From contig NZ_FNFE01000001.1 of assembly GCF_900100335.1 (NCBI RefSeq), positions 434,001-498,000 of the forward strand: a stretch of DNA of 64,000 bases, read 5' to 3'. The notes under the pieces were generated by a model. It saw nothing but the letters and a program-made list of their open reading frames with translations. It made no database searches and was not told the origin of the DNA. Shown piece by piece: positions 1-64,000 of the stretch; positions within the stretch are counted from its first letter, which is position 1, and each line of letters opens with the position of its first letter. Origin of the DNA: Natronorubrum texcoconense (lineage in GTDB: Archaea > Halobacteriota > Halobacteria > Halobacteriales > Natrialbaceae). A program made the translations under genes and the position numbers.

Positions 1-2
1 GC

Positions 3-2009
3 ATCTGTGATGACTACCGGGACTATATCTTCGGTGACAAAGACGGTGACCTCCCCGATGCGCCGTCGTTAGCCGAGATCATCGATACCATGTTCGGCGA
101 TATGGATCCGCTGACTGCGGAAGAGGAGGTCACGCCGAACGATATGGCGGATATCGCATACTACGAGCTGATCGGTGTCGACTTGCTGACCGACGAACTG
201 GGCGAACTTCCCGGCGAAATGAACCCTGGCGAGATCGACGGCAGCGAGTCGCCGATCGGGTACGACGAGAGCTTCCCCGGGAGTTCCATGGAGGACGAGT
301 ATATCGATAGGATATACGATGTCGACGTCGAGCGAACGACGAGTACGTCGTCCTGGTCGCTTCCGACGGATCGGAGCGGGGCACCGGAGAACTACTCGTA
401 CGAGTATTCGGAGTACAGTTCCGGTGGACTCGAGGACGTCGACGTTTCGTTGTCCCAAGACTGGCAAACTACTCAGGGCGAGTACTCCGATCGTGATATC
501 CACAGTCTCGACATCGACGTCGAGTTCGAGTATCGGGAGCGATCGGTCTTCGAAAATAGCACGGAAAACGGGAGTGACACGATATACATCCCCCGATCCC
601 CAGAAACGCAAACGGTCTCGCTCAGTGTCGATATCGACGCCGATCTCGTGGACGATCTCGAGGTTCCCGAGAGTCGGATCCACGACGATTTCGAAGCGGG
701 AGAGGGGTACGACGACCGTGGCGCTATTGCCGGACTTTCGGACCCCGATAACTTCGAACCCGTCGTCGTCGATTCACTCGAGGCGTTGCTCAACGTCGGC
801 TCGCTCGATTCGGGAGACGATCTCGAAGACCAGATCCAAGCCGAAATCAACGATTCGATATCGGTCACACACATTCCGGATTCCGACGACTCTCCCGAGG
901 ACGAGGTCGAGAGCACGATCGAAAGCTCGATCAACGGTGCCAGTTTGACGAGCTACGACTTCAGTGATCTCGAGGGCGGATCCGATCTCGACACGGACGA
1001 ACTCGAGACGTGGCTGAAAGACGACCTCTACGAGATAAACGCGCTCGTCAAGAAAGACGTTGAGCCGGTTACAGCTGAACGAGTCGACTTCCTGCGTGGC
1101 GACTCTCCGTTCAGGGAGTTGGAAGAAAACGTCGCAGCGTTCGAAGACGAGACCATGTCGACGGGGTCGTACGACAACGTACCGGACCTGATTCGAATGG
1201 AGGTTCGGCAGGCCTACTTCGACATACTCACCGATCGAATGGCGGAGATGGCCGAGTTCCACGAGGAGACGGTCGAGGACGTCGACGACGCGATGTCCAG
1301 CGGTGATGGGGCACTCGACGACTCTCTCGGGTTCATTCAGGATATCTTCGCCGGCGACGTCGAGGAGCGGAGCGGCCATCTCGAGGGCTCTGAGCTCATG
1401 GAGGAGATGGAGTTCGAAGTCTCCGGGTCGCCGACGTACATGGATCTCGAGACGGTCGACGATACTGAAGTGCCGTCGGTTCGTCCGCCGGGCTCTACGG
1501 TGATGGATAACGACGTCGCCGGCGAACACGCGGCGCTCGGAGCCGAATACAACCAGCGGCTTCCGACACCTGGGCTGCCGCTGATTCCGTGGCCACCGGC
1601 GCTGTACGTCTTGCAACTCAACAGCTACAATCTCGATCTCGAGGGCGAGTACTCTCGATTCGAGGTTAGTTCAACGGCGGGTGATCCGGCCGACGGCGAG
1701 AGTACGACGTACGTTCGCGATCGAATGGATGTCGAGATCGATCTTGGAAACGGTAACGAGCGGAAAATCGGCGAGGTCGAACCGATCGAGTTCGACACCT
1801 CTCTCGAGATTGTGATTATCATGCCCGGGCTCATGCCGATGCAAACAGGTGCACCGCCGAATACCGGTGATCCATCGTTTGCAGATCCTGATGAAATCGG
1901 GTTCAGTGAGTTATTGGGAGCGATCGAGGATGCTCTCGATGAAGACGAGGCAGCAGCGCTGGGTCCATCCGAAGACAGTACCGAATACGATGATATAGGG
2001 CCACAGTGA
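3..2009 (+). CDS. large acidic protein of unknown function, 5' end outside the window
   Basis: The reading frame is open from base 3, ahead of the first ATG at 90, so the gene very probably begins upstream and at least 668 residues are present. The product is extremely rich in Asp, Glu and Ser, with no obvious membrane segment or catalytic motif in the visible part. The C-terminal third has a proline-rich stretch (TPGLPLIPWPPALY) followed by a beta-rich segment ending in YVRDRMDVEIDLGNG. From memory this resembles the end of DUF7286-type proteins, large haloarchaeal proteins found near archaeal type IV pilus or secretion genes, but I cannot confirm it. If right, a pilus or secretion cluster should lie upstream. 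Coding is certain; function is not known. Confidence 0.8.
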   Translation: MCDDYRDYIFGDKDGDLPDAPSLAEIIDTMFGDMDPLTAEEEVTPNDMADIAYYELIGVDLLTDELGELPGEMNPGEIDGSESPIGYDESFPGSSMEDEYIDRIYDVDVERTTSTSSWSLPTDRSGAPENYSYEYSEYSSGGLEDVDVSLSQDWQTTQGEYSDRDIHSLDIDVEFEYRERSVFENSTENGSDTIYIPRSPETQTVSLSVDIDADLVDDLEVPESRIHDDFEAGEGYDDRGAIAGLSDPDNFEPVVVDSLEALLNVGSLDSGDDLEDQIQAEINDSISVTHIPDSDDSPEDEVESTIESSINGASLTSYDFSDLEGGSDLDTDELETWLKDDLYEINALVKKDVEPVTAERVDFLRGDSPFRELEENVAAFEDETMSTGSYDNVPDLIRMEVRQAYFDILTDRMAEMAEFHEETVEDVDDAMSSGDGALDDSLGFIQDIFAGDVEERSGHLEGSELMEEMEFEVSGSPTYMDLETVDDTEVPSVRPPGSTVMDNDVAGEHAALGAEYNQRLPTPGLPLIPWPPALYVLQLNSYNLDLEGEYSRFEVSSTAGDPADGESTTYVRDRMDVEIDLGNGNERKIGEVEPIEFDTSLEIVIIMPGLMPMQTGAPPNTGDPSFADPDEIGFSELLGAIEDALDEDEAAALGPSEDSTEYDDIGPQ

Positions 2010-2229
2010 TCTGTCAACTTAGATTAAATTGATCCAGCGAAGTTTTGACTCTATGCACGAAATCTCGTTCTCGCGAACGCCAGTAACTCTGTCATGCTGA
2101 TCGGGTTACACACCAGCAACTATCTCACCTGCGCTACAGGAAGTCCCAACGTCGGCTGGTTACGCCCGACCGATTAAGCGAGAAAAGCTCCCTCTCCGTT
2201 TATATCGGGGTGGAGATGACTACTGGTCG

Positions 2230-3552
2230 TTACGGTTCAAGTGTTACGATAACTTGACCAGTATTACTGTTGATGGTTAGTACGATAGAATCCTCGAGAA
2301 CCGCATACCCCTCAACCATAGATCCGTGGAGACTTGTCTCTATGTGATCGAGTGTATACGTTGTCCACTGTTCCGCTCCCGTTTCTGGATCGAGAGCATG
2401 CAGATGTGTATATCCAAGATCACGCCAGATGTAGAGCGTGTCATCTGAGACGAATGGTTGAAGTCCATTTGGGCCGTTTTCAATATTTCCAGACTTCCAT
2501 TCATCGGGTTCTTCACCGGTATCTAACTCTGTGGCGTACACTGCAGGATATCTGGATGTCCCTCCAGAATAGACAAGCCCGTTTGCAATCGATGGTGGTG
2601 CAGTGCTCGCTGGGTCTGTCTCTTCTGTTTGCTCGAATTCGGTCACTGTTTCTGAATCGCCTGTTTCTGCATCGATTGCTACAACGCTGGCTGGGTCGTG
2701 AGTGTATATCGTTTTGTCCTGTACCATCAACGAAAACCCTGACCGAATATTCCCCGATGGTGAATACGTCATCAATGACTCATCTTCGAAGACATCGAAG
2801 GCCAACGCCTCGTAATCGCTTTCGTTGTTCGTACGCCGGATTACAAAGAGTGTACCATCCTCTCCAACCGCGATATCTTCTGTTCCACTGGCTTCGTCCT
2901 CCCAGATAATGTCCTCGTCGTCGGTATCGATCGCGTACAGTTCCCCATCGTTGTTGACATAGACGATCCCGTCGAAGACTCGAATATCGCCAGCGTACAA
3001 CGATCCGAGTTCGATCGACCACAACTCCTCGCCTTCGTCCGGGTCAACCGCGTAGAGTTTGTCCGTTAGGAAATATACGGCGTCGTCGGTCACTGCTGGT
3101 GTCGTCGGGTCCCACTGGGGGTTCGATGGTGCTCGTGGCGGCAATTCTGCTTCAAAGGTCCATTCCACTTCGCCGCTCGCTAGATCGACTGCGTGCAGCG
3201 TTGGGGTTTCGTCGGCAACGTATACCAGTCCGTGATCGATGACAGGACCCGACAGCGTCACGTCTTCTACCTCGGTCGTCCAACGCTCCTCGAGCGGGCC
3301 GTCGGGACCGCTCCGATCGTCGGCGACCATCTGATTGTCCGCGGTGAACCGGTCCATCGGCCACGAGCCGCTGGCGGTCCCGTTGGACTCGCCGTTGTCA
3401 GTTTCACCCGTCTCGTCGTCTTCGTCATCTCCATTGTCGGTCTCCGAATCATCGTCGCTGCTCATACACCCAGCGAGCCCTGCTAGACCTGCCGTTGTCC
3501 CGCCACAGACGGCGAGCCATTGTCGACGCGTTCGATTCGATCGTCGGTTCAT
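2230..3552 (-). CDS. PQQ-binding-like beta-propeller lipoprotein
   Basis: The N terminus carries a twin-arginine type signal followed by the lipobox LAGC at about residue 30, so the protein is probably exported by Tat and lipid-anchored outside the cell. A Ser/Asp/Glu-rich tether follows. The body has repeated blades of the type LHAVDLASGEVEW, LYAVDPDEGEELW and LHALDPETGAEQW, typical of the PQQ/WD40-like eight-blade propeller. Such proteins are usually scaffolds or substrate-binding proteins and do not necessarily bind PQQ. The ATG at 3552 is preferred over an in-frame start at 3576 because it places the twin Arg close to the N terminus. The C-terminal two thirds of the gene is visibly richer in A and T than its neighbours. 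Confidence 0.85.
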   Translation of the reverse strand: MNRRSNRTRRQWLAVCGGTTAGLAGLAGCMSSDDDSETDNGDDEDDETGETDNGESNGTASGSWPMDRFTADNQMVADDRSGPDGPLEERWTTEVEDVTLSGPVIDHGLVYVADETPTLHAVDLASGEVEWTFEAELPPRAPSNPQWDPTTPAVTDDAVYFLTDKLYAVDPDEGEELWSIELGSLYAGDIRVFDGIVYVNNDGELYAIDTDDEDIIWEDEASGTEDIAVGEDGTLFVIRRTNNESDYEALAFDVFEDESLMTYSPSGNIRSGFSLMVQDKTIYTHDPASVVAIDAETGDSETVTEFEQTEETDPASTAPPSIANGLVYSGGTSRYPAVYATELDTGEEPDEWKSGNIENGPNGLQPFVSDDTLYIWRDLGYTHLHALDPETGAEQWTTYTLDHIETSLHGSMVEGYAVLEDSIVLTINSNTGQVIVTLEP

Positions 3553-3637
3553 GGCATACGATCCGACCCACTCCAAATTAAATTATTGAAACTCCTGAGA
3601 ATCAGCTTACCTGTCTCGAAAGAGAGACGGACGATCG

Positions 3638-4903
3638 TTACTCGAGCAACTCGTCGCGCAACATCGGAATGAACGTCCCGATGTCGGTCACCATGCCGAT
3701 GGCCTGTGCGCTGCCGCGGTCGAGCAGTTGGGTGACGGTGGCTGGGTTGATGTCGACGCAGACGGTTTTGGTGGTCGAAGGGAGGCAGTTCCCGACGGCG
3801 ACGGAGTGCAGCAGCGTCGAGAGCATGAGCACGATGTCGGCCTCCTGGGCCTGCTCGCGGATCGCGTTCTGGGCCTCGATCGAGTCGGTGATCGTGTCCG
3901 GAAGCGGGCCGTCGTCGCGGATCGAGCCCGCGAGGACGTAGGGAACGTCGTTTTCGATACACTCGTACATCACGCCCTCGTCGATGATGCCTTCGTCGAC
4001 GGCCGCTTCGATGCCGCCAAGGCGGGCGATCTCGCTGATCGTGTAGATGTGGTGTTTGTGGCCCTTTCGCGGGTGCTCTAAGCTCTCCGTGTCGACTCCC
4101 AGCGATGTGCCGTAGAGGTCGCGCTCCAAGTCGTGGACGGCGAAGCCGTTCCCGGCGCTCAGGCCGTCGATGTAGCCCGCGCGAACGATGTCGGCCAGCG
4201 CGTTTCGCCCGCCGGAGTGGACGATCGCCGGGCCGCAGACGACGAGCACGTTGCCGTCGTTCTCGCGAACCTCACGCATCTCGTCGGCGATCTCCTCGAT
4301 CAGGGATGCAGAGGGGCGTTCGCTCGAGACGCCGCCCTGCATGAACCCGAAGGAGCCGCCGCCGTTCCGGGGCCGTTCGGGCGGTTCGACGCGGATACCC
4401 GTCTCGCCGGTGACGACGAGGTCGCCCTCCTCGACGGCGTTGAGCACCTTCGTGTACACGCGCGTGCCGTCATCGCTTTCGGCGTCGTCGACTCTCTGCG
4501 GGTCCTCCGGACTCGCTCGGTCGACGATCAACGCACAGTCCATCTCGACGTCCTCGACCTCGACGTACTCGCCGTCGACGCGGACGTAGGTCGGGTGGTT
4601 CGTCGTCGAGTAGAACTCGACCGGGACGACCCCGTCCTCGGGAGCCGCCTCGAGCGTCGCGTCCCGCGGATCGGCCACGGTGGCGCCCTGCTGGTTGAGT
4701 TCGTGGAGGATGGCCCGAAGCTCCTCTTCGGTCTCGGCCATCACTCGCATCCGGCAGTACGTCTCGGCGTGTTTGTGGCGGCCGACCTCGAACTCCTCGA
4801 CCTCGAACTCGCCGCCCATATCCATCACGACCCCGAAACACATGCCCATCGTCCCCGAATCGATGATGTGCCCCTCGAGTTCGACGGTTCGCGCAACTGT
4901 CAT
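3638..4903 (-). CDS. archaeal ornithine cyclodeaminase-type protein (LOR/SDH bifunctional-region family)
   Basis: The 421-residue protein matches the archaeal family annotated as ornithine cyclodeaminase (TIGR00300), unrelated in sequence to bacterial OCD/mu-crystallin and related to the C-terminal part of ArgZ/AgrE. The N-terminal domain (VELEGHIIDSGTMGMCFGVVMDMGG) is the typical start. The C-terminal half has a Rossmann-like region with VVCGPAIVHSGGRNALADIV, and near the end VCVDINPATVTQLLDRGS. The expected reaction is NAD-linked conversion of ornithine to proline and ammonia. It stands alone and is transcribed divergently from the HTH gene at 5206. The family call is firm; the substrate rests on work in other archaea. 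Confidence 0.8.
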   Translation of the reverse strand: MTVARTVELEGHIIDSGTMGMCFGVVMDMGGEFEVEEFEVGRHKHAETYCRMRVMAETEEELRAILHELNQQGATVADPRDATLEAAPEDGVVPVEFYSTTNHPTYVRVDGEYVEVEDVEMDCALIVDRASPEDPQRVDDAESDDGTRVYTKVLNAVEEGDLVVTGETGIRVEPPERPRNGGGSFGFMQGGVSSERPSASLIEEIADEMREVRENDGNVLVVCGPAIVHSGGRNALADIVRAGYIDGLSAGNGFAVHDLERDLYGTSLGVDTESLEHPRKGHKHHIYTISEIARLGGIEAAVDEGIIDEGVMYECIENDVPYVLAGSIRDDGPLPDTITDSIEAQNAIREQAQEADIVLMLSTLLHSVAVGNCLPSTTKTVCVDINPATVTQLLDRGSAQAIGMVTDIGTFIPMLRDELLE

Positions 4904-5205
4904 CGGTGAGTGGTTGGTGACCGGGGACCGTGAATGTGTGCGTTGTGGGCCGACGAGCCAGCGATTCGGCGTCGGTCACCGGTCGTCGCCAGCGGCGGCC
5001 GTCAGTGGGTGGTCTCCCGGCGACCGGTTGGCTATCGCGACCGGTAACCGCCCATCCTCACTCGCAGTACCGATTATCAAACTCGACTTTCCGTCGTTGT
5101 CGATTGAGACATTGGGATTCGCCACGAACGGATCGAAACGGTATTTCAGGGGTATTGATAGCTGAGACAACACTTTTGTACGTTTCTGCCGACAACCACG
5201 ACAAC
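4904..5205. other. divergent intergenic region
   Basis: About 300 bases separate two divergent genes. The only element I can point to is a TATA-like stretch CTTTTGTACG at about 5173-5182, 24-33 bases before the GTG at 5206. I see no RNA gene or repeat. Confidence 0.4.
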
Positions 5206-5781
5206 GTGTCGAACCCTACTCCCACCCCAGCGACAGTCGAACTCTGGATCCGATCGTTCGCCCCCACGAGCGCCGGGCCGACCCAGGAGCGCGCCCTCGA
5301 GCGACTGGAGGCACTCGAGTCGAGCGACCCGATCGAGTCGATCGAGATCGGCGTCTGGGGCAAAGAAGTCGAACAGACGGCTCACACGGCTCACATTCCA
5401 CAACTCCAGCGGATCGAAACACGCCTCGAGGCGTTCGAGCAGTGGGCGGCCGACACCGGTCGCCAGCTTGAGCCGTTCTTCCGGAACGTGCGCGTCGAGT
5501 CGACGATCACCGGAACGTCTCGTGACGTCTGGCGGCTCCCGACGGTCGCGCTCGCGGAGTTCGATGCGGACGACGAACTCGTCCACGTCGCCCCCTGCCG
5601 GACCGACGAACGGACTATCGACGTCTTCGATCGGTTCGACGCGCTCGTCGCGGAGACGGAGCAGGCGTTGACAACCGGCGGCGATCGACGACGGGACGAA
5701 GTGATGACCGACCGGCCGTCCGGCGGCGCGACCGGCTACGGACAGCGCCGTGTCGAACCGTTTTCGCCGAGTTCCGACTGA
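5206..5781 (+). CDS. HTH_63-type haloarchaeal regulator-like protein
   Basis: The 191-residue protein begins TVELWIRSFAPTSAGPTQERALERLEALE and continues with IGVWGKEVEQTAHTA and RRLEAFE-like segments typical of a haloarchaea-specific family annotated as HTH domain protein (HTH_63). Members are thought to be small DNA-binding or regulatory proteins, but no target is known. The GTG at 5206 is chosen because the conserved region starts five codons later and a TATA-like box lies just upstream; the longer frame from 4930 would run into the divergent OCD promoter. The C-terminal 40 residues are low-complexity and charged. Confidence 0.75.
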   Translation: MSNPTPTPATVELWIRSFAPTSAGPTQERALERLEALESSDPIESIEIGVWGKEVEQTAHTAHIPQLQRIETRLEAFEQWAADTGRQLEPFFRNVRVESTITGTSRDVWRLPTVALAEFDADDELVHVAPCRTDERTIDVFDRFDALVAETEQALTTGGDRRRDEVMTDRPSGGATGYGQRRVEPFSPSSD

Positions 5782-5900
5782 CGACCGGCGATCGGCTGTG
5801 GGGGGATGCAGTCTTCAGTTCTTCGACGTTCACTCGTTTCGATCCAGATACACGCTGTCCGGTAGCGGCTCGGAACGTTCACGCTCGCCGTGAACAACTA

Positions 5901-5920
5901 CTATGCCATTCTATGCCATA
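5901..5920. promoter_or_regulatory. 10-bp tandem direct repeat upstream of the small zinc-ribbon gene
   Basis: CTATGCCATT is followed directly by CTATGCCATA, two 10-mers differing only at the last base and exactly one helical turn apart. They lie 9-28 bases before the ATG at 5929, where a TATA box or operator would sit. A role as a regulator binding site is inference. Confidence 0.35.
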
Positions 5921-5928
5921 GTCCACAT

Positions 5929-6090
5929 ATGGTGAGCGAATCAATCACGTTCGGCCCGTCACGGTGTCGAAACTGCGGCTTCGAAGCCCCCGGCGGTGAC
6001 GACGCCTGGCGGCGGATCGACGTCCCGAAGCTGGGTCGGATGACCCAGTGTCCCGACTGCGAGAGCACGGACGTTATCACGAGCCGGTAG
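5929..6090 (+). CDS. small zinc-ribbon protein (53 aa)
   Basis: The protein has two Cys pairs, CRNCGF near residue 14 and CPDCES near residue 44, separated by about 25 residues, the pattern of a haloarchaeal zinc-ribbon micro-protein. Its C terminus, CESTDVITSR, is typical of this group. The ATG at 5929 is chosen over a GTG at 5890 because the upstream codons overlap the tandem repeat and have an uncharacteristic composition. Function is unknown; RNA, DNA or protein binding are all possible. It lies 86 bases upstream of msrB on the same strand. Confidence 0.6.
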   Translation: MVSESITFGPSRCRNCGFEAPGGDDAWRRIDVPKLGRMTQCPDCESTDVITSR

Positions 6091-6105
6091 AGACGCTGTT
6101 GGACG

Positions 6106-6140
6106 GGCGGGAACGAATGCGACAGGCGGGAACAAATGCG
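6106..6140. promoter_or_regulatory. 19-bp-period direct repeat upstream of msrB
   Basis: GGCGGGAACGAATGCG at 6106-6121 recurs as GGCGGGAACAAATGCG at 6125-6140, 15 of 16 bases identical with a period of 19. The pair ends 36 bases before the msrB start. This is the spacing of a dimeric or cooperative binding site on one DNA face, but no regulator is identified. Confidence 0.35.
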
Positions 6141-6176
6141 GACAGACTCTTGAGTCTCTCGCCCGTAGGATAGCCT

Positions 6177-6608
6177 ATGGAACACGATACTGACGAGCAA
6201 TCCCGAGACCACCAATCCGACACCGATCTCCCCTCGAGCGACGCCGAGTGGCGGGAGAAGCTGAGCGAAGAACAGTACCGCATCCTGCGCGAAGCCGGGA
6301 CCGAGGCCCCGTTCAGCGGCGAGTACGTCGACCACAAGGACGACGGCAGCTACGCCTGTGCGGGCTGTGGGACGGAACTGTTCGACTCCGAGACGAAGTT
6401 CGAGTCCGGCTGCGGTTGGCCGAGTTTCTACGACGCCGACGACGACATCGTCGAGACTCGACCCGACAACAGCCACGGGATGCAACGCACAGAAGTCCTC
6501 TGTGCGAACTGCGGCGGCCACCTCGGCCACGTCTTCGAGGACGGTCCCGAACCCACCGGAAAACGCTACTGTATCAACTCGGCCGCGCTCGAGTTCGACG
6601 ACGAGTAG
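6177..6608 (+). CDS. msrB: peptide-methionine (R)-S-oxide reductase MsrB
   Basis: MsrB reduces the R-epimer of methionine sulfoxide in oxidised proteins in the cytoplasm. The 143-residue protein has the full family signature: the N-terminal [19 protein letters not shown], two zinc CxxC pairs (CAGC and CANC), the core [11 protein letters not shown], and the catalytic cysteine in [11 protein letters not shown] close to the C terminus. Length is normal plus an acidic leader of about 20 residues. It is probably single-gene, following the small zinc-ribbon gene, with a 19-bp direct repeat in front that may control it. Confidence 0.95.
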
Positions 6609-6707
6609 TCGATCGACGATCGGTTCTCTGGAACTGGTGCTCAGTAGTTGGGCGTAGTGAGCGGGGTTGTTTTGATGGAAGGTTGGTGACGGCGAATGTG
6701 TTGCTGC

Positions 6708-6950
6708 CGCTGGCGGCAATGGTTTCCACGTCCTTCCCAGCCGATTTCTGCTCGCGGGCCAACGGCCCGCTCGCATGGTTCGCGGAACCGGAGATTCCGC
6801 GCTAACGCTCGCGCCAGAGGCGCTCGCTCATCCACAGGAAGACGCTTTGCGGCTTCCACGCAGTCGCTCGTATTACTCGCGACAACCTCGCACAATATCG
6901 TCGGCCGACCTCGCGTTCGTTCGGTCGACCGACAGCGCGCGCCACCGCAC
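6708..6950 (+). repeat. dispersed hairpin-rich element, copy 1
   Basis: The segment runs from a CGCTGGCGG box to GCGCGCCACCGCAC and is homologous to 44593-44845 and to the reverse complement of 45870-46224. Shared blocks are a CCACGTCC..CCCAGCCGATT box near the start, GCAGTCGCTCGTAT, ACTCGCGACAACCTCGCACAA and the closing box. Between the blocks sit hairpins with three-base loops: GCGGGCC and GGCCCGC around AAC, and GCGCC and GGCGC around AGA. A decayed 21-base unit starts GGAAGACGC. ORFs across it are shadows with unlike composition. Confidence 0.75.
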
Positions 6951-7156
6951 GTTGATTGTCAGTTCCAGCAGTATGTACGTCGTCTGAACTCCGCAGGGAT
7001 CAACCTCCTGCTACTACTCTCGAGAATAGTTGATCGACCTCTCGTTCTCACCCGGCGATGGGTTCGACGACCGCCTGCTGATCGACAATCGACGAGTCGA
7101 ACACCGACGCGAGTGCAGGCACTGTCCTTTTTGAGCGGACCGACTCACCACCATCT

Positions 7157-7363
7157 ATGTCTAACGAACGACCAACCGCCGAGGAGCTGCGACAGGGCGT
7201 CACCGTCGAGATCGTCCAGGGCGACCAGGACGTCCAATCCGCGGACCAGGAGCCGATCATCGGCGAGGTCGCGACGATCTACGGCGACGAGCCCGACGGA
7301 CCGGAAGTCGAACTCAAAAACGGCGTCGTCGGTCACGTGCAGTCGGTCCGGCCGGACGATTGA
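7157..7363 (+). CDS. YwbE family protein (DUF2196)
   Basis: The 68-residue protein has the YwbE signature: RQGVTVEIVQGDQD near residue 12 and EVELKNGVVGHVQSV near the C terminus, a KOW/SH3-like small beta fold. Function is unknown; these proteins are widespread in bacteria and haloarchaea. The stop codon TGA at 7361-7363 coincides with the first bases of the right end of the neighbouring IS200/IS605-type element, so the native C terminus may have been trimmed or changed by the insertion. Confidence 0.8.
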   Translation: MSNERPTAEELRQGVTVEIVQGDQDVQSADQEPIIGEVATIYGDEPDGPEVELKNGVVGHVQSVRPDD

Positions 7364-8880
7364 CATCCTCCCCGCCCTAAAGGGCGAGGATTCCCGAGCG
7401 TTGGGATATTACGGTTCGCGGTTAGCAACCAGTTCTCGTGGGGCGAAACAGCCCTCACTACGGTCGAACAGGTGAACCGCTGGCTGTGCCAACCAGCCGT
7501 TATCCCTATCTCCGTCCCCAGAACGCGGAGCGTTCTGGTGTGCGGACGAGACGCTCTGCGTCTCGTCAACGCCATCCGTGGCGAGACTCGGGAGTACCTT
7601 TTGTCGAATATTCTCCGCACCATTCACGTCCGCGTTTGCAACCGTATCACACTCCTCACACACGTACAATCCGCGTTCGACACGCTGGTTGTCGTCCGCG
7701 TGACCGCACGCCGAACACGACTTCGACGTATTGCGTTCCGACACCAACTCCACGTCGATGCCCCCGGCTTCTGCCTTGTAGTCGAGTAGTGTCGTAAAGC
7801 GGTCGAACGCCCACCCGTGCAAGTCGAGATTCCCGTGGTCGCCCCAATTTCGGAGCTCACTCCTCTCGTCGTCCTCTCGGATGCCACCGAGGTCGCCAAC
7901 AACAAGTGTCCCGACACCTCGCTGAACGCACTCCTCTACGAGTGCTTTCGAGAGTGCGTGCAAGAAGTGCGTTCGACGACCCGTTCGTTTGCGGTCGAGA
8001 CGGGTTGCCTCTCGGGATGACGAGTCGTCGCACTTGGCTTTCTTCTTGGTGAAGTAGTATTCGTCCTCCTTGAGTGCGCTACCGGGATACAACACGGATT
8101 CACCGCCGAACGAGACCGCGGCGAAGTTGCAAATCCCAAGGTCAACACCGGCCACTTCTTCACCCGGCGGTTCCGGGTCAATGACGGTGCGACAGACGAA
8201 TTGAAGTCGCCACTCGTCGCGTTTGTAGACGGCGCGAACCTGTTGAATGTCCCACTCAGCCAAGTCAACATCCGGGCGAGTCTGGTATTCACACAGGATG
8301 AAGTCCGAACGGTGTTCTTTGAGGTTTCGACCTTTCGAGAGTCGAACGCGGGTGAACTGTGCGTCGTGCTTGAAGCCAGCCGCTTTGAACGACACAGTTG
8401 AACGTGGGTGGGAGTCTCCGTTTTTGCGGTAGCCGGGCGGTCGGGCACGGTCGTTACCGTTCTGACGCTTACCGAACCAGCCGTTGAACGCTTCAGCGAG
8501 TTCTTCGAGAACGCGCTGACTGGATTGAGAATGTAAGTCCGTGTAGCGTTCGTGGCTTTTGAGTTCGGCTTTGAAGTCCCCGTCATCGGGAATCTTGCCC
8601 GTTTCGTCCCACTGTTCTTGTGCATAGTAGCGACCGACATTCCAGAGTTTTGAGGCGGCCCATCCGAGTTGGTTGAGGTCGTCACGAACCTGTCGCTGGT
8701 TCGCTATCGTCGCCTCGAAGGTTCGGATGGTCCGACTCATTTTCTGGCTTCATAACTGGTTATGAACGCCGTTCCGTTAATAGTGTCGGTTGGCGTGGAA
8801 TATCCAGCAATGCTGGTGTCGGTTGTTTGTATCATCCAGTGACGGCGCGTATCCCGCCGTAAACGGCGAGGTTTTGCGCC
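7361..8880 (-). mobile_element. IS200/IS605-family element carrying only tnpB (IS1341-type)
   Basis: A lone tnpB gene is flanked by two similar end hairpins. At the right end CGCCC (7373-7377) pairs with GGGCG (7382-7386), loop TAAA. At the left end CGCCG (8855-8859) pairs with CGGCG (8864-8868), again with loop TAAA. The right end has the common haloarchaeal form TGACATCCTCCCCGCCC. No tnpA is present, so the element depends on a transposase in trans. In this family the guide (omega/re) RNA covers the 3' end of tnpB and reads out past the right end, here into ywbE. Exact borders are not proven, the left one least. Confidence 0.75.
7409..8740 (-). CDS. tnpB: RNA-guided endonuclease TnpB (IS605 OrfB / IS1341-type)
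   Basis: The 443-residue protein is full length. RuvC-I is at D200 (GVDLGICNF) and RuvC-III at D371 (ADVNGAENI), with a zinc ribbon between them made of C342/C345 and C361/C364. At the usual RuvC-II position the Glu is replaced by Gly (G282 in VVGDLGGI); E335 in VSERNTSKSC is a candidate relocated catalytic Glu, as reported for part of the TnpB family. TnpB is known to cut DNA guided by an RNA from the element's right end and helps keep the element at its site. No frameshift is seen and it may be active. Confidence 0.92.
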   Translation of the reverse strand: MSRTIRTFEATIANQRQVRDDLNQLGWAASKLWNVGRYYAQEQWDETGKIPDDGDFKAELKSHERYTDLHSQSSQRVLEELAEAFNGWFGKRQNGNDRARPPGYRKNGDSHPRSTVSFKAAGFKHDAQFTRVRLSKGRNLKEHRSDFILCEYQTRPDVDLAEWDIQQVRAVYKRDEWRLQFVCRTVIDPEPPGEEVAGVDLGICNFAAVSFGGESVLYPGSALKEDEYYFTKKKAKCDDSSSREATRLDRKRTGRRTHFLHALSKALVEECVQRGVGTLVVGDLGGIREDDERSELRNWGDHGNLDLHGWAFDRFTTLLDYKAEAGGIDVELVSERNTSKSCSACGHADDNQRVERGLYVCEECDTVANADVNGAENIRQKVLPSLATDGVDETQSVSSAHQNAPRSGDGDRDNGWLAQPAVHLFDRSEGCFAPRELVANREP

Positions 8881-8998
8881 TGTTCATCCCATAACACGCC
8901 TCGAGCCGCTCGTTTTCATCGCTGTCGTATCGCGCCGAGACGCGTCCCAACCCGCCTGCCAGCCCAATCGATATCCGGCATGCCGTCGATATCGAGAT

Positions 8999-9853
8999 AT
9001 GGCCGACTCGAGTCTTCCCTCGCTCGCTCGCGACGTCGCCGCGGTCGCCCGGGAACGGCAGATCAGCGTCAAATCCGCGGGGTTGGCCTACCACGGGTTC
9101 AACACCCTCGTCCCGCTGGTCATTCTGGCGCTCGTCGCCGTGACGCTCGTCGACGCCCTCGAGCCGCTGGTGACCGCGATGGAGTCGGCGGCGGGTCTCG
9201 AGGGCGTCGTGACCGACGACGGCATCGAGGAACTGGCCGGAAACGGCGCGGATCGGACGCGAGCGGCGCTGCTCGCGCTGATCATCTTGCTGTGGAGCGC
9301 AGTCCGTTTGTTTCAGGCAGTCAACAGCGCGTTTACGGACGTCTACGGCTCTCGGAAGCGCGAATCGTACATGAACACGGCCGCGACGGTCACGCTCGTG
9401 ACGGCGCTCAACGTCGTGCTCGTGACGGCGACGCTCGCGGTCGGCGTGACGCTGGTCAGCGTCGTCGGGATCAGTCTCTCGATACTGGTGGGCGGGATCC
9501 TGGCGACGGCCGCTAGCGCCGTCGTTCTCGCGGGCCTCTTGTTGGCCGTCTTCCTGCCGATGTACTACTTCTTCCCTCAGCCCGACGTCTCGGTCGTCGA
9601 AATCCTGCCGGGAACGGCGTTCGCCGCCCTCTCGTGGACCGTCCTGGCGGTCAGCTTCAGAATCTACGTTGCGACCTCCGAGAGCATCGCGCTCTTCGGG
9701 ATCGCCGGCGCGATCCTGATCATCCTGACGTGGGTCTACCTCGGCGGGCTCTGTCTCCTGTTGGGAGCCGTTCTCAACGCCGTTCTCGCGGATCACGTCG
9801 ACCCCGAAGACGGGTGGGTGCCGATGCGAGAGGTGTGGCAGAAGTACGCCTGA
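8999..9853 (+). CDS. YihY/BrkB family inner-membrane protein
   Basis: The 284-residue protein has about six hydrophobic segments and the family N-terminal signature KSAGLAYHGFNTLVPLVILALV, followed by the glycine-rich AIILLWSAVRLFQAVNSAFTDVYG-like region and a final TWVYLGGLCLLLGAVLNAVLAD. It belongs to the UPF0761/BrkB group of membrane proteins, once misnamed ribonuclease BN, whose function is unresolved. It ends at the TGATG that could serve as an alternative start for the downstream regulator, so the two genes are probably cotranscribed. Confidence 0.85.
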   Translation: MADSSLPSLARDVAAVARERQISVKSAGLAYHGFNTLVPLVILALVAVTLVDALEPLVTAMESAAGLEGVVTDDGIEELAGNGADRTRAALLALIILLWSAVRLFQAVNSAFTDVYGSRKRESYMNTAATVTLVTALNVVLVTATLAVGVTLVSVVGISLSILVGGILATAASAVVLAGLLLAVFLPMYYFFPQPDVSVVEILPGTAFAALSWTVLAVSFRIYVATSESIALFGIAGAILIILTWVYLGGLCLLLGAVLNAVLADHVDPEDGWVPMREVWQKYA

Positions 9854-9912
9854 TGGACCAACCGTTTGGCGAATCGATGGGTTCTATCACCTCGCGTCCG
9901 TATACGCGACGA

Positions 9913-12900
9913 ATGGCTTCCGAAGGGATCGTCGACGACGCGCGAGTACTCGCCGTCGGATTCGACGCCGAGCACGCGGGAACGGCCACGGGCTGGTGGA
10001 CGGACCGAACGGAAACCACGAGCGATCGCATCGGCGACATCGAGACGGTTTCCGGCGCAGCCGCGGCGCTCGAGGCGCTCGAGGAACGCCCCGTCGACTG
10101 CGTCCTGACCGCTCAGCCGCCGTCGAACGGGAACGGAATCGATCTCGTCGAGCGGATTCGCGAGCGCGACCCCGATCTGCCGATCGTTTACGCCGCACGT
10201 GACGGTGACGAATCGCTCGCCGCCGAGACCGTCGCGGCTGGCGTCACGGAGTACGTCCCGAGCGGGTGGTCGGGGACGGCCCTCACAGGGGCGCTCGAGC
10301 GAGCGATCGAACGCGGTGTGAACCGACGGGACTGTCGAGCGCGAGCGCGCCAGTTCGGCGCGGTGTTCGACGACCCGGAGACGTACGCGTGGGTGTTGGA
10401 CCCCGACGGACGCGTTCGACGGGCCAACGAGCCCGCGCTCGAGACGATCGACGCGACCGAAGCCGACGTGCACGGACGGCCGTTTCCGGAACTAGCGTGG
10501 TGGCAGCGTGCCGAAGCCGGGCCAGCGATACTCCGGAGCGCAGTCGAACGGGCGGCGAACGGGACGGTCGTCCACCGGGAAATCCGGGTGCACGTTGGTG
10601 AGGCGAACGAAAGTGGTAACGAATCGGACGTGAACACCGTCGGTCTCGACGGTGGCTCGGAGTCGGAGTCGCGGTCGCTCGAGGTGACGATTCGTCCGGT
10701 TCGAGACGATTCGGGGGCCGTCGTCTCGCTGCTCGCACGGGCGAGCGACGTCACCGAACGCGCCGAACTCGAGCGGGAGCTCCGCGAGTCGGAGGAGCTC
10801 CACCGGGTGACGCTGAACAACATGACCGACACGGTCCTCATCACGAACGATGCGGGCGAGTTCACCTACGTCTGCCCGAACGTCCACTTCATCTTCGGCT
10901 ACGACGACGACGCGATCCACGAGATGGGGACGATCGACGAACTGCTCGGGCCGGAGCTGTACGACCGCGAAGCGCTCGAGGAAGACGGTGTGTTGACGAA
11001 CATCGAGTGTACGGCGACCGACCGGGCGGGTCGGGAGCACACGCTGTTGGTCAACGTCCGCGAGGTCTCGATTCAGGAGGGGACGATCCTCTACAGCTGC
11101 CGGGACGTGACGAAACGAAAGCGGCGCGAGGAGGCGCTGACGGCGCTCCACCGTACGGCACGGGAACTGCTCTACGCCGAGAGCGAGCGCGAGATTGCCA
11201 ACATCGTCGTCGACGACGCGACCGACGTCCTCGACCTCGAGGCGAGCGGCGCGTACCTGTTCGATACGGACGAGAACGTCCTCGAGCCGGTCGCCGCGTC
11301 CCCCGGTTTGAACCGCCTCAACGGCCCGCTCGCGCCGCGACGGGCAAACGCCGACAGCATTTCGGGGCGAGTCTTCGTCGAGGGAGACGCCGAGTTCTTC
11401 GCGGACGTCGCCGATTCGGCGGCACTAGCGAATCCGGCGACCGACGTCAGGAGTGCCGGCGTCGTCCCGTTGGGCGATCACGGCGTCTTCCTCGTCGGCT
11501 CGTCCGAGATCGACGCCTTCGACGACGTTACGCGCGAACTGACCGATCTGCTCGCCGCGACGGCCGAAGCGGCGCTCGACCGCGTCGCGCGGGAGCGAAC
11601 CCTCCGCGAACGCGACCGGGAGCTTCAGCGGCAGAACCGCAAACTCACCAGGCTCGACCGGGTGAACGAGATCATCCGCGAGATCGACGCGGCGCTGGTC
11701 CGGGCCGAAACCCGCGAGGAGATCGAGGCGGCCGTCTGCGAGCGACTCACCTCGGCCGACCGATTCTCGTTCGCCTGGATCGGCACGACCGACGTTGCAG
11801 ACGAACGACTCGAGGCGAACACCCACGGCGGCACGGGCCGCGGACGGGACTACCTCGATAGCGTCTCGCTCTCGCTGTCGGAGGCGACCGAACCCGCGGC
11901 TCGGACGGCAGCCAACCGCGAGGTGACGGTGGTTTCGAACGTCGTCGACCGGCTCCGCGAGGAACCGTGGCGTTCCGAAGCCTTGTCGCGGGAGTACCAG
12001 TCCGTCGCCGGCGTTCCGCTGGCGTACGACGAGTTTACCTACGGCGTGTTGACCGTCTACGCCGACCAGCCCGACGCGTTCGACGGGGTCACGCGAACGG
12101 TTCTGGCAGAACTCGGCGAGACGATCGCCTCCGCCATCGCCGCCGTCGAGCGCAAACAGGCGCTGTTGACCGACTCCCGGACTCGCCTCGAGTTCGACGT
12201 CCGCGACGAGGGCTTCGTCTTCTCGCGGCTCGCCCGTCGAGCCGACTGCATCCTCTCGTTCGACGGCGGCGTTCGGCTCCACGAGAACGGCGCGTCGGTG
12301 TTTACCACGGTCGAGGGCGGCTCCCCGGAGGCCGTCGTGGACGCCGCCGCCGATCTCGTCGCCGTCGAGGGAGTGCAAGTGATCGACGGCGATGACGTCA
12401 GCAACGGCGACCGCCGTGACAGCGACAACGAGCGCGACGGCGACGGAAACGGCGGTGGCGGTTCTGCCGAGACGGTTGGTGGGACGGTACTTCTCGAACT
12501 GTCGCCGCCGTTTCTGGCGCTGCAACTCGCCGATCACGGCGTCCTGTTGCGCAGCGTCGAGGCGACGCCGGAGGCGACCCGCGTCGTCGTCGACGTCCCG
12601 CGGACAGTCGACGCAGGCGGCAGCGTCGACGTCGTCTCGAGTGCGTTCGCCGACGTCGACCTGCACGCGAAACGAAGCGTCGATCGGACGACGGCACGCG
12701 ATCTCCGAGCCGAACTGCTCGAGCGACTCACGGAGCGACAGCTCGAGGTCGTGCAGTTGGCGTACTACAGCGGTTACTTCACCTCGCCTCGGGAACGGTC
12801 GGGCGAGGACGTCGCCGACGCGTTAGGAATCTCGCCGGCCGCGTTCTACCGCCACATTCGGACCGTTCAGCGCAAACTCTTCACGATCCTGTTCGACGAG

Positions 12901-12939
12901 ATCGGACTTCCGGCAAATGCTGCACCGGCAGTTGAATAG
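9913..12939 (+). CDS. Bat-type multi-domain sensor-regulator: pseudo-receiver, PAS, GAF, HTH_10
   Basis: Domain order: a receiver-like domain (first about 120 residues), two PAS domains (about 155-290 and 300-415), GAF domains (about 425-580 and 595-750), a Bat-type sensor domain, and a C-terminal HTH_10 (LTERQLEVVQLAYYSGYFTSPRERSGE). It is a cytoplasmic one-component regulator of the bacterio-opsin activator family. The receiver lacks the phospho-acceptor Asp (VDCVLTAQPPSNGNGID, where VVSDYxMP is usual) and its conserved Lys (EYVPSGW). A poly-Asp/Gly linker lies near 12400-12470. I prefer ATG 9913 because the receiver fold starts there; ATG 9853, overlapping the previous stop, would add 20 basic residues. 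Confidence 0.85.
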   Translation: MASEGIVDDARVLAVGFDAEHAGTATGWWTDRTETTSDRIGDIETVSGAAAALEALEERPVDCVLTAQPPSNGNGIDLVERIRERDPDLPIVYAARDGDESLAAETVAAGVTEYVPSGWSGTALTGALERAIERGVNRRDCRARARQFGAVFDDPETYAWVLDPDGRVRRANEPALETIDATEADVHGRPFPELAWWQRAEAGPAILRSAVERAANGTVVHREIRVHVGEANESGNESDVNTVGLDGGSESESRSLEVTIRPVRDDSGAVVSLLARASDVTERAELERELRESEELHRVTLNNMTDTVLITNDAGEFTYVCPNVHFIFGYDDDAIHEMGTIDELLGPELYDREALEEDGVLTNIECTATDRAGREHTLLVNVREVSIQEGTILYSCRDVTKRKRREEALTALHRTARELLYAESEREIANIVVDDATDVLDLEASGAYLFDTDENVLEPVAASPGLNRLNGPLAPRRANADSISGRVFVEGDAEFFADVADSAALANPATDVRSAGVVPLGDHGVFLVGSSEIDAFDDVTRELTDLLAATAEAALDRVARERTLRERDRELQRQNRKLTRLDRVNEIIREIDAALVRAETREEIEAAVCERLTSADRFSFAWIGTTDVADERLEANTHGGTGRGRDYLDSVSLSLSEATEPAARTAANREVTVVSNVVDRLREEPWRSEALSREYQSVAGVPLAYDEFTYGVLTVYADQPDAFDGVTRTVLAELGETIASAIAAVERKQALLTDSRTRLEFDVRDEGFVFSRLARRADCILSFDGGVRLHENGASVFTTVEGGSPEAVVDAAADLVAVEGVQVIDGDDVSNGDRRDSDNERDGDGNGGGGSAETVGGTVLLELSPPFLALQLADHGVLLRSVEATPEATRVVVDVPRTVDAGGSVDVVSSAFADVDLHAKRSVDRTTARDLRAELLERLTERQLEVVQLAYYSGYFTSPRERSGEDVADALGISPAAFYRHIRTVQRKLFTILFDEIGLPANAAPAVE

Positions 12940-13030
12940 TGAACCCTGATCTCTCGCAGGGGCTAGCTATCTGACGAATATATCTATCCTAATATCCTTA
13001 TTATTCCTAAATGCAATTCCCATCTCCCCC

Positions 13031-13171
13031 ATGAAAGACGTCCAGTTCAACCCAGACGAGGTATCGAGCTACGAGTGTTTCGACTGCGGCACCGTCGTCC
13101 GTGCGACGACGGCCGCGTGCTGTCCCGACTGCGGCGCAGACATGCGCAATCGTCGAACACCGATCGAATAA
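13031..13171 (+). CDS. rubrerythrin-like zinc-binding micro-protein (DUF7129 type, 46 aa)
   Basis: This short ORF encodes a 46-residue protein with two Cys pairs, YECFDCG and CCPDCG, ending in MRNRRTPIE. That is the usual form of a very common haloarchaeal rubrerythrin-like zinc-ribbon protein. An AT-rich promoter region (ATATCCTTATTATTCC around 12990-13010) lies just upstream. The stop is 16 bases before gdhB, so cotranscription is possible. Function is unknown. Confidence 0.75.
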
Positions 13172-13187
13172 TCTACTATCGATTCTC

Positions 13188-14504
13188 ATGGCTTCACACC
13201 AACAGTCCGCAGTGTCTACCGAGGAGCAGCAGGCGACCGATACGGCCGAACCCGAAACCGCTCTCGAGACCGCGCGCAGACAACTCGAGCGCGCCGCGGC
13301 CCACCTCGAGATCGACGACTCCGTTTTGGAGCGCCTCGAGCACCCGGCGAAAGTCCACGAGGTGACCGTCCCGCTCGAGCGAGACGACGGGAGCGTCGAG
13401 GTCTTCACGGGCTACCGCGCCCAGCACGACAGCGTCCGCGGGCCGTACAAGGGCGGCCTGCGCTACCACCCCGAGGTTACGCGCGACGAGTGCGTCGGCC
13501 TCTCGATGTGGATGACCTGGAAGTGCGCCGTCATGGATCTCCCCTTCGGCGGCGCGAAAGGTGGCGTCGTCGTCAACCCCAAATCGCTGAGCGACAGCGA
13601 AAAAGAACGGCTCACGCGGCGGTTCACGCAGGAGATCCGATCGGTGATCGGTCCGACGACGGACATCCCCGCCCCCGACATGGGGACCGATCCCGAGACG
13701 ATGGCCTGGATCATGGACGCCTACTCGATGCAGGAGGGCGAGACCATCCCCGGAGTCGTCACCGGTAAACCGCCCGTCGTCGGCGGCTCCTACGGCCGCG
13801 AAGAGGCGCCCGGTCGGAGCGTCGCCATCGTCACGCGCGAGACCTGCGACTACTACGACTACCCGCTCTCCGACACCACGGTCGCCGTCCAGGGCTTCGG
13901 GAGCGTCGGCGCGAACGCCGCTCGCCTGCTCGAGGAGTGGGGCGCGACCGTCGTCGCCGTCTCGGACGTCAACGGCGCGATCTACGATTCCGACGGAATC
14001 GAGGTCGGAGCGATTCCTTCCCACGACGAGGAACCGGAGGCGGTGACCGCGTACGCGACCGAGACCCCCGATATAACGCAGATATCGAACGAGAGACTGC
14101 TCGAACTCGACGTCGACGTTCTCGTCCCCGCCGCCGTCGGCAACGTCCTCACCGCGGACAACGCAGCGGACGTCGCGGCCGACATCGTCGTCGAAGGCGC
14201 GAACGGGCCGACGACGTTCCCCGCTGCTGCCATCCTCGAGGAACGCGGCGTCCACGTGATTCCCGACATCCTCGCCAACGCCGGCGGGGTGACGGTGAGC
14301 TACTTCGAGTGGCTCCAGGATATCAACCGCCGCAAGTGGTCGCTCGAGCGCGTCCACGAGGAACTCGAGTCCGAGATGGTCGGCGCCTGGTCGGCCGTGC
14401 GAGACGAGGTCGAGGCGAAGAACGTGACCTGGCGCGACGCCGCCTACGTCGTCGCGCTGTCGCGGGTCGCCGGTGCCCACGAAGTTCGCGGGTTGTGGCC
14501 CTGA
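13188..14504 (+). CDS. gdhB: glutamate dehydrogenase (Glu/Leu/Phe/Val family)
   Basis: The enzyme interconverts glutamate and 2-oxoglutarate plus ammonia in the cytoplasm. The N-terminal dimerisation domain contains [13 protein letters not shown] and the catalytic-lysine segment [15 protein letters not shown]. The C-terminal Rossmann domain has the nucleotide-binding loop [12 protein letters not shown]. At 438 residues the length is normal with an acidic N-terminal extension. The ATG at 13188 is chosen; the longer frame from 13101 overlaps the micro-protein gene. Haloarchaea carry several paralogues, so the letter B is a naming guess while the enzyme class is firm. Coenzyme preference cannot be read with confidence. 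Confidence 0.92.
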
Positions 14505-14628
14505 AACGCGCGATTTCCGTCGCTATTTCTATTTCGCGTCACAATTACCGGTCGCGGCGTACGACGTCCCGCTCTCTGCTGTGAGGGAGGGTGATAACTT
14601 TACTATTCGTTCCGTCTTCCGTTGATTG

Positions 14629-15030
14629 ATGGACCCAAAAATCACGCTCGTCACGCTCGGCGTCGAGGACGTCGAGGAGTCGATCCGGTTTTATCGAGAT
14701 GGTCTCGGGTTTCCGATGCAGGACCGCGAGGAGAACAGCGACGTCGCTTTCTTCGAACTCGAAGGTACGTGGCTTTCACTCTACCCGAGAGCCTCGCTTG
14801 CTGAGGACGCCACGGTTTCGAGCGACGGATCCGGATTTTCCGGGATTACGCTTGCACACAACGTCTCGATGGAGGCTGAAGTCGATACGATTCTCGAAGA
14901 AGCGAAAGCGGCTGGCGGCCGTCTCGTCAAACCGGCACAGGACGTCTTTTGGGGCGGCTACTCCGGCTGCTTCGCCGATCCCGACGGCCACCTGTGGGAA
15001 GTGGCGTCTCCGGATCTCACTGCCGAATAG
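14629..15030 (+). CDS. VOC (glyoxalase/bleomycin resistance) family protein
   Basis: The 133-residue single VOC module starts ITLVTLGVEDVEESIRFYRDGLGF and ends GYSGCFADPDGHLWEVA, the two beta-alpha-beta-beta-beta halves of the fold. The FADPDGHLWEV strand contributes the second-half metal-ligand Glu. Close homologues are annotated as glyoxalases of unknown substrate. It stands between gdhB and a convergent CPBP protease gene with no operon partner. The ATG at 14629 follows a short leader. Confidence 0.85.
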   Translation: MDPKITLVTLGVEDVEESIRFYRDGLGFPMQDREENSDVAFFELEGTWLSLYPRASLAEDATVSSDGSGFSGITLAHNVSMEAEVDTILEEAKAAGGRLVKPAQDVFWGGYSGCFADPDGHLWEVASPDLTAE

Positions 15031-15143
15031 CTCCGCACCGACACTCGAGAAACGGAACTCGATGGGTTCGCAGCAGCGACGAACGACTGTTCCACCGAAG
15101 TGCCTTCGAAAACGAACTCTTTCGGTGTAGTTTCAGAGAGCCG

Positions 15144-15989
15144 TCAGTACGGTAGCTCGGTTCGCTTCCCGTCGCGTCGAAGCGTTTTCGATCCCCACCC
15201 GACGAGTACGACGACCGCGACGACTACGAACAGCAGACTCTGGACAGTCCGCGTCTCGGCTGCCGGGTCGAAGAACTGGCCGGTGAAGTTCTGCGAGAAG
15301 TGAAAGACGATCGCCGCGAGGACGCTTCGGCTCGCGTTGTTGTACAGCCACGTGTAGAAGACCGATGCGACGACGATCCCGATCGCAAATCCGAACGGCT
15401 CCGGCGGGCCGCCCGCGGCCGCGAAGTAGCCGACCATCGCGAACAGCGGCAGGTGCCAGGTCAACCAAGCGACGCCGACGAGCAGGCTCGAGACGAGCGC
15501 GCTCCACCGCTGCTGGCACCGGTCGAGCAGAAAGCCGCGCCAGCCGATCTCCTCCGGAATCGGCCCGAGGACGAGGACGAACGCAGCGTAGGCGAGCAAC
15601 GCCGTCGGGCTGGCGAGCAGTACTCGAGCGCCCGCGAGGTCGACCGGCTGGCTCGAGAGACCGAAGGCGACCACCAGCGCGGCCGCGAGGGCCGTGAGCG
15701 TCGGCACGAACAGTATCGCGACGAGCCACCAGCGAGCGGGGACGAGCCTGGGGTCGACGATTCGCCGTCCCAGATCACGCAGACCTGTGCGGCCGCCGAC
15801 GAGACCACTCATCACCACGCCGCCGAGTAGCGGCCCCGTCCCGCCGAGTATCAGAAAGATAACGCCCGGATAGGCGAACGCTTCCCAGCCCGCTGCGACG
15901 ACGATTCCCCAGAAGAACCAGCTCCAGCCGTGGGAGAACAGCAGGAATCCCCAGAGGTCCGCGTTGGGCCGATCGAGTAGGCGGTTCAC
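15144..15989 (-). CDS. CPBP family intramembrane metalloprotease
   Basis: The 281-residue multi-pass membrane protein has the CPBP (Abi) motifs: EEIGWRGFLLD (EExxxR), WLTWHLPLF, and a later F-H helix SVFYTWLYNNASRSVLAAIVFHFSQN. These provide the Glu and His ligands of the presumed intramembrane zinc site. The family covers prenyl-protein-type CAAX peptidases and bacteriocin-immunity proteins; the substrate here is unknown. The start is a GTG at 15987-15989. It lies just downstream of the phosphoribosyltransferase gene on the same strand, 14 bases away, suggesting one transcript. Confidence 0.85.
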   Translation of the reverse strand: MNRLLDRPNADLWGFLLFSHGWSWFFWGIVVAAGWEAFAYPGVIFLILGGTGPLLGGVVMSGLVGGRTGLRDLGRRIVDPRLVPARWWLVAILFVPTLTALAAALVVAFGLSSQPVDLAGARVLLASPTALLAYAAFVLVLGPIPEEIGWRGFLLDRCQQRWSALVSSLLVGVAWLTWHLPLFAMVGYFAAAGGPPEPFGFAIGIVVASVFYTWLYNNASRSVLAAIVFHFSQNFTGQFFDPAAETRTVQSLLFVVVAVVVLVGWGSKTLRRDGKRTELPY

Positions 15990-16003
15990 GTCGTGTCTCC
16001 CTG

Positions 16004-16636
16004 CTATCGATCACCGCGTTCGAGGTACTCGAGCGCCTCCGCGTCGGTCACCTGCCCGAACGTCCGGTAGAACTGCCCGACCGCGCGGAACGACTGAGGC
16101 TGCTCGAGTGCGATCACCTCGTCGGCTTCGGCCTCGAGATCCGCGAGACCGCGCGGCGAGCCGACCGGAACCGCGAGCGTGACGTGTGCAGCGCCGGCCT
16201 CGCGGATCTGCCGGAGACAGGCCCTCGCGGTCGCGCCCGTCGCGACCCCGTCGTCGACGACTACCACGCGTTTGCCCTCGAGATCGGGCAGTCCGGGCAT
16301 CTCGCGGTATCGATCCGCCTTCCGGCTGGCGTTGTTCGCTTCCGACGCCCGAACCTCCTCGAGGTAGTCCTCGGAGACGCCGAGTCGATCGATGAGGCTC
16401 TCGTTGTACCAGACGCTACCGTCGCTGGCGACCGCTCCCAGCGCCAGTTCGGGGTTCTTCGGCGCGCCCATCTTCCGGGCGACCACCACGTCGAGGTCGG
16501 CGTCGAGCGCGTCCGCGACCGGGCGCGCGACGGGAAGCGCCCCGCGGGGAATCCCGAGCACGATCTCGGCCTCGAGGCCGCGGCTCTCGAGATCGGCGGC
16601 GAGTCGGTTGCCGGCGTGGGTTCTGTCGTCGAACAT
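16004..16636 (-). CDS. phosphoribosyltransferase family protein
   Basis: The 210-residue type I PRTase carries the PRPP-binding signature VVVVDDGVATGAT near residue 125. An N-terminal hood region follows LGIPRGALPVARPVADAL, and VVARKMGAPKNPELALGAVA is typical of the stand-alone bacterial and archaeal PRTase group often fused to a hydrolase. The acceptor base is not predictable. The enzyme would be cytoplasmic and act in salvage or NAD-like metabolism. It is the first gene of a probable two-gene transcript with the CPBP protease. Confidence 0.85.
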   Translation of the reverse strand: MFDDRTHAGNRLAADLESRGLEAEIVLGIPRGALPVARPVADALDADLDVVVARKMGAPKNPELALGAVASDGSVWYNESLIDRLGVSEDYLEEVRASEANNASRKADRYREMPGLPDLEGKRVVVVDDGVATGATARACLRQIREAGAAHVTLAVPVGSPRGLADLEAEADEVIALEQPQSFRAVGQFYRTFGQVTDAEALEYLERGDR

Positions 16637-16737
16637 GGCTCTAGCTACGACGGCTACGGCCTATGCTTTGGTGTGGCACACGACGGGGACGAGTCGCCCT
16701 CGTCGACGCACGTGTTCGAACAGGGTTGGTCAGCGAC

Positions 16738-16756
16738 GTCGCGGTGGCGCGCTGTC
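16738..16756 (-). repeat. possible remnant of the dispersed hairpin element
   Basis: GCGGTGGCGCGCTGTCG resembles the terminal box of the element seen at 6708, 44593 and 45870, in the reversed orientation. Only this end is recognisable, so it may be a decayed copy or chance. Confidence 0.25.
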
Positions 16757-16881
16757 GTGTGCTCGATCGATTCTGCACGGAGTAATCCGCCGGGTTGTGC
16801 ATTCGGTCGTTTCGTACAGCGTCGCAATGCACCAGAACTCGCCTGCCGAACGGCTACCCGTCACGACCGGACAGTCAACGT

Positions 16882-17658
16882 ATGGCCCGTCTTCAGCAGA
16901 CGCTTTCGAACATCTCCGAGGAAACGGGGGTCGACAACGGTCGCGTCGGTATCGTTGCGGGGGCGATCGAGTACCCAAATCAGCCGGCCCTCGTCGGCCG
17001 GTCGGCACTCAGGACCGGCTCGGACCACGTCCGCGCGTTCGTCGCCGACCCGATCTACGAGATCGTCGCGGGTCACGAGCCGAACCTGCTCGTCGACCGC
17101 TACGCGGGCGAACAGTTCGAGGAGAGTGCGGTCGAACGCACCCGCGAGATGAGCGAGTGGGCCGACGCGCTCGTGATCGGTCCCGGACTCGTCGACGCCG
17201 ACGGGGACGCCGTCTCTCGAGCGATCGAGACCGTCGACGTTCCGACCGTCGTCGACGCCCTCGCGATCGAACCCGCCCTCGAGGCCGACCTCTCGAATGC
17301 AGTGCTCACCCCCAGCGACAAAGAGGTCGACCCGATCGAAGACGCCTACGGGAGCCTCGAGGCGTTTTCCGAGGAGACGGGCGCCGTCGTCACGCTGACC
17401 GGGAACGTCGACGAGATCGTTGCCGACGGCGAGCGGACGAGCAATGAGACGGGGACCTCGGCGCTGACGGTCGCTGGAACGGGCGACACGATGGCCGGAA
17501 TCACCGCCTCGCTGCTCGGGCAGGGGATGGACCGCAGCGACGCGGCGGAACTGGGCGCGTGGATCCTCGGCAAGAGCGGCGAACTGGCGACGGCCGAGTA
17601 CGGTCCCGGCGTCCTCGCGACCGACGTAATCGATCGGATTCCGGATACGATTCGCTGA
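16882..17658 (+). CDS. ribokinase-fold NAD(P)HX dehydratase-like protein (YjeF C-terminal type)
   Basis: The 258-residue protein resembles the C-terminal, ADP- or ATP-dependent NAD(P)H-hydrate dehydratase domain of YjeF/Nnr. It has ADALVIGPGLV in the first half, VLTPSDKEVDPIE, and the phosphate-binding anion hole VAGTGDTMAGITASLL with the catalytic-base Asp. NAD(P)HX repair is the likely role, though a carbohydrate-kinase function cannot be excluded. The ATG at 16882 is selected because the longer frame from 16795 has atypical Cys/Thr/Arg composition. It has no N-terminal epimerase domain. Confidence 0.8.
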   Translation: MARLQQTLSNISEETGVDNGRVGIVAGAIEYPNQPALVGRSALRTGSDHVRAFVADPIYEIVAGHEPNLLVDRYAGEQFEESAVERTREMSEWADALVIGPGLVDADGDAVSRAIETVDVPTVVDALAIEPALEADLSNAVLTPSDKEVDPIEDAYGSLEAFSEETGAVVTLTGNVDEIVADGERTSNETGTSALTVAGTGDTMAGITASLLGQGMDRSDAAELGAWILGKSGELATAEYGPGVLATDVIDRIPDTIR

Positions 17659-17713
17659 GCGAGCCCCGAGGCGGGAAACCATTACCTCTCGTCGCGTCGT
17701 CAGTACGACTGAG

Positions 17714-18388
17714 ATGTCCGATCAGCGCTCCTCACCTGCGGCGACGACGCAGGACGAAATCTCCCACCCCGTCTTCGCCGTGCTCTACGACCTGTGTCCG
17801 GAACCCGCGGAAGTCGAGGCCCAGCGAGCGTATCTCGCGCGCGACCTCTCGGGCCGGGTGCTCGAGCTCGGCTGTGGCACCGGCGGGATGTTCCCGTTCG
17901 TCGTCGACGGTGCCACGGGAGACCTCGAGTACCACGCGATCGAGCCGGATCCACACATGCGCAAACGAGCCGCCGAGGCCGCGCGCGAGACCGGTCTCGA
18001 CGTCGACCTCCGTGACGCGCGGGCCGAATCGCTGCCCTACCCCGACGGCAGCTTCGACGTCGTTTTCGCCGGCGTCGTTTTCTGCACCGTACAGGACCCC
18101 GACGCGGCGCTCGAGGAGGTCGTGCGGGTGCTGAAACCGGGCGGCGAGTTCCGCTTCCTCGAGCACGTCCACGCCGACGGCTGGCGCGGAACCGGCCAGG
18201 AGCTGCTCGATCCGCTCTGGAAGCGCGGGGCCGGCGGCTGTCACCTCACCCGAGAGACCGTCGCGCGGTTCGTCGCCCACGACGCGCTCGGCGTCGAGGA
18301 GGTCGATCGGCTCGATGTCGGGGTCTTTCCGGCGTCCCCGATCGTCCGAGGAACGCTACGTCGGCGGCGGAACGGCGTGCTCGGCTAA
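17714..18388 (+). CDS. class I SAM-dependent methyltransferase
   Basis: The 224-residue protein shows motif I VLELGCGTGGMFPF, an acidic motif II region (YHAIEPDPHMRKRA), motif IV FDVVFAGVVFCTV and a post-core segment VLKPGGEFRFLEHVHA. It belongs to the UbiE/COQ5-like small-molecule methyltransferase group (Methyltransf_11). The substrate is unknown. It follows the Nnr-like gene by 55 bases and may be cotranscribed with it. Confidence 0.85.
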   Translation: MSDQRSSPAATTQDEISHPVFAVLYDLCPEPAEVEAQRAYLARDLSGRVLELGCGTGGMFPFVVDGATGDLEYHAIEPDPHMRKRAAEAARETGLDVDLRDARAESLPYPDGSFDVVFAGVVFCTVQDPDAALEEVVRVLKPGGEFRFLEHVHADGWRGTGQELLDPLWKRGAGGCHLTRETVARFVAHDALGVEEVDRLDVGVFPASPIVRGTLRRRRNGVLG

Positions 18389-18489
18389 ACGTTTGATCTC
18401 GGGAGAGCGGGGTACTTTCGGCGCCGAATTTACCGAACCCGGAGTCTGCAGGTGGAACCGTTTCCCGCGAGTCTGTTCAAGAGGGATAT

Positions 18490-18768
18490 ATGTCTGAACC
18501 GGACCGAGAGCCAACGGAGACGACCACGACCTCCAAGGAGGAAGCCGAGGAGGAAGGGCAGTGGATGGCCCGTAACGGGATCGGGATCGCCGTCGTCTCG
18601 ATCTTCTCGCTGCTGTTGATCATGCTCGCAGCGATGCAGTTCACCGGCGTCATCGACATCTTCGCACCGATCGCAGAGACTGAGGGTCAGCAGTGGGGCG
18701 TGTTCTTCGTCCTCGCGCTGATCGTGATCATCGTCGGCGGCTGGAGTTGGAAGGCGATCATGAGCTGA
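18490..18768 (+). CDS. small two-helix membrane protein
   Basis: The 92-residue protein begins with a hydrophilic Glu/Thr-rich segment of about 25 residues, then has two hydrophobic helices, GIAVVSIFSLLLIMLAAMQF and VFFVLALIVIIVGGWSW, separated by a short acidic loop. No family is recognised. A promoter-like CGCCGAATTTACC lies about 60 bases upstream, around 18420-18435. Its coding nature is supported by the acidic N terminus and membrane helices without frame problems. Confidence 0.7.
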   Translation: MSEPDREPTETTTTSKEEAEEEGQWMARNGIGIAVVSIFSLLLIMLAAMQFTGVIDIFAPIAETEGQQWGVFFVLALIVIIVGGWSWKAIMS

Positions 18769-18887
18769 ACAGGCGCGATCCGCTCGTTGGCGATGAACCA
18801 ATCCCCTACCGTCTCGCGGTGTGGCTCGAGGCGGCCCCCGTTTTCCGATCGATCACTGATCCGGAGCCACGGCACCGTCCACGGGAG

Positions 18888-19724
18888 TCACCGTTCGGTC
18901 GCCTCGAGTACCTCTCGATTCCGGATCCAGGCGTCGGCGCCGAATTTCCGGTCGGCGAGGTCGCGAGCGGCCTCGAGCTCGCCCGCCTGCCATTCCGATT
19001 CGTCGGCGTCGCACCACTCCCCGAGCGCCGACGCGAGCGTGTCGACGGCCTCCTCGCGGTCGATGCCGGCTTCCTTACGGATGCTCGTCACCCGGTCGGT
19101 GAACGTCTCGTGCTCGAGGTCCGTGTCGAAGACGCCGACGTGGTGGGCGGGCTCGAGGTCGTAGCTGATCGAGCCGTGCTGGATGACGACGTCGCGCTGG
19201 CGGTACTGGGCGTTGCCGCTGATTTTCTTCGCCTCGGCACCCCCAGTCGCCGGTGCGACGACGTCGTGGGCCGGGTTGATGTCTCGGAGGTAACACGAGG
19301 GCTGGTAGATCGACGACTGTTCGGCGCCCGCGAAGTCGGCGTCGACACCCATGCGCTGGAGGCCCTCGAGCACCGGCTGGCAGAACAGGTCGTAGCAGTC
19401 CATCAGGTTCCCGGGCACCTCGTCGGCCGGCGCGATGATCGTGTAGGAGATGTCGGCGTAGCGGTCGTGATAGATCCCACCGCCGCCGGTCTGGCGGCGC
19501 GTCACGTCGATTCCCTCGCGCTCGCAGTAGTCCCAATCGACCGTTTCGGGGTCTTGGCGGTACCCCAGCGACAGCGTGCTCGGCTCCCACGAGTAGACGC
19601 GGACAGTTCGCAGGTCGTCCTCGAGTGCCGTTCGCGCGGCCACTTCCTCGACGGCCATCTGTACGTCCCCCGCGCGCGGATCGTCTCGAATCAGCCGCCA
19701 CTCCCGATCGGCGAGATCGCTCAT
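18888..19724 (-). CDS. lplA: lipoate--protein ligase (biotin/lipoate A/B ligase family)
   Basis: The enzyme attaches lipoate to E2 or GcvH proteins. The 278-residue protein has the BPL_LplA_LipB core: YSWEPSTLSLGYRQDPE, the lipoyl-AMP motif TRRQTGGGGIYHD, and the catalytic-lysine segment EAKKISGNAQYRQRD. Length is normal for an archaeal LplA lacking the C-terminal accessory domain; some archaea use a separate LplB partner. The fused 2-oxoacid dehydrogenase E1 at 22963 belongs to a complex that needs lipoylated E2, although no E2 gene is in this window. Confidence 0.88.
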   Translation of the reverse strand: MSDLADREWRLIRDDPRAGDVQMAVEEVAARTALEDDLRTVRVYSWEPSTLSLGYRQDPETVDWDYCEREGIDVTRRQTGGGGIYHDRYADISYTIIAPADEVPGNLMDCYDLFCQPVLEGLQRMGVDADFAGAEQSSIYQPSCYLRDINPAHDVVAPATGGAEAKKISGNAQYRQRDVVIQHGSISYDLEPAHHVGVFDTDLEHETFTDRVTSIRKEAGIDREEAVDTLASALGEWCDADESEWQAGELEAARDLADRKFGADAWIRNREVLEATER

Positions 19725-20030
19725 ACCACTTGGTCGCTCGCAATCGAGTTAGTGATTGCGACGTCTCGAACGACGAGCGACGCGCAACTGATCGCCGTCA
19801 CGCGTTCCGTGTAGACGAATCGACCGATTCTATATCGCACTATTTGATTTATTAGCGACCACAGGGACCGGTCAAACCGACACTGGACGGGTCACAACTG
19901 TGGCTGGTAGCAAACCCGGGTGGCACCTGAATCGGACTCGATCGAGTACGTTACTTCCCGCGACACGTCCGTCACCCCCGGTGACCTGCACGTCACGACG
20001 TTTTTACGTACACGCCGGCTACCACGCGCT
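19725..20030. other. divergent intergenic region with rio2 promoter
   Basis: About 300 bases between lplA and rio2. A TATA-like TTTTTACGTA at 20001-20010 sits 21-30 bases before the rio2 ATG, implying an almost leaderless mRNA. An AT-rich CTATTTGATTTATTAG near 19840-19855 could be another promoter. Nothing else is recognised. Confidence 0.45.
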
Positions 20031-20936
20031 ATGGTGCGGAACGTCGCCGGACTACTTCCGGAACTCGAGACCGAAGACTTCTATCTCCTATCGGGGGTCG
20101 AGCAGGGAATGCGCTTCTCCGAGTGGGTTCAGCGGGAGAAACTCCCGAAGTTCTCGAGCCTGACCGAGGAGGAAGTCGACTACCGGCTCGAACGCTGTCT
20201 CAAACGAGGGTTGGTCGAGAAGAAAACGATCCAGTACGAGGGCTACACGCTCCAGTTCGAGGGATACGATATCCTCGCGTTGCGAGCGCTCGTCGAGCAG
20301 GACACGATCAGCGAGTTCGGCTCGCCGCTGGGCGTCGGCAAGGAGAGCGACGTCTACGAGGTCAAATCCTACAAGCCCCACGCGCTGAAGTACCACCGCG
20401 AGGGGTACACGAACTTCCGGGAGGTCCACAAGGAACGGGACTACACCTCGGACAACGAGCACGTCTCCTGGATGTACACCGCTCGGAAAGCCGCCGAACG
20501 GGAGTACGACATCTTAGAGGAGCTGTATCCCGACGTCTCGGTTCCCCGGCCGATCGGTCAGAACCGCCACGCCATCGTCATGGAGAAGATGGACGGCGTC
20601 GAACTCTCGCGAACGAAACTCGAGGACGCGCAGGTGCTCGGGGTCCTCGATCTGCTCGTTCGCGAGGTCGCGCGCGCGTACGAAGAGGGGTACGTCCACG
20701 CGGACATGAGCGAGTACAACGTCTTCGTCAGCGAGGAAGGCGTGAAAGTCTTCGACTGGCCGCAGGCGGTCCCGACCGATCACGAGAACGCAGACGAGTT
20801 CCTCCGGCGCGATCTCACGAACATCGTGGGCTACTTCCGACGGAAATACCCCAAGCACGTGCCCGACGAACTCGAGAGCGACGACGTCGCGGAATCGGTC
20901 GCCGACGGGTCGTTCGAGACGGTGACAGACGTCTGA
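20031..20936 (+). CDS. rio2: RIO2-family serine/threonine protein kinase
   Basis: RIO2 is an atypical kinase/ATPase acting in late maturation of the small ribosomal subunit. The 301-residue protein has the N-terminal winged helix (SVTEEEVDYRL-like region, residues 1-90), the P-loop GVGKESDVYEV, the catalytic loop YVHADMSEYNVFV and the metal-binding VFDWPQAVPTDH. These are the RIO2 rather than RIO1 forms. The ATG at 20031 matches the usual MVRNVAGLLPELE start and has a TATA box at the proper distance. Confidence 0.93.
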   Translation: MVRNVAGLLPELETEDFYLLSGVEQGMRFSEWVQREKLPKFSSLTEEEVDYRLERCLKRGLVEKKTIQYEGYTLQFEGYDILALRALVEQDTISEFGSPLGVGKESDVYEVKSYKPHALKYHREGYTNFREVHKERDYTSDNEHVSWMYTARKAAEREYDILEELYPDVSVPRPIGQNRHAIVMEKMDGVELSRTKLEDAQVLGVLDLLVREVARAYEEGYVHADMSEYNVFVSEEGVKVFDWPQAVPTDHENADEFLRRDLTNIVGYFRRKYPKHVPDELESDDVAESVADGSFETVTDV

Positions 20937-20984
20937 TCGGCGTCGGAAGTCGGGAAAAACGAATTCTGGTTGATCGAACTGTTC

Positions 20985-21716
20985 TCAGGCCGGCGTCCCG
21001 GCGGCGCCCGGTCGCGGCTCGGCTTCCGGTGGTTCCTCGAGCGTGTGCAGTTGATCGTACGCGCGAGCGGTGGTGGCGAGAACGTAGACGGTGACGACGG
21101 CGCCCCCGATCTGAACGAGGGTCGTACCGACAACGCCGCCGGCCAATATCGCTGGCACGCCGACTGCGGCGTTGACGAGCAGGCCGAGGAAGACGACGGC
21201 GACGCCGAGACCGAACAGTCGGAGTCGGCTGCCGCGAGTCAGCCCCCAGCTGCTGCGGAACGCCTGCACGAAGTTCTGGTCTTCGACCGCGACGAACACG
21301 CTCCAGTAGTAGAGGCTGACGAGGATGAACAGCCCCGGAACGAGCAGGAAGATGCTCCCGACGGCGACGGCGAGGGCGAAGACGATCGCCCCGACGAAGA
21401 GGTTGAGCGTGGCCAGCCCGATATTTCTGCGCTGGAACTCACGCGGAATGCTCTCCCGTTCGTCGGAGGCGAACGTTCGCAGCGCAACGATCGCGACGAC
21501 CAGCGTCGCGATCGTGATGGCAAACGAGAGCAGTCCCGTCGCAACGTCGACGAGGCCGATCGCCGGTGCGGTTTCCGCGGCGGGGCCGAGGTTCGTGGGC
21601 GCGACGAGGGCGTTCACCACGGCAAGTACGGCAAATACGGCGACGAAGATGAGTCCGTTCCGCTCGCGGGTGCGGTCGAACCCATCAGTCATCGCGTCGA
21701 TGATGCTGAAGACCAT
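20985..21716 (-). CDS. haloarchaeal multi-pass membrane protein (DUF7847-like)
   Basis: The 243-residue protein has about five or six hydrophobic helices and ends with a Pro/Glu-rich tail (EEPPEAEPRPG). The pattern SLYYWSVFVAVEDQNFVQAFRSSW followed by TRGSRLRLFGLGVA is typical of a haloarchaeal membrane family related to the membrane domain of glycerophosphodiester phosphodiesterases. Function is unknown. It is convergent with rio2, with only 48 bases between the stops. Confidence 0.7.
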   Translation of the reverse strand: MVFSIIDAMTDGFDRTRERNGLIFVAVFAVLAVVNALVAPTNLGPAAETAPAIGLVDVATGLLSFAITIATLVVAIVALRTFASDERESIPREFQRRNIGLATLNLFVGAIVFALAVAVGSIFLLVPGLFILVSLYYWSVFVAVEDQNFVQAFRSSWGLTRGSRLRLFGLGVAVVFLGLLVNAAVGVPAILAGGVVGTTLVQIGGAVVTVYVLATTARAYDQLHTLEEPPEAEPRPGAAGTPA

Positions 21717-22020
21717 GCATATAGTACGCGTCCTGAGGAGATATAGTTATGTTAGCACATTTAGATAAACCAGACGGTCCCGTCGGAGAGGCGCTCTCGG
21801 GGCCGCGTGTGGGGTTTTGGTTCCGTCGTACTCGAGCGGCCGTGTTCTCAACATCAACCTGATACCGGTATACAAAATGTCCATCGTCGCTTCGATTGGC
21901 GCCGGAGTCCGCTGAGCGGACGCGTCGACCCGCGCGGGCGGAGTTATCCATCCACCGACTCCCGTCCATCGACTCGAGCGCCCCGGTCCCCCTTTTCCAC
22001 GCGAGTGCGTTCCCGGAGTT
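21717..22020. other. intergenic region without a recognised feature
   Basis: About 300 bases between the membrane protein start and the rpl15e promoter. AT-rich stretches near 21720-21770 probably hold the promoter of the minus-strand gene. I see no tRNA, repeat or convincing ORF. Confidence 0.3.
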
Positions 22021-22182
22021 CGAAGCCCTTATACTCGAGAGTTGGGTAGACTGTCGTAGACTCGCTGAGTCGCGGGCATCAGCGGGCACCTGTTCGGCGA
22101 CGACGCCACCACAGGTCGGGATGTGATCCGCGGGGATCGGCCCCGGTCGGGATTGAACCAGGAAACGCCCGCGGTGATAGCT
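22021..22182 (+). promoter_or_regulatory. rpl15e promoter and structured leader
   Basis: A BRE/TATA match CGAAGCCCTTATACT begins at 22021 and implies transcription from about 22054, leaving a leader of roughly 130 nt. The leader contains three hairpins: GACTC/GAGTC with loop GCT (22059-22071); ACCTGT/ACAGGT with an inner GGCG/CGCC stem and loop ACGA (22088-22116); and GATCC/GGATC (22125-22138). Such a leader could be an autoregulatory L15e target, which is inference. Confidence 0.5.
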
Positions 22183-22773
22183 ATGGCAAAAAGCTTCTAC
22201 TCCCACATCAAGGACGCATGGAAGGACCCTGACGACGGTAAGCTCGGGGAGCTGCAGTGGCAGCGAAAACAGGAATGGCGAAAGGAAGGCGCAATCGAGC
22301 GAATCGATCGCCCGACCCGCCTCGACAAAGCCCGCGAACTCGGTTACAAGGCCAAGCAGGGCATCATCGTGACCCGGGTCTCGGTCCGCAAGGGGACCGC
22401 CCGAAAGGAGCGATTCACGGCCGGTCGCCGAACCAAGCGCCAGGGTGTCAACCGCATCGGGCGGCGCAAGAACATCCAGCGCATCGGCGAGGAGCGCGTC
22501 TCCCGCAAGTACCCCAACCTACGCGTGCTCAACAGCTACTGGGTCGGGGAAGACGGCTCGCAGAAGTGGTTCGAAGTGATCCTCGTAGATCCCGAACACC
22601 CCGCCATCCAGAACGACGACGATCTCAACTGGATCTGCGACGACGCACACAAGAACCGCGCGTTCCGTGGCCTCACCAACGCTGGCAAGGCCAACCGCGG
22701 TCTCAACAACCGCGGCAAGGGCGCCGAGAAGGTCCGCCCGTCGAACAACGGCGGCAAAGGCCGCGGCAAGTAA
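22183..22773 (+). CDS. rpl15e: 50S ribosomal protein L15e
   Basis: The 196-residue protein is a component of the archaeal large subunit. It starts MAKSFYSHIKDAWKDP, followed by WQRKQEWRKE and the basic RRTKRQGVNRIGRRKNIQRI region, and ends with the Gly/Lys/Asn-rich NRGKGAEKVRPSNN tail typical of L15e. It is one of the few strongly basic proteins of the window, as expected for rRNA binding. The ATG at 22183 matches family length; the frame extends upstream to 22123 into the leader. It appears monocistronic. Confidence 0.96.
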   Translation: MAKSFYSHIKDAWKDPDDGKLGELQWQRKQEWRKEGAIERIDRPTRLDKARELGYKAKQGIIVTRVSVRKGTARKERFTAGRRTKRQGVNRIGRRKNIQRIGEERVSRKYPNLRVLNSYWVGEDGSQKWFEVILVDPEHPAIQNDDDLNWICDDAHKNRAFRGLTNAGKANRGLNNRGKGAEKVRPSNNGGKGRGK

Positions 22774-22962
22774 CGCGGTTCCGCCGGTCGCGGTCGGCTT
22801 CACACCAACTGCTTCGATTTTTGGCGACTCGTCCGCACTCGAGAGCGACTGCGCCGCGAGACGTGGTGCGGTTCTCAGACGGCGGACGGGCGCTCCGTGC
22901 TCCGGCCTCATCCGCGCGATAGCGGCGACGGACACTAAGTAGCCGTCCGTGGTACGGCGGGT

Positions 22963-25071
22963 ATGCCACGATCACCGGTCGCCGAGTTCACGATCGATCG
23001 CGTGCAGGTACTCGATCAGGAGGGCCGCGTCGACGAATCTCTGGAGCCGGATATCGACGACGAGCGGTTGCTCGAGTGGTACCGGACGATGAAACACGCC
23101 CGCCGACTCGATCGGCGGGTGATCGCCCTTCAGCGGCGGGGCGAGCTGGGGACGTACGCGCCGTCGACGGGGCAGGAAGCCGCTCAGGTGGGGAGCACCG
23201 CGGCGCTTTCGGACGACGACTGGACGGTCCCCGCGTTCCGCGAACACCCCTCGGCGCTCGCCCGCGGGCTGTCCGCACAGGGTATCTTCGAGTACGCGAT
23301 GGGGCTCGAAGAGGGCGGCGAACCGCCCGACGAGGTGCCGATCATGCCGCCATCGATTGCGGTGGGTACTCAGCCGCTCCACGCGGCCGGAATCGGTTGG
23401 GCCGAGGCGATGAACGGCAGCGACACCGTCGCGCTCACCTACTTCGGTGACGGGGCGACCAGCGAGGGCGAGGTGTACGAAGCGATGAACTTAGCGGGGG
23501 TCTACGAGGCCCAGACGATCTTCTTCTGCCAGAACAACCAGTACGCGATATCGACGCCGCTGTCCAAACAGACGCGGGCCGCGACTCTCGCCCAGAAGGC
23601 CGTCGCCGCGGGTATCGAGCCGATTCAGGTCGACGGCAACGACATCCTCGGCGTCTATCTGGTCACGCAAGAGGCGATCGAGCGCGCTCGACGCGGCGTT
23701 CCGACGCTGATCGAGGCGACGACGTATCGCCGGGAGATGCACACCACCGCGGACGACCCTTCAGTCTACCGGACCGTCGAGGAAGAGGAGGAGTGGGAGC
23801 CCTTGGACCCCATCCTGCGATTCGAGGGCTACCTCCGCGAGCGCGGGATCCTCGACGACGAGACCGTCACGGAGATCGAGAGTGACATCGAGGAGGTTCT
23901 CGAGACCGACCTCGAGGCGGCCCGGGAAACCGCCGCGAACGCCGATCCCGCGGACATGTTCGAGACGGCCTACGGCGATCCACCTGAGTACCTCGAGCGC
24001 CAGCGCGACGCCTTTCTGGACGATTCGGGGCGCGAGGTCGCCCCCGCAGACGGGAGCCGGCGCGGCGACGGCGGTTCGGCGGCGGCCGAGTCGGGTGTCA
24101 CCGAGGACGCCGAGCGGTTGAATATGGTCGAGGCGATCCGCAAGACGCTGGGCGCGGAGCTGGAACGAGACGACGACGTCCTCGTCTACGGGCAGGACGT
24201 CGGGGTCGACGGCGGCGTCTTTCGGGCGACGCAGGGCCTGCTCGATACGTTTCCGGGACGAGTCCACGACGCCCCGGTCGCAGAAGCGGGTATCGTCGGC
24301 CTCGGCGTCGGCCTCTCAGTGGCCGGCTACCGACCGGTCGCGGAGATCCAGTTCGCCGGCTTCAGCTTCCAGGCGTTCTCCCAGATCCACCAACACGTCT
24401 CGCGGCTTCGGAGCCGCTCCCGCGGAAAACTCACCTGTCCGATGGTGATCCGGGCGCCCTACGGCCTGGGCGTGAAAGCCCTCGAGCACCACTCCGAGAG
24501 CTACGAGGCCGGCTACGCCCACGTGCCGGGACTGAAGGTCGTGATTCCCGCCACCGCGGGGGACGCGGCCGGCTTGCTCCGGTCGGCGATTCGAAACCCC
24601 GACCCGGTGCTCTTTCTCGAGCCCATGCCGCTGTATCGGGCGGCCCGGCGGCCGGTTCCCGAGGAGCACACCGTCCCGCTCGGCGAGGCACGGGTCGTCG
24701 CGGAGGGAACCGACGTCACCGTCGTCACTTGGGGCGCGATGGTCCGCGAGGTCGAGGGAGCCGTCGACGCGAGCGAGGTGTCGGCCGACGTGATCGACCT
24801 GCGATCGATTAGCCCGATGGACGCCGAGACGGTCCTCGAGTCGGTCCGGAAGACGGGTCGCTGCGTCGTCGTCCACGAAGCGCCGCGGACGGGCGGCTTC
24901 GGCGCCGAAATCGCGGCCCGCATCTCGGACGAAGCGGTCTGGCATCTCGAGGCGCCGATCGAACGCGTCGCGGGCTACGACGTTCCGGTCCCGCTGTTCG
25001 GTCGCGAGGAGGCGTACCGACCCGACGAGGCGCGAATTCGGGCGGCGATCGAACGGGTCGCCTCGCAGTAG
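22963..25071 (+). CDS. 2-oxoacid dehydrogenase E1, alpha and beta subunits fused
   Basis: This is a thiamine-diphosphate E1 component of a pyruvate or branched-chain 2-oxoacid dehydrogenase complex. Residues 1-345 form the alpha subunit, with the TPP motif YFGDGATSEGEVYEAMN ending in QNNQYAIS. A linker of about 40 low-complexity residues follows. Residues 388-702 form the beta subunit, from NMVEAIRKTLGAELERDDDV through YGQDVGVDGGVFRAT to the C-terminal transketolase-like domain. The two subunits are normally separate genes; the fusion has no internal stop or frameshift and looks functional. No E2 or E3 is adjacent. Substrate is not predictable; the order and YRREMHTTADDPSVYR loop suggest a branched-chain or acetoin-like type. 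Confidence 0.88.
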   Translation: MPRSPVAEFTIDRVQVLDQEGRVDESLEPDIDDERLLEWYRTMKHARRLDRRVIALQRRGELGTYAPSTGQEAAQVGSTAALSDDDWTVPAFREHPSALARGLSAQGIFEYAMGLEEGGEPPDEVPIMPPSIAVGTQPLHAAGIGWAEAMNGSDTVALTYFGDGATSEGEVYEAMNLAGVYEAQTIFFCQNNQYAISTPLSKQTRAATLAQKAVAAGIEPIQVDGNDILGVYLVTQEAIERARRGVPTLIEATTYRREMHTTADDPSVYRTVEEEEEWEPLDPILRFEGYLRERGILDDETVTEIESDIEEVLETDLEAARETAANADPADMFETAYGDPPEYLERQRDAFLDDSGREVAPADGSRRGDGGSAAAESGVTEDAERLNMVEAIRKTLGAELERDDDVLVYGQDVGVDGGVFRATQGLLDTFPGRVHDAPVAEAGIVGLGVGLSVAGYRPVAEIQFAGFSFQAFSQIHQHVSRLRSRSRGKLTCPMVIRAPYGLGVKALEHHSESYEAGYAHVPGLKVVIPATAGDAAGLLRSAIRNPDPVLFLEPMPLYRAARRPVPEEHTVPLGEARVVAEGTDVTVVTWGAMVREVEGAVDASEVSADVIDLRSISPMDAETVLESVRKTGRCVVVHEAPRTGGFGAEIAARISDEAVWHLEAPIERVAGYDVPVPLFGREEAYRPDEARIRAAIERVASQ

Positions 25072-25133
25072 ACGTCGAGTTCCAGCCCTCCTCCGGCCCG
25101 AAGCTTATTTCGGAGGACGGTGTAGGTCGACGT

Positions 25134-25568
25134 ATGGTAGACCACGTGCTCGTTCCCGTCGACGACTCGGATCGATCGGTACAGGCGCTCGAGTTCGCCT
25201 GCAAAGAGTATCCCGGCGCTCGAATCACGGCGCTGCACGTCCTCGATCCGGGCGACTTCTACGCCGCGACGGGGATCGAAGGCGGTGCGATGGCCAACTA
25301 CGAGGAGATTCAGGACGCCCACGAGACCCGGGCGGAGGAAATTCTAAAACACGCGCGCGAGGTGGGAGCCGAACACGGTGTCGAGATCGAGACGGACCAC
25401 ATCGTCGGCGGCATCTCGCGGTCGATCGTCGAGTACGCGGACGACAACGACGCCGACCACATCGCCATCGGCAGCCACGGACGGACGGGCGCGAGCCGCA
25501 TCCTGCTCGGCAGCGTCGCCGAGAAGGTTGCCCGCCGGTCGTCCGTTCCGGTGACGATCGTTCGGTGA
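25134..25568 (+). CDS. universal stress protein (UspA family)
   Basis: The 144-residue single Usp domain starts DHVLVPVDDSDRSVQALEFA and ends with the ATP-binding signature GSHGRTGASRILLGSVAEKV followed by SVPVTIVR. It is of the nucleotide-binding subtype. It is cytoplasmic with an unknown client. A promoter-like GAAGCTTATTTCGG lies about 25-35 bases upstream of the ATG, suggesting a short-leader mRNA of its own. Confidence 0.92.
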   Translation: MVDHVLVPVDDSDRSVQALEFACKEYPGARITALHVLDPGDFYAATGIEGGAMANYEEIQDAHETRAEEILKHAREVGAEHGVEIETDHIVGGISRSIVEYADDNDADHIAIGSHGRTGASRILLGSVAEKVARRSSVPVTIVR

Positions 25569-25686
25569 CTGCAGTCACGCGGCGACGAGTTGGCCCGACA
25601 GCGTCTCGTGAGTGTTACCTGTGCATATTGTTCTCACAGGAGCGCACATACGAACGATTAGGGCGCCCCAGCAACTGGTTCCGTGT

Positions 25687-26115
25687 ATGACCGACGACGA
25701 CACCCACGTTGCGTTCGTCTGCGTCCAGAACGCCGGCCGAAGCCAGATGGCGACCGCGTACGCCGAACGCGAGCGCGAGGCACGGAAACTCACCGACGCG
25801 GTCGTGATCCACTCCGGCGGCACGCATCCCGCGGACGCGGTCCACGATATCGTCCGCGAAGCGATGGCCGAGGAAGGGATCGATCTCTCCGAACGGGAGC
25901 CACAGCACATCTCCGACGAGACGCTCGAGTCCTGTGACTACGTCGCGACGATGGGCTGTTCGACGCTCGAACTCGAGGCCGAGACGGACGTCCGCGACTG
26001 GGATCTGCCCGATCCCCACGGCGAGAACCTCGAGACGATCCACGAGATTCGGGAGGACATACGTGGGCGTGTGAAGGCACTGTTCGACGAGATCGACGCG
26101 ACTCGTCAGGAGTAA
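25687..26115 (+). CDS. low-molecular-weight phosphatase / ArsC-like protein
   Basis: The 142-residue protein has the P-loop CVQNAGRSQ (CX5R) near residue 13 and the general-acid segment WDLPDPHGE, so it belongs to the LMW-PTP/ArsC fold. Two more cysteines sit in ESCDYVATMGC, spaced like the redox relay of thioredoxin-coupled arsenate reductases, which makes arsenate reduction plausible. No arsenic efflux or arsR gene is adjacent. The ATG at 25687 is chosen over an in-frame start at 25612 because the upstream codons look non-coding. Confidence 0.8.
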   Translation: MTDDDTHVAFVCVQNAGRSQMATAYAEREREARKLTDAVVIHSGGTHPADAVHDIVREAMAEEGIDLSEREPQHISDETLESCDYVATMGCSTLELEAETDVRDWDLPDPHGENLETIHEIREDIRGRVKALFDEIDATRQE

Positions 26116-26186
26116 CTGATCGGAACCGGGAGCACCGCCGCTCCGGGCTTGCAGCGAAAAAATGCGTCGGTAGTCGGAGGACTCGA

Positions 26187-26636
26187 CTACGCGGAGACGG
26201 TCTGGCTCTCCCGCTCGGTTTCCGACGGGCGAACGTCCAAGTCGGCCCGGAGCGCTTCGATAGCGTCCTCCGGATCGGTCTTGGAGTCGAAGACGCGGTC
26301 GAAGCCCATCTCGCGGAACAGCTTACGCGTCTCGTCGAAGTCGTCCTGTCCGACGGCGAGGTTGCCGCCGATGTAGGTCGTGACGTCCTCGAGATCCGCG
26401 TCCAGCATCTCCTGGTGGAGCCCCTCACAGTCCTGCTCGGCGTGACCGTAGAGCGAGGAGACGAGTACAGCCTCGGCGTCGTGGGCGGTTGCGGCGTCGA
26501 CGAACTCGTCTTGGGAGGTCTGCACTCCGAGGTTGACGACGTCGAATCCGGCCGCCTCAAACGCTTGTTCCAGGATGGTGATCCCGACAACGTGGGCATC
26601 GGACCCGATCACGCCGAGGATGACTGTCTTCGTCAT
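26187..26636 (-). CDS. mamA: methylaspartate (glutamate) mutase, sigma/S subunit
   Basis: This small B12-binding subunit of glutamate mutase works with MamB to convert glutamate to 3-methylaspartate in the haloarchaeal methylaspartate cycle for acetyl-CoA assimilation. The 149-residue protein has the cobalamin motif GVIGSDAHVVG (DxHxxG), then NLGVQTSQDEF, LVSSLYGHAEQDC and YIGGNLAVGQDDF, all diagnostic of the S subunit. A good Shine-Dalgarno GGAGGT (26643-26648, minus strand) lies 6 bases before the ATG at 26636, fixing the start. The large subunit and methylaspartate ammonia-lyase are not adjacent. Confidence 0.88.
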   Translation of the reverse strand: MTKTVILGVIGSDAHVVGITILEQAFEAAGFDVVNLGVQTSQDEFVDAATAHDAEAVLVSSLYGHAEQDCEGLHQEMLDADLEDVTTYIGGNLAVGQDDFDETRKLFREMGFDRVFDSKTDPEDAIEALRADLDVRPSETERESQTVSA

Positions 26637-26958
26637 GTTCGTACCTCCACCGAATACGGCGACCACCATAAACCTAATGATTAATAATGTGGCAACAGTT
26701 CACACGGTGGCAGTCGTGCGATTGGGACCACTCTGGAAGGGCCATATTCGATTCGGTCGTCTACGCACTTGCTCGAGGCGAAATCCCACTGGTTGGCTCG
26801 AATCGGTGGACTACTGCCCGTTCAGGCGACGACGAAAGTCACGATTCGAAAGTCGCTCACACCTATACGTGCTCGCGAGACGGTCGACCTGATCGAACGC
26901 GATACAAAACCGGGAGCAGCGATTTCGAGGCGGCTGATACGCCGGCAAGCGGGAGCGA
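26637..26958. other. intergenic region with mamA promoter
   Basis: About 320 bases upstream of mamA and downstream of gfcR. The AT-rich TAAACCTAATGATTAATAAT at 26671-26690 is the likely mamA promoter on the minus strand. The remaining 260 bases hold no feature I recognise. Confidence 0.4.
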
Positions 26959-27669
26959 TCAAACGGTCGTCAGCGCACCGATCGGCGCGTCGGTCCGGCC
27001 TCGAGCGCGCTCGATGCCGTCCTCGCCCGCGGCGATCAGCGCGAAGACGCCGGCGACGTCGGCGTCGGCGGTTTCGACGATGTCGAGGAGGAGTTCCTGC
27101 GTTTCGCCCGAGCGAATGAGGTCGTCGACGACGAGCACCGACTCGCCCTCCTCGATGGCGGACTCGGGGAGGTAGTAGGTGAGTTCGATCCCCGACTGGA
27201 GCCGTTCGCGCGCCTCGATGAACTCCTCGACGGCGGTCTCCTTGCGCTTTTTCGCGTAGGCACAGCGGGTCCCGTAGTAGCTTGCGAGTGACGCGGCGAG
27301 CGTAATCCCGTCGGTCGCGGCGGTCAACACTACGTCGGGGCGATCGAACTCGAAGCCGTTGGCGACGACGGGCGCGACGAGGTCGAGAAACGGCTGGTCG
27401 AAGACGGCCGAACTGTTGTCGACGTAGCCCTCGTCGTCGACCCGGATGCGGGCCTCGAGTTCCTGTCCGAGCGCCTCTCGGCCGAGGTCCTCGACGACCT
27501 CGCGTGCGCGTTCGGTTCCGGGAAGGACGTGGCCGTTGACGTATCGGTTGAGGTCGCCCGCCGGAAGCTCCGTGGTCTCGGCGAGCTCGTCGTAGGTCCG
27601 CGTCTCTTTCAACATCCGCAACACGTCGACGGCCCGCAGCTGGAGGGCGGCCTTCTCGGCTCTGTTCAT
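26959..27669 (-). CDS. gfcR: transcriptional regulator GfcR (orotate PRTase-like)
   Basis: The 236-residue protein combines an N-terminal HTH (LQLRAVDVLRMLKETRTYDELAETTELPAGDLNRYVNGHVLPG) with a C-terminal type I PRTase domain bearing VLVVDDLIRSGET. In Haloferax, GfcR activates glycolytic and ketohexose catabolism genes and senses a sugar phosphate through the PRTase fold; that role is assumed here by homology. The ATG at 27669 begins MNRAEKAALQL, the normal family start; the longer frame to 27939 is basic and unlike a halophile protein. Distinct from the real pyrE at 33670. Confidence 0.88.
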   Translation of the reverse strand: MNRAEKAALQLRAVDVLRMLKETRTYDELAETTELPAGDLNRYVNGHVLPGTERAREVVEDLGREALGQELEARIRVDDEGYVDNSSAVFDQPFLDLVAPVVANGFEFDRPDVVLTAATDGITLAASLASYYGTRCAYAKKRKETAVEEFIEARERLQSGIELTYYLPESAIEEGESVLVVDDLIRSGETQELLLDIVETADADVAGVFALIAAGEDGIERARGRTDAPIGALTTV

Positions 27670-27829
27670 ACAGATATGCACGATTCCGCAACTATGGCTA
27701 TTTCGATCGAAATCAGCGCTCGAGATCAGCACAGACGTGGGTTCGTCCGGAGACGATCGGCGTCCAGTCGTCGGAACGGACGACGGCTGTTCGAGTACGC
27801 GGGAAACCACCAAAATCGGGGGAACGGTT

Positions 27830-29785
27830 TCAGTCCTGCAGGAAGTCCGGTTCGGTCCGCTGCTCGTCGCGTTCGGCCTCGAGGTGGTTCCGGAACTCCT
27901 CGATCTCGACGTCGTACTCCTGATCCTCGAAGCGGTCACGGACCGAGATGTTGCCGTCGTCTTCCTCGTTGTCGCCGACGATGATCTGGTAGGGGACGCG
28001 GTCGTCGTGGGCCGCGCGGATCTTGCGCTCTAACGTGGAATCGCGGCCGTCGACCTCGACGCGGAAGTCGTCGAACTCGTTGGCGACGCGGTGGGCGTAG
28101 CCGAGGTTGTCGTCCGAAATCGGCAGGACGCGGACCTGCTCGGGGGCGAGCCACAGCGGGAACCGACCCTCGTAGTGCTCGATGAGCATCATGAAGAACC
28201 GCTCGTAGCTGCCGTACAGTGCCCGGTGAATCATCACCGGCTCGTGCTCTTCGTTGTCTTCGCCCACGTAGCTCAGGTCGAACCGGTCGGGCATGTTGAA
28301 GTCCAGTTGGACCGTCGGGCCGTCCCACGACCGGCCGATGGCGTCCTCAAACGCGAAGTCGATCTTCGGCCCGTAGAAGGCGCCGTCGCCCTCCTCGAGT
28401 TCGTAGTCGAGATTTCGCTTCTCGAGGACGTTCTCGAGCTGTTCTTCCGCCTGCTCCCAGATTTCGTCGCTGCCGACGGACTTCTCGGGACGCGTCGCCA
28501 GCGCCATCTCGTAGTCGAGGTCGAACGTCTCCAAGACGTCCGTGATCATGTCCATGATCTCCTCGACCTCGCGTTCGATCTGGTCGGGGCGGATGAACAG
28601 GTGGCCGTCGTCGATCGTGAAGGCCCAGACTCGCGACAGGCCGGAGAGTTCGCCGCGCTGCTCTTTTCGATACACCTTGCCGTTTTCCGCGTAGCGGATC
28701 GGCAGGTCGCGGTAGCTCCAGGACTGATCCTGGAAGATGGCGGCGTGGCCCGGACAGTTCATGGGCTTCAGGCCGAACTCGTCGTCGCCGACGTCGAAGA
28801 TGAACATGTCGTCGGCGTAGTTCTGGTAGTGACCGGAGCGGTGCCAGAGATCCGTTTTGAAGACGTGGGGCGTCTCGACGTAGTCGTAGCCCGCGTCCTG
28901 ATTGAGCTCCTCGACGAAGTCCTCGAGTTCCTTGAGGACCGTCTTCCCCGGCGGGTGATACAGCGGCAGTCCGGGGCCGGTGACGTCCTGGATCGAGAAC
29001 AGGTTCATCTCGTTGCCGATCTTCCGGTGGTCGCGCTTTTCGGCTTCCTGCTGGCGCTCGAGGTAGGCCTCGAGATCGCTCTCGTCCTCGAAGGCCGTGC
29101 CGTAGATCCGCGTCTGCATCGTGTTTTCTTCGTCGCCGCGCCAGTAGGCGCCGGCGATCTCCAACAGCTCGACGGCGCCGACCTCGCCCGTCGATTCGAC
29201 GTGCGGGCCGGCACAGAGGTCCTCCCACTCGCCCTGGCTGTAGAAGGTGACCTGCTGACCCTCCTCGGCGAGCTCCTCGAGGAGTTCGAGTTTGTACGGT
29301 TCGTCGGCGAGTCGCTCCTCAGCCTCCTCGATCGAGACGTCCTCGCGCTCGATCTCGTAGTCCGCGGCGATGATCTCCTCCATTTCGGCCTCGATCGCAG
29401 CGAGATCCTCCTCGTCGACGTCGAGGTTGTCGAAGTCGTAGTAGAAGCCGTCGTCCGTCGGCGGACCGATGGCGAGTTTGACCTCCTCGGCGTCGAACAG
29501 GCGTTCGACCGCCTGGGCGAGACAGTGCGACGCGGAGTGGCGCATGACTCGGAGGTACTCCTCGGACTGGTCCGTGATGATCTCGAGTTCGGCGCCGTCG
29601 TAGGCTGGCTGTTCTTTCGCGACGAGTTCGCCGTCGAGTTTGCCGGCGACCGTGTCGCGGCCGAGACCGGGACCGATCTCGTAGGCGCAGTCCTCGACCG
29701 TCGCGTCGGCGTCGACCTCGAGTTCGGAGCCGTCTGGCAGTACAACTACGATTCGTTCCTCTGACTGGGAATCTGATTCTGACAT
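27830..29785 (-). CDS. thrS: threonyl-tRNA synthetase
   Basis: ThrRS charges tRNA-Thr. The 651-residue protein is of the bacterial-type full architecture: a TGS domain (1-70), the editing SAD/tRNA_SAD domain with [12 protein letters not shown] and [11 protein letters not shown] (HxxxH..C..H set), a class II core with motif 2 [24 protein letters not shown] and the zinc Cys in KPMNCPGHA, and a C-terminal anticodon-binding domain. No domain is missing. The gene has an unusually structured leader of about 150 nt. A tRNA-Thr gene lies at 62931 in the same window. Confidence 0.96.
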
Positions 29786-29975
29786 GGGTGGCGCTGTGGC
29801 TGGTTAGTGAACTTCACACAGAAGTTCGGTCGGGCGTCCGCGTATGCCGCTCGGCTGTGCGTTCGAGGCGACACAGCGAGCGGTAGGTGTGGGTTAGAAG
29901 CGGGCGGAAGCCCCTGTAAAGCGGACACCTACCATCGTGAACTCGAATTGTCTCGAGTAGGATAAAAGCCTTCTG
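29786..29975 (-). promoter_or_regulatory. thrS promoter and three-hairpin leader
   Basis: Reading the minus strand, a TATA-like GGCTTTTATCC (about 29965-29975) predicts a start near 29940. The leader then folds into three strong hairpins. H1 pairs 29925-29933 with 29882-29890 (9 perfect bp, with an inner GGGC/GCCC stem). H2 pairs 29847-29853 with 29877-29883 and 29855-29859 with 29872-29876 (12 bp, one bulge); it abuts H1 and shares one base with it. H3 pairs GAACTTC (29809-29815) with GAAGTTC (29821-29827). An inverted CTCGA/TCGAG lies between TATA and start. Translational or attenuation control is inferred. Confidence 0.6.
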
Positions 29976-29991
29976 ATGGTGTACCGATCCG

Positions 29992-32133
29992 TCAGAACTG
30001 ATCGAACGTCGTGGCGATCGTCTCGTCGCTGCCGATCTCGTTCTCGAGTTCGGTCGGATCCGGCGCGGGGAACGTCAGCACCGGGTCGTCGTCCGTAACC
30101 GTCTCGACGAGTCGCTCGAGTTCGGCGAACACGCCGCTGTCCTCACCGGTTCCCGTCATCCGACACCACGCGCGCGTCCGGGTCAGGCCGACGAACGCTT
30201 CGTTTCGCGGACTGACGCGGTTGTCGTGCCAGTAGGGGTCGTCGAGGTACTCGAGGTTCAGCAGGTAGACCGACGCCGCTTCGTTCCCCTTCGCGCGGTT
30301 GATCCCGGAAATCGTCACCTCGCCTTGTTGTGCGAAGACGCTCTTGTTTCCCTTCCAGACGAGGTTTCCGTCGACGGACCGTTCTGCGAGCAGGTCGCCG
30401 AGTCGCTGCCCGATCGATCGGACTTCGCCGATCGATCCGAGCGGCACTGCGAGCACGTTTTCCGGATTTAGGCCGTGATCCTGTACGTCCGACGTGATCG
30501 CGTCGGCGACGGTGGTCAGCTCGTCGTCCTTCTCGTCGAAGGAATCGAATCCGACGAACGGCTTTGCCTCGGGCGTGTCTGCGAGCGGGTGTGGCGAGTG
30601 CTCCGCCGGGCGGCGGATGGAGACGGGTTCGCCGTTCCGGCGGAAGTCGCCCTCGAGCACTTCGTAGCCGATGTCTTCCCAGCCGTCCTGCGTCGTAATT
30701 GCTTGGACGGCGCCGCGGTCGCTCGTGAGTCCCATTCCGAAGACGTGGGCGAGGAGCAGTACGGACCGCGGGGTCCGGTACGATTTACGCATGATCTGGC
30801 TCTTCTGAATACCACCGTGGTAGGACCCGCTGAGATCGACTGCTGGCTCTCCCTCGTCGTCCGTTCCGAAGATGTGTTTCGGGCTCGGCGCGGATAGGCT
30901 CGTGAGGTTCTGTGCCTCGTCGTAGGCCCAGATGAGCCGCTTCGGCGGCTTCAGCGCCTCGTAGCACATCTCGTAGAACGCCGGCTCCATGTCCTGTGCC
31001 TCGTCGATGAGGATCGCATCGTAGCGCTCCTGGATCGGCTCGTCGTCGACGAGTTGCTGACAGCAGGCCTCGAGTAACTCGCCCGGACTGCTCTTGTCGA
31101 ACTCGTCTTTGGCGGAGCCGACGTGGTGTGGCGTCCGTCCCGCGTCCTGAGCGATCTTGTAGTACATCCCGTGTTCGCTCTTGCCACCCCAGCCGTGGAG
31201 CACCTCGAGTCGTTCCCAGTCGGGTTCGTCGCCGCCGAAATCGGCGTAGAACCGCCTGACCGAGTCCCGAATCGTCTGATAGAGACTTCGCGTGTTGAAG
31301 GTGAGTGCGATCCGCCAGTCGGGGTGTTTGGCGTGCATCGCGGCCGCCTTGCGCGCGAGAAGTGCCGTTTTTCCCGAGCCGGCGATTCCGCGGATCTGCT
31401 GTGGACCGTCGGGAATCTGGACGCCGATCTCCTCCTGGCGTTCGTCGAACCGTTTCAGCCCCTTCTGGACGGTTTCGTACAGTCCGGCTTTCGTGTCCCC
31501 CGCGGAGAGCACGGGTCCGCGGTCGCTACTGATCGCCTGTCCGCCGCCCAGTACCGCGCGGGCGTCGGCGTACTGTTCCGTCGTCAACTCGGTGTCGCCG
31601 GGTAACGACGCGAAGACACCCCGGAGGGACGCGGCCGTGAGATCGTCTTTCAGGATCACTCGAGGCGAAGACGGGTGATCGTCGAACCCGCGGCTCTCCC
31701 ACTCCTCGCGGGTGATGTTCGGGAGGGCGACGATCGGCGTCACGGCGATGTGGCAGTTGCCGCGTTCGTCGACCAGCGTCGGCTCGCGCATCATCGGCGA
31801 TCGGATTCGGAACCCGTGGTCGCGCGCCTGCGAGTACGGCGCCGCGTGGTCCTGGGCGGTTCCGCGCAGGGACCATCGAGCGCCGTCGATCGACTCGATG
31901 TGTTCGATCCGGTACCCCTTGCATTCGATAATCGAGAGCCCGCACCGACGGTGTAAAAGAACGAAATCGGCCTCCCGATCCAGGTCGTCGTTCTGCTGGT
32001 CGACGATCGGATAGCGGTAGTAACAGACCCCGATATCGTCCGGCGTGAAACACTGCTTGAGCCGCTCCCACACTTCCAACTCGGCGTCGACACCTGCCGC
32101 GTCCGAGTCATGCTCGGCCGAGATAAATTTCAC
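29992..32133 (-). CDS. NERD nuclease-domain plus superfamily 1 (UvrD-like) helicase
   Basis: The 713-residue protein has an N-terminal NERD domain (about 20-130) with the nuclease-type core EADFVLLHRRCGLSIIECKGY, carrying the acidic and ExK residues. An SF1 helicase follows: Walker A IAGSGKTALLARKAA near residue 250, Walker B ILIDEAQDMEP near 380, and the C-terminal motif VSPRNEAFVGLTRTRAWCRMTG. Single NERD-helicases of this type are scattered in prokaryotes; DNA repair or anti-virus defence are possibilities. The GTG at 32133 is preferred over GTG 32193 because TTTATTACG (32155-32163, minus strand) forms a TATA box 22-30 bases before it. No defence partner is adjacent. Confidence 0.8.
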   Translation of the reverse strand: MKFISAEHDSDAAGVDAELEVWERLKQCFTPDDIGVCYYRYPIVDQQNDDLDREADFVLLHRRCGLSIIECKGYRIEHIESIDGARWSLRGTAQDHAAPYSQARDHGFRIRSPMMREPTLVDERGNCHIAVTPIVALPNITREEWESRGFDDHPSSPRVILKDDLTAASLRGVFASLPGDTELTTEQYADARAVLGGGQAISSDRGPVLSAGDTKAGLYETVQKGLKRFDERQEEIGVQIPDGPQQIRGIAGSGKTALLARKAAAMHAKHPDWRIALTFNTRSLYQTIRDSVRRFYADFGGDEPDWERLEVLHGWGGKSEHGMYYKIAQDAGRTPHHVGSAKDEFDKSSPGELLEACCQQLVDDEPIQERYDAILIDEAQDMEPAFYEMCYEALKPPKRLIWAYDEAQNLTSLSAPSPKHIFGTDDEGEPAVDLSGSYHGGIQKSQIMRKSYRTPRSVLLLAHVFGMGLTSDRGAVQAITTQDGWEDIGYEVLEGDFRRNGEPVSIRRPAEHSPHPLADTPEAKPFVGFDSFDEKDDELTTVADAITSDVQDHGLNPENVLAVPLGSIGEVRSIGQRLGDLLAERSVDGNLVWKGNKSVFAQQGEVTISGINRAKGNEAASVYLLNLEYLDDPYWHDNRVSPRNEAFVGLTRTRAWCRMTGTGEDSGVFAELERLVETVTDDDPVLTFPAPDPTELENEIGSDETIATTFDQF

Positions 32134-32298
32134 GGCTGGTGTCAGGAATCCGCACGTAATAAACCAATCGGCCACCACGTCCCGGGATGGCACTCGAGTC
32201 CGGCGTTTCGGGAGCTCCCGGGTCGGAATCGCTCGACCCGCGTCTCAGCTACTCGACCGGACCGATACTCGTTTTTCGCTGCCCCGTGATATCGAGGT

Positions 32299-33009
32299 AT
32301 GACCGTCGACGCCGTGCTCTTCGACTTCGACGACACGTTCTACCCCTACTCGCCGTGCAACGAGGCGGGGAAGGAGGCCGCCCTCGAGACCGCTCGCGAA
32401 CTGGGCTACGAGTTCGACCGCGACTCGTTCGAGGCGTTCTACCAGACGGGGCGTCGTGCCGTCAAACGCGAGATTTCCGGGACGGCAGCGTCTCACGAGC
32501 GCTTTCTGTACTTCAAACAGGCCCTCGAGCAGCACGCGGGCCGACCAAAACCGGCCGACGCGCTCGCGCTGGGCGAGGCCTACTGGGAGGCGTACATCGA
32601 GGCGATGGAGCTCTTCGACGGCGTCGAGGCGACCCTCGAGACCCTCCGCGAGCGCGGAATCGACGTCGCTATCGTCACGAATCTCACGACGCGCGTGCAA
32701 CTCAAGAAACTCGCGGCGCTGGAACTCGAAGAACACATCGACTTGTTGCTGACCTCCGAGGAGACGGGACAGGAGAAGCCGGGGTCGGTCATGTTTTCGC
32801 TGCCTCTGGCGCGCCTCGAGTGTTTTCCGTCGCAAGCGGTGATGGTCGGCGACAACGTCGAGGCGGACATCGTGGGTGCCAACGCCGTCGGCTTGGAGAC
32901 CGTGTTGTTCAACGCAGATATCGACGAGGACGACGACCCGCTCGAGGGTCACCGGGCGCCCGACCACAGGATAGATGCATTCGGGGACCTAACGGAGGTT
33001 GTACTGTGA
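32299..33009 (+). CDS. HAD-superfamily hydrolase
   Basis: The 236-residue protein has the HAD motifs: [14 protein letters not shown] (nucleophile and acid Asp), VTNLTTRVQ (motif II Thr), a Lys near [11 protein letters not shown] (motif III) and [14 protein letters not shown] (motif IV). The cap is helical (C1), as in phosphoglycolate-phosphatase-like enzymes; the substrate is probably a small phospho-metabolite. Its stop overlaps the start of the class II aldolase gene (GTGA), so the two are translationally coupled and may act on successive steps of a phosphosugar pathway. Confidence 0.88.
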
Positions 33010-33647
33010 TTCTCGAGAGCCAGCGACGACAGGTGGTCGAGCACGCGCCGGATCTCGCCGCGTTGACGCCCGGCCGGACGGGCAATCTGAGCGTTCGCGA
33101 CGGGAACTCCGGCGACGCCTTCGCCGTCACGCCGACGGGCGTTCCCTACGACAGTTTCGGCGTCGAGGACACGCCGGTCGTCGGCGTCGACGGCGAGCAC
33201 CGCGACGGAGAGATGGCCCCCAGCAGCGAGGTGCCGATGCACGCCGCGATCTACCGGCGCGAGGACGTCGGCGCGATCGTCCACACCCACTCGCCGTGGT
33301 CGACGGCGATGGCGGTCGCCCACGAGCCCCTGCCCCCGATCCACTACATGATCGTCGCCGTGGGCAAGCGGGTGCCGGTCGCCGAGTACGCCCCCTACGG
33401 CACCGACGCGCTCGCCGAGAACATCGTGACGGCGATGGACGAAGCCGACGCGACCGCGTCGTTTATCGAGAACCACGGGCTGGTCGTTACCGCACCCGAT
33501 CTGGAGACCGCCCTCGAGAACACCCACCACGTCGAGAGTCTCGCGCGGCTGTACCTGCAGACGAAAGCGGCGGGTCTCGAGCCGCGGACGCTTTCGGACG
33601 AGCAGTTGGAGACGGTGCTCGAGAAGTTCGAGTCGTACGGGCAGTAA
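33006..33647 (+). CDS. class II aldolase/adducin family protein (FucA-like)
   Basis: The 213-residue protein matches L-fuculose-phosphate aldolase-type enzymes: TGNLSVRDG, the phosphate-binding [10 protein letters not shown], the zinc-ligand segment [15 protein letters not shown], and a third His in [19 protein letters not shown] metal-dependent aldol cleavage of a phosphorylated sugar is expected. The GTG start at 33006 overlaps the HAD hydrolase stop. Haloarchaeal homologues occur in ribose or fuculose metabolism and in methylthioribulose-type salvage; I cannot choose between them. Confidence 0.85.
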
Positions 33648-33669
33648 CTATCGTGTTCCGGGATTCCGT

Positions 33670-34197
33670 TTAGTCCCGATCGGCCAGCAGGTCGCTCGCG
33701 GTCACGAGCGACTCCATCTCGACGCCGGCGTCCTCGACGTTCTCGCGGCCGCCCTCCTCGCGGTCGACGACGACCAGCGCGCGGTTGACGGTCGCCCCCG
33801 CTTCGCGAAGCGCCTCGATGGCGTCGACCAGGCTCGTGCCCGTGGTGACGATGTCCTCGAGCACCACGACCTCCTCGCCCTCTGCGAGTCGCCCCTCGAT
33901 CAGGTTCCCGGTGCCGTACTCCTTGCGCTGCTTGCGCGCGATGACGTAGGGAACCCCGGCCGCGACGCTGGTAGCGGCCGCGAGTGGGACGCCACCGAGG
34001 GCGACGCCGCCGAGTTTGTCGTCGGCGTCCACGCGCTCGGCGAAGGCCTCGGCGATGGTCTCGAGGCAGTCGGGATCGGTTTCGAAGAGGTACTTGTCGA
34101 CGTAGTACTCGCTGGTGCCGCCGTGGGAGAGTTCGAACTCGCCGAACTTGACGGCCTCCGCCTCGCGCAGGGCGTCGATGAGTGCCTGGTTCGTCAT
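33670..34197 (-). CDS. pyrE: orotate phosphoribosyltransferase
   Basis: PyrE converts orotate and PRPP to OMP in pyrimidine biosynthesis. The 175-residue protein has the normal archaeal length and motifs: [22 protein letters not shown] near the N terminus, [18 protein letters not shown] (the flexible-loop Lys residues), and the PRPP motif [14 protein letters not shown]. The ATG at 34197 ([13 protein letters not shown]) is chosen; the frame continues 254 codons upstream as non-halophilic, Arg-rich sequence. It is convergent with the aldolase gene. Confidence 0.93.
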
Positions 34198-34371
34198 TGC
34201 TCGAAGGGGTGCACCGAACCGAAATAAGCGGTGTGGAACGTCGCGGTGGCGAGTGCGGGGGATCGGCGCGAAATCAATCCAGTGACAGCGACACGAGGCG
34301 GCCAGTCCGTCGCCGTCAGCCGTCCTCCCGGGGACGAAGCTTTTTGTCCCCTTCAGTGAGTGTAACGAGTC

Positions 34372-35358
34372 ATGACAGCATCTCGCGCACCGGAACCGCA
34401 CCCCGACGTCAAGACCTTCCTCGAGATGTACAACTCCCTCGAGACGCCGTCGTTCGACGAGGTCTCGGCCGAGGAGGCGCGCCGAATATTCGACCAGCGG
34501 GTACTCGGGGGCGATCCGGTGGTCGATCTCGAGTCCGTCGAGGACCGGACGATCGACGGCCCGAACGGGGAGATTCCGATTCGGATCTACGAACCCGGGA
34601 CGGCGGACGGATCGAGCGACGACGCCGGCGCGGAGGGCGATCGACCGCTGTTGTTGTACTTCCACGGCGGCGGCTGGGTGATCGGGAGCATCGAGACCCA
34701 CGACAATACGTGTCGAAAGCTCGCCAACGACTCGGGGTATCCCGTCGTCAGCGTCGACTATCGGCTCGCGCCCGAACATCCCTTCCCCGCGGGTCTCGAG
34801 GACTGTTACGCCGCCCTCGAATGGGCTGTAGACGCCGCACCCGCCCTCGAGGCCGACTCGGACCGGATCGTGCTCGCGGGCGACAGCGCGGGCGGGAACC
34901 TGGCGGCGGCGACGGCGCTGCTCTCGCGGGACCGCGGCGGCCCCGAGGTCGCGTACCAACTGCTCGTCTATCCGGGGACGGGCGACGCGGCCGAGACGAA
35001 TTCCTACGAGGAGAACGCGGAGGGCTACGCCCTCACGGCCGACGACATGTCCTGGTTCCGCGAGCAGTACCTCGAGCGGGAGATCGACGACGGCAACATC
35101 TACGCGTGGCCGCGACTCGCAAACGATCTCTCCGGGCTCCCGCCTGCGACGGTGTTGACCGCCGGATTCGATCCCCTACGGGACGACGGGGCGGCCTACG
35201 CGAAGCGACTCGAGGACGCCGGCGTTCCCGTCACCTATCGCAACTACGACGACATGGTCCACGGCTTCTTCGGCATGATCTCGGAGCCGGTGAATCTCGA
35301 CCGCGCCCACGCGGCCCACGAGGACGCCGTGAGCGATTTACGCCGCGCGCTCGAGTGA
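34372..35358 (+). CDS. alpha/beta hydrolase (hormone-sensitive-lipase type esterase)
   Basis: The 328-residue enzyme has the HSL-family oxyanion motif [17 protein letters not shown], the nucleophile elbow [14 protein letters not shown], a late Asp ([14 protein letters not shown]) and catalytic His (MVHGFFGMI). This is a complete carboxylesterase/lipase catalytic set, probably cytoplasmic as no signal is seen. Substrates of the family are medium-chain esters. The N terminus (residues 1-70) is the usual helical cap. It has its own short upstream region. Confidence 0.9.
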
Positions 35359-35572
35359 CCGCGGCACGCCGTCGACCGGTCGTCTCGTGGGAGGTGAATT
35401 GCGTTGCGATGCCAAGCGATCGACACCTTCGCAAATCAAGCCAGAGTTCGTGCCGCTCTCGCGCCCTGTCTCTCACGCGTCACTCAATCTAGCCAGTAAC
35501 TGGGAGACGCCGAACAATACAGGGAGCGGTCTAAGCAAGGAATTTATCCGAGCCGATGGCCTCAACGTGTAT

Positions 35573-38011
35573 ATGAGCGAACGGGCCGGGGCTTCTGAAA
35601 CGGCGTTCTGGGGAGAAACGGATGACACCGAGGCTCTCCAGCACTATCGCACCCTCCTCGATACGATCGACGACGGGATCTATCGACTCGACGCCGACGA
35701 GCGCCTCGTCTCGTTCAACGACGCCATCCTCGAGATAACCGGGTACACGCGCGAGGAACTGTTCGGCGAGCACGTGTCCGTGCTCTTCGGCGACGACAGT
35801 GCGACGATCGAACGCGAGATCGACCGTCTCAGAGCGAACGCCGGCGACGAAAGCGGGTTACTCGAGCTCACTATGGAGACCGCCGAGGGGGAACAGATTC
35901 GTTGTGAAGTGCGGGTGAACGTGCTCAACTCGGGTGATTCCGTGCATGGAACAGTCGGACTCGTTCGCGACAGTGGCGAACGCAAACAGTCGAAAACGGA
36001 AGCCACCGAAGCGACGTTTCGCCGACTGTTCGAGAACGTCCCCGGAAACTATCTCATCGTACAGCCCGAGGACTACGAAATCGTGGCTGTGAGCGATGCA
36101 TATCTGGACGCGACGATGACGGATCGGACGGAGATCATGGGGAAGACACTGTTCGAGATCTTTCCGAACAATCCCGACGATCCGGCCGAGGGTGCCGGAA
36201 ACCTGCGTGAATCGCTCGATAGAGTCGCGGAGACCGGAGACGCAGACACCATGCCGGTGACGCACTATCCGATCCCTGATCGCGAGTCCGATAGCAACGA
36301 GTTCGAGGAACGCTGGTGGAGTCCGGTCAATTCGCCAGTGTTTGACACGACTGGCGAACTCGACTATATCGTCCACAGCGTCGAGGATATCACACCGATC
36401 GTCCAGGAACTCCAGGCAGCGGGCGAGCAGGAACTGCTGCAGGATTCAGAGACAGCGGATTCACAGCTCGAATCTGATGATTCACAGGTCGCATCGGACA
36501 TCGTACTGCGCGGACAGGAGTTGCTCCAAGAGGCAAAACGAGAGGCGTACGAACAGCTGCGCGAGAGCGAAGAACGCTTTCGCGCGTTGGTCACCACCAC
36601 GTCGGACGCGGTGTTCAGTACGAACGCGGACTGGAGCGAGCTGCACAGTTTAGAGGGGACGGATTTCCTCCCCGACACCGACGAGCACGGGCCGTCGTGG
36701 GTCGAACAACACGTCCCTCCCGAAGACCAGCCGCGGGTTCAGAACGCCATCGACGAAGCTATTCGTACGAAAAGTAGCTTCGAGCTGGAACACCGAGTCG
36801 TTCGCGAAGACGACACGGTAGCCTGGGTCGTCTCGCGTGCCACACCACTCGTGGACGAGAACGGCGACATCACTCGATGGTTAGGAGCGGCGAACGACGT
36901 GACCGAGCGGGTCGAACGCGAGCGCTATCTCGAGGATGCAAAAGAGCGACTGGAGGCGGCGGCCGAAGCCGGCGCTGTCGGGACGTGGGAGTGGCACATT
37001 CCCGATGACCAGATGGTTACCAGTGCGTCGTTCGCCACAAAGTACGGGATCGATCCCGACGCGGCCACGGAGGGCGTCTCGCTCGATCAGTTCATCTCGG
37101 CCATCCACGACGACGACCGCGAGCGGGTCAGACGGAGTATCCAGGACGCCATCGAATCGGGGGAGGAGTACGAAGAAGAGTACCGCGTGTGGGACGCCGA
37201 CGACGAACTCCGCTGGGTCGTTGCGCGCGGGCACGTCGAGTACGACGATGACGGGCGGCCAGTGTCGTTCCCCGGCGCGCTGGCCGATATCACCGAACGC
37301 AAGCGGTTCGAGCGGCGACTCGAGGTCTCTAACGAGCGCCTCGAACAGTTCGCCTACGCGGCCTCACACGACCTGCAAGAGCCCCTGCGGATGGTCACGA
37401 GCTACCTCCGGCTGATCGAATCCCGCTACGCCGACGAGCTCGACGAGGACGGCGAGGAGTTCATCGAGTTCGCCGTCGACGGTGCCGACCGGATGCACGA
37501 CATGATCAAGGGGTTGCTCGAGTATTCGCGGGTCGAACGGCGCGGTGATCCCTTCGAGCCGACCGATCTGGACGCCGTTCTCGGGGATGTTCGCCGAGAC
37601 CTCGAGATGAAAATCGAAGAGAACGATGCCGAAATTACGGCCGAGTCGCTGCCTCGTGTCGAGGGGGATCCGGGGCAGTTACGTCAAGTATTCCAGAACC
37701 TGCTTTCGAACGCGATCGAGTACAGCGACGACCCGCCACAGGTAGCTGTTTCGGCTGTGCGGAGCGGTTCCGAGGTTCTCGTCTCAGTGGCCGACGAGGG
37801 GATCGGCATCGACCCGGACGACAGCGGGCGTGTCTTCGAAATATTTCAGAGCCTGCACGCCCAAGACGAGCACTCGGGAACGGGGATCGGTCTCGCGCTC
37901 TGTAAGCGCATCGTCGAGCGCCACGGTGGCGAGATCTGGGTCGAGTCCGAACCGGGCGAGGGCGCGACCTTTTCGTTTACGCTCCCTGCAGCGAGCGACG
38001 ATGAGGCGTGA
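35573..38011 (+). CDS. multi-PAS sensor histidine kinase
   Basis: The 812-residue protein has no membrane segment. It contains about four PAS/PAC domains (roughly 20-130, 145-280, 330-450 and 460-580), then a HisKA domain with the phospho-acceptor His in YAASHDLQEPLRMV near residue 598, and an HATPase with N box FQNLLSNAIEY, G1 DEGIGID and G2 GTGIGLALCKRI. It is a typical haloarchaeal soluble sensor kinase; the signal is unknown and no response regulator is adjacent. ATG 35573 is chosen because AATTTATCCG at 35541-35550 is a well-placed TATA box and the frame upstream to 35387 is not acidic. Confidence 0.9.
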   Translation: MSERAGASETAFWGETDDTEALQHYRTLLDTIDDGIYRLDADERLVSFNDAILEITGYTREELFGEHVSVLFGDDSATIEREIDRLRANAGDESGLLELTMETAEGEQIRCEVRVNVLNSGDSVHGTVGLVRDSGERKQSKTEATEATFRRLFENVPGNYLIVQPEDYEIVAVSDAYLDATMTDRTEIMGKTLFEIFPNNPDDPAEGAGNLRESLDRVAETGDADTMPVTHYPIPDRESDSNEFEERWWSPVNSPVFDTTGELDYIVHSVEDITPIVQELQAAGEQELLQDSETADSQLESDDSQVASDIVLRGQELLQEAKREAYEQLRESEERFRALVTTTSDAVFSTNADWSELHSLEGTDFLPDTDEHGPSWVEQHVPPEDQPRVQNAIDEAIRTKSSFELEHRVVREDDTVAWVVSRATPLVDENGDITRWLGAANDVTERVERERYLEDAKERLEAAAEAGAVGTWEWHIPDDQMVTSASFATKYGIDPDAATEGVSLDQFISAIHDDDRERVRRSIQDAIESGEEYEEEYRVWDADDELRWVVARGHVEYDDDGRPVSFPGALADITERKRFERRLEVSNERLEQFAYAASHDLQEPLRMVTSYLRLIESRYADELDEDGEEFIEFAVDGADRMHDMIKGLLEYSRVERRGDPFEPTDLDAVLGDVRRDLEMKIEENDAEITAESLPRVEGDPGQLRQVFQNLLSNAIEYSDDPPQVAVSAVRSGSEVLVSVADEGIGIDPDDSGRVFEIFQSLHAQDEHSGTGIGLALCKRIVERHGGEIWVESEPGEGATFSFTLPAASDDEA

Positions 38012-38266
38012 ATGCCGTTCCTGACCGATTGTGCCGTTTCGGTCGGGGTTCAACTTCCTGCGAGCGATGTCCCTTGTATTCAGCAAGCCTCCTACCGCCA
38101 GTCACTGTGAGAGGCGTTCAACAGCGCCGAGTGCAAGTCTGATCAGTTCCAGTACACCCGAGCGGGGTCGGTGCGCTCACACGGCGAAAACGAACTGATG
38201 GCCGCTCGCCGTCGGTCGGTACCCGAACCCAAAAACATCTAACGACGGCCGTACATCGCTTACAGC
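38012..38266. other. intergenic region, possible IS-derived remnant
   Basis: The stretch GGGTTCAACTTCCTGCGAGC around 38050 and GCGTTCAACAGCGCC near 38115 resemble terminal sequence of haloarchaeal insertion sequences I remember (GTTGAAC motifs), but no transposase ORF is left. The last 40 bases contain the promoter region of the UDP-sugar dehydrogenase gene. Confidence 0.25.
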
Positions 38267-39562
38267 ATGCACGTTTCTATCGTCGGCAGCGGCTACGTCG
38301 GGACGACCGTCGCCGCCTGCCTCGCGGATCTCGGCCACGACGTGGTCAACGTCGAAATCGACGAGGCGATCGTCGAGACGATCAACGCGGGCGAGGCTCC
38401 GATCCACGAGTCGGGCCTCGCAGAGCGCATCGCCGAACACGCGGGCACGAACCTCCGGGCCACGACCGACTACGCCGAAATTCGGGCCACCGACGTCACC
38501 CTCCTCTGTCTGCCGACGCCGCAAGCCGACGACGGAAGCCTCGACCTGGCGATCATGCAGGCCGGTTCGGAATCCCTCGGTCGGGCGCTCGCCGAGAAGG
38601 ACGGCGACCACCTCGTGGTCGTCAAGAGCACCGTTCTGCCCGGAACCACGGAGAACGTTGTCGGACCGATCCTCGAGGAGGAGTCCGGCAAACGGATCGG
38701 GAGCGGCCTCGAACTGGCGATGAACCCCGAGTTCCTGCGGATGGGGACCGCCGTCTCCGACTTCCTCGAACCGGACAAGGTCGTCGTCGGGTCGACGAGC
38801 GAAGGAGCCGCCGCGACGCTCCGTGAGCTTTACGAGCCGATTCTGGAGGGCGAGGCGACCGACCTCGTCGAGACCGACATCCGGGAAGCCGAACTCATCA
38901 AGTACGCCAACAACGCCTTCCTCGCGTCGAAGGTCTCGCTGGTGAACGAACTGGGCAACATCGCGAAGGAGTACGGCGCGGACGCCTACGAGGTGCTCGA
39001 GGCGGTCGGGCTCGACGACCGCATCTCCGAGCGGTTCATGCGCTCGGGGCTGGGCTGGGGCGGCTCCTGTTTCCCGAAGGACGTCGACGCCTTGCGGGCC
39101 GGCGCGCGCGATCAGGGCTACGACCCCGCGCTGCTCGACGCCGTCGTCGCGGTCAACGACGCCCAGCCCCGTCGGCTCGTCGACCTGCTCGAGACCCACG
39201 TCCCGCTCGAGGGCGCTCGAATCGCGGTGCTCGGGCTCTCCTTCAAGCCCGGCACGGACGACATCCGGAAGTCCCGCGCGTTAGACGTCCTCGAGTACCT
39301 CGAAGCGCGCGGCGCGCGCCCCGTCGCCTACGATCCGGTCGCGGTCGAGAACGTGCGCGAGGAACACCCGAATCTCGAGGTCGAGTACGCCGATTCCGCG
39401 ACCGCGGCGCTCGAGGGGGCCGACGGCGCGGTCGTCGCGACGGACTGGCCGGAGTTCGACGACCTCGCGTTCGACGGGATGGCCCGGCGAGTGGTAGTCG
39501 ACGGCCGTCGGATCGAGGTCGACGAGGAAGATCTCGAGGTCTACGACGGCCTCACCTGGTAG
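38267..39562 (+). CDS. aglM: UDP-glucose 6-dehydrogenase (AglM type)
   Basis: The enzyme oxidises UDP-glucose to UDP-glucuronate, the donor for the hexuronic acids of haloarchaeal N-glycans. The 431-residue protein has the N-terminal NAD motif VSIVGSGYVGTTVAACLADLGH, a central dimer domain with IKYANNAFLASKVSLVNE, the catalytic Cys in GLGWGGSCFPKD near residue 267, and the C-terminal UDP-binding domain starting LGLSFKPGTDDIRKSR. UDP-mannose-type dehydrogenases share this fold, so exact specificity is not certain. It lies next to AglJ, which supports a glycosylation role. Confidence 0.88.
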   Translation: MHVSIVGSGYVGTTVAACLADLGHDVVNVEIDEAIVETINAGEAPIHESGLAERIAEHAGTNLRATTDYAEIRATDVTLLCLPTPQADDGSLDLAIMQAGSESLGRALAEKDGDHLVVVKSTVLPGTTENVVGPILEEESGKRIGSGLELAMNPEFLRMGTAVSDFLEPDKVVVGSTSEGAAATLRELYEPILEGEATDLVETDIREAELIKYANNAFLASKVSLVNELGNIAKEYGADAYEVLEAVGLDDRISERFMRSGLGWGGSCFPKDVDALRAGARDQGYDPALLDAVVAVNDAQPRRLVDLLETHVPLEGARIAVLGLSFKPGTDDIRKSRALDVLEYLEARGARPVAYDPVAVENVREEHPNLEVEYADSATAALEGADGAVVATDWPEFDDLAFDGMARRVVVDGRRIEVDEEDLEVYDGLTW

Positions 39563-39680
39563 TCTACCGACGAGATGATGGCAGACGTCTCGGGTGGGGG
39601 CGCTGCGACGGGACGTCGCTGATAAACGCATCACTGGTCGATCAGTAATTTTTTGCGGTCACGGGGGAGAGTGCCTCTCG

Positions 39681-40706
39681 ATGGACAATGACGCGGTTCG
39701 CGCGGACTCGAAAATCACCGTCGGCGACGGAGAGGTCATCGCCATGAGTCGCGAAACGCGCGAGATCACTGCCGACGAGGTCTGCGTCCTCATTCCGACG
39801 CTGAACGAGGCGGCCACGATCGGCGACGTCATCGACGGTTTCTACGAGGAGGGGTACACGAACGTCTTCGTCGTCGACGGCGACTCGAGCGACGAGACGC
39901 GCGAGATCGCCCGCGACCGCGGCGCTCACGTCCTCGTCCAGTCCGGTAGCGGGAAGGGACAGGCCGTCCGCGAGGCGCTCGAGTACGTCAACGTTCCCTA
40001 CGTGTTGATGCTCGACGGCGACGGAACGTACGATCCGGCTGACGCAGATCGGATGCTCGAACCACTCTCGCGGGGCTACGATCACGTCATCGGCAACCGC
40101 TTCGCGGAGATGGACGACGACGCGATGAAGGCGCTGAACGGCTTCGGCAACCGGCTGATTAACAAGTCGTTCCGGTTTATCCACGGGGCCGACTACGACG
40201 ACATCCTCTCGGGGTACCGCGCGTTCACCGTCGACTCGTTCGAGCGACTCGGACTCGATTCGGACGGCTTTACGATCGAGACGGAGCTCGCGGTCGAGTG
40301 CGTCAAACACGGGATCGAGACGACGGTCGTCCCGGTCAGTTACGCCGCTCGGCCCGAGGAGTCGGAGACGAACCTCCACCCGCTGAAAGACGGCGGGACG
40401 ATCGTCCTCGCGCTGTACTCGCTCGCGAAGACGAACAACCCGCTCTTTTACTTCGGGAGCCTCGGTGTCGCCGGTATCCTCTCCGGCGGCGTCGTCGCAT
40501 CGTACGTCCTCTGGCAGTGGGTGCAGTACGGCATCGGCCACGAGATCCTGGCGATGGTTTCGGCGGCCGCGATCTTGCTCGGCGTGCAGCTGCTCATGTT
40601 CGGCGTTCTGTCGGACATGCTCGTCACGCTCCACCGCGAGCAGCGCCGTCGTCTCGAGCAGATCACGCGGAACTCTCGAGAGCGAGACGAACGAGACGAC
40701 GAGTAG
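39681..40706 (+). CDS. aglJ: dolichol-phosphate glycosyltransferase AglJ
   Basis: AglJ adds the first sugar to dolichol phosphate in S-layer N-glycosylation. The 341-residue protein has a GT2 domain with CVLIPTLNEAATIGDVI, VVDGDSSDETREIA and LMLDGDGTYDPADAD (DxD-like), an acceptor loop ending SGYRAFTVDS, and two C-terminal membrane helices (FYFGSLGVAGILSGGVVAS and EILAMVSAAAILLGVQLLM). The active site would face the cytoplasm at the membrane. The ATG at 39681 is used; an in-frame ATG at 39744 (MSRETREITADEVCVLIP) is equally reasonable. The neighbour UDP-glucose dehydrogenase fits the pathway. Confidence 0.88.
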   Translation: MDNDAVRADSKITVGDGEVIAMSRETREITADEVCVLIPTLNEAATIGDVIDGFYEEGYTNVFVVDGDSSDETREIARDRGAHVLVQSGSGKGQAVREALEYVNVPYVLMLDGDGTYDPADADRMLEPLSRGYDHVIGNRFAEMDDDAMKALNGFGNRLINKSFRFIHGADYDDILSGYRAFTVDSFERLGLDSDGFTIETELAVECVKHGIETTVVPVSYAARPEESETNLHPLKDGGTIVLALYSLAKTNNPLFYFGSLGVAGILSGGVVASYVLWQWVQYGIGHEILAMVSAAAILLGVQLLMFGVLSDMLVTLHREQRRRLEQITRNSRERDERDDE

Positions 40707-40718
40707 CGGCGGCCGGGA

Positions 40719-41048
40719 TTAGAACGGAAGCATCGAACGGACTTGCTGGAAGACCCCACCGGAGTTGTTTCGACGGTACTCCTCGAACGGTTCGTGAAGT
40801 TGGTTGAGTAGCTCCTGGCGCGAGCGAAACTCCGCCGTGGGGATTTCGTCGAGCATCTCACCCAGCGCGACGGTGTTCCCGTGGACGTCGTAGGGGACCT
40901 GTTCGTGGCCGAGTTCAGCCGCGACATCGTCTCTTGTCGCCGGAAACGAGAGGTCAGACCGTCTGAGCCGTGCGTCGACCGCGGCGATTCCGAACTCGAC
41001 ACTCTCCGGTTCGTCGTCGTCTCCGCCCGATGGTGGCCGAACTCCCAT
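40719..41048 (-). CDS. DUF5789 family protein
   Basis: The 109-residue protein starts MGVRPPSGGDDDEPESVEFG, followed by LSFPATRDDVAAELG and YDVHGNTVALGEMLDE, then FRSRQELLNQLHEPFEEYR. This is the haloarchaeal DUF5789 layout, distantly like DUF2795. Function is unknown. The ATG at 41048 is the family start; the frame upstream is atypical. Its stop lies 12 bases from the aglJ stop on the opposite strand. Confidence 0.75.
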   Translation of the reverse strand: MGVRPPSGGDDDEPESVEFGIAAVDARLRRSDLSFPATRDDVAAELGHEQVPYDVHGNTVALGEMLDEIPTAEFRSRQELLNQLHEPFEEYRRNNSGGVFQQVRSMLPF

Positions 41049-41181
41049 ACCGACCCGTAGGGAGTCCGATAGCAAAACCGCTACGAAGACTGGCGGCGTA
41101 CCCTGTGGAGAAGACGGGGGTTCCGCTGCGCTCTCTGCCGACTGTCGACACGCATTTGACGCCGGCGACGGAGTATCGTGT

Positions 41182-41391
41182 ATGACCGAGTACACCACGG
41201 TGTCGATCCCGAAGGATCTCGCCGAGCGCGTCGAGGACACGATCGAAGGCACCAGCTTCCAGAGCACGAGCGACCTCACGCGATTCCTGCTTCGCAGTAT
41301 CGTCATCCAGCACCAGAAGCGAGGGGAACTCACCGAGGCCGAGTTCGAGGAGATCACCGAACAGCTTCGCGGACTGGGCTACCTCGAGTAG
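41182..41391 (+). CDS. CopG-like ribbon-helix-helix protein (69 aa)
   Basis: The sequence MTEYTTVSIPKDLAERVEDT has the beta-strand of an RHH fold, then TSFQSTSDLTRFLLRSIVIQ supplies the two helices. The C-terminal 20 residues are acidic. RHH proteins bind DNA as dimers and commonly act as autoregulators, but no toxin gene is next to it. The position between the divergent DUF5789 gene and an unrelated small ORF gives no hint of target. Confidence 0.75.
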   Translation: MTEYTTVSIPKDLAERVEDTIEGTSFQSTSDLTRFLLRSIVIQHQKRGELTEAEFEEITEQLRGLGYLE

Positions 41392-41484
41392 CCGACGTTC
41401 GTCGCCGCTGGTCGTTTCACTCCGCCGACGGACCGGCCGCTTATCAGACTCGAGCCGGCTAGTTCCGCCCGGAGGTCGAAACCC

Positions 41485-41604
41485 ATGCCACACATCCCCG
41501 ACTTCCCATCGAAATCGAACGACGATGAGGATGGACGAAAGTCGAACCGCGGCGGCATCATCGACCGGATAATCGGCGACGGACCGTCGGCGTCCAGCGG
41601 CTGA
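41485..41604 (+). CDS. possible 39-residue protein
   Basis: A short ORF begins MPHIPDFPSKSNDDEDGRK and ends with a possible amphipathic GGIIDRIIGDGPS. Its acidic, halophile-like composition supports coding. No family is recognised. The neighbouring 60 bases on each side have no other feature. Confidence 0.35.
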   Translation: MPHIPDFPSKSNDDEDGRKSNRGGIIDRIIGDGPSASSG

Positions 41605-41697
41605 CCGGTACCGACTCGCTCAGCTCTCACCGTCGCGGTCGCCCCGAACATCCCGTTTTTCCGAGAGCCACTCCACAGCGGCTCGCTTCGCGGCGAC

Positions 41698-42120
41698 TTA
41701 GCTCGGCAGCGACTGGTCCGGCGGGCGAGCGTCGATGACCTCGAGCGGCCGTCGCTCGCCGCGGCGGTCGAAGGCGGCGAACGTCCGGTCGTCGAGTTCC
41801 CACGGCGGGACGGCGACGAAGATGACCTCCGCGAGGTCGTCCCGTTTGGTCACCTCGAGTTCTCGGACCGGGTGGGAGACGAAGTGTCCCTGCGCTTGTC
41901 GGGCGGGCGTCGAGAGGTCGACGCCGAAGACGGCGTTGACGGCGTTGCCGGGATCGGGGAGGAAGAAGTCCGTAAAGACCGGCGTCTCGGGTGCGAGTCC
42001 GGACGCGCCCTCGAGTTCGCCCGCGGGCGTGATCGAGACGCCGGTCGCCACGCGATCCGGATCGGCGTCGCTGGCCAGGTCGAGCAGGACGTCGACGAGG
42101 GCGCGCGTGATGTAGACCAC
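41698..42120 (-). CDS. conserved haloarchaeal hypothetical protein
   Basis: The 140-residue acidic protein starts VYITRALVDVLLDLASDADP and contains VPPWELDDRTFAAFDRRGER near the end. I do not recognise a family or catalytic motif. The N-terminal part, with PAGELEGASGLAPETPVFTDFFLPDPG, suggests an alpha/beta or JAB-like fold but this is not supported by conserved metal ligands. The start is a GTG at 42118-42120. Composition and length support a real gene. Confidence 0.65.
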   Translation of the reverse strand: MVYITRALVDVLLDLASDADPDRVATGVSITPAGELEGASGLAPETPVFTDFFLPDPGNAVNAVFGVDLSTPARQAQGHFVSHPVRELEVTKRDDLAEVIFVAVPPWELDDRTFAAFDRRGERRPLEVIDARPPDQSLPS

Positions 42121-42170
42121 ACCGATGGTACGCGCGGAGCGTAATTAGCTGTATCCCCCGCAGGTGTCGA

Positions 42171-42854
42171 CTACACCGGAGCGAACTTTCGGAGCATCCC
42201 GGCGACGAGCCGCGGCGTCCCCCGGCGGGAGTTCTCGAGCGCCTCCTCGAGTGCGCCCGTAGCGTCGGTCGTGACCCCGGCACCGTGGCCCACGAGAATG
42301 CGCTCGGGCGAGAAGCCGCCGAGAGCATCCTGCGGTGGAACGAGCCGACGCATCGGGTGGACGCCGAGGCGTTCGTCGCCGGCGACGAAGTGGTCGACCG
42401 TCCCGAGCGATTCGGGGACGACGAGCGTGCCGTTCTCGCGATCGTAGAGCGCGACTTCCCGCCAGAAACGGCTGTCGACGACGGTGTGGGCCTCGAGACC
42501 GGTGTCGGAGACCTCGTCCGTAAAGCGGGCGACGGGGGCGTCGATCTCCTCGGTGACGCCCTCGAAGATTCGCGGCAGGTAGACCGGGACGTTGTGCCGG
42601 TTCGCGATCTCGGCCGCGTCGCGTTTGTGCCGGTCGAGCAGAACGACGACGCCGGCGACGTCACCGAACTCGGCGAACAGGTCGTCGATTCCCGCCGCGT
42701 CGACGGGGTCGATAATCCAGGCCTCGCCGTCGACCTCGAGGACGTGGCTCGCTCGCTGCATCGCCTCGTCGGGGTGGGCGATCCAGCTGACGCCGCCGTC
42801 GAAGCGGTTGCACTCCGCGAAATCGGTTGCTTCCTCGTCGGCGCGAACAGTCAT
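42171..42854 (-). CDS. metallo-beta-lactamase-fold-like protein lacking the HxHxDH motif
   Basis: The 227-residue protein shows the opening strands of an MBL fold (ASHVLEVDGEAWIIDPVDA, VAGVVVLLDRH) and a C-terminal ERILVGHGAGV strand. Where active MBL hydrolases have HxHxDH the sequence reads LLDRHKRDAAEI, so most metal ligands are missing. A non-hydrolytic or altered-metal function is likely. The ATG at 42854 (MTVRADEEATDF) replaces a TTG at 42860. It is divergent from the tandem VOC gene at 42961. Confidence 0.7.
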   Translation of the reverse strand: MTVRADEEATDFAECNRFDGGVSWIAHPDEAMQRASHVLEVDGEAWIIDPVDAAGIDDLFAEFGDVAGVVVLLDRHKRDAAEIANRHNVPVYLPRIFEGVTEEIDAPVARFTDEVSDTGLEAHTVVDSRFWREVALYDRENGTLVVPESLGTVDHFVAGDERLGVHPMRRLVPPQDALGGFSPERILVGHGAGVTTDATGALEEALENSRRGTPRLVAGMLRKFAPV

Positions 42855-42960
42855 GTCCAACTGCTACGGCCGTTTCGGGCATAAACGTGGGTGTCGCGGA
42901 AGGGGATCTCCCGGAGCTGCCGGCGACGCCTCTATGCCCCTCCCGAAAGTACGTTCAGCT

Positions 42961-43644
42961 ATGCTCACTGGGCTCTCCTGGCTCGCACTCGAGGCCAAGT
43001 ATCTCGACCGGGCGCGGTCGTTCTACGAGGAGACGCTGGATCTGACCCCGCTCGAGCGCGACGACGGCGAGATCGCGTTCGAGGCGGGCGAGACCGATCT
43101 CGTCTTCCGACGCCCCGACGGCGTCCCTCGCGGCGGGCTCCACACCCACTACGCGTTCTCGATCCCTGAAGCAGAGTACGACGACTGGTGGGATCGCCTG
43201 AGCGAGGAGTACGACCTCGAGGAGGCTCAGTTCGGTCCGGCCAGTTCGCTGTATCTCTACGATCCCGACGGCAACTGCGTCGAACTCGGCCAACAGGACG
43301 TCGCCGGGCCGGGGATCGACGGCATCTTCGAGGTCGTCCTCGAGGTCGAGAGTCTCGAGCGCGCCGAGTCGTTCTACGCCGATCTCGGCTTCGAGACGGT
43401 CGATACCGGTGCGAACCGCAAGCGAATTCGGATGAACGGCCCGATGGCGCTGGAGCTCTGGGAGCCACACCTCGGAATCGCCGACGCCCGCGGCGGCGTC
43501 CACGTCGATCTGGGATTCGAGACCAGCGAGCCGACGGCGGCGCTCGAGGCGGTCTCGGATCGCGTTCGGGCCGTCGATTACGTGGGCGACGAGCGGGTCG
43601 TCGTTCGGGACCCGGACGGGCACATCCTCACGTTCACGACGTAG
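42961..43644 (+). CDS. tandem VOC-domain protein (glyoxalase/dioxygenase type)
   Basis: The 227-residue protein contains two VOC modules: residues 1-110 (SWLALEAKYLDRARSFYEETLDL to LYLYDPDGNCVELGQQ) and residues 115-227 (FEVVLEVESLERAESFYADLGF to VVVRDPDGHILTFTT). Two modules in one chain resemble extradiol dioxygenases and catechol 2,3-dioxygenase-like proteins. Substrate is unknown. The ATG at 42961 is chosen; the reading frame before it overlaps the divergent MBL-like gene's start and is Arg/Ser-rich. Confidence 0.85.
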   Translation: MLTGLSWLALEAKYLDRARSFYEETLDLTPLERDDGEIAFEAGETDLVFRRPDGVPRGGLHTHYAFSIPEAEYDDWWDRLSEEYDLEEAQFGPASSLYLYDPDGNCVELGQQDVAGPGIDGIFEVVLEVESLERAESFYADLGFETVDTGANRKRIRMNGPMALELWEPHLGIADARGGVHVDLGFETSEPTAALEAVSDRVRAVDYVGDERVVVRDPDGHILTFTT

Positions 43645-43928
43645 ATCCACTCTCGATTCGTCAGTCGGGAGGTTACTGACGATTGAGTTCCCATCCGAGG
43701 GCGTCGACAACCGCCCTCCGACGCTTCGTACGATCGTTGGCGGACCGCTCGCAACGGGTGCTGCCCTGATCGAGTACGCGAATATCGGTACGGGTATCGA
43801 CGGTCGGGAACGGGCACTTTCGTCCGGCGAAGCCGTCTTCGTCACGCTCGAACGGCGTCCCGAGTGCGTGCCTGCCCAGCGCAAGCCCGACGCTTATCGA
43901 AATCAGCGCCGTCCCGTCGAACGGAGAC

Positions 43929-44420
43929 ATGAGCATCGATTCAACCGAAGACCTCTTCGTAACCGGACTCAAGCACGCGTACTACACCGAACAGCGACTC
44001 CTCGACGCGCTCGAGGAACTCGAGGAGACCTCCTCGAGCGAGGAGCTCCGGAGCGGGTTCGCCGAGCACCGCGAGGAGACCGAGATTCACGTCGACCGCA
44101 TCGAGGACGTGTTCGACCAGCTCGACGCCGAGGCCGAAGCCGAGGAAGACCCGGTCGTCGAGGGGATGATCGAGGCCCACGAGGAGTTCATGGGCAAGGA
44201 TCCCAGCGACCAGGCCATCGACCGGTTCAACATCGCCGCCGGACAGAAGTCCGAACACTACGAGATTTCGGTCTACGGAAATCTCATCCCGATGGCGGAT
44301 CAGCTCGGGATGGACGACGCCGCCGACACCTTAGAGGAGACGCTTCGAGAGGAGCAGGACGAACTCGAGACCCTCTCGGAGATGGGCGAGCAGTTCGACT
44401 ACGACGAACTCGAGGCTTAG
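43929..44420 (+). CDS. DUF892 (YciF/YciE) ferritin-like protein
   Basis: The 163-residue helical protein starts DLFVTGLKHAYYTEQRLLDALEELEE, with EEHREETEIHVDRIEDVF-like central helices and EHYEISVYGNLIPMADQLG, the typical DUF892 helices carrying Glu and His residues that may bind a di-iron centre. Members are stress-induced in bacteria; function is not settled. It is acidic and soluble. It is followed by a copy of the dispersed hairpin element. Confidence 0.88.
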   Translation: MSIDSTEDLFVTGLKHAYYTEQRLLDALEELEETSSSEELRSGFAEHREETEIHVDRIEDVFDQLDAEAEAEEDPVVEGMIEAHEEFMGKDPSDQAIDRFNIAAGQKSEHYEISVYGNLIPMADQLGMDDAADTLEETLREEQDELETLSEMGEQFDYDELEA

Positions 44421-44592
44421 ACCTGGTACGTCGAGTATGTGGCGTCCGCGTCAGTCCACTTTCACTTTTTCGCAGCCGGTATGGACTCGAACAGTCGATC
44501 GAGTAGGTATGCGGGTATCGAGTGAGTCTGCTGGTGGCTCGAATGCCCCTAAAAGTTCGTCCAGACGTATCCAACGGAGAGTATCTTGCTCA

Positions 44593-44845
44593 CGCTGGCG
44601 GTGATGCGTGCCACATCCTCCCCAGCCGATTCGTTCGCTCGCAAACTCGCACACTCATCCCCTGGAAGACGCGTCGCAACTTCCAAGCCGTCGCTCGTTA
44701 CACTCGCGAAGACCTCGCGCAATATCGTCGATCAGCCCTCGCTGTCGCTCACGGTTCATTCCGTTCACCGTTCGCTTTCCGAGGTTCTCACTCCGCTCGA
44801 ACCTCGCGGTCGCTCGGTCGTGATCGACAGCGCGCGCCACCGCAC
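44593..44845 (+). repeat. dispersed hairpin-rich element, copy 2 (most decayed)
   Basis: It shares the CGCTGGCGG start, the CCACATCCTCCCCAGCCGATT box, GCCGTCGCTCGTTACACTCGCG, CCTCGCGCAATATCGTC and the closing GCGCGCCACCGCAC with copy 1. The 21-base unit beginning GGAAG and ending CTTCC is kept in length but only the outer five pairs remain. No ORF across it is credible. Confidence 0.7.
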
Positions 44846-44860
44846 GTAGTTTAGAGGGTG

Positions 44861-45151
44861 CTAGAGTCGATCCGTGCTCACGTCTACGCCCGGCGGCGTT
44901 ACGAGCAGGAAGCCGCGGAAGTGGACGAGATTCCCGCCCGACTCCTTGATGTCGCGGGCGAAGCCCGACGCCAGTTCGTTCACGTCGCCCTCGACGTTGA
45001 GGACGAGCACGTTCCCCTTCGAGATCGCCTCGAGCCACTCCTCGGGCGGCGTCGTTCCATCGAGCATGCCGAGGATGATGCTGCCCTCGATGTCGAGCTC
45101 TTCGTCGATGTGCTCCTCGACGGTCCGTAAGTCGAGGTCGAAATCGCTCAT
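44861..45151 (-). CDS. DUF5779 family protein
   Basis: The 96-residue protein, with LDIEGSIILGMLDGTTPPEEWLEAI then GNVLVLNVEGDVNELASGFARDI and FRGFLLVTPPGVDVSTDRL, matches the haloarchaeal DUF5779 family. Function is unknown. It ends 15 bases from the dispersed element and is preceded by an inverted-repeat intergenic region. Confidence 0.8.
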   Translation of the reverse strand: MSDFDLDLRTVEEHIDEELDIEGSIILGMLDGTTPPEEWLEAISKGNVLVLNVEGDVNELASGFARDIKESGGNLVHFRGFLLVTPPGVDVSTDRL

Positions 45152-45191
45152 ACCGGGTGGGTCGAACCGGGATGAGAAAAACGTTCGCCTC

Positions 45192-45244
45192 CAACCTTTT
45201 ACCGAGCGAACGAGCGAAGCGAGTGAGCGCAGCGTAAAAGGTTG
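45192..45244. terminator. long-loop inverted repeat between two minus-strand genes
   Basis: CAACCTTTTAC at 45192-45202 pairs perfectly with GTAAAAGGTTG at 45234-45244 around a 31-base GAGCGAA-rich loop. It lies downstream of the ferritin-like gene and upstream of DUF5779 on the minus strand. It could be a terminator or a regulatory site; either is inference. Confidence 0.35.
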
Positions 45245-45327
45245 ATCAAAAGCACAGCGTCACCCCCTCGGCCGCTCGCTCACTCCGTTCGCTCGCGGAA
45301 CGACTCCCGAATTCGTCCGCGCGACGA

Positions 45328-45783
45328 TCAGTTCTGCGGGAACTCCTTGTGGAACCCGCGAAACTCCGTGTGGTGGGCTTCCTCGTCGGCGAGGATCGTC
45401 ACCGCGACGTCCTCGGTGACGGGGTCGTTCGCGTCCGAAGCGGCCTTATGGAGCGCGCGGTAGGTCTCCATCGCGTCGTCTTCGGCCTCGAGAACGCCCT
45501 CGATGACCGACTGGACGTCGGTCGTGTCCTCGGGCGGCTGGAGGCTGTGCTGGTTGGCCTCGAAGGCTTCCGACCCCGGCGGCGATTCGTCGAGTTGTTT
45601 CAGCCGCTCGCCGAGCATCTGCGCGTGTCCGAGTTCCTCCTGGACGTCCTCCTCGAGGCTCGCTTTGACCTCCTCGGCGTGAACCCCGTCGAGGACGATG
45701 GCGTTGGTCAGGTAGTTCATCACGGTCTCGAGTTCGTCGATATAGGCCTCCGTCAGGAGGTCCGTAATCTCGTCGGTTGTCAT
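45328..45783 (-). CDS. ferritin-like (rubrerythrin/bacterioferritin-type) protein
   Basis: The 151-residue four-helix protein begins TDEITDLLTEAYIDELETVMNYLTN. Conserved iron-ligand patterns are EEDVQEELGHAQMLGERL (ExxH) and ILADEEAHHTEFRGF (ExxH) late in the chain. It fits the ferritin-like superfamily of haloarchaea; a di-iron oxidase or iron-storage role is possible but unproven. The ATG at 45783 is chosen over an in-frame start 19 codons upstream. Confidence 0.8.
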   Translation of the reverse strand: MTTDEITDLLTEAYIDELETVMNYLTNAIVLDGVHAEEVKASLEEDVQEELGHAQMLGERLKQLDESPPGSEAFEANQHSLQPPEDTTDVQSVIEGVLEAEDDAMETYRALHKAASDANDPVTEDVAVTILADEEAHHTEFRGFHKEFPQN

Positions 45784-45869
45784 GCCGAGGTGGCTACCAC
45801 GCGGGGGTCCTAAGTACTCACACCCGCGCGTGCCTGTCACTGCGGTATTCGCCGACCGGTCAACCCACC

Positions 45870-46224
45870 TGCGGTGGCGCGCGCCGTGTCGCGGTGAGTG
45901 AATAGCGAACCGGACTCAACGTTGTGCGAGGTCGTCGCGAGTAGTGCGGGACCGGAGGTCCCGCAGACTATGCGAACGGGCGCTACGAGGCGGTTGCACC
46001 GCCTCGAGTTCGCGGTGCGTCGCGCCGCGCACGGCCCGTGAGCAAATACCATGAGCGACTGCTCGGAAGGCGCTTTGCGCCTTCCGGTGGATGAATGAAT
46101 GACTGAACGGAATGAACGTTAGCGCGGAACACCGTGTTCCGCAAACCATCCTCACGGGCGCAAAGCGCCCGTGAAGAGAAATCGGCTGGGGAGGACGTGG
46201 AAATTCCCCGCCGCCAGCGTGAGA
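45870..46224 (-). repeat. dispersed hairpin-rich element, copy 3 (longest, perfect hairpins)
   Basis: In reverse orientation this copy holds all shared boxes plus extra hairpins. Five are perfect with exactly three loop bases: 45945-45965 (9 bp, GGA), 45986-46006 (9 bp, TGC), 46065-46085 (9 bp, TTT), 46124-46142 (8 bp, CCG) and 46152-46174 (10 bp, AAA). The last corresponds in position to a different-sequence hairpin in copy 1. ORFs through it are not credible. Confidence 0.75.
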
Positions 46225-46321
46225 AGAAACTCGCTCCCGACACTTCCGATCACGCTTCAGTTCGATACTCCCGAATGATCGACTCCGTACACTCTTGCCC
46301 ACGCCGGCCGAACGTCGAATC

Positions 46322-46915
46322 ATGCGCGAACTCGACGACACGGACCTCGAGATTCTCGACCTCCTCCTCGAGAACGCCCGTCGACCGTACAAGGAGATCG
46401 CCGAGCAGGTCGACCTCACGCCACCGGCCGTCTCGGACCGGATCTCGCGACTCGAGGAGCAGGGCATCGTCCAGGGGTTTACGATCGACGTCGATCGGGA
46501 GAAACTGCGCGGCGAGGTGCCCGTGCTGGTCGAACTCGAGGCGAAGCCCGACGCCGTCGACGACGTCTACGCGGCCGCGACGGAACTCCCGGGTGTCGAC
46601 TCCGTTTCCGAGGCGATGGACGGCCGCGTCATCGTCCGAGCGACGGTACCCGACGCGACCGCGCGCTCGTGGCTCGAGACCGAACTCGACCTCGCGTGGC
46701 TCTCGGGGTACGACGTCACGCTGCTCGCGCGCTCGGATCGCGTCGCCGGCCTCTCGGCGGCGGGCTTCTCGCTCGAGTGCGTCGTCTGTGACAAGCAGAT
46801 TACCGGCGACGGCGTCACGCGGACCGTCGCCGGCGAGGTGAAGACGTTCTGCTGCCCGTCGTGTGAGGCCCGATACGTCGAGGAGTACGAGTCGCGTCGG
46901 GAGGCCCTCGAGTGA
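46322..46915 (+). CDS. Lrp/AsnC-family regulator with C-terminal TRASH metal-binding domain
   Basis: The 197-residue protein has an N-terminal AsnC HTH (LDDTDLEILDLLLENARRPYKEIAEQV...PPAVSDRISRLEEQGI), a central RAM-like region, and a C-terminal TRASH zinc finger with LECVVCDKQITG and TFCCPSCEARYVEEYE. Members of this type, such as haloarchaeal CopR-like regulators, sense copper or other metals and are usually next to a P-type ATPase; none is next to it here. The ATG at 46322 is chosen over an earlier in-frame start at 46295. Confidence 0.88.
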   Translation: MRELDDTDLEILDLLLENARRPYKEIAEQVDLTPPAVSDRISRLEEQGIVQGFTIDVDREKLRGEVPVLVELEAKPDAVDDVYAAATELPGVDSVSEAMDGRVIVRATVPDATARSWLETELDLAWLSGYDVTLLARSDRVAGLSAAGFSLECVVCDKQITGDGVTRTVAGEVKTFCCPSCEARYVEEYESRREALE

Positions 46916-47309
46916 GCGAGCTCGAGTACCGCTCGGCGGCTCCACATCCCCGTTCGATCGGCGTCCAGACGGCTCCTGCGGTGGACGAACGGACGGTCGA
47001 TCCCCATTATTCGTGAGAATCTGTTCTCGAGTGCCACATTTGCCGCAACTTTGTGCCCACACGTCCACTGAGGTGCGCGCGCCAGCATTGAGATGGTGAT
47101 CCGGGCGACGTTCTGGCTCGAATCGGACGATGAACGGTTCGTTTTCGAAACGAAAAACAGTATGATACTAGGAGCATGACTCTGTATTAGGTCGTTGATG
47201 TCGTGCGGTTTTTCGGTCTAGACGGCTGATTGTGTGACTGTCTCACAGCAGTGATCGCCTCTCACAGCGTCAAGTTTATATACGACGTCGCACCTCGGGT
47301 TCAGATACA
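46916..47309 (+). promoter_or_regulatory. leuA upstream region and promoter
   Basis: In this 394-base region a TATA box TTTATATA (47275-47282) lies 28-35 bases before the ATG at 47310. Just upstream, TCTCACAGC occurs at 47241-47249 and again at 47260-47268, a 19-base period. TGTGA/TCACA (47233-47247) is an inverted pair. At 47138-47154 TTCGTTT and AAACGAA form a palindrome. These are regulator-site candidates. Confidence 0.5.
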
Positions 47310-48546
47310 ATGTCTTCACCAGACAACCCGTCCTCTGACACCAGTCAGGGGGGTCGAGTTCTTCCAGGGCACGTTAGATTCCACTGACGAAATAGAGTCA
47401 GCACGTGTTTTCGATACGACCCTCCGGGACGGCGAACAGTCGCCCGGAACTTCGTTCTCCTACGACGATAAACGGCAGATCGCGTCCATCTTGGACGATA
47501 TGGGCACCCACGTCATCGAGGCAGGGTTCCCGGTCAACTCGGACGCCGAGTTCGAGGCCGTTCGTGATATCGCGTCATCGACCCAGACGACGACCTGCGG
47601 GTTAGCTCGCGTCGTCGATGGGGACATCGAAGCCGCACTGGACTCCGGTGTCGAAATGGTGCACACGTTCGTCAGCACCAGCGACGTCCAGATCGAGGAT
47701 TCGATGCACGCGACCAGGGACGAAGTTGTACAGCGCGCAGTCGACTCGGTCGAACGCGTCGTCGAAACGGGGACCACCTGCATGTTCTCGCCGATGGACG
47801 CGACGCGAACCGACGAGGCGTTCCTGATGGACGTGATCGAAGCGGTCACGGACGCGGGAGTCGACTGGATCAACATTCCGGACACGTGTGGCGTCGCCAC
47901 GCCGACGCGGTTCAAGGCCATGATCGAGAAGGTCTGTGCCCACACCGACGCGCGGATCGACGTCCACACGCACGACGACTTCGGGCTGGCCACCGCCAAC
48001 GCGCTGGCCGGCATCGAAGCGGGCGCGGATCAGGCCCAGGTCTCGGTCAACTCCATCGGCGAGCGGGCCGGTAACGCCGCCTACGAGGAGTACGTGATGG
48101 CCGTCGAGTCGCTCTACCAGACCGATACGGGGATCGACACGACGCGAATCACCGAACTCTCCGAGATCGTCGAGGAGAAAAGCCAGATGGAGACGCCGGG
48201 CAACAAGCCGATCGTCGGCGACAACGCCTTCTCCCACGAGAGCGGGATCCACGCCGCCGGCGTCATCGAAAACTCCGATACCTTCGAACCCGGCGTGATG
48301 ACGCCGGAGATGGTCGGTGCCACGCGAAAGCTCGTCATGGGCAAACACACCGGCACCCACTCGGTCCGCGAGCGACTGGTCGAGCGCGGATTCGACCCGT
48401 CGGAAGACCAGGTCAGAGCGGTCACCCGCCGCGTCAAAGACTACGGCGCGGAGAAGCGCCGCGTCACGGTCGACGACTTAGAGCGCTTCGCCGAAGAGGC
48501 CGGCGTCGAACGCGGGCAACAGGAGGAAGAGGAGGTGCGCGTCTGA
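47310..48546 (+). CDS. leuA: LeuA-family 2-isopropylmalate/citramalate synthase, promoter-proximal ATG frameshifted by a G6 tract
   Basis: DRE-TIM metallolyase condensing acetyl-CoA with a 2-oxoacid: FDTTLRDGEQSPG, VDVHTHDDFGLATANALAG and an HxH metal pair, SHESGIHAAGV. It lacks the C-terminal LeuA regulatory domain, so it is a short form; citramalate synthase is an alternative. The best-placed ATG (47310, 28 bases after the TATA box) opens MSSPDNPSSDTSQG, then reaches a G run (47348-47353) and stops after 25 codons. Deleting one G joins it to VEFFQGTLDS, the body. In the given sequence the body has no in-frame ATG or GTG downstream of the promoter. It may be a sequencing error, phase variation or programmed frameshifting. 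Confidence 0.85.
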
Positions 48547-48628
48547 GGGATGTCCGCCACGTTTGCCACCGGCCGCGAGCCTTTGCTGTCGCGCTCGAGC
48601 GGTCGAACGTTCGCGGTTCACGGCTCGC

Positions 48629-48920
48629 GCAAAAATTGCAAGAGCCGTGAGACTCGCAACCATTATGAGCCTCGAGCAACCTACGGTAACAGTAATGACG
48701 GTCCGCGCTTCGCAGTCGGCTCGCACGCACGCAGCCGACGGCAGCGCGTTCGCTTCGATTCGTATTGTAGGGGCGCTCTCGCCCCATCTCTAGTACCTCG
48801 TAGCTCCGGACCGGAATTCGTCGCATCGTTTTCAGAGCGACACGTAACCCAGCAGATGACAGCATACCATACACCCAGCGCACGCACAACGGATCGCCGC
48901 ACGGCGGCGGGAGGCAATCG
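48629..48920 (+). promoter_or_regulatory. ilvB promoter and attenuator-like leader
   Basis: A TATA-like AAAAATTG around 48631-48638 predicts initiation next to the ATG at 48665. The leader carries GTCGGCT/AGCCGAC (48715-48721 with 48733-48739) and GGGGCG/CGCCCC (48770-48775 with 48780-48785, loop CTCT), both inside the leader ORF. A Shine-Dalgarno GGGAGG at 48909-48914 stands 6 bases before the ilvB ATG. The layout resembles a leader-peptide attenuator; this is inference. Confidence 0.5.
48665..48793 (+). CDS. possible 42-residue leader peptide upstream of ilvB
   Basis: The ORF starts MSLEQPTVTVMTVRASQS and ends FASIRIVGALSPHL. It begins about 27-34 bases after a TATA-like box, so it would be the first ORF on the ilvB transcript. 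It contains several Val, Ile and Leu codons but no run of them. Two hairpins lie inside it. It is also less acidic than neighbouring proteins. It could be a regulatory leader or simply untranslated leader RNA. Confidence 0.4.
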   Translation: MSLEQPTVTVMTVRASQSARTHAADGSAFASIRIVGALSPHL

Positions 48921-50741
48921 ATGAGCGAACGTGCAGCAAAAATAACCCCAGCGGACTCGGAGGAAGAAGCGGACGACCAGATCACCGACAGCGCGGCGCC
49001 GGACGCGGCCACCGAGGTCGACGAGGACGCCGATACGACGTCGGCCCCTACGCCGGTCACGACGGGAGCGGAATCCGTCGTCCGCGCGCTAGAGAACGCC
49101 GGCGTCGAGTACGCTTTCGGCGTCCAGGGCGGAGCGATCATGCCCGTCTACGACGCCCTGTACGATTCGGATATCACCCACGTGACGATGGCCCACGAAC
49201 AGGGGGCATCCCACGCGGCGGACGCCTACGGCATCGTTTCCGGCGAGCCGGGCGTCTGTCTGGCGACCTCTGGGCCGGGCGCGACGAACCTCGTGACCGG
49301 CATCGCGGACGCCGACATGGACTCGGATCCGATGGTCGCGCTCACGGGCCAGGTGCCGACGGAGTTCGTCGGCAACGACGCGTTCCAGGAGACCGACACG
49401 ACGGGCGTCACGACGCCGGTCACGAAGGATAACACCTTCTCGTCGGATCCGGACCGCGTCGGCAGCGACGTCAGCGAGGCGTTCGCGCTCGCCCGCGAAG
49501 GACGACCCGGACCGACGCTGGTCGACCTGCCGAAAGACGTGACGAAAGCCGAGACGGACCGCGAACCCGACGCGCCGAAGACGCCCGACACCTACCACGT
49601 CCAGGAGCGAGCCGACTCGGAGATCGTCGCGGATGCCGCCGAGCGAATTGAAAACGCCGACCGTCCGGTCATGCTGCTCGGCGGCGGCGTCATCAAGGGC
49701 GAGGCCAGCGAGGCCTGCCGCGAGTTCGCCATCGAACACGAGATTCCGGTCATCACGACGATGCCCGGCATCGGATCCTTCCCCGAGGATCACGAGCTCT
49801 CGATGGAGATGGCCGGCATGCACGGGACGGGTTACGCCAACATGGCGATCACCCACTGTGACACCATGCTGGCGATCGGGACCCGATTCGACGACCGGCT
49901 GACCGGCGGCATCGAGACCTTCGCGCCCGACGCGGAGGTCATCCACGTCGACATCGATCCCGCGGAGATCAGCAAGAACATCCACGCGGACTATCCACTG
50001 GTCGGCGACGCCGAAACCGTCGTCGGCCAGCTGAGCGAGGCCGTCGAGACCTCGCCGGCGGCCAAGAAGTGGCGCGTGCAGTGCCAGCAGTGGAAGTCCG
50101 ATTACTCGATGGCCTACGACGCGCCCGAGGACAGACCGGTCCAGCCGGAGTTCGTCGTCGAGGCGTTAGACGAAGCCACCGCCGACGACACCATCGTCAC
50201 CACCGGCGTCGGCCAACACCAGATGTGGGCCTGCCAGTACTGGACCTACACCGAGCCCCGCACGTGGGTCTCGAGTCACGGTCTCGGGACGATGGGGTAC
50301 GGCCTGCCGGCCGCTATCGGCGCGCGACTCGCCGCCGACGACGACCAGGACGTCGTCTGTATCGACGGCGACGGCTCGTTCCTGATGACGCTGCAGGGGC
50401 TCTCAGTTGCGGTTCGCGAGAACCTGGACATCACGGTCGCCGTGCTCAACAACGAGTACATCGGGATGGTTCGACAGTGGCAGGACGCCTTCTTCGAGGG
50501 CCGTCACTCCGCGTCGAACTACAACTGGATGCCGGAGTTCGACAAGCTCGCCGAAGCGTTCGGCGCAGCCGGCTTCCGCATCGACGAGTACGACGACGTC
50601 GCGGACACGATCGAGGAGGCGCTCGACTACGACGGTCCCTCGGTCATCGACGTCCACATCGACCCGCAGGCGAACGTTTACCCGATGGTGCCGTCCGGCG
50701 GCGACAACGGCCAGTTCGCACTGGAGGATGATCACCTATGA
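48921..50741 (+). CDS. ilvB: acetolactate synthase large (catalytic) subunit
   Basis: IlvB condenses two pyruvates, or pyruvate with 2-oxobutyrate, using ThDP and FAD, the first committed step to Val, Leu and Ile. The 606-residue protein has an acidic extension of about 45 residues, the catalytic Glu in AHEQGASHAADAYG, a central FAD-binding domain, and the C-terminal ThDP motif HGLGTMGYGLPAAIGARLA through IDGDGSFLMTLQGL to LNNEYIGMVRQWQ. A Shine-Dalgarno precedes the ATG. The stop overlaps an ATG (ATGA) that opens a 19-codon ORF ahead of ilvN. Confidence 0.95.
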   Translation: MSERAAKITPADSEEEADDQITDSAAPDAATEVDEDADTTSAPTPVTTGAESVVRALENAGVEYAFGVQGGAIMPVYDALYDSDITHVTMAHEQGASHAADAYGIVSGEPGVCLATSGPGATNLVTGIADADMDSDPMVALTGQVPTEFVGNDAFQETDTTGVTTPVTKDNTFSSDPDRVGSDVSEAFALAREGRPGPTLVDLPKDVTKAETDREPDAPKTPDTYHVQERADSEIVADAAERIENADRPVMLLGGGVIKGEASEACREFAIEHEIPVITTMPGIGSFPEDHELSMEMAGMHGTGYANMAITHCDTMLAIGTRFDDRLTGGIETFAPDAEVIHVDIDPAEISKNIHADYPLVGDAETVVGQLSEAVETSPAAKKWRVQCQQWKSDYSMAYDAPEDRPVQPEFVVEALDEATADDTIVTTGVGQHQMWACQYWTYTEPRTWVSSHGLGTMGYGLPAAIGARLAADDDQDVVCIDGDGSFLMTLQGLSVAVRENLDITVAVLNNEYIGMVRQWQDAFFEGRHSASNYNWMPEFDKLAEAFGAAGFRIDEYDDVADTIEEALDYDGPSVIDVHIDPQANVYPMVPSGGDNGQFALEDDHL

Positions 50742-50797
50742 ATTCCGAAAGAGCAAGCTCTCTCGTCTTCACACGAACCACGAGGTGGTTCGCGTGA
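50738..50797 (+). CDS. possible 19-codon relay ORF between ilvB and ilvN
   Basis: The ATG overlaps the ilvB stop as ATGA, the ORF reads [19 protein letters not shown], and its TGA overlaps the GTG start of ilvN at 50794 (GTGA). The peptide has no family and no halophilic composition. Its only evident role would be to carry terminating ribosomes from ilvB to ilvN. A start of ilvN at GTG 50785 would make it irrelevant. Confidence 0.35.
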   Translation: MNSERASSLVFTRTTRWFA

Positions 50798-51462
50798 AAC
50801 GAGGGCTGGACGGCCCCGCCCCGGAGGAGCGACCGACCCCCGACGGTCGGCGCAACAAGCAGGGGATCCGGATCGATCCGGAGGTCGAAGCGAAACACGA
50901 GCCGCGCCGAACGGTTATCTCGGCGCTGGTCACCCACGAGCCCGGCGTGCTCTCGGACGTCTCGGGACTGTTCTCGAGGCGGCAGTTCAACATCGAGAGT
51001 CTGACCGTCGGGCCGACGGAAGACGACGAGCGCGCGCGGATCACGGTCGTCGTCGAAGAACCCGATCCCGGCATCGACCAGATCAAGAAACAGCTTCGGA
51101 AGCTCGTGCCGGTAATCTCGGTGCGAGAGCTCGAGCCCGACGCGATGCGCCGGGAGCTGGCGCTGGTCAAAGTCACCGCCGACGAGCCCGCACAGGTCAA
51201 CGCCGTCGCGGACATGTACGACGCGACGACCGTCGACTCGAGTCCGGAGACGGCGACGTTCGAGATCACGGGCTCCCGCCAGAAGATCGAAGCCGCGATC
51301 GAGACGTTCGGCCAGTTCGGCGTTCGAGAGATCTCCCGAACCGGCACGACGGCGCTCGCTCGCGGCACCGAGGACACAGCCGCGCCCGTGAGCGCGACCG
51401 AATCGGCCGCCGACGGGGCGAACCAAGACGGAACCTACACACAGACAGCTGACGATGACTGA
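50794..51462 (+). CDS. ilvN: acetolactate synthase small (regulatory) subunit
   Basis: IlvN binds end-product amino acids and stimulates IlvB. The 222-residue protein has an N-terminal ACT domain ([33 protein letters not shown]) and the C-terminal ALS_ss domain with [18 protein letters not shown] and [13 protein letters not shown]. The ACT loops needed for valine sensing are present. Start is GTG 50794, with GTG 50785 also possible. Its stop overlaps the ilvC ATG by 8 bases. Confidence 0.9.
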
Positions 51463-52513
51463 CGAATTCACCACCGAGATTTACTACGACGACGACGCAG
51501 ACGTATCGACGCTCGACGACGAGACCGTGGCCGTACTGGGCTACGGGAGCCAGGGTCACGCCCACGCGCTGAACCTCCACGAGAGTGGAGTCGACGTGAT
51601 CGTCGGTCTCCGCGAGGGATCGGCCTCGCGCGACGCCGCCGAAGCGGACGGGCTGACGGTCGCGACGCCCGACGAAGCGGCCAAACAGGCGGGCTACATC
51701 TCCGTGCTCGTCCCCGACACCGTCCAGGCGTCGGTCTACGAGAACGCGATCGAGCCGAACCTCGAGGCGGGCGACACCCTGCAGTTCGCCCACGGCCTGA
51801 ACATCCACTACGGCCAGATCGAGCCCCCGGAGGGCGTCGACGTCTCGATGGTCGCCCCGAAGAGCCCGGGCCACCTCGTGCGCCGGAACTACGAGAACGA
51901 CGAGGGGACGCCGGGCCTGCTGGCGGTCTATCAGGACACGACGGGCGACGCGGAAGAGCGCGCCCTCGCGTACGCGAAGGCGATCGGCTGTACTCGCGCC
52001 GGCGTCATCGAGACGACGTTCCAGGAGGAAGTCGAGTCCGACCTCTTCGGCGAGCAGGCCGTCCTCTGTGGCGGCGTCACCTCGCTGGTCAAACACGGCT
52101 ACGAGACGCTCGTCGACGCGGGCTACTCGCCGGAGATCGCCTACTTCGAGTGTCTGAACGAGCTCAAACTGATCGTCGACCTGATGTACGAGGGCGGCCA
52201 CGCCGAGATGTGGGATTCCGTCTCCGATACGGCGGAGTACGGCGGTCTCTCCCGCGGCGACCGCATCGTCGACGAGCACGTTCGCGAGAACATGGAGGAG
52301 ACGCTCGAGGAGATCCAGAACGGCGAGTTCACGCGCGAGTGGATCCTCGAGAACCAGGCCGGCCGACCGAGCTACACCCAGCTTCGCCAGGCCGAGAAGA
52401 ACCACGAGATCGAGGAGGTCGGCGCCCGACTGCGCGACCTGTTCGCGTGGGCGGAAGAAGAGGACACGGAAGACGAAGAAGACGACTCCGTCCGCGTGCA
52501 GGCGGACGACTGA
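51455..52513 (+). CDS. ilvC: ketol-acid reductoisomerase
   Basis: IlvC isomerises and reduces acetolactate or acetohydroxybutyrate with NAD(P)H. The 352-residue class I enzyme has the Rossmann motif [17 protein letters not shown], the adjacent [13 protein letters not shown] loop that sets cofactor choice, [15 protein letters not shown], and the knotted domain with [16 protein letters not shown] and [13 protein letters not shown] (metal ligands). An acidic tail of 20 residues is halophile-typical. It overlaps ilvN by 8 bases, indicating translational coupling. Confidence 0.95.
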
Positions 52514-52535
52514 GATAGCACACGATTCAGAACCC

Positions 52536-52811
52536 ATGAGACAGAACGAGAACACAGACACGATGGCCGACGTCAGCCACAAGAATCCCTACACCGGGGA
52601 GACGGCTGGACGGCTGTTCAGCCGCGGCCCGACCGTCGTCACCGACGGGGGGACCGACGGTGAAGAGCCGTCGGCAACCGATCCGAACGGACGCACGGAC
52701 GAGGAACCGGAGACGATGGCGGACGTCGAACACACGCCGCCACAGGACGCCGACGACGCGAACCGCGTCTTCGAGCGCGGTCGTAAACCCACCCCAGAGG
52801 ACACAGAATGA
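52536..52811 (+). CDS. small acidic protein between ilvC and leuC with an internal duplication
   Basis: This 91-residue protein has two copies of a motif: [20 protein letters not shown] followed by SRGPTVV (residues 9-35) and [20 protein letters not shown] followed by ERGRKP (60-86), consensus MADVxHxxPxxxxxAxRxFxRG. An acidic Thr/Gly linker joins them. No enzyme family is recognised. From memory a gene at this place is also present in other haloarchaeal ilv-leu operons. Its TGA overlaps the leuC ATG (ATGA). A role in assembling or regulating the pathway is possible but untested. A start at the internal ATG 52563 cannot be excluded. Confidence 0.7.
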
Positions 52812-54229
52812 GCGAGGGAACGCTGTACGACAAGGTCTGGGATCGACACAAAGTAACCCGCCTGCCAACCGGGCAGGATCAGCTGTTCGTCGGCCTTCAC
52901 CTCATCCACGAGGTCACGAGCCCGCAGGCGTTCGGGATGCTCCGCGAGCGCGACCTCGAGGTCGCGTATCCGAAGCTGACCCACGCGACGGTCGACCACA
53001 TCGTGCCGACGGCCGACCAGTCCCGTCCGTACGAGGAGGACGCGGCCGAGGAGATGATGAGCGAACTCGAGCGGAACGTCCGCGACGCGGGCATCGACTT
53101 CTCGGACCCGACGACGGGCGATCAGGGGATCGTTCACGTCATCGGTCCGGAGCAGGGGCTCACCCAGCCCGGCAAGACGATCGTCTGTGGGGACTCCCAC
53201 ACCTCGACTCACGGCGCCTTCGGCGCGCTCGCGTTCGGGATCGGTACCAGCCAGATCCGTGACGTGCTCGCGACGGGCACCGTCGCGATGGAGAAACAGA
53301 AGGTCCGCAAGATCCAGGTCGACGGCGAACTCGGCGAGGGCGTCGAAGCGAAGGACATCGTCCTCGAGATCATCCGCCGACTCGGTACCGAAGGCGGCGT
53401 CGGCTACGTCTACGAGTACGCCGGCGAGGCCATCGAGAACCTCGGCATGGAGGGCCGAATGTCGATTTGTAACATGTCCATCGAAGGCGGCGCTCGCGCG
53501 GGCTACGTCAACCCCGACGAGACCACCTACGAGTGGATGAAAGAGACGGACTACTTCCAGGACAATCCCGAGCGTTTCGAGGAACTAAAACCCTACTGGG
53601 AGTCGATCCGGAGCGACGACGACGCGGCGTACGACGACGTCGTCACGATCGACGCGACCGAACTCGAGCCGGTCGTCACCTGGGGCACCACGCCCGGACA
53701 GGGGATCGGCATCTCTGATCCGATTCCGGAACCCGAATCGCTGCCCGCGGACAAGCAAGACACGGCTCGACGCGCCCAGGAACACATGCGCGTCGAACCC
53801 GGCGAGACGATGGAGGGCTACGAGATCGACGTCGCCTTCCTCGGCTCGTGTACGAACGCCCGCCTGCCCGACCTGCGCCGTGCGGCGGCGCTCGTCGAGG
53901 GCCAGCAGGTCCACGACGATGTCCGCGCCCTCGTCGTTCCCGGCAGCCAGCGCGTCCAGGAGACCGCCGAGCAAGAGGGTCTCAAGGACATCTTCGAGGA
54001 AGCCGGCTTCGAGTGGCGAAACGCCGGCTGTTCGATGTGTCTGGGGATGAACGAGGACCAACTCGAGGGCGACGAGGCCTGTGCCTCCTCCTCGAACCGG
54101 AACTTCGTCGGCCGCCAGGGCAGCAAGGACGGACGGACCGTCCTGATGAGTCCGGGAATGGTCGCTGCGGCGGCGATCAACGGGGAAGTCTCTGACGTGC
54201 GCGAATTGAAGGAGGTGACCACCGCATGA
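52808..54229 (+). CDS. leuC: 3-isopropylmalate dehydratase large subunit
   Basis: LeuC, with LeuD, isomerises 2- to 3-isopropylmalate via a [4Fe-4S] cluster. The 473-residue aconitase-fold protein has [22 protein letters not shown], the cluster-binding cysteines in [10 protein letters not shown] and [14 protein letters not shown], and [11 protein letters not shown] near the end. It overlaps the preceding small gene and leuD by ATGA junctions, so it is coupled to both. Confidence 0.95.
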
Positions 54230-54867
54230 GCGGAGCGGAAGAAGTCGAAATCCCGGAAGTCAACTACGTCTCCGGCTCGGCCGTCCCGATTCGGGGCAAC
54301 GACATCGACACCGACCAGATCATTCCCGCGCGGTTCATGAAGGTCGTCACCTTCGACGGACTGGGCGAGTTCGCGTTCTTCGATCTGCGCTTCGACGACG
54401 ACGACAACCAGAAAGAACACCCGTTCAACGAGGAACGGTTCCAGGACTCCTCGGTGATGGTCGTCAACAGCAACTTCGGCTGTGGCTCCTCGAGAGAGCA
54501 CGCGCCCCAGGCCCTGATGCGCTGGGGGATCGATGCGATTATCGGCGAGAGCTTCGCCGAGATTTTCGCGGGTAACTGTCTGGCGCTCGGCATTCCGACC
54601 GTGACCGCCGACAGCGAGACGATCCAGGCCCTGCAGGACTGGGTCGACGCGAACCCCGACGGCGAGATCGATATCGACGTCGAAGCCGAACAGGTTACGT
54701 ACGGCGACGAGACGATCGACGTCACCGTCGACGACGCCCAGCGCAAGGCGCTCGTCGAGGGCGTCTGGGACACGACGGCGCTGATGAAGTCCAACGCCGG
54801 CGAAGTGCGGAAAAAGGCTCAGGAACTGCCGTACGTTGAGGACGCGGCGATTCCCGACGCCGAGTAG
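54226..54867 (+). CDS. leuD: 3-isopropylmalate dehydratase small subunit
   Basis: LeuD forms the swivelling domain of the isomerase. The 213-residue protein has [14 protein letters not shown] near residue 25, the substrate loop [17 protein letters not shown], and [22 protein letters not shown]. Length is normal. Its ATG overlaps the leuC stop. The downstream 170 bases to the EamA transporter suggest the operon may end here, or continue with weak coupling. Confidence 0.95.
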
Positions 54868-55037
54868 ACTCGAGTCGACGACCTCGAAACCGAACGAGGT
54901 GGCGGTTCGTTTTTCCCACCTGTCTTCCGCCGTCGAGTGGCGACTTCGCTCGAGCCGTGGCCCCTGCTATCACGCCGGAAGCGGCAGAACGCGCCGCCCA
55001 CCGTCATCGATTTCGGCACCTGTCCGAAAGCCAGTGT

Positions 55038-55952
55038 ATGTCCCCGAACCGTGACGTCGCCTTGTTCCTCTCGCTGGCGGTGCTCTGGGGCCTCTCCTTT
55101 CCGGCGATTTCGGTCGGACTCGAGTCGCTCCCGCCGCTGCTCTTTGCGGCCGCCCGGTACGATATCGCGGCGATCTTGCTGCTGGCGGCGGCGATCGTTC
55201 GCGTCGATCAGTGGCGACCGACCGCGCGGAACGATCTGGCGGCGATCGTCGGCGGCGGGATCTTTCTCGTCGCCGGCAACGGATTGCTCTTTATCGGCCA
55301 GCAGACGGTCCCCAGCGGCGTCGCCGCGATCCTACAGGGGCTGGTGCCGATCGTCACCGCGCTGTGGGCGATCCCGCTGCTGGGCGAGCGACTGTCGGCA
55401 ATCGGTGCCGTCGGCGCCGCGATCGGGTTTCTGGGCGTCGGGCTGATCGTCCAGCCGGATCCCGGCAATCTGCTGGCCGGCGATACCGCCGCGCGCTTGC
55501 TCGTCGTCGGGCAGGTCTGTAGCGTCGCACTCGGCGGCGTCTTGGTCCAACGAGCGGGTCCAACGTTGCCGCAGCTACCGCTCGTCGGCTGGTCGATGCT
55601 CGTCGGCGCCGTCGTCTTACATCTCGTGAGCCTCGGCACCGGCGAGCTCTCACGCGTCGGCGCGATCGAGCCCGCCTCGTTCGGTGCCGTGGTCTACCTC
55701 GGCGTGTTCGCGACCGCGATCGCCTTCATGATCTACTTCACCATCCTCGAGAAACACGGCGCGTTCGAGGCGGCGCTGATCGGGTATCTGGTGCCGATCG
55801 TCGCAACGGTCGCCGGCGTCGTCCTGCTCGACGAGTCGATCGGCGCGCTGACGATCGGCGGCTTCCTCCTGGTCGCGATCGGATTCGCGCTGCTCAAGCG
55901 GCGGGCGATCGCCGACGCCGTCGGGGTCTCGACGGGCGTCGGCAGCCCCTGA
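55038..55952 (+). CDS. EamA/DMT-superfamily transporter
   Basis: The 304-residue protein has about ten hydrophobic helices with two EamA repeats: FLSLAVLWGLSFPAISVG and VPSGVAAILQGLVPIVTALWAI in the first, LLVVGQVCSVALGGVLVQR and ALIGYLVPIVATVAGVVLLDE in the second. It should export or import a small metabolite; its place between leuD and leuB raises the possibility of branched-chain amino-acid or keto-acid export. The ATG at 55038 matches the usual start. It is separated by about 170 bases from both leu genes. Confidence 0.88.
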   Translation: MSPNRDVALFLSLAVLWGLSFPAISVGLESLPPLLFAAARYDIAAILLLAAAIVRVDQWRPTARNDLAAIVGGGIFLVAGNGLLFIGQQTVPSGVAAILQGLVPIVTALWAIPLLGERLSAIGAVGAAIGFLGVGLIVQPDPGNLLAGDTAARLLVVGQVCSVALGGVLVQRAGPTLPQLPLVGWSMLVGAVVLHLVSLGTGELSRVGAIEPASFGAVVYLGVFATAIAFMIYFTILEKHGAFEAALIGYLVPIVATVAGVVLLDESIGALTIGGFLLVAIGFALLKRRAIADAVGVSTGVGSP

Positions 55953-56123
55953 TCGGGGCTCGCATCGAGGAACCTTCCTACGTCGTCAGCGCGTCTCTCG
56001 TCTCCGCGACGGTCGCCCGTTCGACTCTCGGGGTTCGTCGCGAACTCGCTATCGACGCGTTCGCGACTCGTTCACAATGTTGGTATCGATACCCTCTTTT
56101 CGGCCGCCACGAGATGGTCGAGC

Positions 56124-57107
56124 ATGACTCACGAAATCGCCGTCATCCCGGGCGACGGAATCGGGCAGGAAGTCACCCCCGCCGCGGTCGAGGTCCTCGA
56201 GGCGCTCGACATCGACTTCGAGTTCACCGAAGCGGACGCAGGCGACGCCGTCCTCGAGAAGACCGGCGAAGCACTCCCGCAGGAAACGTACGATCTCGCG
56301 GCGTCGGCCGACGCGACGCTGTTCGGTGCGGCCGGCGAGACCGCCGCGGACGTCATCCTTCCGCTCCGGGACGCGGTCGACTCCTTCGTCAACATCCGCC
56401 CCGCGAAGGCGTATCCGGGGATCGACGCCGTTCGGCCCGAGACGGATCTCGTCTTCCTCCGCGAGAACACGGAGGGCGTCTACTCGGGGCTCGAGGACCG
56501 ACTCACGCAGGACGTCTCGACGCTCACCCGCGTCGTCACGGAGACCGCCTCGAGGGACCTCGCAGAGTTCGCTTGCGACTACGTCTCGGAGGCCGACGAG
56601 CACGACGGCTTCTCCATCGTCCACAAGGCGAACGTCATGCGCGAGACGGACGGGCTGTTCCGTGACACCATCAAGTCGGTCGCCGACGAGGAGGGCGTCG
56701 AGACGGACGAAGTGCTGATGGACGCCTTCGCGACGCGGGTCTGTCTCGACCCCGAACAGTTCGACGTCATCGTCTGTCCGAACCTCGCGGGCGACGTCCT
56801 CTCGGACCTCGCCGCCGGCCTCGTCGGCGGACTCGGCTTGCTCCCCTCGGCCAACGTCGGTCCCGACCGCGCGCTGTTCGAACCGGTCCACGGCACCGCA
56901 CCCGACATCGCCGGCGAGGGCGTCGCGAACCCGGCCGCGACGATCATCTCCGCCGCGATGTTGCTCGAGTACCTCGGCTACGACGCGGAGAGCGAGGCGG
57001 TCCACGAGGCCGTCGAAGCGACGCTCGAAGAGGGGCCGCGAACCGCGGATCTGGGCGGCGACGCTTCGACCGAGGACGTGACGAACGCCGTCATCGATCG
57101 ACTGTAA
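56124..57107 (+). CDS. leuB: 3-isopropylmalate dehydrogenase
   Basis: LeuB oxidatively decarboxylates 3-isopropylmalate with NAD. The 327-residue protein has the IMDH/ICDH fold: [13 protein letters not shown] at the start, [30 protein letters not shown] with the catalytic Lys, and [23 protein letters not shown]. Length is standard. A GGTATCGATACC palindrome at 56082-56093, 31 bases upstream of the start, may be an operator or promoter element. It completes the leucine set present in this cluster. Isocitrate or homoisocitrate dehydrogenase is less likely given the neighbours. Confidence 0.93.
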
Positions 57108-57277
57108 CGCTCGAACTGCGGTTTTCCGCTCGAGTACCGCTTCTGCGGCTCGATCGGATACAGATTCAAGTGGGATCGCTGCTTCTGTCTGCGCATCTTC
57201 ACCGTGACACCGACTGTCGTTCGATTCGTCCGAGTACGCTCGAATTCTCTCGGGGAGCGATACGTGGAGCCGAGCCG

Positions 57278-57772
57278 ATGACCTCTGCGAACTTCGGCCG
57301 AATCGTCGACGACGGGCCGCTCTTCGGAGCCTGTCGGCCCGGCCACCTCGGCGGCGACCTCGCGGAGTGGACCGAAATTCTCGAGACCAACGGCGTCTCC
57401 GGGGTCCTCTGTCTCCTCTCGGAACGCGAAGCCTCTCGATGGGGGCTCCCCGGGGAGTACGGCGAAACGTTCGATACCGCTCACGTTCCGATTCGAGACC
57501 GCCACCTTCCCAATATTGAACGGCTCAGGAGTGCCGTCGAGTTCATCGAGCGGATGACGGCCGACGGCGGCCGCGTCGTGCTCCACTGTAACGCCGGTCT
57601 CGGTCGCACGGGTGTGGTCGCCGCCGGCTGGGTGGCTCACGACCGAGACTGCTCGCCGGAAGCCGCGATCGACGCCGTCGAAACGCGACCGTGGCCGCGC
57701 GCGCCGCGAGAGGCGATCAGGGACGGGAACGCGACCGAGGAGGAGTTGTACGAACTGCTCGAACGGATCTAG
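57278..57772 (+). CDS. dual-specificity/protein-tyrosine phosphatase-like protein
   Basis: The 164-residue protein carries the PTP loop VLHCNAGLGRTGVVAAGW (CX5R) and a fold resembling the Cys-based DSP family, with GACRPGHLGGDLAEWTEI near the N terminus and the WPD-like VPIRDRHLPN segment. Possible substrates are phosphotyrosine proteins or phosphoinositol-like molecules. The ATG at 57278 is chosen over an upstream start at 57170. Confidence 0.82.
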   Translation: MTSANFGRIVDDGPLFGACRPGHLGGDLAEWTEILETNGVSGVLCLLSEREASRWGLPGEYGETFDTAHVPIRDRHLPNIERLRSAVEFIERMTADGGRVVLHCNAGLGRTGVVAAGWVAHDRDCSPEAAIDAVETRPWPRAPREAIRDGNATEEELYELLERI

Positions 57773-57828
57773 TTCGGCGCAGTCTGCCGGACGGACAATT
57801 AACACGGATCGCGTGGTAGCCGTTCGTG

Positions 57829-58914
57829 ATGACCCGAGACGACACCCTCGCCGGCGTCCAGTCGCGAACCGTCGACACCGACCGACTCGAGACGCACTAC
57901 CTCGAGTCGGGCGGCGAATCCGAATCCGGTGAGACCGACGACACGGTCGTCTTCGTCCACGGAAACGTCTCTTCCTCCCGGTTTTTCGAGGACGCGATAG
58001 CCGACCTGCCGGATCGCTATCACGCGATCGCACCGGACCTGCGTGGCTACGGCGATTCGGAGACGAAACCCGTCGATGCGACGAACGGGCTCGGGGATTT
58101 CGCCGGCGACCTCCGTGCCCTGTTCGACGAACTCGACGTCGAGGATCCCATCACGCTCGTCGGCTGGTCGAACGGCGGCGGGGCCGCGATGCGGTACACG
58201 ATCGACAACCCGGAGATGGTCGACTCACTCGTGCTGATCAACCCGCTCTCGCCGTACGGCTTCGGCGGGACGAAAGACGAGGACGGAACGCCGTGTTTCG
58301 ACGACTACGCCGGCTCCGGCGGCGGCCTCGGCAACGACGAGTTCGTCGCGGGTCTCGCCGACCGGGACCGGAGCGAGGGCGGCGAATCCTCGCCGCGGAA
58401 GGTGCTGCGAACGTTCTACGTCGACCCGACCCACGAGTTCGACGAGGCTCGCGAGGAGTCGTACCTGACGGGGATGCTCGACACCGCAACTGGGGACGAG
58501 AACTACCCCGGGAATGCGGCGCCGAGCGAGAACTGGCCCGGTGTTGCGCCGGGCGATACCGGCGTAAACAACGCTATCTCGCCGAAGTACTGCTCGCTCG
58601 CGGAGATCACCGAGATCGATCCGGACGAGAAACCACCCGTACGCTGGATCCGCGGCGATTCGGACCAGATCGTCTCCAACGAGTCCTTCTTCGACGTCGG
58701 CACGCTCGGGCAGATGGGCGAAGTGCCGGGCTGGCCCGGCGAGGACGTCTTCCCACCGCAGCCGATGGTCGACCAGACCCGCGCGGTTCTCGAGGAGTAC
58801 GCGGATGCCGGCGGCGAGTTCGACGAGGTCGTTTTCAGAAACACTGGACATACGCCCCACCTCGAAGTGCCCGGGGACTTTCTGGACGAACTCGAGACCG
58901 TAATCGGTCAGTAA
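57829..58914 (+). CDS. alpha/beta-fold hydrolase
   Basis: The 361-residue protein shows the fold's first strand VVFVHGNVSSSRFFEDAI, YHAIAPDLRGYGDSE, the nucleophile elbow LVGWSNGGGAAMRYT (GxSxG type), and a late acid and His (EVVFRNTGHTPHLEVPGDF). A long insertion (about 150-280) forms a lid. Substrate unknown; esterase, epoxide hydrolase or peptidase are possible. It begins 57 bases after the phosphatase gene, so cotranscription is possible. The ATG at 57829 is preferred to the GTG at 57826. Confidence 0.88.
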   Translation: MTRDDTLAGVQSRTVDTDRLETHYLESGGESESGETDDTVVFVHGNVSSSRFFEDAIADLPDRYHAIAPDLRGYGDSETKPVDATNGLGDFAGDLRALFDELDVEDPITLVGWSNGGGAAMRYTIDNPEMVDSLVLINPLSPYGFGGTKDEDGTPCFDDYAGSGGGLGNDEFVAGLADRDRSEGGESSPRKVLRTFYVDPTHEFDEAREESYLTGMLDTATGDENYPGNAAPSENWPGVAPGDTGVNNAISPKYCSLAEITEIDPDEKPPVRWIRGDSDQIVSNESFFDVGTLGQMGEVPGWPGEDVFPPQPMVDQTRAVLEEYADAGGEFDEVVFRNTGHTPHLEVPGDFLDELETVIGQ

Positions 58915-58943
58915 GCACCGCGTCGCGCGTTCGGCCTCCGTGG

Positions 58944-59750
58944 CTACTGCCCGTCTTCGTCCTCGTCGGTCCCCCGCTCGCTACGCATCGTCCGGAGCGT
59001 CGACAGGCCGCGCTTTCGGGTGACTCCCTTCGAGATCCTGACGCCGTCGAACGTTCCCGTCCCGTAGGCGACGCTCGCACCGAGGTGGTCCATGAAGTAG
59101 GCGAAGCTCGCGAGCCACAGCAGTATCCCCGTGAGGGCGACGAAGGCGAGTCCCGTGACGAGCAACGACGGGCCGGCCACTCCCGCTGCGATCCCGGCGA
59201 CGACGTAGACGAACGCGACGATCACCATGAGTACGGTGACCGTCGCGAACATGTCGTTGACGGCCGTCACCCGCGCGTTGTACTCGATCCACCGGCCGTA
59301 ACTCCGGAGAAGTCGGACCTCGAACCGGTCTTCCTCGCGGTCGGAACCGCCTCGACTCGACTCGAGCGCGACCTCGACGGCGTCGGCGTCGATACCGCCC
59401 CGAAGGTTCGACGCCGTGTACGTCACCCCGGCGAGTCCCGTCGAAACCAGTAAGAGCAGCCCGCCGGCGATCGTAAAGAGGTTGACGAACGGCACGACGT
59501 TCAGATCGGTCTGTACGATGATCGATCCGCCGGTGACGACGAGCCCGATCAACAGGAGGTTCGCTTTCAGGATCTCGATGGCCTTGGCGTCGATCTCCTG
59601 GAGTCGTTCGACCTGGTAGTCGAACGTCATCCGGAGTTCGTCCCGGAGCATCTCGAACCGCTCCTCGTCCAGTTCGATCTCCCCGGTCGCCGCGTCCGTC
59701 TCGAGCGCCGCGTCCGCATCGACCGGTTCGTCGCTCCGATTCCGCCTCAT
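58944..59750 (-). CDS. four-helix membrane protein of unknown function
   Basis: The 268-residue protein has a charged N-terminal segment of about 60 residues with a predicted amphipathic helix (RFEMLRDELRMTFDYQVERL), then two helical pairs: LLLIGLVVTGGSIIVQ with LFTIAGGLLLLVSTGLAG, and TVLMVIVAFVYVVAGIAAG with VTGLAFVALTGILLWLASF. The C terminus is basic then acidic. The layout is reminiscent of SLATT-like 2TM effector proteins, but no defence gene is adjacent and I would not assign it. It is convergent with the hydrolase gene. Confidence 0.7.
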   Translation of the reverse strand: MRRNRSDEPVDADAALETDAATGEIELDEERFEMLRDELRMTFDYQVERLQEIDAKAIEILKANLLLIGLVVTGGSIIVQTDLNVVPFVNLFTIAGGLLLLVSTGLAGVTYTASNLRGGIDADAVEVALESSRGGSDREEDRFEVRLLRSYGRWIEYNARVTAVNDMFATVTVLMVIVAFVYVVAGIAAGVAGPSLLVTGLAFVALTGILLWLASFAYFMDHLGASVAYGTGTFDGVRISKGVTRKRGLSTLRTMRSERGTDEDEDGQ

Positions 59751-59833
59751 GTGTCCGTCCCTCCCGCCCGGACCGTAAATAGGCAGGCGGTCTCGAGCGA
59801 CGCGTCGAGAGTCGCGGACAGCTGACGTCGCCG

Positions 59834-60646
59834 TCAGCTGATATCGAGCGCGTCCCGGTCGGCTCCGGCGAGTTCGACCAGGGCATCGGCCTCGAGCAGA
59901 TGGCAGTCACCGGGGACGACGAGCAGGTGTAGCGGATCGCCGAACTCCCGCTCCGCGAGTTCGGTCATCGTCCCGGCCTCGACGAGCGGGTCCGGACTGC
60001 CCGCGCGGGCGACGACGACGCCGACGAGATCGGGGTACTCCTCGGCGAGGAGTTCGGCCCCGACGTCTGCGGTCATGTACTCCTCGAGCGTTTCGTCCGT
60101 CTCGAGGCGATTCGTCGCGGCCTCGTTGTCCACCTTGATATCGAGGTAGACGACCGTGTGGAGGCCGTCCGCGCGGTTGTCGTCGATCGTATTCGAGACG
60201 CTCGCGGGGAGTCCCTCCGCGCCGTGAGCGTAGGGAAACGGCAGCGTCGTCGCCTTACCGAAGCGGTAGTTCTGGAGTCCGGTGAGCGCGCTCGTGGCCG
60301 TCTGTGCCGTCACGCCGTGGACGACCCGCGTTTCGATGCCGCGCTCGTGGGCTCGCAGACGAAGGTCGACGTGGGTCGTCGAGATCATCGTATCCCCCGC
60401 GGTCAGGAAGGCGACGTCCTCGGTCTCGGCGGCCTCGAGAATGTCCTCTGGGTGCTGTTCGACGCCCGTGCGGTCCCGAACCTCGATCTCGATATCGTGG
60501 TGGGACTCGAGGTCCTCGAGGGACGTGCCGATCAGCTCGCTGGTGTAGAACTCGGCGTAGACGCGGTCGGCGTTCCGAAGCGCTTCTTGGCCCTCGACGG
60601 TGATCGAGTGCTCGTCGTAAAGGCCGAGACCGATGAAGGTGAGCAT
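59834..60646 (-). CDS. dph5: diphthine synthase
   Basis: Dph5 methylates the modified His of EF-2 with SAM during diphthamide synthesis. The 270-residue protein starts MLTFIGLGLYDEHSITVEGQ, with VYAEFYTSELIGTSLEDLE, LTAGDTMISTTHVDLRLRA and TVVYLDIKVDN..TADVGAELLAEEYPD, all diagnostic. Length is normal for archaeal Dph5. The rest of the pathway is not in this window. It lies between the four-helix membrane gene and the tRNA-like gene. Confidence 0.95.
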   Translation of the reverse strand: MLTFIGLGLYDEHSITVEGQEALRNADRVYAEFYTSELIGTSLEDLESHHDIEIEVRDRTGVEQHPEDILEAAETEDVAFLTAGDTMISTTHVDLRLRAHERGIETRVVHGVTAQTATSALTGLQNYRFGKATTLPFPYAHGAEGLPASVSNTIDDNRADGLHTVVYLDIKVDNEAATNRLETDETLEEYMTADVGAELLAEEYPDLVGVVVARAGSPDPLVEAGTMTELAEREFGDPLHLLVVPGDCHLLEADALVELAGADRDALDIS

Positions 60647-60716
60647 GACGGCCCGTAGTGCGAGCGGTGGGAATACGTTTTCGAGACGGTCGCCGCGGTC
60701 CGGGCCGCGAGGGGAG

Positions 60717-60791
60717 CTAGCCGAGGAGGATTCGAACCCCCGACCGTTCGGTACGAGACCGAACGCTCTGTCCGTGCTGAGCTACCGGCCA
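60717..60791 (-). tRNA. tRNA-like gene, anticodon arm abnormal (C33)
   Basis: Read on the minus strand it folds as a tRNA: acceptor TGGCCGG/TCGGCTA, D stem GCTC/GAGC, T stem GGGGG/CCTCC with loop TTCGAAT. The anticodon arm TTCGG/CCGAA has loop TCTCGTA, which puts C, not the near-universal T, at position 33 and gives TCG (Arg) by position. CGT (Thr) is present one base further on. T1-A72 is also uncommon. It may be a pseudogene or a diverged tRNA. Confidence 0.5.
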
Positions 60792-60925
60792 CCGCTCGGT
60801 ACCACGAACGAATGTATATATTTCGTCACTTGTACTGCCGCGGTACCGCGGAGAGGTCCTCGCAGAACGATTCCGGCAACGGGTGACACGGAGTTCGGCT
60901 ACCGGAGCCAGGACGGATCGAGACG

Positions 60926-61318
60926 CTACTCGTCGTCCACGACCGCTACCGCTTCGATCTCGACCAGGTGGTCCGGATCGATCAACCGCTGAACCTCGAC
61001 CATACTGGCTGCCGGACGGATCTCCCCGAACACCTCGCCGTGGGCCCGCCCGATCGCCTCCCAGTCGTCGATATCGGTGACGAAAATTCTGGTCCGGACG
61101 ACGTCCTCGAGCGATCCGCCGGCTTCTTCGAGTGCGTCCGTGACGATCTCGAGGGCGCGTTTCGTCTGTCGGTACGGATCACCGGGGGCGACGACCTCGC
61201 CATCGTCGTCGGTCGCCGTCGTTCCCGCAACGTGGATCTGCGAACCGGCGCGGACTGCTCGAGAGTAGCCTACTTTCGGTTCCCACTCGGTGTCGCTCGA
61301 GACACGTTTTCGTTCCAT
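60926..61318 (-). CDS. RidA/YjgF-family protein
   Basis: The 130-residue protein belongs to the Rid (reactive intermediate deaminase) family: YSRAVRAGSQIHVAGTTATD in the N-terminal half, RALEIVTDALEEAGGSLEDVVRTRIFVTDIDDWEAIGR and RPAASMVEVQRLIDPDHLVEIE. The conserved active-site Arg is replaced or shifted relative to canonical RidA (VEVQRLID keeps one Arg), so enamine/imine deaminase activity is not certain. It is cytoplasmic and stands apart from amino-acid genes. Confidence 0.85.
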   Translation of the reverse strand: MERKRVSSDTEWEPKVGYSRAVRAGSQIHVAGTTATDDDGEVVAPGDPYRQTKRALEIVTDALEEAGGSLEDVVRTRIFVTDIDDWEAIGRAHGEVFGEIRPAASMVEVQRLIDPDHLVEIEAVAVVDDE

Positions 61319-61368
61319 GCGGTGAGCAGACGGGCCACCCTCAAAAGCGTCTCTCGGACCGTGGGGCG

Positions 61369-61773
61369 TCAGAGCGAGATGTGTGACGTCGAGTCGGGAC
61401 CGCCGTCGTCGTCCATCCCGCCCTCGTGAACGAACGACGCGTCGTCGTCGGTGAGAAAGACAGTGCCATCGGTGTGGACCGTGATATCAATCGACGGGAG
61501 CGTCGTGTCGGCCGCTTCGCCGTTATCACAGTGACCGGAACAGGAGTCGAACAGCGACCCGTGTCGGGGACAGATAAGCTGGCCGTCGCGCATCGGGACG
61601 CCCCGACCCGTATCGAACCGCTGAGCCTCGTGCGTACAGCGGTTGATCCAGGCCTCGACACCGTCGTCGCAGGGAACGAGGATCACCTCTTCTCGCTCGC
61701 CGTGTCGATCCCGTACCGTAAACAGCCACGAGCCCTCCTCGTGAACCGTCTCCACGGTCGTGAGTTTGTGCAT
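61369..61773 (-). CDS. Rieske [2Fe-2S] domain protein
   Basis: The 134-residue protein has the Rieske motifs INRCTHEAQRF (CxH) and CPRHGSLFDSCSG (CxxH). No membrane segment is seen, so it is of the soluble ferredoxin-like or nitrite-reductase-small-subunit type. It may pass electrons to an oxygenase or act alone. The ATG at 61773 (MHKLTTVETVHEEG) is favoured over the frame from 61833. Confidence 0.88.
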   Translation of the reverse strand: MHKLTTVETVHEEGSWLFTVRDRHGEREEVILVPCDDGVEAWINRCTHEAQRFDTGRGVPMRDGQLICPRHGSLFDSCSGHCDNGEAADTTLPSIDITVHTDGTVFLTDDDASFVHEGGMDDDGGPDSTSHISL

Positions 61774-61864
61774 ACGGACGGATTGGCACGAGGCCTGAAA
61801 ACTGTTCACGGCCGGCGGTCCGGAAAACGTCACCGTTACGGCGGACCGCCGGCTTCGTCACGGT

Positions 61865-62845
61865 ATGGAAGTGCCGTGCGTCCGCGTCCCGCGCGAGGAG
61901 GGCGAAGCCACGCGCCGCGAACTCGCGGACGCGGACCTGATCGACGACGAGTACGAGATTTCGGTGGCCGACGGCAGTCTCTACGTGCCGATCACGGACC
62001 CCGACGCGGTTTCGGACACCCTCGAGGTCGTCGCCCGCCCCGTCGAGGAGCGCGAGACGCAGACGACGCCGGCCGATATTCTGGGGTGGGAGCCGTCCTA
62101 CGAGCGACTCGGTCGCGCCGCCCTGCTCGACGAGGACGACGACGAACGCGCCCGCGAAATCGCCGACGCCGTCCTCGAGTCAGATCTCCCCCTCGAGACG
62201 GTGCTCAACAAGGCGTCGAAGGTGAAAGGCGAGACGCGGGTGCGAGACTGGGATATCCTCGCCGGCGAGGACACGGAGGTCGTCCACCGCGAGTACGGCT
62301 GCGAGTTCGCGCTCGACCTCGCCGCCGTCTACTTCTCGCCGCGGCTCGCAACCGAGCGCCACCGGGTCGCAAAACAGGTCAGCGACGACGAGCGGGCGCT
62401 CGACATGTTCGCCGGCGTCGGTCCGTTCGTGATTCCGTTCGCGAAACGCGGCGCGGAGTGCGTCGGCGTGGACGTCAACGAAGACGCTATCGAGTACCTG
62501 CGCGAGAACGCGCGCCGGAACGGCGTCGCGGATCGCGTGACGGCGATCTGTGACGATGTCCGGACGGTGGCCAACGAGTACGCAAACTGGGCCGATCGCC
62601 TCGTGATGAACCTGCCCCACAGCGCCGACGAGTTCCTCGAGAGCGCCGTTACCCTCGCGGGCGACGACTGCGTGATCCACTACTACGATATCCAACACGA
62701 GGACGATCCGTTCGGGCCGGGCGAGCGGGCGATTCGGAATGCGGCCGAACCGGAGTACGAGGTTTCCGTCGAGACGCGGCGGACGGTTCGTTCCTACGCG
62801 CCACACGAGTTGAACGTCTGTCTGGACGTTCGACTCGAGCGATAA
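61865..62845 (+). CDS. trm5: Trm5-type tRNA (guanine37-N1)-methyltransferase
   Basis: The 326-residue SAM enzyme methylates G37 of tRNAs. It has the Trm5 N-terminal domain (VPCVRVPREEGEATRRELADADLID), a middle segment with TVLNKASKVKGETRVRDW, and the catalytic domain with VYFSPRLATERHRVAKQV, MFAGVGPFVIPFAKRGA (motif I), DVNEDAIEYL and RLVMNLPHSADEFL (NLP motif). The archaeal group includes Trm5a/b/c, some acting on wyosine; the subclass is not decided here. It stands upstream of tRNA-Thr. Confidence 0.9.
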   Translation: MEVPCVRVPREEGEATRRELADADLIDDEYEISVADGSLYVPITDPDAVSDTLEVVARPVEERETQTTPADILGWEPSYERLGRAALLDEDDDERAREIADAVLESDLPLETVLNKASKVKGETRVRDWDILAGEDTEVVHREYGCEFALDLAAVYFSPRLATERHRVAKQVSDDERALDMFAGVGPFVIPFAKRGAECVGVDVNEDAIEYLRENARRNGVADRVTAICDDVRTVANEYANWADRLVMNLPHSADEFLESAVTLAGDDCVIHYYDIQHEDDPFGPGERAIRNAAEPEYEVSVETRRTVRSYAPHELNVCLDVRLER

Positions 62846-62930
62846 GCCGAGCCACGCGAATGTTCCACACGTCCGTATCGATTCGCAATCCTTATGGCTG
62901 GTATCGACCCTACAAATTAACGCGCACCTC

Positions 62931-63004
62931 GCCGGTGTAGCTCAGACTGGCAGAGCGAATCCTTCGTAAGGATTAGGTCGAGGGTTCAAATCCCTCCACC
63001 GGCT
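62931..63004 (+). tRNA. tRNA-Thr (CGT)
   Basis: The sequence folds perfectly: acceptor GCCGGTG with CACCGGC, D stem GCTC/GAGC, anticodon stem AATCC/GGATT with loop TTCGTAA (anticodon CGT, T33 present), T stem GAGGG/CCCTC with loop TTCAAAT, discriminator T. No CCA is encoded and no intron is seen. It is immediately followed by degenerate repeats of its own 3' end. Confidence 0.95.
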
Positions 63005-63284
63005 TGCTTTCTGCGACGAACGTTACGTGAGGAGCAAAGCAAGCCGTGGAAGATTTGAATCAGAGAGGAGCGTGCTCCGACCGTGGTTCACAATCCTCTC
63101 CACCGGCTTTTTACTGCGAACAACACGTGAGCAGCAACGGCCCTCGAGGGATTTGAGTTGGGGAGCGACTTCGCTGTGGCCGTAGTTCACGATCCCGCCG
63201 CAGGCATGCGTTTTGGTGGCCCAGTCCGAAAGCAGCAAATCCATCTGATGGAATCCGAGGCGCGGAGAGACGCCGGTGTGACGT
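62983..63284 (+). repeat. tandem degenerate ~100-bp repeats of the tRNA-Thr 3' end
   Basis: The tRNA 3' end GGTTCAAATCCCTCCACCGG starts at 62983. It recurs as GGTTCACAATCCTCTCCACC at 63085 and weakly as AGTTCACGATCCCGCCGCAGG near 63185, a period of about 100. Downstream blocks ACGTGAGGAGCAA/ACGTGAGCAGCAA and GATTTGAAT/GATTTGAGT also repeat. The third unit is only partly recognisable. Repeated integration or duplication at the tRNA is inferred. Confidence 0.55.
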
Positions 63285-63344
63285 TAGGTTGCAGCCACTA
63301 CCTACTCCACAACGTACATACGGGTTACACAGTAACGAAGTCGT

Positions 63345-63857
63345 ATGATCAGTCCGTCCTGTCCCAGTTGTGACGGAAGTCTCTTCGTGACGAAGATTCG
63401 GACAGGTGGGGCGCTCTTTCGACCGGAGAACGACTACTTCCGATGCTGGCGCTGTTTTCACAAGTTCACGCCGGCCGACGAGGAGGGCGACCAGCCGGCC
63501 GAGCAGATCGACGCGTTCGACCGTCGCGCGGAATCGAAGGATCCGAGAGTCGAGATTACGGCGGTCGACCTCGAGCTCGAAACCGAAGGGACCCAACGCG
63601 CCGTCGAAGCGTTCGCCGTAACGGTCGAGAACAGAACCACCGCGGCGCTCCCGGTGACGCAGGTTCTCCTCTCGTTCGACGGTGGAGAGATGAAGATGAC
63701 GCCAAAAAACGAAACCGTCGTTGGCTCGGAGGACTCGGCGACGATCGATGTCCACTGGAGTTGGATCCCGCTCGAGCACGAGACGATGACGGTGACGCTC
63801 CGCTCGCGTGATAGTACGGTCGCGTCCACGGATGTGACGCTTTCCAAATCCGATTAG
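63345..63857 (+). CDS. zinc-ribbon protein with beta-sandwich domain
   Basis: The 170-residue protein starts with a zinc ribbon, ISPSCPSCDGSLFV and FRCWRCFHKFTPAD (two CxxC), followed by an acidic linker and about 100 residues of alternating beta pattern (AVDLELETEGTQRAVEAFAV, LPVTQVLLSFDGGE) that resemble a CARDB/FxLYD-like sandwich. It lies right after the tRNA 3'-end repeats, so it may be an accessory gene. Function unknown. Confidence 0.7.
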   Translation: MISPSCPSCDGSLFVTKIRTGGALFRPENDYFRCWRCFHKFTPADEEGDQPAEQIDAFDRRAESKDPRVEITAVDLELETEGTQRAVEAFAVTVENRTTAALPVTQVLLSFDGGEMKMTPKNETVVGSEDSATIDVHWSWIPLEHETMTVTLRSRDSTVASTDVTLSKSD

Positions 63858-64000
63858 TTCAGCGCGGCTTTGTTGAACCGTGCTGGGAGTGATAGGTTAG
63901 AACCTCTGTGATAAGTACCGGGCAAGGCGTTACCGCTGCAGTCGGGGTACAAGCGCAGTACCCGGGAGTGACCATCGGGAGCGGCCTTTTTAGTGGGTTT
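63858..64000. other. window end: hairpin and possible IS terminal sequence
   Basis: A hairpin GGGTAC/GTACCC with loop AAGCGCA lies at 63945-63963 and is followed by GCGGCCTTTTTAG, a terminator-like T run. GGCTTTGTTGAACCG near 63870 resembles ends of haloarchaeal insertion sequences. No gene is visible; the window stops at 64000. Confidence 0.3.

What the first reader, a model, noticed from the sequence alone, without database searches (positions are those of the whole stretch)
45870..46224. Dispersed element built of hairpins with three-base loops, with covarying stems between copies
Three copies (6708-6950, 44593-44845 and, reversed, 45870-46224) share the same order of conserved boxes. Copy 3 carries five perfect 8-10 bp hairpins, all with exactly three loop bases (GGA, TGC, TTT, CCG, AAA), most being 21-base palindromes. 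Right after the shared CCAGCCGATTTCT box, copy 1 has GCGGGCC/GGCCCGC (loop AAC) where copy 3 has CACGGGCGC/GCGCCCGTG (loop AAA when read on the + strand). The stem sequence differs but pairing is kept, so the structure, not the sequence, may be selected. It could be a non-autonomous mobile element, a structured RNA or a chromosome-organising site. I do not know a described family with this layout.
Basis: partly seen in the sequence, partly recalled or inferred. Interest (0 to 1): 0.75.

Follow-up and report, generated by a model that had tools for sequence, protein, structure and literature searches.

The report
Modular folding repeats of salt-loving archaea
The three copies belong to a haloarchaeal family of up to about 60 dispersed elements per genome that share one folded core, apparently selected on a single strand, and that gain, lose and nest hairpin cassettes; no description of it was found.

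Summary
The three window copies belong to a family of about 60 copies in this genome. A covariance model finds it in 47 of 117 sampled genomes of the order, with 0 to at least 32 copies each. The core (about 145 nt between boxes) folds much better on one strand: + at copy 3, - at copies 1 and 2. The fold has a closing helix, a covarying stem, a helix with three near-invariant tandem G-A motifs, and a nearly invariant GAAUCGGYUGGGGAGGRYGUGG stretch. In eight orthologous pairs the element is 91% identical, its flanks 67%. Copies favour convergent intergenic regions, show no orientation bias in tandem ones, and lack a TATA-like signal. Reverse transcriptase is absent from the order sample; IS200-type transposases do not track the family. 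Rfam and the searched papers hold no match. Best reading: an old, BOX-like modular non-autonomous element whose folded strand is still maintained. Transcription, mobility enzyme and function are not shown.

The parts
45850..46240 (+). Copy 3, whole element in its predicted sense (folded) strand; core plus cassettes A and B, with a second A inside B and a further hairpin inside that A
45870..45883 (+). Copy 3: P1 5' strand and P2 5' strand (TGCGGTGGCGCGCG)
   Evidence: consensus fold of 111 cores
45884..45922 (+). Copy 3: variable, covarying stem P2b with GA-rich apical loop
45923..45931 (+). Copy 3: P2 3' strand and conserved GCGAGG
45932..46089 (+). Copy 3: cassette B with nested inserts, between GCGAGG and GATGA (boundaries by comparison with short copies, +- a few nt)
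   Evidence: clean B presence/absence in L026/L294 and L108/L139
45941..46045 (+). Copy 3: second cassette A nested in B (hairpin with loop GGA, then the broken CGGGC.../GCCCG stem)
45985..46031 (+). Copy 3: third-level hairpin insert within the nested cassette A (includes hairpin with loop TGC)
46090..46118 (+). Copy 3: P3 region (GATGAATGAATGACTGAACGGAATGAACG), tandem-GA helix
46119..46179 (+). Copy 3: cassette A (hairpins with loops CCG and AAA)
   Evidence: clean A presence/absence in L002/L306 and L004/L302
46180..46200 (+). Copy 3: conserved 3' box AATCGGCTGGGGAGGACGTGG
46210..46226 (+). Copy 3: P1 3' side (GCCGCCAGCGTGAGAAG)
6690..6970 (-). Copy 1 in its predicted sense strand; core + A + B
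   Evidence: in G003 the same site has the core + B without A, truncated at the other end
44575..44865 (-). Copy 2 in its predicted sense strand; core + B + C

Best explanation
A haloarchaeal family of dispersed, modular, non-autonomous repeats in which one folded strand is what selection acts on. Shown by sequence: a conserved core with a strand-specific, covarying multi-helix fold; optional double-hairpin cassettes at fixed junctions or loops, which can nest and which come and go at orthologous sites; stems replaced as a block by another sequence class between orthologous copies. Inferred: the core spread as a mobile element through a folded single-stranded intermediate (RNA or ssDNA) recognised by a trans-acting protein, probably through the conserved GAAUCGGYUGGGGAGGRYGUGG and GCGAGGGAUGAG stretches; it is tolerated mainly away from promoters; resident copies are kept by selection, by homogenisation between copies, or both. 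Cassettes add helices without disturbing the core. The protein and the route of movement are unknown.
For: About 60 copies here and a patchy presence in 20 of 49 sampled genera. Alifold energy -76.6 against -57.4 kcal/mol on the two strands; P2b 67 GU to 10 AC, P2 97 to 3. GA/GA in 107, 103 and 90 of 111 copies at three loops. Covariation. Cassette presence/absence at orthologous sites. Elements 90.8% identical against 67.2% for flanks in eight orthologous pairs. Convergent enrichment p=5e-5, tandem orientation 41:39. Filled and empty sites between species.
Against: No insertion was caught with clean flanks, so mobility is inferred from copy number and patchiness. Target duplications were not found or excluded. 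No mobility enzyme identified: no reverse transcriptase, no Y1 association. Most copies compared between close species are shared, so movement is slow. Conservation of old copies is not what a decaying MITE would show.
Confidence: 0.55

Rival explanations
1. A multi-copy, trans-acting structured ncRNA family: copies are transcribed (from their own weak promoters or by read-through), bind a host protein through the conserved stretches, and are kept for a function of the host.
For: One-strand fold with GU preference and stacked tandem GA motifs; conservation of each resident copy; compensatory changes in orthologous copies, e.g. L166/L234 and L327/L337.
Against: No TATA-like signal upstream; no orientation bias in tandem gene pairs; absent from many relatives, so not generally needed; no expression data.
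Confidence: 0.25
2. Purely parasitic MITE-like repeats whose apparent conservation comes only from gene conversion between copies, with no function of resident copies.
For: Stems and cassettes differ as blocks between orthologous copies; patchy distribution; convergent bias as in other repeats.
Against: The core stays highly conserved in species with few copies too (G002, G006, G007, G008), where donors are rare; compensatory point changes in P2b are not expected from conversion alone.
Confidence: 0.2
3. A cis-acting 3'-end or terminator element of mRNAs.
For: Often about 60 nt after a stop codon (medians 58.5 and 66 nt where the upstream gene is on the sense strand).
Against: In tandem gene pairs both orientations are equal (41:39) although the fold is strand-specific; no marked T-run after the element.
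Confidence: 0.07

Closest known systems
BOX elements of Streptococcus pneumoniae (boxA-boxB(n)-boxC; PMC3049150)
   Same: Dispersed intergenic repeats under a few hundred bp; fixed end modules with a variable number of internal modules; predicted folded RNA; lone modules occur; enriched between convergent genes.
   Different: Different domain of life, no sequence relation known. Here the internal modules are double hairpins of several sequence types that nest inside each other, the core itself is a junction with a covarying stem and tandem GA motifs, and inverted ends with target duplications (reported for BOX) were not demonstrated.
PATEs and SMR-A repeats of Haloquadratum walsbyi (PMC3119063)
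   Same: Haloarchaeal transposase-free repeats with palindromes; small repeats inserted into palindromes of others.
   Different: PATEs are described as having near-terminal palindromes related to IS605-type ends and SMR-As as about 110 bp with inverted ends; here the core folds as a whole and the family does not track Y1_Tnp. Direct sequence comparison with their tables was not possible (supplements not available).
REP/REPIN elements with RAYT (TnpA-REP) transposases
   Same: Dispersed intergenic hairpin repeats, non-autonomous (own knowledge).
   Different: REP units are 20-40 bp; this core is about 145 nt with long-range pairing, and presence does not follow Y1_Tnp (25 of 47 against 36 of 70 genomes).
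ERIC sequences of enterobacteria
   Same: Roughly 127-bp intergenic, structured, sometimes carrying internal inserts at fixed places (own knowledge).
   Different: Not related by any test made here; no cassette nesting known to me.

Membership tests
BOX-like modular repeat (as a kind, not by descent) | Fixed end modules with optional internal modules | tested here: met
   Discrete length classes and cassettes at fixed places
BOX-like modular repeat (as a kind, not by descent) | Predicted folded structure that tolerates extra modules | tested here: met
BOX-like modular repeat (as a kind, not by descent) | Intergenic, enriched between convergent genes | tested here: met
   60/164 against 22/139, p=5e-5
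BOX-like modular repeat (as a kind, not by descent) | Terminal inverted repeats and target-site duplications | tested here: inconclusive
   A subset has sharp outer ends GTTCAGTACAGG / CAGCCCTGTTCACTA; empty sites too diverged
BOX-like modular repeat (as a kind, not by descent) | Transcript from some copies | not testable with these tools
   No RNA-seq at hand
REPIN/RAYT or IS200/IS605-derived repeat (PATE) | Depends on a Y1 (HUH) transposase present in the genome | tested here: not met
   No association across 117 genomes; element-rich genomes G029, G047, G077 and G054 have no detectable Y1_Tnp
REPIN/RAYT or IS200/IS605-derived repeat (PATE) | Ends like those of IS605-type elements of the same genome | not tested
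   IS605 ends of this genome were not mapped
Retro-mobile RNA (group II intron, retron) | Reverse transcriptase in the genome | tested here: not met
   0 of 117 genomes with RVT_1; the search rings in 3 control genomes
IS110 bridge RNA | IS110 recombinase in the genome | tested here: not met
   None in the own genome; 17 of 117 genomes in all
Any curated RNA family | Match to an Rfam model | tested here: not met
   No element matched at gathering score or up to E 0.5

The most novel reading that the evidence does not exclude
A new class of dispersed multi-copy structured RNA in archaea, whose conserved core (closing helix, covarying stem, helix of stacked tandem GA motifs, conserved GAAUCGGYUGGGGAGGRYGUGG) is bound by a host protein, and which evolves by swapping and nesting hairpin domains.
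Probability: 0.3. Interest if true: 0.88.

Novelty: new variant of a known kind. Interest (0 to 1): 0.72.

Why it matters
If right, haloarchaeal genomes carry a large, undescribed family of folded elements that kept their fold across genera while the sequence of their stems turned over. Nested cassettes at orthologous places give a direct view of how a structured nucleic acid gains and loses helices. The patchy distribution makes a trans-acting partner searchable by phylogenetic profile, and copy-rich and copy-poor relatives give a ready comparison.

Tried and rejected
Reverse-transcriptase mobility. REPIN/RAYT or IS200 dependence. IS110 bridge RNA. Rfam families; the weak HgcC match in L007 lies in the TnpB 3' region, not in the element. 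Hammerhead-like reading of GAUGAG...CGAA: the CU of CUGAUGA is GG here, dropped by inspection. Kink-turn or box C/D: the internal loops are symmetric GA/GA without a three-base bulge. Recurrent neighbour gene: only common large families. Own promoter: no TATA-like enrichment. Target duplications from empty sites: flanks too diverged. GT against AC count in cassette stems: cassette A hairpin 1 was mis-registered by my pattern and the other stems are near-perfect, so no weight is put on it. Search of paper texts for six forms of the box: none.

Full report
OBSERVATION. The sequences at 6690-6970, 44575-44865 and 45850-46240 (the last reversed) share the same order of boxes, and the five triloop hairpins of copy 3 are exact. 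A BLAST of copy 3 against the own genome gave 71 pieces. The box CCACRYCCTCCCCARCCGATT gave 60 places with at most two mismatches; the reversed control pattern gave one match at up to three mismatches. In a sample of the phylum only genomes of the same order matched.

ANATOMY. Lengths between the boxes peak at 144-146 nt, with longer classes near 198, 257 and above. The short class is the core. The longer ones are the core plus double-hairpin cassettes: A (about 61 nt) between P3 and the 3' box, B (about 53 nt) between P2 and P3, C (about 57-64 nt) in the P2b loop. Cassettes nest: A lies in B in L006 and in copy 3, where that A holds a further hairpin. Pieces like cassettes A and C also occur outside the family, in a second repeat type with ends CACACTGATCGCATAG / TGCGATCAGGTGTGC (L022, L024).

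FOLD AND STRAND. For 111 cores RNAalifold gives -76.6 kcal/mol on the reverse strand of copies 1 and 2, and -57.4 on the other. On the better strand the predicted pairs are 3231 Watson-Crick, 682 GU and 64 AC. Part of the GU count comes from a doubtful hairpin in the 3' box, but P2b alone has 67 GU and 10 AC, and P2 has 97 and 3. A constraint on both strands alike would make these equal. Copies of common descent are counted separately, so the counts are not independent events. Between the base pairs of P3 lie three two-by-two loops that are GA/GA in 107, 103 and 90 of 111 copies, with covarying pairs between them. On a separate alignment of 33 cores from many genera, 92% of cells pair, 147 cells changed on both sides (shuffled 48 +- 5; slid versions at most 46), and the covariation score is 0.536 (shuffled 0.209; slid at most 0.136). 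The structure was derived from that alignment and the shuffles ignore relatedness. RNA and ssDNA cannot be told apart by this: G-T and tandem G-A pairs are also stable in DNA (own knowledge). Folding energy of single copies is strongly better than shuffled only for copy 3, on both strands alike (z about -5.5); copies 1 and 2 reach z -2.1 and -1.1 on the sense strand. The case rests on comparison, not on energy.

DYNAMICS. Orthologous copies sit at the same place in related species but differ by whole cassettes: L106/L129 (C), L108/L139 (a B type), L147/L202 (A and B); L002/L306, L004/L302 and L008/L289 (A), L026/L294 (B), L100/L298 and L033/L300 (C) against G003. Window copy 1 has A where G003 has not, and G003 has lost the other end of the element. 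In L064/L299, L027/L304 and L065/L301 the P2b stem is of another sequence class although neighbouring core sequence aligns; I read this as exchange between copies. Some sites are empty in other species, but flanks are too diverged to see target duplications. In eight orthologous pairs of G001 and G004 the element is 90.8% identical and the adjoining 70-nt flanks 67.2%. Old copies are thus maintained, by selection or by homogenisation; the two were not separated. A comparison with G003 using wider flanks that include coding sequence gave a smaller contrast (boxes 93%, flanks 85%).

PLACEMENT. With a home-made gene caller, 60 of 164 copies lie between convergent genes against 22 of 139 other long intergenic regions (p=5e-5); divergent regions are depleted (p=5e-4); in tandem regions the two orientations are equal, 41:39. 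Copies are distinct by sequence, but orthologous copies of different species count separately, so the p-values are approximate. No box match with at most two mismatches lies on contigs C1, C6 and C8 (0.67 Mb; about 8.6 expected); whether these are plasmids was not tested. No TATA-like signal upstream and no marked terminator downstream. No recurrent neighbour gene.

MECHANISM TESTS. Reverse transcriptase: none in 117 genomes. Y1 transposase: no association. IS110: none in the own genome, 17 of 117 in all. The mobility enzyme, if any, is unknown.

COMPARISON. The closest described kind is the pneumococcal BOX element (PMC3049150): modular, intergenic, convergent bias, folded if transcribed. In haloarchaea the PATE and SMR repeats (PMC3119063) are the nearest precedent for small elements inserting into palindromes. 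No Rfam family matches, and the box sequence is in no paper text of the searched open-access library, which lacks most subscription journals. I file it as a new variant of the BOX-like kind, not as a member of a named family.

Noticed in passing
L022 about 1430-1680 (+) and L024 about 1300-1640 (reverse strand); own genome C3:83.3 kb and C2:1297.9 kb: A second repeat type bounded by CACACTGATCGCATAG and TGCGATCAGGTGTGC, filled with nested hairpins that resemble cassettes A and C. The cassettes therefore seem to be shared between unrelated carriers.
   Followed up: no
own genome C2:309.8 kb, C2:1089.7 kb, C4:339.4 kb, C4:399.9 kb, C5:5 kb: Five head-to-head pairs of elements with 20-120 nt between them; at least one such pair is shared with L194 and L207. 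How such pairs form is not explained.
   Followed up: partly
L104, L117, L048, L327 beside the 3' box: A motif CCCCTTTCAGTCCCACC (sense strand GGTGGGACTGAAAGGGG) lies next to the element in several genera.
   Followed up: no
L032 about 1375-1620 (own genome C2:358.1 kb): Hairpins like the first hairpin of cassette B and like cassette C stand alone after a gene ending in a Gly/Met-rich tail.
   Followed up: no
window 7369-8740 (-): TnpB-like gene (OrfB_IS605, Cas12f1-like TNB) with an Rfam sot0042 match over its 3' end, about 400 bp from copy 1. No sign that it belongs to the element.
   Followed up: partly
window 22089-22164 (+): Rfam eL15-Euryarchaeota ribosomal protein leader (40.3 bits, cut-off 33.7).
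   Followed up: no
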